The position numbers were made by a program, and so were the translations under genes. Shown piece after piece: positions 1 through 10,925 of a stretch of DNA of 10,925 nucleotides. Where the stretch lies: contig DIVM01000216.1 of NCBI GenBank assembly GCA_002435835.1, positions 1 to 10,925 on the forward strand, in the 5' to 3' direction. This stretch comes from Firmicutes bacterium UBA6132. Lineage in GTDB: Bacteria > Bacillota_A > Clostridia > Tissierellales > Sedimentibacteraceae. The notes beneath the pieces were generated by a model. That model saw nothing but the letters and a program-made list of their open reading frames with translations. It made no database searches and had not been told where the DNA came from. The stretch's first letter is position 1. Every line of letters begins with the position of its first letter.

Positions 1-437
1 CAGGAATAAATGACGGAGCAGCAGCCTTAATAATTATGAGCAAGGAAAAGGCTGATGAGCTTGGAATTAAGTATTTATGCGAAATTGCTGGATATGGCTC
101 TGCAGGAGTTGATCCAAAGGTTATGGGATTAGGACCTGTACCAGCAACACAAAAAGCATTGGCTATGGCAGGTTGGACTGTTGAAGATTTAGATTTGGTA
201 GAAGCTAATGAAGCTTTTGCTTCACAAGCAATTGCAGTAACTCGTGATTTAGGATTAAATCCTGAGATTACAAATGTTAATGGAGGAGCAATAGCACTCG
301 GTCATCCAATCGGAGCATCAGGTGCAAGAATTCTTGTTTCACTTATTTATGAAATGCAAAAGAGAGATGCTAAAAAAGGTCTTGCCACGTTGTGTATAGG
401 CGGCGGAATGGGAACTTCAATGTTAATTCAAAGATAA
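1..437 (+). CDS. Acetyl-CoA acetyltransferase (thiolase), 3' end only
   Basis: This is the C-terminal part of a biosynthetic-type thiolase, which condenses two acetyl-CoA to acetoacetyl-CoA (or cleaves 3-ketoacyl-CoA) in the cytosol. The frame is open from the window edge (codons from position 3) and ends at TAA 435-437. The visible first residues, [13 protein letters not shown], are the usual mid-protein thiolase motif, so the ATG at 36 is an internal Met and not the start. Downstream are NEAFASQ, the active-site His block [16 protein letters not shown], and the second catalytic Cys in CIGGGMG near the C-terminus. About 144 residues are seen; the family is usually about 390, so roughly two thirds of the gene lies upstream. 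hbd follows after 37 bp on the same strand, which points to an operon making 3-hydroxybutyryl-CoA. The family is certain; the exact chain-length preference is not readable. Confidence 0.96.
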
Positions 438-468
438 AAGATAAAAAATAAAAGATAAAAGATAGGAG
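434..468 (+). repeat. Five tandem 7-bp units between thiolase stop and hbd ribosome site
   Basis: Consecutive heptamers read ATAAAAG, ATAAAAA, ATAAAAG, ATAAAAG and ATAGGAG. The first unit contains the thiolase stop codon and the last unit supplies the AGGAG ribosome-binding site (464-468) for the ATG at 475. The array therefore fills the entire intercistronic gap. Confidence 0.9.
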
Positions 469-474
469 AAAAAA

Positions 475-1305
475 ATGAAGGTATATGTTTTAGGTTCAGG
501 AACTATGGGAACGGGAATTGTACAAACTTTTGCACAATCAGGTATCCAAGTTTTTATGAGAGAAAGAACACCTGGAAAAGGTATGAAGTTAATCAACAAG
601 GACTTGGATAGATTAGTTCAAAAAAATAAGATTACAGAACAAGATAAAGAAAAAATATTATCTTACATAACACCAACACAAAGCCTTGAAGATGCTAAGG
701 ATGCTGATTTAGTAATAGAAGCTGCTGTAGAAGATATTCAATTAAAGAAAGAAGTATTCGCTCAGCTTGATGAAATTTGTAATGCGAATACTATATTGTC
801 AACTAATTCTTCATCTCTTTCAATAACTGATATAGCAAGTGCTACAAAAAGACCTGAAAAGGTTATAGGAATGCATTTTTTTAATCCTGTTCCGGTAATG
901 AAATTAGTTGAAGTAATAAAAGGTATAGTAACTTCAGATGAGACTAAAGATTATATTGTGAACTTATCAAAAGAAATAGGAAAGACTCCTGTTGAAGTTG
1001 AAGAGGCTCCAGGATTTGTGGTAAATAGAGTGCTAATTCCTATGATTAATGAAGCAATCGGTATAATGGCAGAAGGTATTGCAAATCCACAGGATATTGA
1101 TACGGCAATGAAGCTAGGTGCTAATCATCCAATTGGGCCTTTAGCTTTAGCAGATTTGATAGGTAACGATGTGTGTTTGGCAATTATGAATGTATTATAT
1201 AGAGAATTTGGTGACCCTAAATACAGACCACATACATTGCTTATAAAAATGGTAAGAGCCAATTTATTAGGAAGAAAAACAGGCAAGGGTTTTTATCAAT
1301 ATTAA
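475..1305 (+). CDS. hbd: 3-hydroxybutyryl-CoA dehydrogenase
   Basis: The 276-residue cytosolic enzyme reduces acetoacetyl-CoA to (S)-3-hydroxybutyryl-CoA with NAD(P)H, the step after thiolase in clostridial butyrate formation. The Rossmann motif GSGTMG is at residues 7-12, with an acidic residue (E30) at the end of beta-strand 2 where NAD-dependent homologues carry Asp or Glu. The family signature around HFFNPVPVMKLVEV (134-147) gives catalytic H134 and its Glu partner E146. The C-terminal dimer domain starts near GFVVNR (180-185, N184) and ends GRKTGKGFYQY. Length fits the family (about 280). AGGAG sits 6 nt before the ATG. It closely resembles the Clostridium acetobutylicum Hbd sequence as remembered. 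It is the last gene of its operon; a long hairpin follows. Confidence 0.97.
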   Translation: MKVYVLGSGTMGTGIVQTFAQSGIQVFMRERTPGKGMKLINKDLDRLVQKNKITEQDKEKILSYITPTQSLEDAKDADLVIEAAVEDIQLKKEVFAQLDEICNANTILSTNSSSLSITDIASATKRPEKVIGMHFFNPVPVMKLVEVIKGIVTSDETKDYIVNLSKEIGKTPVEVEEAPGFVVNRVLIPMINEAIGIMAEGIANPQDIDTAMKLGANHPIGPLALADLIGNDVCLAIMNVLYREFGDPKYRPHTLLIKMVRANLLGRKTGKGFYQY

Positions 1306-1351
1306 GAGGTATATAAAAAAGGGTAGTCTCAAAATATATACTAAAAAATAG

Positions 1352-1411
1352 CAAAATAGCTTCAATATTTTTCTTTATAAGAAAGAAAATATTGAGGCTA
1401 TTTTGTTTTTT
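1352..1411. terminator. Long bidirectional hairpin terminator between convergent hbd and chemoreceptor genes
   Basis: Arms of about 21 bp (1352-1372 with 1385-1405, wobble pairs allowed) close a short loop near 1376-1380. A T-run follows on the plus strand (1401-1411), and the minus strand also has a U-rich tail from the A-run at 1343-1347. It lies between the hbd stop at 1305 and the minus-strand stop at 1498, so it can end transcription from both sides. Confidence 0.9.
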
Positions 1412-1497
1412 AAAATTTAGTAATAATAAATATTTTTAATATAGTTATGATTTGAGATTCAAGCAAAGATTTCTTGCATGTTAAAGTATGGAACTTT

Positions 1498-3516
1498 TTA
1501 ATCACATAAAAGTTTAAATTTTCTTGTTTCATCCTTTAACATAGCAGCTTGGGCTGACAGTTCCTCACTTGATGCCGAGCTTTCCTCTGCTGTTGCTGCA
1601 TTGTTTTGTATTATGGCAGAAATTTGTTCTATTCCCAGATTAATTTCGGAGATAGAGGACGTCTGTGCCTGTGAAGCACTATCTATTTCTACTATAATAT
1701 CTTTAACATTCTTAGTTTTAATTGATACTATTTCTAGTGATTTAGCTGTATTACGAGCTATTCCTGAACCTTCCTGAACTGATGAAATAGATTTTTCAAT
1801 TAAATTCACAGTATTTTTAGCTGCTTCTGCTGATTTTGCCGCCAGGTTTCGTACTTCATCAGCTACAACAGCAAATCCTTTACCTGCATTACCTGCGCGG
1901 GATGCCTCTATGGCAGCATTAAGAGCTAGTATATTTGTCTGGAAAGCTATTGCTTCAATTGCTTTTGTTATTTTGCTTATTTCATTTGATGTTATTTCAA
2001 TTTCATTCATTGCCAGTAGCATTTTTTTCATATAGTTGTTGCTCTCTTCTACCTCCAGTACAGTTTCATCAACATATTTGAAAGCGGTATATACGTTTTC
2101 CGCATTTTTATTGGCTGATTCATATATTTCATTGATGGATGCAGATAATTGCTCTATTGAGCTTGCTTGATGTGTAGCACCTGAAGATAAAACCTGGGCG
2201 CTGTCTGCTACCTGTGATGCTCCTGCATTTACCTGTTCAGCAGACAAATTGATAGCTGAAAGTGACTGGCTGAGGGACACTGAAATATCATTTAAAGCTT
2301 TTTTAATTGGAGAAAATTCATCAGCATAATCCTGATTCAGGGTAATGCACATGTCTCCTTTTGCAAATGTATTTAATGCTTCTGATATTTCAGTGATATA
2401 GTCAATGTATTTGCTTAATCTTACGACCGTTTTTTCAAAAGCATCTGCTACCTGTCCTATTTCATCACGGGACTGTATATCCATCTGAACATTTAAATTT
2501 CCATCAGCTATTTCATTTGCTATACCTCTGAGCTTTTTAAGAGGTTTTACAATACCTATGGCAATAATCAAAATCAATGCAATGATTATTACGATTGCAA
2601 TACCAAAAGAAATAAGAATTGCATTTCGGACAGAATTAAATGTCCTGTTGAATTCTTTATCAGGTAATCCTGTTGCAACTACCCATCCTGTATCCCCTAC
2701 ATTGGATACATATCCGTGTGCTTTCTCTGACTGAAACTGATATTCGATCTGACCAGATTCATTGTTTTCAATGGCATTTATAATATTATCCGACAGATCG
2801 GTCTCAGATATGCTTTTATTTATATACTCTTCGTTAGGATGGTATATAACCTGACCATTACTTGTAGTCAGAATATAGAAGCCAGTCTCTCCAAGCTTAT
2901 ATTCCTTCATTAAAAGTCCTATATTTTCGATTGAGAAATCTATTCCCACAACACCTAGAAACTCTTTTGAATTTTCTTTATATACAGGGCAAATAGCGCT
3001 TACAATTATATTTCCTGTTGCAGTATCTTGATATGGATTTGTAAGTACCACACTCTGATTTTCCATTACAGAAGCGTACCACGGTCTCTCCTTCATATTC
3101 CAGCCTTCTGAGAGCAAATAGCCATCTGATTGTGTCAGCTGGTTAGTATCTGCATCCGCTATCCATGATACTACTATGTTTTTAGGATCTGTTTCCTGTA
3201 CATTGATCATAGTTTTTTTTGCATTAGCAAAGCTGTCGACAGAAGTAATTATTTTTCCGGGAACTGTCTCCTCAAATACTTTTTCTATCTGACTATTTGT
3301 GGACATTTGCTCAGCAATTGATAAATGTTTAGTAAAGAACTCACTCACCTGATATGATGCAGATGCAGATTTAGATGTAAGTTCCTTTTGGGTTAAATCA
3401 CTTACTGAAATGCCAACTATTTGCAATATGAATACTGCCGTTAAGCAGAATGCTATAATAACTGGAACTCCAATGAATAAAAGAATTTTAGCTAATATAC
3501 TTTTTTTATGTACCAT
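1498..3516 (-). CDS. Methyl-accepting chemotaxis protein with dCache sensor
   Basis: A 672-residue transmembrane chemoreceptor that relays ligand binding to CheA/CheW. Order of parts: short cytoplasmic tip, membrane segment 1 (about 8-34), extracellular double-Cache domain (about 38-290), membrane segment 2 (about 298-323), HAMP (about 324-376), then the methylation and signalling helices. The hairpin tip spans roughly 520-560 (AFQTNILALNAAIEASRAG, then GKGFAVVADEVR). In the Cache domain R144-P-W146-Y147, Y162, D164 and D193 are spaced like the amine/carboxylate-binding residues of amino-acid-sensing dCache receptors such as PctA, which suggests an amino-acid ligand (inference). No C-terminal CheR-tethering pentapeptide is seen. 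AAAGGAGATG precedes the ATG. It has its own promoter and appears to be a single-gene transcript; no che genes are nearby. Confidence 0.97.
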   Translation of the reverse strand: MVHKKSILAKILLFIGVPVIIAFCLTAVFILQIVGISVSDLTQKELTSKSASASYQVSEFFTKHLSIAEQMSTNSQIEKVFEETVPGKIITSVDSFANAKKTMINVQETDPKNIVVSWIADADTNQLTQSDGYLLSEGWNMKERPWYASVMENQSVVLTNPYQDTATGNIIVSAICPVYKENSKEFLGVVGIDFSIENIGLLMKEYKLGETGFYILTTSNGQVIYHPNEEYINKSISETDLSDNIINAIENNESGQIEYQFQSEKAHGYVSNVGDTGWVVATGLPDKEFNRTFNSVRNAILISFGIAIVIIIALILIIAIGIVKPLKKLRGIANEIADGNLNVQMDIQSRDEIGQVADAFEKTVVRLSKYIDYITEISEALNTFAKGDMCITLNQDYADEFSPIKKALNDISVSLSQSLSAINLSAEQVNAGASQVADSAQVLSSGATHQASSIEQLSASINEIYESANKNAENVYTAFKYVDETVLEVEESNNYMKKMLLAMNEIEITSNEISKITKAIEAIAFQTNILALNAAIEASRAGNAGKGFAVVADEVRNLAAKSAEAAKNTVNLIEKSISSVQEGSGIARNTAKSLEIVSIKTKNVKDIIVEIDSASQAQTSSISEINLGIEQISAIIQNNAATAEESSASSEELSAQAAMLKDETRKFKLLCD

Positions 3517-3589
3517 AATTTCACATCTCCTTTAATTGTTATTTTTAATAAATTGAAAATTTAATTATAAGATCTTATCTTTCAGCTAA

Positions 3590-3617
3590 TTTATATGACA
3601 TCAATAACCTATGTCAA
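3590..3617 (-). promoter_or_regulatory. SigA-type promoter of the chemoreceptor gene with a dyad in the spacer
   Basis: Read on the minus strand: -35 TTGACA (3612-3617), 16-bp spacer, -10 TATAAA (3590-3595). An inverted repeat TGACAT-N9-ATGTCA (3596-3616) occupies the whole spacer and overlaps the -35. A perfect 12-bp palindrome ATAAGATCTTAT (3567-3578) lies just past the expected transcription start. Both could be operators. Confidence 0.7.
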
Positions 3618-3708
3618 TTTTAAAGCTTACAAGTATATCGTCATTTTAATAAAGTAATTTAGAGTTTTGATTTAAATAATATTGACCAATTAATACCATT
3701 TTAAGAAT

Positions 3709-3729
3709 AATATAACTATTAGTTATATT
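3709..3729. repeat. Perfect 10-bp inverted repeat, 1-nt centre
   Basis: AATATAACTA, one T, then TAGTTATATT. It is an uninterrupted dyad with only two G:C pairs, followed by GGCTTATTTTTT. It is more like a protein-binding dyad than a stable hairpin; no function is assigned. Confidence 0.6.
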
Positions 3730-3893
3730 GGCTTATTTTTTGCTAAGCAGATATACATTCTCTAAGAGAAGATGACAATTTTGTGGGTTATAGTTGAGTT
3801 GCTTTTAATTGGATCACTTCAAGATTATTTAAAAACTAAATTGCCTTGTACAAAATGATATTTGTAAGGGATGATAATTAAATATTTTAATAT

Positions 3894-3932
3894 AAAAAGG
3901 AACTTACTATGAGATATGGTAAGTTCTTTTTA
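3894..3932 (-). terminator. Hairpin terminator downstream of the NhaC-type transporter
   Basis: AAAAAGGAACTTAC (from 3894) pairs with GTAAGTTCTTTTT (from 3919) around a short loop. A/T runs on both sides allow use on either strand; the natural client is the minus-strand transporter ending at 4019. Confidence 0.75.
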
Positions 3933-4018
3933 TTAATTAATTTTTGTAGTGGTGAACTTTGAATTATAACATACTCCTTATACAAGTTTATTCACCTAAT
4001 TGATTATGTAATGTAATC

Positions 4019-5383
4019 TTATATTTTAGTTCGTAAAATACTATAAAGCATGCGCCTTCCACTATTATTTTTTCGCAACTTTAAATACAGCAGGTTGTAG
4101 ATTGGTAGAAGATATATATACATCAAATACGGCATACAGGTCACATCTGTTCCTAAAATTGTCATAGGAACAAGCAGTGCTGCGTTCCATGGAACTATTG
4201 CAGATACCATTATTGCCGTATTCTCAAGGTCAATTGCAGCACATGAATTATCAAGATCGTTATTTTTGTAAGCTTTCTTATTCAGCATATGTGTCAGCAT
4301 AACCGCAAAGGTCTGGCTGCATCCTAAGATGGATCCAAACAAGCTTGTGATTAATACATTTCTAAAAACCTTGTACCTCGAATCTGCTTTTGAGGTAGCA
4401 TTCTCAATAATGCTAAGCATCTTAGTCTCCTCCATTATTCCAGCAAAGGCAGATGAAAAGAGTACAATCAGTGATGTCTTGAGCATAGATATTATTCCTC
4501 CTCCTTTAATTATATAACTAAGAGGGCTTGAATCAGTAATGGTGAATCCAAATATTATAAATTTTATACATGATGCAATTGTCTGATGCTGAATAATTAT
4601 ACTGATTGCGAATGCCAAGATTATGCTCACAGCCATAGATATTTTTACATTCACCTTAAATATTGAAAAAATGATAATGACCAACGCCGGAACCAGTATG
4701 ATAAGATTAAGGTCGAATTTTTGAAGTATCTGACTGTTGATACTATTTGATGAACTTTGAAGTGGAAATGCATTGGAAAGTATAATATAAAAAACAACTG
4801 AAATCATAAAAGGAACTGAGCTTGTTTTAAACATATTTTTGATATTATCATATATATCGGTTTCGGTTAAAGAAGCTACAAGGCTGGCACTCGAAGAGAC
4901 TGGAGAACATCTATCTCCAAAATAGACACCAGCAATTATTGCTCCTGCTGTAGCTGATAGGTTGACACCACCACTTTTCGCGATAACCATCAATGATGCT
5001 CCAACAACACCTGAAGTTCCAATCGATGTGCCAATTAGGAATGACACAAGACAGCTGATTAAAAATGACGTCAAAATGAATAAGTTTGGTTTAATCAATT
5101 CTATTCCAAAGTACACTATAGCCGGAACAGTGCCTGAAGCCATCCAAGTAGGAATAAGGGCTCCTATCAGTATGAATATTTTTATCACTAAGACAGATTT
5201 TTTGCCTCCTCTGTATGCCATTTTTAATATGTCATTAGTTGCATACCCTCTTCTTAATGCAACTATAAAAAATAATATTATTCCCGCAGCTAAAGGATAG
5301 GCGAGAAATATTCCATTAAATACGCTCGATAGTAAGAGCAGAAATGTTATGATAAATGCCAATATAAGATCCAATATAATCAT
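4019..5383 (-). CDS. NhaC-family Na+/H+ antiporter-like membrane transporter
   Basis: A polytopic inner-membrane secondary transporter of 454 residues (456 if the upstream GTG codons are used), with about 10-12 hydrophobic segments. Family hallmarks are GTSIGTSGVVGASL near 120-133, AGAIIAGVYFGDRCSPVS near 149-165, GCSQTFAVMLTHML near 356-369 and the C-terminal ENTAIMVSAIVPWNAALLVP near 389-408. Members exchange Na+ for H+, or organic anions and amino acids for ions (NhaC, MleN); the substrate here is unknown. The start is ambiguous: GTG GTG ATG run together at 5389-5381 with no convincing ribosome site, so I chose the ATG. It is transcribed divergently from the LysR regulator at 5486, its likely controller. 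Confidence 0.9.
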   Translation of the reverse strand: MIILDLILAFIITFLLLLSSVFNGIFLAYPLAAGIILFFIVALRRGYATNDILKMAYRGGKKSVLVIKIFILIGALIPTWMASGTVPAIVYFGIELIKPNLFILTSFLISCLVSFLIGTSIGTSGVVGASLMVIAKSGGVNLSATAGAIIAGVYFGDRCSPVSSSASLVASLTETDIYDNIKNMFKTSSVPFMISVVFYIILSNAFPLQSSSNSINSQILQKFDLNLIILVPALVIIIFSIFKVNVKISMAVSIILAFAISIIIQHQTIASCIKFIIFGFTITDSSPLSYIIKGGGIISMLKTSLIVLFSSAFAGIMEETKMLSIIENATSKADSRYKVFRNVLITSLFGSILGCSQTFAVMLTHMLNKKAYKNNDLDNSCAAIDLENTAIMVSAIVPWNAALLVPMTILGTDVTCMPYLMYIYLLPIYNLLYLKLRKNNSGRRMLYSILRTKI

Positions 5384-5485
5384 CACCACATTAATTTTTA
5401 TATCATTATAGCAGAAAATAATATATAATAAAAATATCTAAAAACTATATAATATATATTTATTTATTATATATAGGGAGTCATT
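5384..5485. promoter_or_regulatory. Shared divergent control region of transporter and LysR regulator
   Basis: Extremely AT-rich 102 bp. TATAAT at 5448-5453 (plus) fits a -10 for the regulator. TATAAT at 5405-5410 read on the minus strand fits a -10 for the transporter, with only a poor -35 (TTTTAT), as expected of an activator-dependent promoter. An inverted repeat TATATAATA / TATTATATA (5446-5454 and 5465-5473) overlaps the regulator start region and could serve autoregulation. Confidence 0.55.
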
Positions 5486-6349
5486 ATGGACAACAGGCAA
5501 CTATATTATTTTCTTACCATAATCGAAGAGGGCAACATATCAAAGGCAGCCAAAAAGCTTCATTTGGCTCAGCCATACTTGAGTCAGATGCTTAAGTTGC
5601 TCGAAGGTGAATTAGGTGTAACCTTGATTGAAAGAACCACACGCCAGTTCTCTGTTACAGAAGCTGGCCAGAAGCTTTCATATAGGGCAAAGCAGATTCT
5701 TGATTTGTCAGAAGCAACAGTCAAGGAGATTAAGGATTTCAATAAAGGTATCAATGGGAAATTATCTATCGGATGTATATCCACTGCAATTGAAACTATA
5801 CTTATGAAAAAAATTTACACATTTCACAAAAAATACCCAAACATAGACTTTGAAATACTCCAGTACAGCACAGATGAAATATTGGAACTTTTAAAGAGGG
5901 GCATAATAGAGATTGGCATAATACGAAGTCCATTGAATTCAGATATTTTTGGATCTATATCATTGCCCGTTGAGCCTATGGTGGCGATATCAAGTAGTCA
6001 GATGAATTTAAATAGCAAGTGTAATAATGTAACCTTGAAAGAGCTTTCTCAAAAACCATTATTGGTTCATCGCAGATTTGAAAGGGATATAGCAGATTTA
6101 TTTCGAAGAAATGGTTTAGAGCCAAGGATCCTATGCAAAATAGAGGATACAAGACCGCTACTACTTTTTGCAGAACAGGGAATGGGCGTTGCCATTGTTC
6201 CCAGAGATTGGACAAATCTTATCAATGGATCAAATTTCAATTGCCATGAAATACGCGAAATGCACTTAGATACAGGAACTGCAATAGTTTGGCATAAAAA
6301 TCATTATTTAACTTTAGTAGCCAGAAATTTTTTAGAATGCTTGTCATAA
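5486..6349 (+). CDS. LysR-type transcriptional regulator
   Basis: A 287-residue DNA-binding regulator of usual family length. The N-terminal winged helix-turn-helix covers about 1-60 (MDNRQLYYFLTIIEEGNISK, then AAKKLHLAQPYLSQ as the recognition region and GVTLIERTTRQFSVTEAG as the wing). A linker helix follows, then the effector-binding periplasmic-binding-protein-like domain from about residue 90 (GKLSIGCIS) to the end. The hallmark GMGVAIVP lies at about 232-239. AGGGAG sits 5 nt before the ATG. Back-to-back placement with the NhaC-type gene is the classic LysR arrangement, so it probably activates that gene in response to the transported compound or a metabolite, and represses itself (inference). 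A strong terminator follows 10 nt after the stop. Confidence 0.95.
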   Translation: MDNRQLYYFLTIIEEGNISKAAKKLHLAQPYLSQMLKLLEGELGVTLIERTTRQFSVTEAGQKLSYRAKQILDLSEATVKEIKDFNKGINGKLSIGCISTAIETILMKKIYTFHKKYPNIDFEILQYSTDEILELLKRGIIEIGIIRSPLNSDIFGSISLPVEPMVAISSSQMNLNSKCNNVTLKELSQKPLLVHRRFERDIADLFRRNGLEPRILCKIEDTRPLLLFAEQGMGVAIVPRDWTNLINGSNFNCHEIREMHLDTGTAIVWHKNHYLTLVARNFLECLS

Positions 6350-6358
6350 AAGTGAAAA

Positions 6359-6398
6359 CCCCAACATCTGCCTTGAAATTCAAATGTTGGGTTTTTTT
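6359..6398 (+). terminator. Rho-independent terminator of the LysR gene
   Basis: CCCAACAT (6360-6367) pairs with ATGTTGGG (6384-6391), followed by seven T (6392-6398). It starts 10 nt after the LysR stop codon. Confidence 0.92.
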
Positions 6399-6534
6399 AA
6401 TATTGAGTTAAATTATATTATATAAGATAATATAAAACTACATAAAAAGATGGATTAACCTCCTCGTAATGGGTAGGTCATAAATTTTTAATCTTTTTAT
6501 AATTATTATTATACATAATACAAATTCAAAAATA
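6399..6534. other. Gene-free AT-rich spacer before the tRNA remnant
   Basis: No gene is supported. A GC-richer island, CCTCCTCGTAATGGGTAGG (6461-6479), stands out from the surrounding AT sequence. On the minus strand it could encode only an 8-codon peptide without a ribosome site. The end of the spacer carries ACAAATTCAAAA (6520-6531), part of a longer repeat shared with 9721-9770. Confidence 0.5.
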
Positions 6535-6562
6535 AAAAGCCTTGCAATAATTAAATTGCAAG
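6535..6562 (-). terminator. Terminator of the tRNA-Arg locus (minus strand)
   Basis: CTTGCAAT (6541-6548) and ATTGCAAG (6555-6562) form a perfect 8-bp stem with a 6-nt loop. On the minus strand it is followed by GCTTTTTATTTTT. It lies 11 nt past the tRNA 3' end, as expected for its native terminator. Confidence 0.8.
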
Positions 6563-6573
6563 ACTTTTGTTTA

Positions 6574-6618
6574 TGAACCATGAGGGACTCGAACCCCCGA
6601 CGCCTAGATTCGAAGTCT
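6574..6618 (-). tRNA. tRNA-Arg(TCG) 3' half, truncated; probable attachment site
   Basis: Read on the minus strand, this shows an anticodon loop CTTCGAA (anticodon TCG), the 3' anticodon stem TCTAG, a 5-nt variable loop, T-stem GGGGG/CCCTC enclosing TTCGAGT, acceptor strand ATGGTTC and discriminator A. No CCA is encoded. The 5' anticodon stem agrees for only three bases; beyond that there is no D-arm and no GAACCAT 5' acceptor strand, so this is a fragment and not a working tRNA. Such 3' fragments arise when an element carrying tRNA 3' homology integrates by a tyrosine recombinase. The retained terminator suggests this is the displaced original 3' end, with the element to its right. The intact copy is not in the window. 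Confidence 0.85.
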
Positions 6619-6841
6619 GTATATTCATGGTAAACACTTATATTATATAATATTATTTAGTTTTATTATGTGTCATTAAGCATTGATATTAAGCCATATA
6701 ATCTGAAATATAAAAAATAATGTGTTATATTATATTATGTAGTATTATTTAATGTTATTTATGTTGCAGACGCGTTGCAGATTTTAAATTTTTTCTGCAA
6801 CATTTTTAACATTGTAATTGCAATTGCTTCTTATATATTAT
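6619..6841. repeat. Repeat-rich segment next to the tRNA scar
   Basis: GTTGCAGA occurs twice in direct order (6763-6770 and 6774-6781) and once inverted as TCTGCAAC (6794-6801). Two AT-rich stretches resemble each other imperfectly (about 6637-6675 and 6723-6764). Such short arm-like repeats near an attachment core can be integrase arm sites, but that is inference. No gene is supported. Confidence 0.45.
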
Positions 6842-7030
6842 ATCATGGTTCAAGGATTTGTAAAGATTGTAAGTACTTAAATGATTAGAAAAATTATCAA
6901 AAGAATAATATGTTTTTACAGAATAAAATCTTTCATTATCCTTTCGATGACTGCGTTAAACTTTGCAATTATGCATAGTGGTAAACGGCATAATGATTTT
7001 GTGTTTAATACCAAGCTCAAAAAGAGCCTT
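6842..7030 (-). pseudogene. Decayed DDE (rve/IS3-IS481-like) transposase, C-terminal fragment
   Basis: A minus-strand frame of 63 codons reads KALFELGIKHKIIMPF, TTMHNCKV, stop, RSHRKDNERFYSV, then YYSFDNFSNHL. This matches the end of the rve-type catalytic domain of insertion-sequence transposases, whose usual text is LGIKHK.IRP.TPRHNGKVERSHRKDNE.FY. The catalytic Glu codon of the KVERSHR motif is a TAA stop (6956-6958), and the conserved Gly before it is Cys. No N-terminal part or terminal repeats are visible. It is a non-functional remnant, further supporting the mobile nature of the region. It continues in frame directly after the stop codon of the small gene at 7031-7279. The family is sure to the level of rve transposases; the exact IS group is not. 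Confidence 0.82.
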
Positions 7031-7279
7031 TTATGCATTTGAAAAAAATGAATCTTTCTCCCATCTGCTAATAAGCGTATATGCAATATCTTTACTTACT
7101 TCATCATAAATTTTTCTATCAAATTGCAATTCTAAAAAGTATTTGTTTTGTATCCAATTACTTAAATTTGATTCATATATATATGTGGTTTTATCTAAAT
7201 TGTCAGCTTCTTCTATTTTAATAAGCCTATTATAATTGTTACTTATAGTATCAAGCTCTGCATAATATCTCTCTTTCAT
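7031..7279 (-). CDS. Small hypothetical protein (82 residues), possibly truncated
   Basis: I do not recognise this protein. The start is the ATG at 7279, because AGGGGTG lies 6 nt before it. An upstream in-frame ATG at 7327 has no ribosome site and would translate through this one. The product is soluble, charged and probably helical, rich in Asn, Tyr and Glu/Asp, with W38 and W73 (NWIQNKYFLEL and LISRWEKDSFFSNA). No signal peptide or membrane span is seen. The last residues, FSNA and the TAA, run without a break into the transposase remnant in the same frame. The original C-terminus may therefore have been replaced when the insertion element decayed. It lies downstream of the Spo0E-like gene on the same strand. 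Moderate certainty that it is expressed. Confidence 0.5.
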   Translation of the reverse strand: MKERYYAELDTISNNYNRLIKIEEADNLDKTTYIYESNLSNWIQNKYFLELQFDRKIYDEVSKDIAYTLISRWEKDSFFSNA

Positions 7280-7357
7280 TACTACACCCCTAAAATTATG
7301 TATTTTATAACTTAGCTTCTTATTCATTACAAAAAATATTGAAGTAGCATTATAATT

Positions 7358-7657
7358 GTTCTCTAAAACACTATCATAAATATTTCTTATTACTTATTAG
7401 TTTTCATTTTCGTCTATGTATTTTATAATCAATTTGTCTAATTTTTGACTTGTTTCTATTGTATATTTATTTTTAATACCCAATTTTGAAATTTGAGTAT
7501 TTAAACTTTTTTTAACTCTTCTATTTCATTAGCTAATTTATTTTTTTGGTCTTTGCTAAAATTTACTTTTTTATTTTCTTCTTCCATTGTATCCTTAGTG
7601 TTTATAGATTCTACTAAGTAAATATAAAGCAATTAATAATTAAATGTTTTAGAGAAC
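7358..7657. repeat. 13-bp perfect inverted repeat bracketing the Spo0E-like gene
   Basis: GTTCTCTAAAACA (7358-7370) and TGTTTTAGAGAAC (7645-7657) enclose 274 bp, 300 bp overall, centred on the Spo0E-like gene. No convincing target-site duplication flanks them. It could be a miniature mobile cassette or chance in AT-rich DNA. Confidence 0.45.
7397..7587 (-). pseudogene. Spo0E-like small phosphatase gene with a homopolymer frameshift
   Basis: AAGGA lies 4 nt before the ATG at 7587. The first frame gives 28 codons (MEEENKKVNFSKDQ, then KNKLANEIEELKKV) and stops at 7501-7503. The break is a run of seven A on the minus strand (T7 at 7507-7513). With one more A the frame continues as SLNTQISKLGIKNKYT, then IETSQKLDKLIIKYIDENEN, to TAA at 7397-7399, about 63 residues. 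Family members dephosphorylate response regulators such as Spo0A~P through a conserved S-x-x-L-D motif on the second helix. Here SQKLDKLI matches, as does the first helix EIEELKK. It may be a true pseudogene, a sequencing error, or a phase-variable or slippage-decoded gene. Assignment to the Spo0E-like family is by motif and size. Confidence 0.68.
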
Positions 7658-7715
7658 TTTTATATTAATACCCATGTAAATAAAATATAAACACATTTTA
7701 AAACTTTTTATATTG

Positions 7716-7747
7716 TATAATTTATATCCATCGGATAAAAAATTATA
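7716..7747. repeat. Two-tier inverted repeat downstream of the diguanylate cyclase
   Basis: TATAATTT (7716-7723) pairs with AAATTATA (7740-7747), and inside it TATCC (7725-7729) pairs with GGATA (7733-7737) around ATC. No clear T-run follows on either strand. It may still act as the 3' hairpin of the minus-strand gene ending at 7810. Confidence 0.55.
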
Positions 7748-7809
7748 GGTTTTAATATAAATGTAGTTAATATACAGTATATACATGACACTCATTTAAG
7801 AACGAAATA

Positions 7810-9345
7810 CTATAGAAGATTTACAGTGTTTCTACCCTCTTCTTTTGATTTATACATTGCCATGTCAGCTCTTTTAATAACATCGTCAATAACTTCTTCG
7901 TTTTTTTCAAAATAAGAAAATCCAATAGAAATTGTTGCGTTAATTGTCGACTTACCTGATAAAATTTTTATTGATGCAACAGATAAGAGCAATTTTTGTC
8001 CAAAAACTAAAACATTTTCTTTATTCAAACCATAACAGATACAAACAAATTCATCGCCACCCCATCGAACCAGCTTATCCGTACTTCGTATGTTTTTATT
8101 GATCGTATTTACAACTTCCTTTAATATCTGATCGCCTACATCATGACCAAAAGTGTCGTTTATATTTTTGAAATTGTCAATATCAAACATCATAATGGCT
8201 GGATTTGTAATGTTCTTTTTAAACTCATTGAGTGATTTGATCAACTCATTTGTTCCGTATTTGCGTGTAAACGCGTTTGTTAGTATATCTTTATTATTTT
8301 CTTGCTCTATTTTACTTTTTTCTTTTTTAAAATACCAATTTTTCAATAACATTAAAAAACCCAAGCTTAAAAGTATGATAACTACAAGAAAAAATAAAAA
8401 CAAACTTATATACTTTTTAGTTATTTCATTACTTTTTTCATTAGTATTAACAATATACTGCTGTATATCATCCATGTGAATTCCCATTCCAATTATCCAG
8501 TCAAAGTCTTTATATAGCTTCATAAATGATAATTTTTCAGAAATATTATCATTGTCATACTCTTTAAAGTAATATTTTATAAAGAGTTCTCCATCTTTTT
8601 TAACACCCTCAAGTTCTTCTAAGTACGGTAAATTCCCTTTTATATCCATTATTTCTGTTGATAAATACATTCCTTCTGTTTCAGGAAGATTCGGATGTAC
8701 TCTTCTGATAGCATAATCTTTGCCGCCATTATAATTAACAACCTCATTGACCCATATATATGAATCATTATCAAATTTCAATTTTCTAATTTTTTCTGCA
8801 GTAATTACCTTTATTCTACTATCAATAAAATTTTGGCTAACTCCAATAAACCCAGAAATTTTCCCGTGATTTATTATTTTATAGAATGACATCAAGGGCT
8901 TTAAATTTTCTAATGTTAAATTAACGTCATTTTCGATAATATTTCCTGGATCATAAAGTATTTGATTACTGCTGTTATCCCATAAAAATACAGTCCAATA
9001 ATCCAAATAGGAATCTTTATTAAAATCCAAAGTAAATCTATCTATAAAATAATCAACAAATTCTTTGTCAGTTGAAAGTTTTTCTTCTAAAGCTAATGTA
9101 TCATATCTTCGAACAATATATTTTTTATATAATTCAGCTTCATATTCTCTGGTCAATTCAATTTCGAAGATAAGATTATCAACAGTATTTTTTAAAAATG
9201 ATTTTTTTATATTTAGTATTGCATTTTGCGTTTCATCTTGATATATTTCACCTATTTTTTTGTATGTATATAAATAAAAGATACTAATTAATAAACAAAT
9301 AACAATAATTAGTGAAGTTGTAACAACTCTATCTTTTTTATTCAA
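7810..9345 (-). CDS. Diguanylate cyclase with extracellular Cache domain
   Basis: A 511-residue membrane enzyme making cyclic di-GMP from two GTP. Order: membrane segment 1 (about 9-27); extracellular sensor (about 30-305) whose second half matches single-Cache/Cache_2 domains (YIWVNEV near 196, HPNLPETEGMYLSTEIMDIK near 217-236, KLSFMKLYKDFDWIIGMGIH near 271-290); membrane segment 2 (about 312-334); GGDEF domain (about 345-511). The active-site loop is intact GGDEF (429-433). The metal-binding Asp in FDIDNFKNIND is D388, and an inhibitory RxxD site (R420-D423) stands five residues before GGDEF, so activity and product inhibition are expected. The start codon is TTG at 9345: GAGGTG lies 8 nt upstream and an in-frame TGA sits just before, leaving no better start. 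No EAL partner is nearby. Confidence 0.95.
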   Translation of the reverse strand: MNKKDRVVTTSLIIVICLLISIFYLYTYKKIGEIYQDETQNAILNIKKSFLKNTVDNLIFEIELTREYEAELYKKYIVRRYDTLALEEKLSTDKEFVDYFIDRFTLDFNKDSYLDYWTVFLWDNSSNQILYDPGNIIENDVNLTLENLKPLMSFYKIINHGKISGFIGVSQNFIDSRIKVITAEKIRKLKFDNDSYIWVNEVVNYNGGKDYAIRRVHPNLPETEGMYLSTEIMDIKGNLPYLEELEGVKKDGELFIKYYFKEYDNDNISEKLSFMKLYKDFDWIIGMGIHMDDIQQYIVNTNEKSNEITKKYISLFLFFLVVIILLSLGFLMLLKNWYFKKEKSKIEQENNKDILTNAFTRKYGTNELIKSLNEFKKNITNPAIMMFDIDNFKNINDTFGHDVGDQILKEVVNTINKNIRSTDKLVRWGGDEFVCICYGLNKENVLVFGQKLLLSVASIKILSGKSTINATISIGFSYFEKNEEVIDDVIKRADMAMYKSKEEGRNTVNLL

Positions 9346-9974
9346 AAAATTTACACCTCACATTCATTTAAGACATAATAATCCTTAAACAGCTACAGCA
9401 ATATTCACAAGGCCTTAGTTGGCATATATATTCTAATTATCAGATTGAAATGGAAAATTTAAAAGCTGATATTAAACATATACTGACACCTGTACAAATA
9501 AATATATAATACTCCTAATAATATAATAACAGCAATACATTAGTTAGTTTGATTGGATTACTAAGTTTTAGTGCTAAATTATACTACTTTATGCGCTATT
9601 ATCACATTTTACACTTAAGCCTTGAAATAATTAATTTGTAAAATTTTACTACATTTTTTTGTAAAATACAACACAATTGCTATAATACTTATTTATTCTT
9701 CAATGTTTTATACATAGTAAACAAATTCAAAATTAGTAAAATATTTAAAAAATTAAAAGCCTTGCAATAAATTGTAACGGGGTTTACTTTGGTAAAGTTA
9801 AAGGAACTTAAATAAGCAATACACTATTTAGTTTAGTAAATTCCAACTTGTAGGGATGACTAAGCGAATATAATTTCGAGTCGTGGTTATTACGTATTTT
9901 TAATCTATAGAGTCACAACAGTAGAATTAGATGCAATTGGACATCCTTAATAAATTATATAAGAGGAGAGCTTG
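9346..9974. other. 629-bp gene-poor region between diguanylate cyclase and small gene
   Basis: No complete gene is supported. A 46-codon stretch free of stops on the plus strand (9372-9509) has protein-like composition but no start. Five copies of GTAAAAT or its complement lie between 9606 and 9742. A TATAAT at 9681-9686 with a weak -35 (TTGTAA, 9659-9664) may be a plus-strand promoter. A copy of the tRNA-terminator flank lies at 9721-9770. From 9776 to 9960 I see no clear structure except small dyads such as CGAATATAATTTCG (9865-9878). Confidence 0.5.
9721..9770. repeat. Second copy of the tRNA-Arg downstream flank
   Basis: ACAAATTCAAAA (9721-9732) and AAAAGCCTTGCAATAA (9755-9770) repeat, in the same order and orientation, the blocks at 6520-6531 and 6535-6550. 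The spacing is larger here by about 19 bp. After 9770 only a weak hairpin half (ATTGTAA) resembles the terminator, and no tRNA sequence follows. Confidence 0.6.
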
Positions 9975-10157
9975 ATGATGGAAACGGTTATATTGGTTAG
10001 AAGTAATGGAAAAATGATAGGTGCAAAAGAAGATGAAGGTTTAGATATCGCAAATAGGCATTTAGAAGAAGGCTGGAAAGTTAAGCATATATATGCATGT
10101 GCTTTAGGCGAAAGCATAAACGTAGGACAGGCATATATAAACAGCACCAGATTATAA
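9975..10157 (+). CDS. Small hypothetical protein (60 residues) with a GW-x-V motif
   Basis: Not recognised as a named family. GAGGAG (9963-9968) is followed after 6 nt by ATG at 9975; a second ATG at 9978 and an in-frame TTG at 9972 are alternatives. The product starts with a hydrophobic strand (METVILVRSNG), continues with a helix (GLDIANRHLEEGWKVKHIYA) and ends in a likely strand (INVGQAYINSTRL). The pattern helix, GW-x-V, strand recalls tiny phage or plasmid proteins of DUF4177-like layout, where a helix ending LxxEGWxVxxI packs on a sheet; this is a resemblance of form only. There is no signal peptide or membrane span. The AAA+ gene follows 74 bp later on the same strand but has its own promoter. 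Confidence 0.7.
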   Translation: MMETVILVRSNGKMIGAKEDEGLDIANRHLEEGWKVKHIYACALGESINVGQAYINSTRL

Positions 10158-10170
10158 AAACATATAATAA

Positions 10171-10199
10171 TTTGTCCCTAATGTTGACTTTTTGTCCCT
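10171..10199 (+). promoter_or_regulatory. Direct repeat TTTGTCCCT x2, likely operator
   Basis: TTTGTCCCT occurs at 10171-10179 and 10191-10199, a 20-bp period, close to two helical turns. The copies flank the -35 hexamer, one just upstream and one inside the spacer. This is a fitting place for a repressor binding as a tandem on one DNA face. Confidence 0.6.
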
Positions 10200-10212
10200 G
10201 GCGTGATATAAT
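10184..10212 (+). promoter_or_regulatory. Near-consensus SigA promoter of the AAA+ ATPase gene
   Basis: -35 TTGACT (10184-10189), exactly 17 bp, -10 TATAAT (10207-10212). The start of transcription would fall near 10219, giving a very short leader holding the GGGGTG ribosome site (10220-10225) and the ATG at 10232. Confidence 0.85.
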
Positions 10213-10231
10213 GCATTTCGGGGTGAATGAA

Positions 10232-10925
10232 ATGAAAAAAAAGAACGTTTTGAACCTAATAAAATATTATTCTGAAAAAAATGATGCTGCTTTTAGAAAT
10301 GAAGCATACGAAATAGCAAGATATTTTGATGAAATAAATAATTACCAACTTTCTGAGTATATTATGGCACTTTTGTCAGACACAAACACTTTCTCTCCAC
10401 AAATGGATGAGGCTACACATATGTTTTTTAAACGGGTAGATGTTAACACTGATTCACTTCCCTTACCGGATAGTATAAAAGATAGTGTTTTAGGAATTGT
10501 AAATGCAATTGGTCATAATGCAGGAGTTAACAAGTTTCTATTTGAAGGACCTCCGGGGACTGGTAAAACAGAGACTGCAAAGCAAATAGCACGCATACTT
10601 GAAAGAGAATTATTTGTAGTTGATTTTGATTTAGTTATTGATAGCAAGCTTGGTCAAACATCTAAAAATATATCAAGTCTTTTCGATGAAATTCGCAATG
10701 TATCACATCCAGAAAAAGTTGTAGTTTTGTTTGATGAGATAGATGCATTAGCTATTGATAGAATTAACTCAAATGATTTGCGTGAAATGGGAAGAGCTAC
10801 ATCTTCAGTATTAAAGGGATTGGATAGTTTGAATGATAATGTAGTGCTAATTGCAACTACTAATCTTTATAAATCTTTTGATAAAGCTTTAATAAGAAGA
10901 TTTGATTCTGTGATAGATTTCAGCA
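10232..10925 (+). CDS. Small AAA+ ATPase, 5' part; candidate IetA-type defence ATPase
   Basis: The frame is open to the window end; 231 codons are seen. ATG 10232 has GGGGTG 6 nt upstream (an in-frame GTG at 10223 overlaps that site and is less likely). The N-terminal region (1-80) is helical and acidic, with FRNEAYEIARYFDEI resembling the FRxxAxxIAxxE helix of small AAA+ proteins paired with subtilisin-like proteases. The AAA+ core shows Walker A GPPGTGKT (106-113), pore-loop region SKLGQTSKNISSLFDEI (138-154), Walker B VVVLFDEID (163-171), sensor 1 ATTN (208-211) and arginine-finger region RRFDSVIDF (222-230). All catalytic residues are present, so it should hydrolyse ATP in a ring in the cytosol. 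The pairing with a subtilase (IetAS) is known for the family but the downstream gene is outside the window; a cell-housekeeping AAA+ remains possible. Confidence 0.85.
   Translation, partial: MKKKNVLNLIKYYSEKNDAAFRNEAYEIARYFDEINNYQLSEYIMALLSDTNTFSPQMDEATHMFFKRVDVNTDSLPLPDSIKDSVLGIVNAIGHNAGVNKFLFEGPPGTGKTETAKQIARILERELFVVDFDLVIDSKLGQTSKNISSLFDEIRNVSHPEKVVVLFDEIDALAIDRINSNDLREMGRATSSVLKGLDSLNDNVVLIATTNLYKSFDKALIRRFDSVIDFS

What the first reader, a model, noticed from the sequence alone, without database searches (positions are those of the whole stretch)
10232..10925. Candidate IetA-type ATPase of an antiviral ATPase-protease module
The short helical N-terminal region, compact AAA+ core with all motifs, location on a tRNA-bounded accessory region and a repressible promoter all fit the two-gene IetAS-type system (AAA ATPase plus subtilisin-like protease). 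The N-terminus is diverged from the copies I recall, so this could be a new variant.
Basis: partly seen in the sequence, partly recalled or inferred. Interest (0 to 1): 0.7.

Follow-up and report, generated by a model that had tools for sequence, protein, structure and literature searches.

The report
Likely self-repressing ATPase-protease operon
The window ends inside the first gene of a two-gene ATPase-protease module related to a known bacterial phage-defence and plasmid-stability system, and the DNA suggests that the ATPase carries its own DNA-binding tail and switches off its own gene, which would be a new way of controlling such a system.

Summary
Window 10232-10925 encodes the first 231 residues of a AAA+ ATPase, cut by the window end; no tRNA was found. 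In 80 relatives the gene is about 345 codons long, and in 76 of 80 a full-length protein follows, with S8 subtilase motifs in 75. It resembles the IetAS pair but forms a separate clade, far below NCBI's IteA/IteS cut-offs. Antiviral activity is untested.

New: all 78 full-length relatives end in a helix-turn-helix (HTH), and the 'repressible promoter' is a conserved two-site operator. TGTCCC-N14/15-TGTCCC (period 20 or 21) brackets the -35 box in 71 of 81 promoters (window included), against 0.0008 expected per 200 bp. No third gene recurs nearby. In other IetA clades, 13 of 22 HTH-tailed ATPases have their own direct repeats phased at 10 or 20/21 bp; 0 of 28 tail-less ones do. In one branch with a changed recognition helix, four of five promoters lost TGTCCC.

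Best reading: the ATPase represses its own operon, as type II antitoxins or DnaA do. This is inferred from sequence; no binding was measured. New variant of a known kind.

The parts
10173..10178 (+). Operator half-site 1, TGTCCC, just upstream of the -35 box
   Evidence: only match in window; 0 of 200 shuffles; conserved in relatives
10184..10189 (+). -35 box TTGACT
   Evidence: offset of 5 nt after half-site 1 is the commonest in relatives
10193..10198 (+). Operator half-site 2, TGTCCC, in the spacer between -35 and -10; period 20 to half-site 1
10207..10212 (+). -10 box TATAAT, spacer 17
10220..10225 (+). Likely ribosome-binding site GGGGTG, 6 nt before the start codon
   Evidence: read from the sequence
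10232..10925 (+). AAA+ ATPase, IetA-like; first 231 of about 345 residues, cut by the window end
10547..10570 (+). Walker A GPPGTGKT (residues 106-113)
   Evidence: all but residue 107 invariant in 46 aligned relatives
10718..10744 (+). Walker B VVVLFDEID (residues 163-171)
   Evidence: D168, E169, D171 invariant
10895..10906 (+). RRFD, arginine-finger region (residues 222-225)
   Evidence: RRFD in 80 of 80 relatives

Best explanation
The window holds the promoter and 5' part of ietA of an IetAS-like two-gene operon (AAA+ ATPase plus subtilisin-like protease with a propeptide-like N-terminal part). The ATPase carries a C-terminal helix-turn-helix. Several ATPase protomers, which stack head to tail, bind head-to-tail TGTCCC(AA) repeats spaced two helical turns apart across the -35 box and the -35/-10 spacer, exclude RNA polymerase, and so hold the toxic or defensive pair at a low level. 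Shown by computation: gene pair, HTH, operator, their joint occurrence across clades, and that no other gene recurs nearby. Inferred: that IetA is the binder, that binding represses, the trigger, and that the module works against phage.
For: Gene pair: 76 of 80 relatives have a full-length (>=736 aa) partner next, 75 of them with Asp, His and GTSxx[AS]P motifs (L072 lacks the last as written); the other 4 are cut by contig ends (3) or carry a short ORF (L014). HTH: 78 of 78 full-length ATPases; model helices 315-320, 325-332, 336-343 (mean pLDDT of the model 84). Operator: TGTCCC pair with <=1 mismatch in 71 of 81 promoters, 59 exact, periods 17-23 scanned and only 20 and 21 found; 8 hits in 1.91 Mb of control from the same loci. 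Its period stays 20/21 while the -35 box moves (4 to 7 nt after half-site 1 in 51 of 54 scored). Single target: in 20 genomes, 14 of 23 exact sites lie at this ATPase; the other 9 compare with 13 for the reversed pattern. Reverse test: 3 of 398 Bacillota genomes hold the operator-promoter string, all 3 in front of this ATPase, one of them new to me; reversed control 2. No third gene: within 4 kb the commonest flanking family occurs in 6 of 80 loci. Other clades: 7-mer direct repeats at 10/20/21 bp in 13 of 22 HTH-tailed and 0 of 28 tail-less IetA promoters. Divergence: L060, L062, L067 and L071, with another recognition helix (..ISRGLNN), lack TGTCCC pairs and have an inverted repeat instead. 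The IetS model shows no HTH-like unit that I can see and matches subtilisin with propeptide.
Against: No binding or expression data. The window lacks the HTH and protease genes, so both are taken from relatives. The HTH label of the 51 non-main IetAs was set by eye; Pfam backs 8 of 10 tested tails (L001 and 7 of 9 others; best E 2e-5 to 0.06, only one over a curated cut-off) and not L166 and L171 of the RTAACG clade. Two of ten tail-less proteins gave weak wHTH hits, and the same wHTH model matched 6 of 57 tails scanned together (best E 5.5e-4, members not named). Lag 10 was chosen after looking; with the lags fixed beforehand (20, 21) the 7-mer test is 7 of 22 against 0 of 28 (p=0.0017), the 6-mer test 9 of 22 against 5 of 28 (p=0.07). 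The clades, not the rows, are the independent units: main plus three HTH-tailed clades. L043 shares the changed helix but keeps a one-mismatch pair further upstream; viral relative L095 has an HTH but no operator within 120 bp; tailed L085 has no repeat in the lag test. Tail-less IetAs show that the module can do without it. The flank survey (blastp E<=1e-8, contigs often short) could miss a fast-evolving regulator.
Confidence: 0.7

Rival explanations
1. The repeats are bound by a separate regulator (host or element-encoded), and the C-terminal HTH of IetA has another role.
For: Other defence systems use separate repressors at direct repeats, for example RptR (PMC12255303, abstract and passages seen).
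Against: No regulator gene recurs near the operon (at most 6 of 80 loci share any flanking family), and the operator with <=1 mismatch occurs in hosts labelled as 12 phyla (many are metagenome bins), which a host-specific factor would hardly serve. Operator type goes with HTH type.
Confidence: 0.15
2. The C-terminal tail is a docking element that plugs the ATPase ring into the protease, as C-terminal tails of proteasomal ATPases do, and only looks like an HTH.
Against: Tail-less IetAs have S8 partners too (annotated next to 6 of 7 tail-less plasmid loci). The tail has the layout of an HTH, invariant residues R326, L331, S337 and R341, and its presence goes with promoter repeats. Both roles could coexist.
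Confidence: 0.12
3. The operator serves as an activator site, or IetA's HTH is a sensing device for invading DNA, rather than a repressor.
For: AAA+ proteins with C-terminal HTHs include activators (bacterial enhancer-binding proteins; recalled).
Against: The promoter is sigma-70 type with a 17-bp spacer in 45 of 50 scored; one site adjoins the -35 box and the other lies in the spacer, where bound protein would block polymerase; exact sites elsewhere in 20 genomes are at background.
Confidence: 0.1
4. An ordinary housekeeping AAA+ ATPase with no link to defence.
For: By the NCBIfam IteA model this clade (122 bits) scores no higher than 600-700-residue proteins that I take for FtsH (about 129-135 bits).
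Against: Pairing with an IetS-like subtilase (76 of 80), patchy distribution across labelled phyla, relatives in IMG/VR contigs and on a Carnobacterium plasmid; PADLOC IetA 144 bits against TRIP13 70.
Confidence: 0.04

Closest known systems
IetAS (anti-phage ATPase-protease pair; PADLOC IetA/IetS, NCBIfam NF042959/NF042956)
   Same: AAA+ ATPase followed by S8 subtilase with Asp/His/Ser; PADLOC best matches are IetA and IetS.
   Different: Far below NCBI equivalog cut-offs; separate clade on a long branch; C-terminal HTH and phased direct-repeat operator, both absent from the seven tail-less plasmid IetAs examined, six alpha-proteobacterial and one Rhodococcus.
IetA-IetS of pTiC58 and SgiA-SgiT of Salmonella Genomic Island 1 (toxin-antitoxin)
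   Same: ATPase gene first and protease second in SgiAT; protease is the toxin and the ATPase the antitoxin (PMC5006074, passages seen).
   Different: Those sequences were not fetched. In PMC9927553 (passages seen) the sgiAT promoter was strong and in Salmonella not SOS-induced; the passages seen say nothing of autorepression.
Type II toxin-antitoxin autoregulation
   Different: There the antitoxin is usually small (recalled); here it would be a AAA+ ATPase.
DnaA (AAA+ with C-terminal HTH, autorepressor; recalled)
   Same: AAA+ core, C-terminal HTH, several sites at its own promoter.
   Different: Different AAA+ clade (here Vps4/PAN/FtsH-like), a short three-helix HTH, partner protease.
RptR repressor of a restriction-modification/DarTG island
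   Same: Direct repeats over a defence promoter.
   Different: RptR is a small separate homodimer binding TAGCTA (PMC12255303, abstract and passages).

Membership tests
IetAS | AAA+ ATPase matching IetA models best among defence models | tested here: met
   PADLOC PDLC02196 IetA E=1.7e-39 for the window fragment, 1.7e-42 for L001
IetAS | Score above NCBIfam equivalog cut-off (IteA 510, IteS 900 bits) | tested here: not met
   115 bits (fragment), 122 bits (L001 full length), IteS 140-141 bits in 2 of 2; so it is not filed as that equivalog
IetAS | S8 subtilase directly downstream, in this record | not testable with these tools
   The window ends inside the first gene and no longer record is held
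IetAS | S8 subtilase directly downstream, in close relatives | tested here: met
   76 of 80 loci full length; 3 of the rest are cut by contig ends, 1 has a short ORF
IetAS | Asp-His-Ser triad | tested here: met
   D276, H308, S483 and N407 invariant in 48 of 48 aligned; motifs in 75 of 76 full-length partners
IetAS | ATPase groups with IetA and not with housekeeping AAA+ | tested here: inconclusive
   Tree of 67 rows has no housekeeping outgroup; main clade on a long branch; FtsH-sized proteins score as high on NF042959
IetAS | Anti-phage activity | not testable with these tools
   needs plaque assays
Autoregulated toxin-antitoxin operon | First gene product has a DNA-binding domain | tested here: met
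   HTH motif in 78 of 78 full-length relatives, helices in model; Pfam support weak (best E 0.057 for L001); the window itself ends before it
Autoregulated toxin-antitoxin operon | Conserved operator over the promoter | tested here: met
   71 of 81 promoters against 0.0008 expected per 200 bp
Autoregulated toxin-antitoxin operon | Binding and repression; neutralisation of the protease | not testable with these tools
   needs EMSA, reporter and toxicity assays
Bacterial enhancer-binding proteins | sigma-54 promoter | tested here: not met
   sigma-70-type boxes, spacer 17 in 45 of 50 scored promoters (spacers 15-19 scanned); no sigma-54 scan was run

The most novel reading that the evidence does not exclude
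IetA ATPases are, as a rule in HTH-tailed clades, self-repressors with exchangeable C-terminal HTHs matched to clade-specific operators phased at one or two helical turns (TGTCCC 20/21 bp, RTAAC(G) about 21 bp in several copies, TGTACGA-like 10 bp, TTCGAT pairs). The AAA+ oligomer reads head-to-tail DNA repeats directly, so engagement of the ATPase by a phage trigger or by its protease would itself open the promoter.
Probability: 0.5. Interest if true: 0.75.

Novelty: new variant of a known kind. Interest (0 to 1): 0.62.

Why it matters
How defence and plasmid-stability modules are kept quiet yet ready is poorly known; the regulators named in the one paper on this that I read in part (C proteins, BrxR/CapW, CapR, RptR; PMC12255303; the name C proteins recalled) are separate proteins. 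Here the motor protein itself seems to be the repressor, which gives a direct test of trigger-coupled expression, a ready reporter for what activates IetAS, and an operator string that finds members from DNA alone. It also splits IetA into tailed and tail-less lineages, and the main clade falls far below NCBI's present IteA/IteS cut-offs.

Tried and rejected
Own genome: none held, so the rest of the operon in this record could not be read. Exact operator string of the window in IMG/VR: 0 hits; plasmids by DNA: 7 records, all under 80% identity. tRNA-bounded island: no tRNA. A recurrent third gene as the regulator: none above 6 of 80 loci. An HTH in IetS: none that I can see in the predicted secondary structure; the part from about residue 184 fits subtilisin propeptides (3whi_B spans model 184-542), but that comparison barely tests residues before 259. 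Searches around two IetA clades held only 3 and 4 genomes and matched the query genome alone. My first HTH expression was mis-spaced and scored 0 of 80; corrected (78 of 80, the two others being short). The Ser-motif expression was too strict (68 and 69 of 80); with GTSxx[AS]P gives 75 of 80. Rows dropped: seven loci in which my script found no ATPase frame or start (L176, L178, L189, L191, L220, L221, L224), FtsH-sized L192-L194, duplicates, and L165 (tail uncertain) from the tailed/tail-less counts; of the 51 kept, L177 and L204 show no long downstream frame and L169 a cut one. Literature: searches listed no held paper on autoregulation of IetA that I recognised; I read passages only. Yamamoto 2009 is not held (seen only as a reference), and the paper that named IetAS as anti-phage is recalled, so I do not claim absence from print.

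Full report
What is in the window. An ORF starting at 10232 runs to the window end and gives 231 residues. Pfam finds an AAA domain at residues 103-230 (E=9.6e-26). The best defence-model match is IetA (PADLOC PDLC02196, E=1.7e-39); the NCBIfam IteA equivalog is matched at 115 bits against a cut-off of 510. No tRNA and no Rfam match at gathering thresholds was found in the window. The record behind the window is not held, so the rest of the gene and the next gene had to be judged from relatives.

The tail. Beyond the AAA lid the model has three short helices at 315-320, 325-332 and 336-343, the layout of an HTH. The sequence there, consensus GFTVREIEILTGxSKSQVSRELKE, is found in 78 of 80 ATPases, the other two being short; R326, L331, S337 and R341 are invariant in 46 aligned. 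Pfam sees it only weakly (MarR_2 E=0.057, HTH_7 0.12).

The operator. Upstream of the 80 ATPases and the window I noticed a repeated TGTCCC and counted it: 71 of 81 have two copies with at most one mismatch in all, 59 have two exact copies; periods of 17 to 23 were scanned, and every best pair has a period of 20 (48) or 21 (23). The rest of the same loci, both strands, 1,911,174 bases, hold 8 such pairs (1 exact), or 0.0008 per 200 bp. Of the ten misses, L015, L036, L053 and L068 have two mismatches and L045 three; L080 has only 56 bp of upstream DNA; L060, L062, L067 and L071 lack it. Some loci are near-copies (L038-L042). A motif-free test agrees: repeated 6-mers at lag 20 in 45 and lag 21 in 24 of 80 promoters (L080 dropped) against 2.6 and 2.7 in shuffles. 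Among 64 promoters, made non-redundant within each period class and chosen for having the operator, the half-sites extend to TGTCCCAA; the -35 box, itself less conserved, sits 4 to 7 nt after half-site 1 in 51 of 54 scored while the period stays 20 or 21; the -35/-10 spacer is 17 in 45 of 50 scored. So one site lies just upstream of the -35 box and the other inside the promoter spacer. The operator with at most one mismatch is present in 12 of the 13 labelled phyla; the exception is the single Methanobacteriota locus, L045.

One target. In 20 genomes of these loci there are 23 exact pairs, 14 of them at this ATPase; the other 9 compare with 13 for the reversed pattern. The remaining six genomes carry the ATPase without an exact pair. 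In 398 Bacillota genomes the string TGTCCCAA-N(2-6)-TTGA-N(3-7)-TGTCCC occurs 3 times, each time in front of this ATPase; two of these genomes were already in my set and one (G434, L229) was new; the reversed control gave 2. No third gene family recurs near the operon: among 616 flanking ORFs within 4 kb the commonest family, resolvase-like by eye, is in 6 loci.

Other IetA clades. A search with the IteA model in 299 Bacillota genomes, one with an HTH-tailed IetA in 113 genomes, and eight plasmid stretches and one phage stretch gave 51 distinct IetA-like ATPases outside the main clade. A ninth plasmid, Carnobacterium L081, holds the main type with tail and operator. I labelled the 51 by their last 60 residues: 22 with an HTH-like tail, 28 without, L165 uncertain and left out. 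Exact 7-mer direct repeats at lag 10, 20 or 21 occur in 13 of 22 tailed and 0 of 28 tail-less promoters (p=1.4e-6); with the lags fixed beforehand from the main clade (20, 21), 7 of 22 and 0 of 28 (p=0.0017); with 6-mers at 20/21 only 9 of 22 and 5 of 28 (p=0.07); the other lag sets tried gave no p below 0.19. By inspection the repeats are clade-specific: RTAAC(G) at about 21 bp in several copies (L166-L168, L170-L172, L201), AAAACGT at 21 bp (L169), TGTACGA-like at 10 bp (L173, L174, L199, L202, L204, L205), TTCGAT pairs (L180, L198, phage L089), AAAACGTACA at 20 bp (L200). Pfam supports an HTH in 8 of 10 tails tested and gives only weak wHTH hits in 2 of 10 tail-less ones; in a joint scan of 57 tails that wHTH model matched 6, best E 5.5e-4, members not named. 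A tree without the tail puts the main clade (16 of 80 rows used) on one long branch, 21 of 22 tailed ones in three supported clades, and 27 of 28 tail-less ones together with weaker support (86/69). So the independent cases are about four clades, not 22 rows.

Change of helix, change of site. In the main clade most recognition helices read KS[QS][VI][SA]R and go with TGTCCC. The L043/L060/L062/L067/L071 branch reads ..KSTISRGLNN; four of these five have no TGTCCC pair but an inverted repeat TGTCAATA..TATTGACA over the -35 box; L043 keeps a one-mismatch pair further up. Among five viral-contig relatives tested, L091, L093, L094 and L096 have the operator and L095 does not.

Mechanism. The simplest account is that IetA binds its own promoter and represses it. 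AAA+ protomers assemble head to tail (recalled), which suits direct repeats rather than palindromes. A published relative, SgiAT, acts as a toxin-antitoxin pair with the protease as toxin and the ATPase as antitoxin (PMC5006074, passages seen), so an autorepressing antitoxin would be familiar logic in an unfamiliar protein. Binding, repression, trigger and phage defence are all inferred. The sgiAT promoter was strong and in Salmonella not SOS-induced (PMC9927553, passages seen); I did not fetch sgiA and cannot say whether it has a tail.

Verdict. The gene pair is an IetAS-like module of a distinct clade; it is not filed as the NCBI equivalog. The self-repression is the new part: well supported as a sequence pattern, untested at the bench.

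Noticed in passing
window 9975-10154, + strand: A 60-codon ORF with a likely ribosome-binding site, ending shortly before the operator; 74 homologues, one called DUF4177 domain-containing by a source. Its 100% match (the window's own protein) is listed on 2 contigs, the longest 53 kb, perhaps the record of this window. No link to the operon seen.
   Followed up: partly
window 9346-9971: About 620 bp without a listed ORF, AT-rich to the eye, with a two-copy 20-nt direct repeat (9531-9550 and 9815-9834, 90%) that may be chance.
   Followed up: no
window 7810-9345, - strand: GGDEF (diguanylate cyclase) protein with a Cache sensor domain, TTG start as listed.
   Followed up: no
window 3-6349: Thiolase-like (by eye) and 3-hydroxyacyl-CoA dehydrogenase genes, an MCP chemotaxis receptor, a Na+/H+ antiporter-family protein and a LysR regulator: ordinary chromosomal content.
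   Followed up: partly
L089 (Paenibacillus phage Yyerffej) 3638-7050: An IetA-like ATPase with an HTH-like tail and a peptidase gene sit beside amidase and holin genes of a phage, with TTCGAT repeats at the promoter.
   Followed up: partly
L173, L174, L199, L202, L204, L205 upstream regions: IetA clade with promoter repeats at 10 bp, one helical turn, some of them close to the start codon.
   Followed up: partly
L060, L062, L067, L071 upstream regions: Inverted repeat over the -35 box in place of the TGTCCC direct repeat, in a branch with a changed recognition helix.
   Followed up: partly
80 main-clade loci: ATPase and protease frames overlap in 34 of 76 loci, most often with the same short offset (21 loci), which suggests translational coupling.
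   Followed up: no
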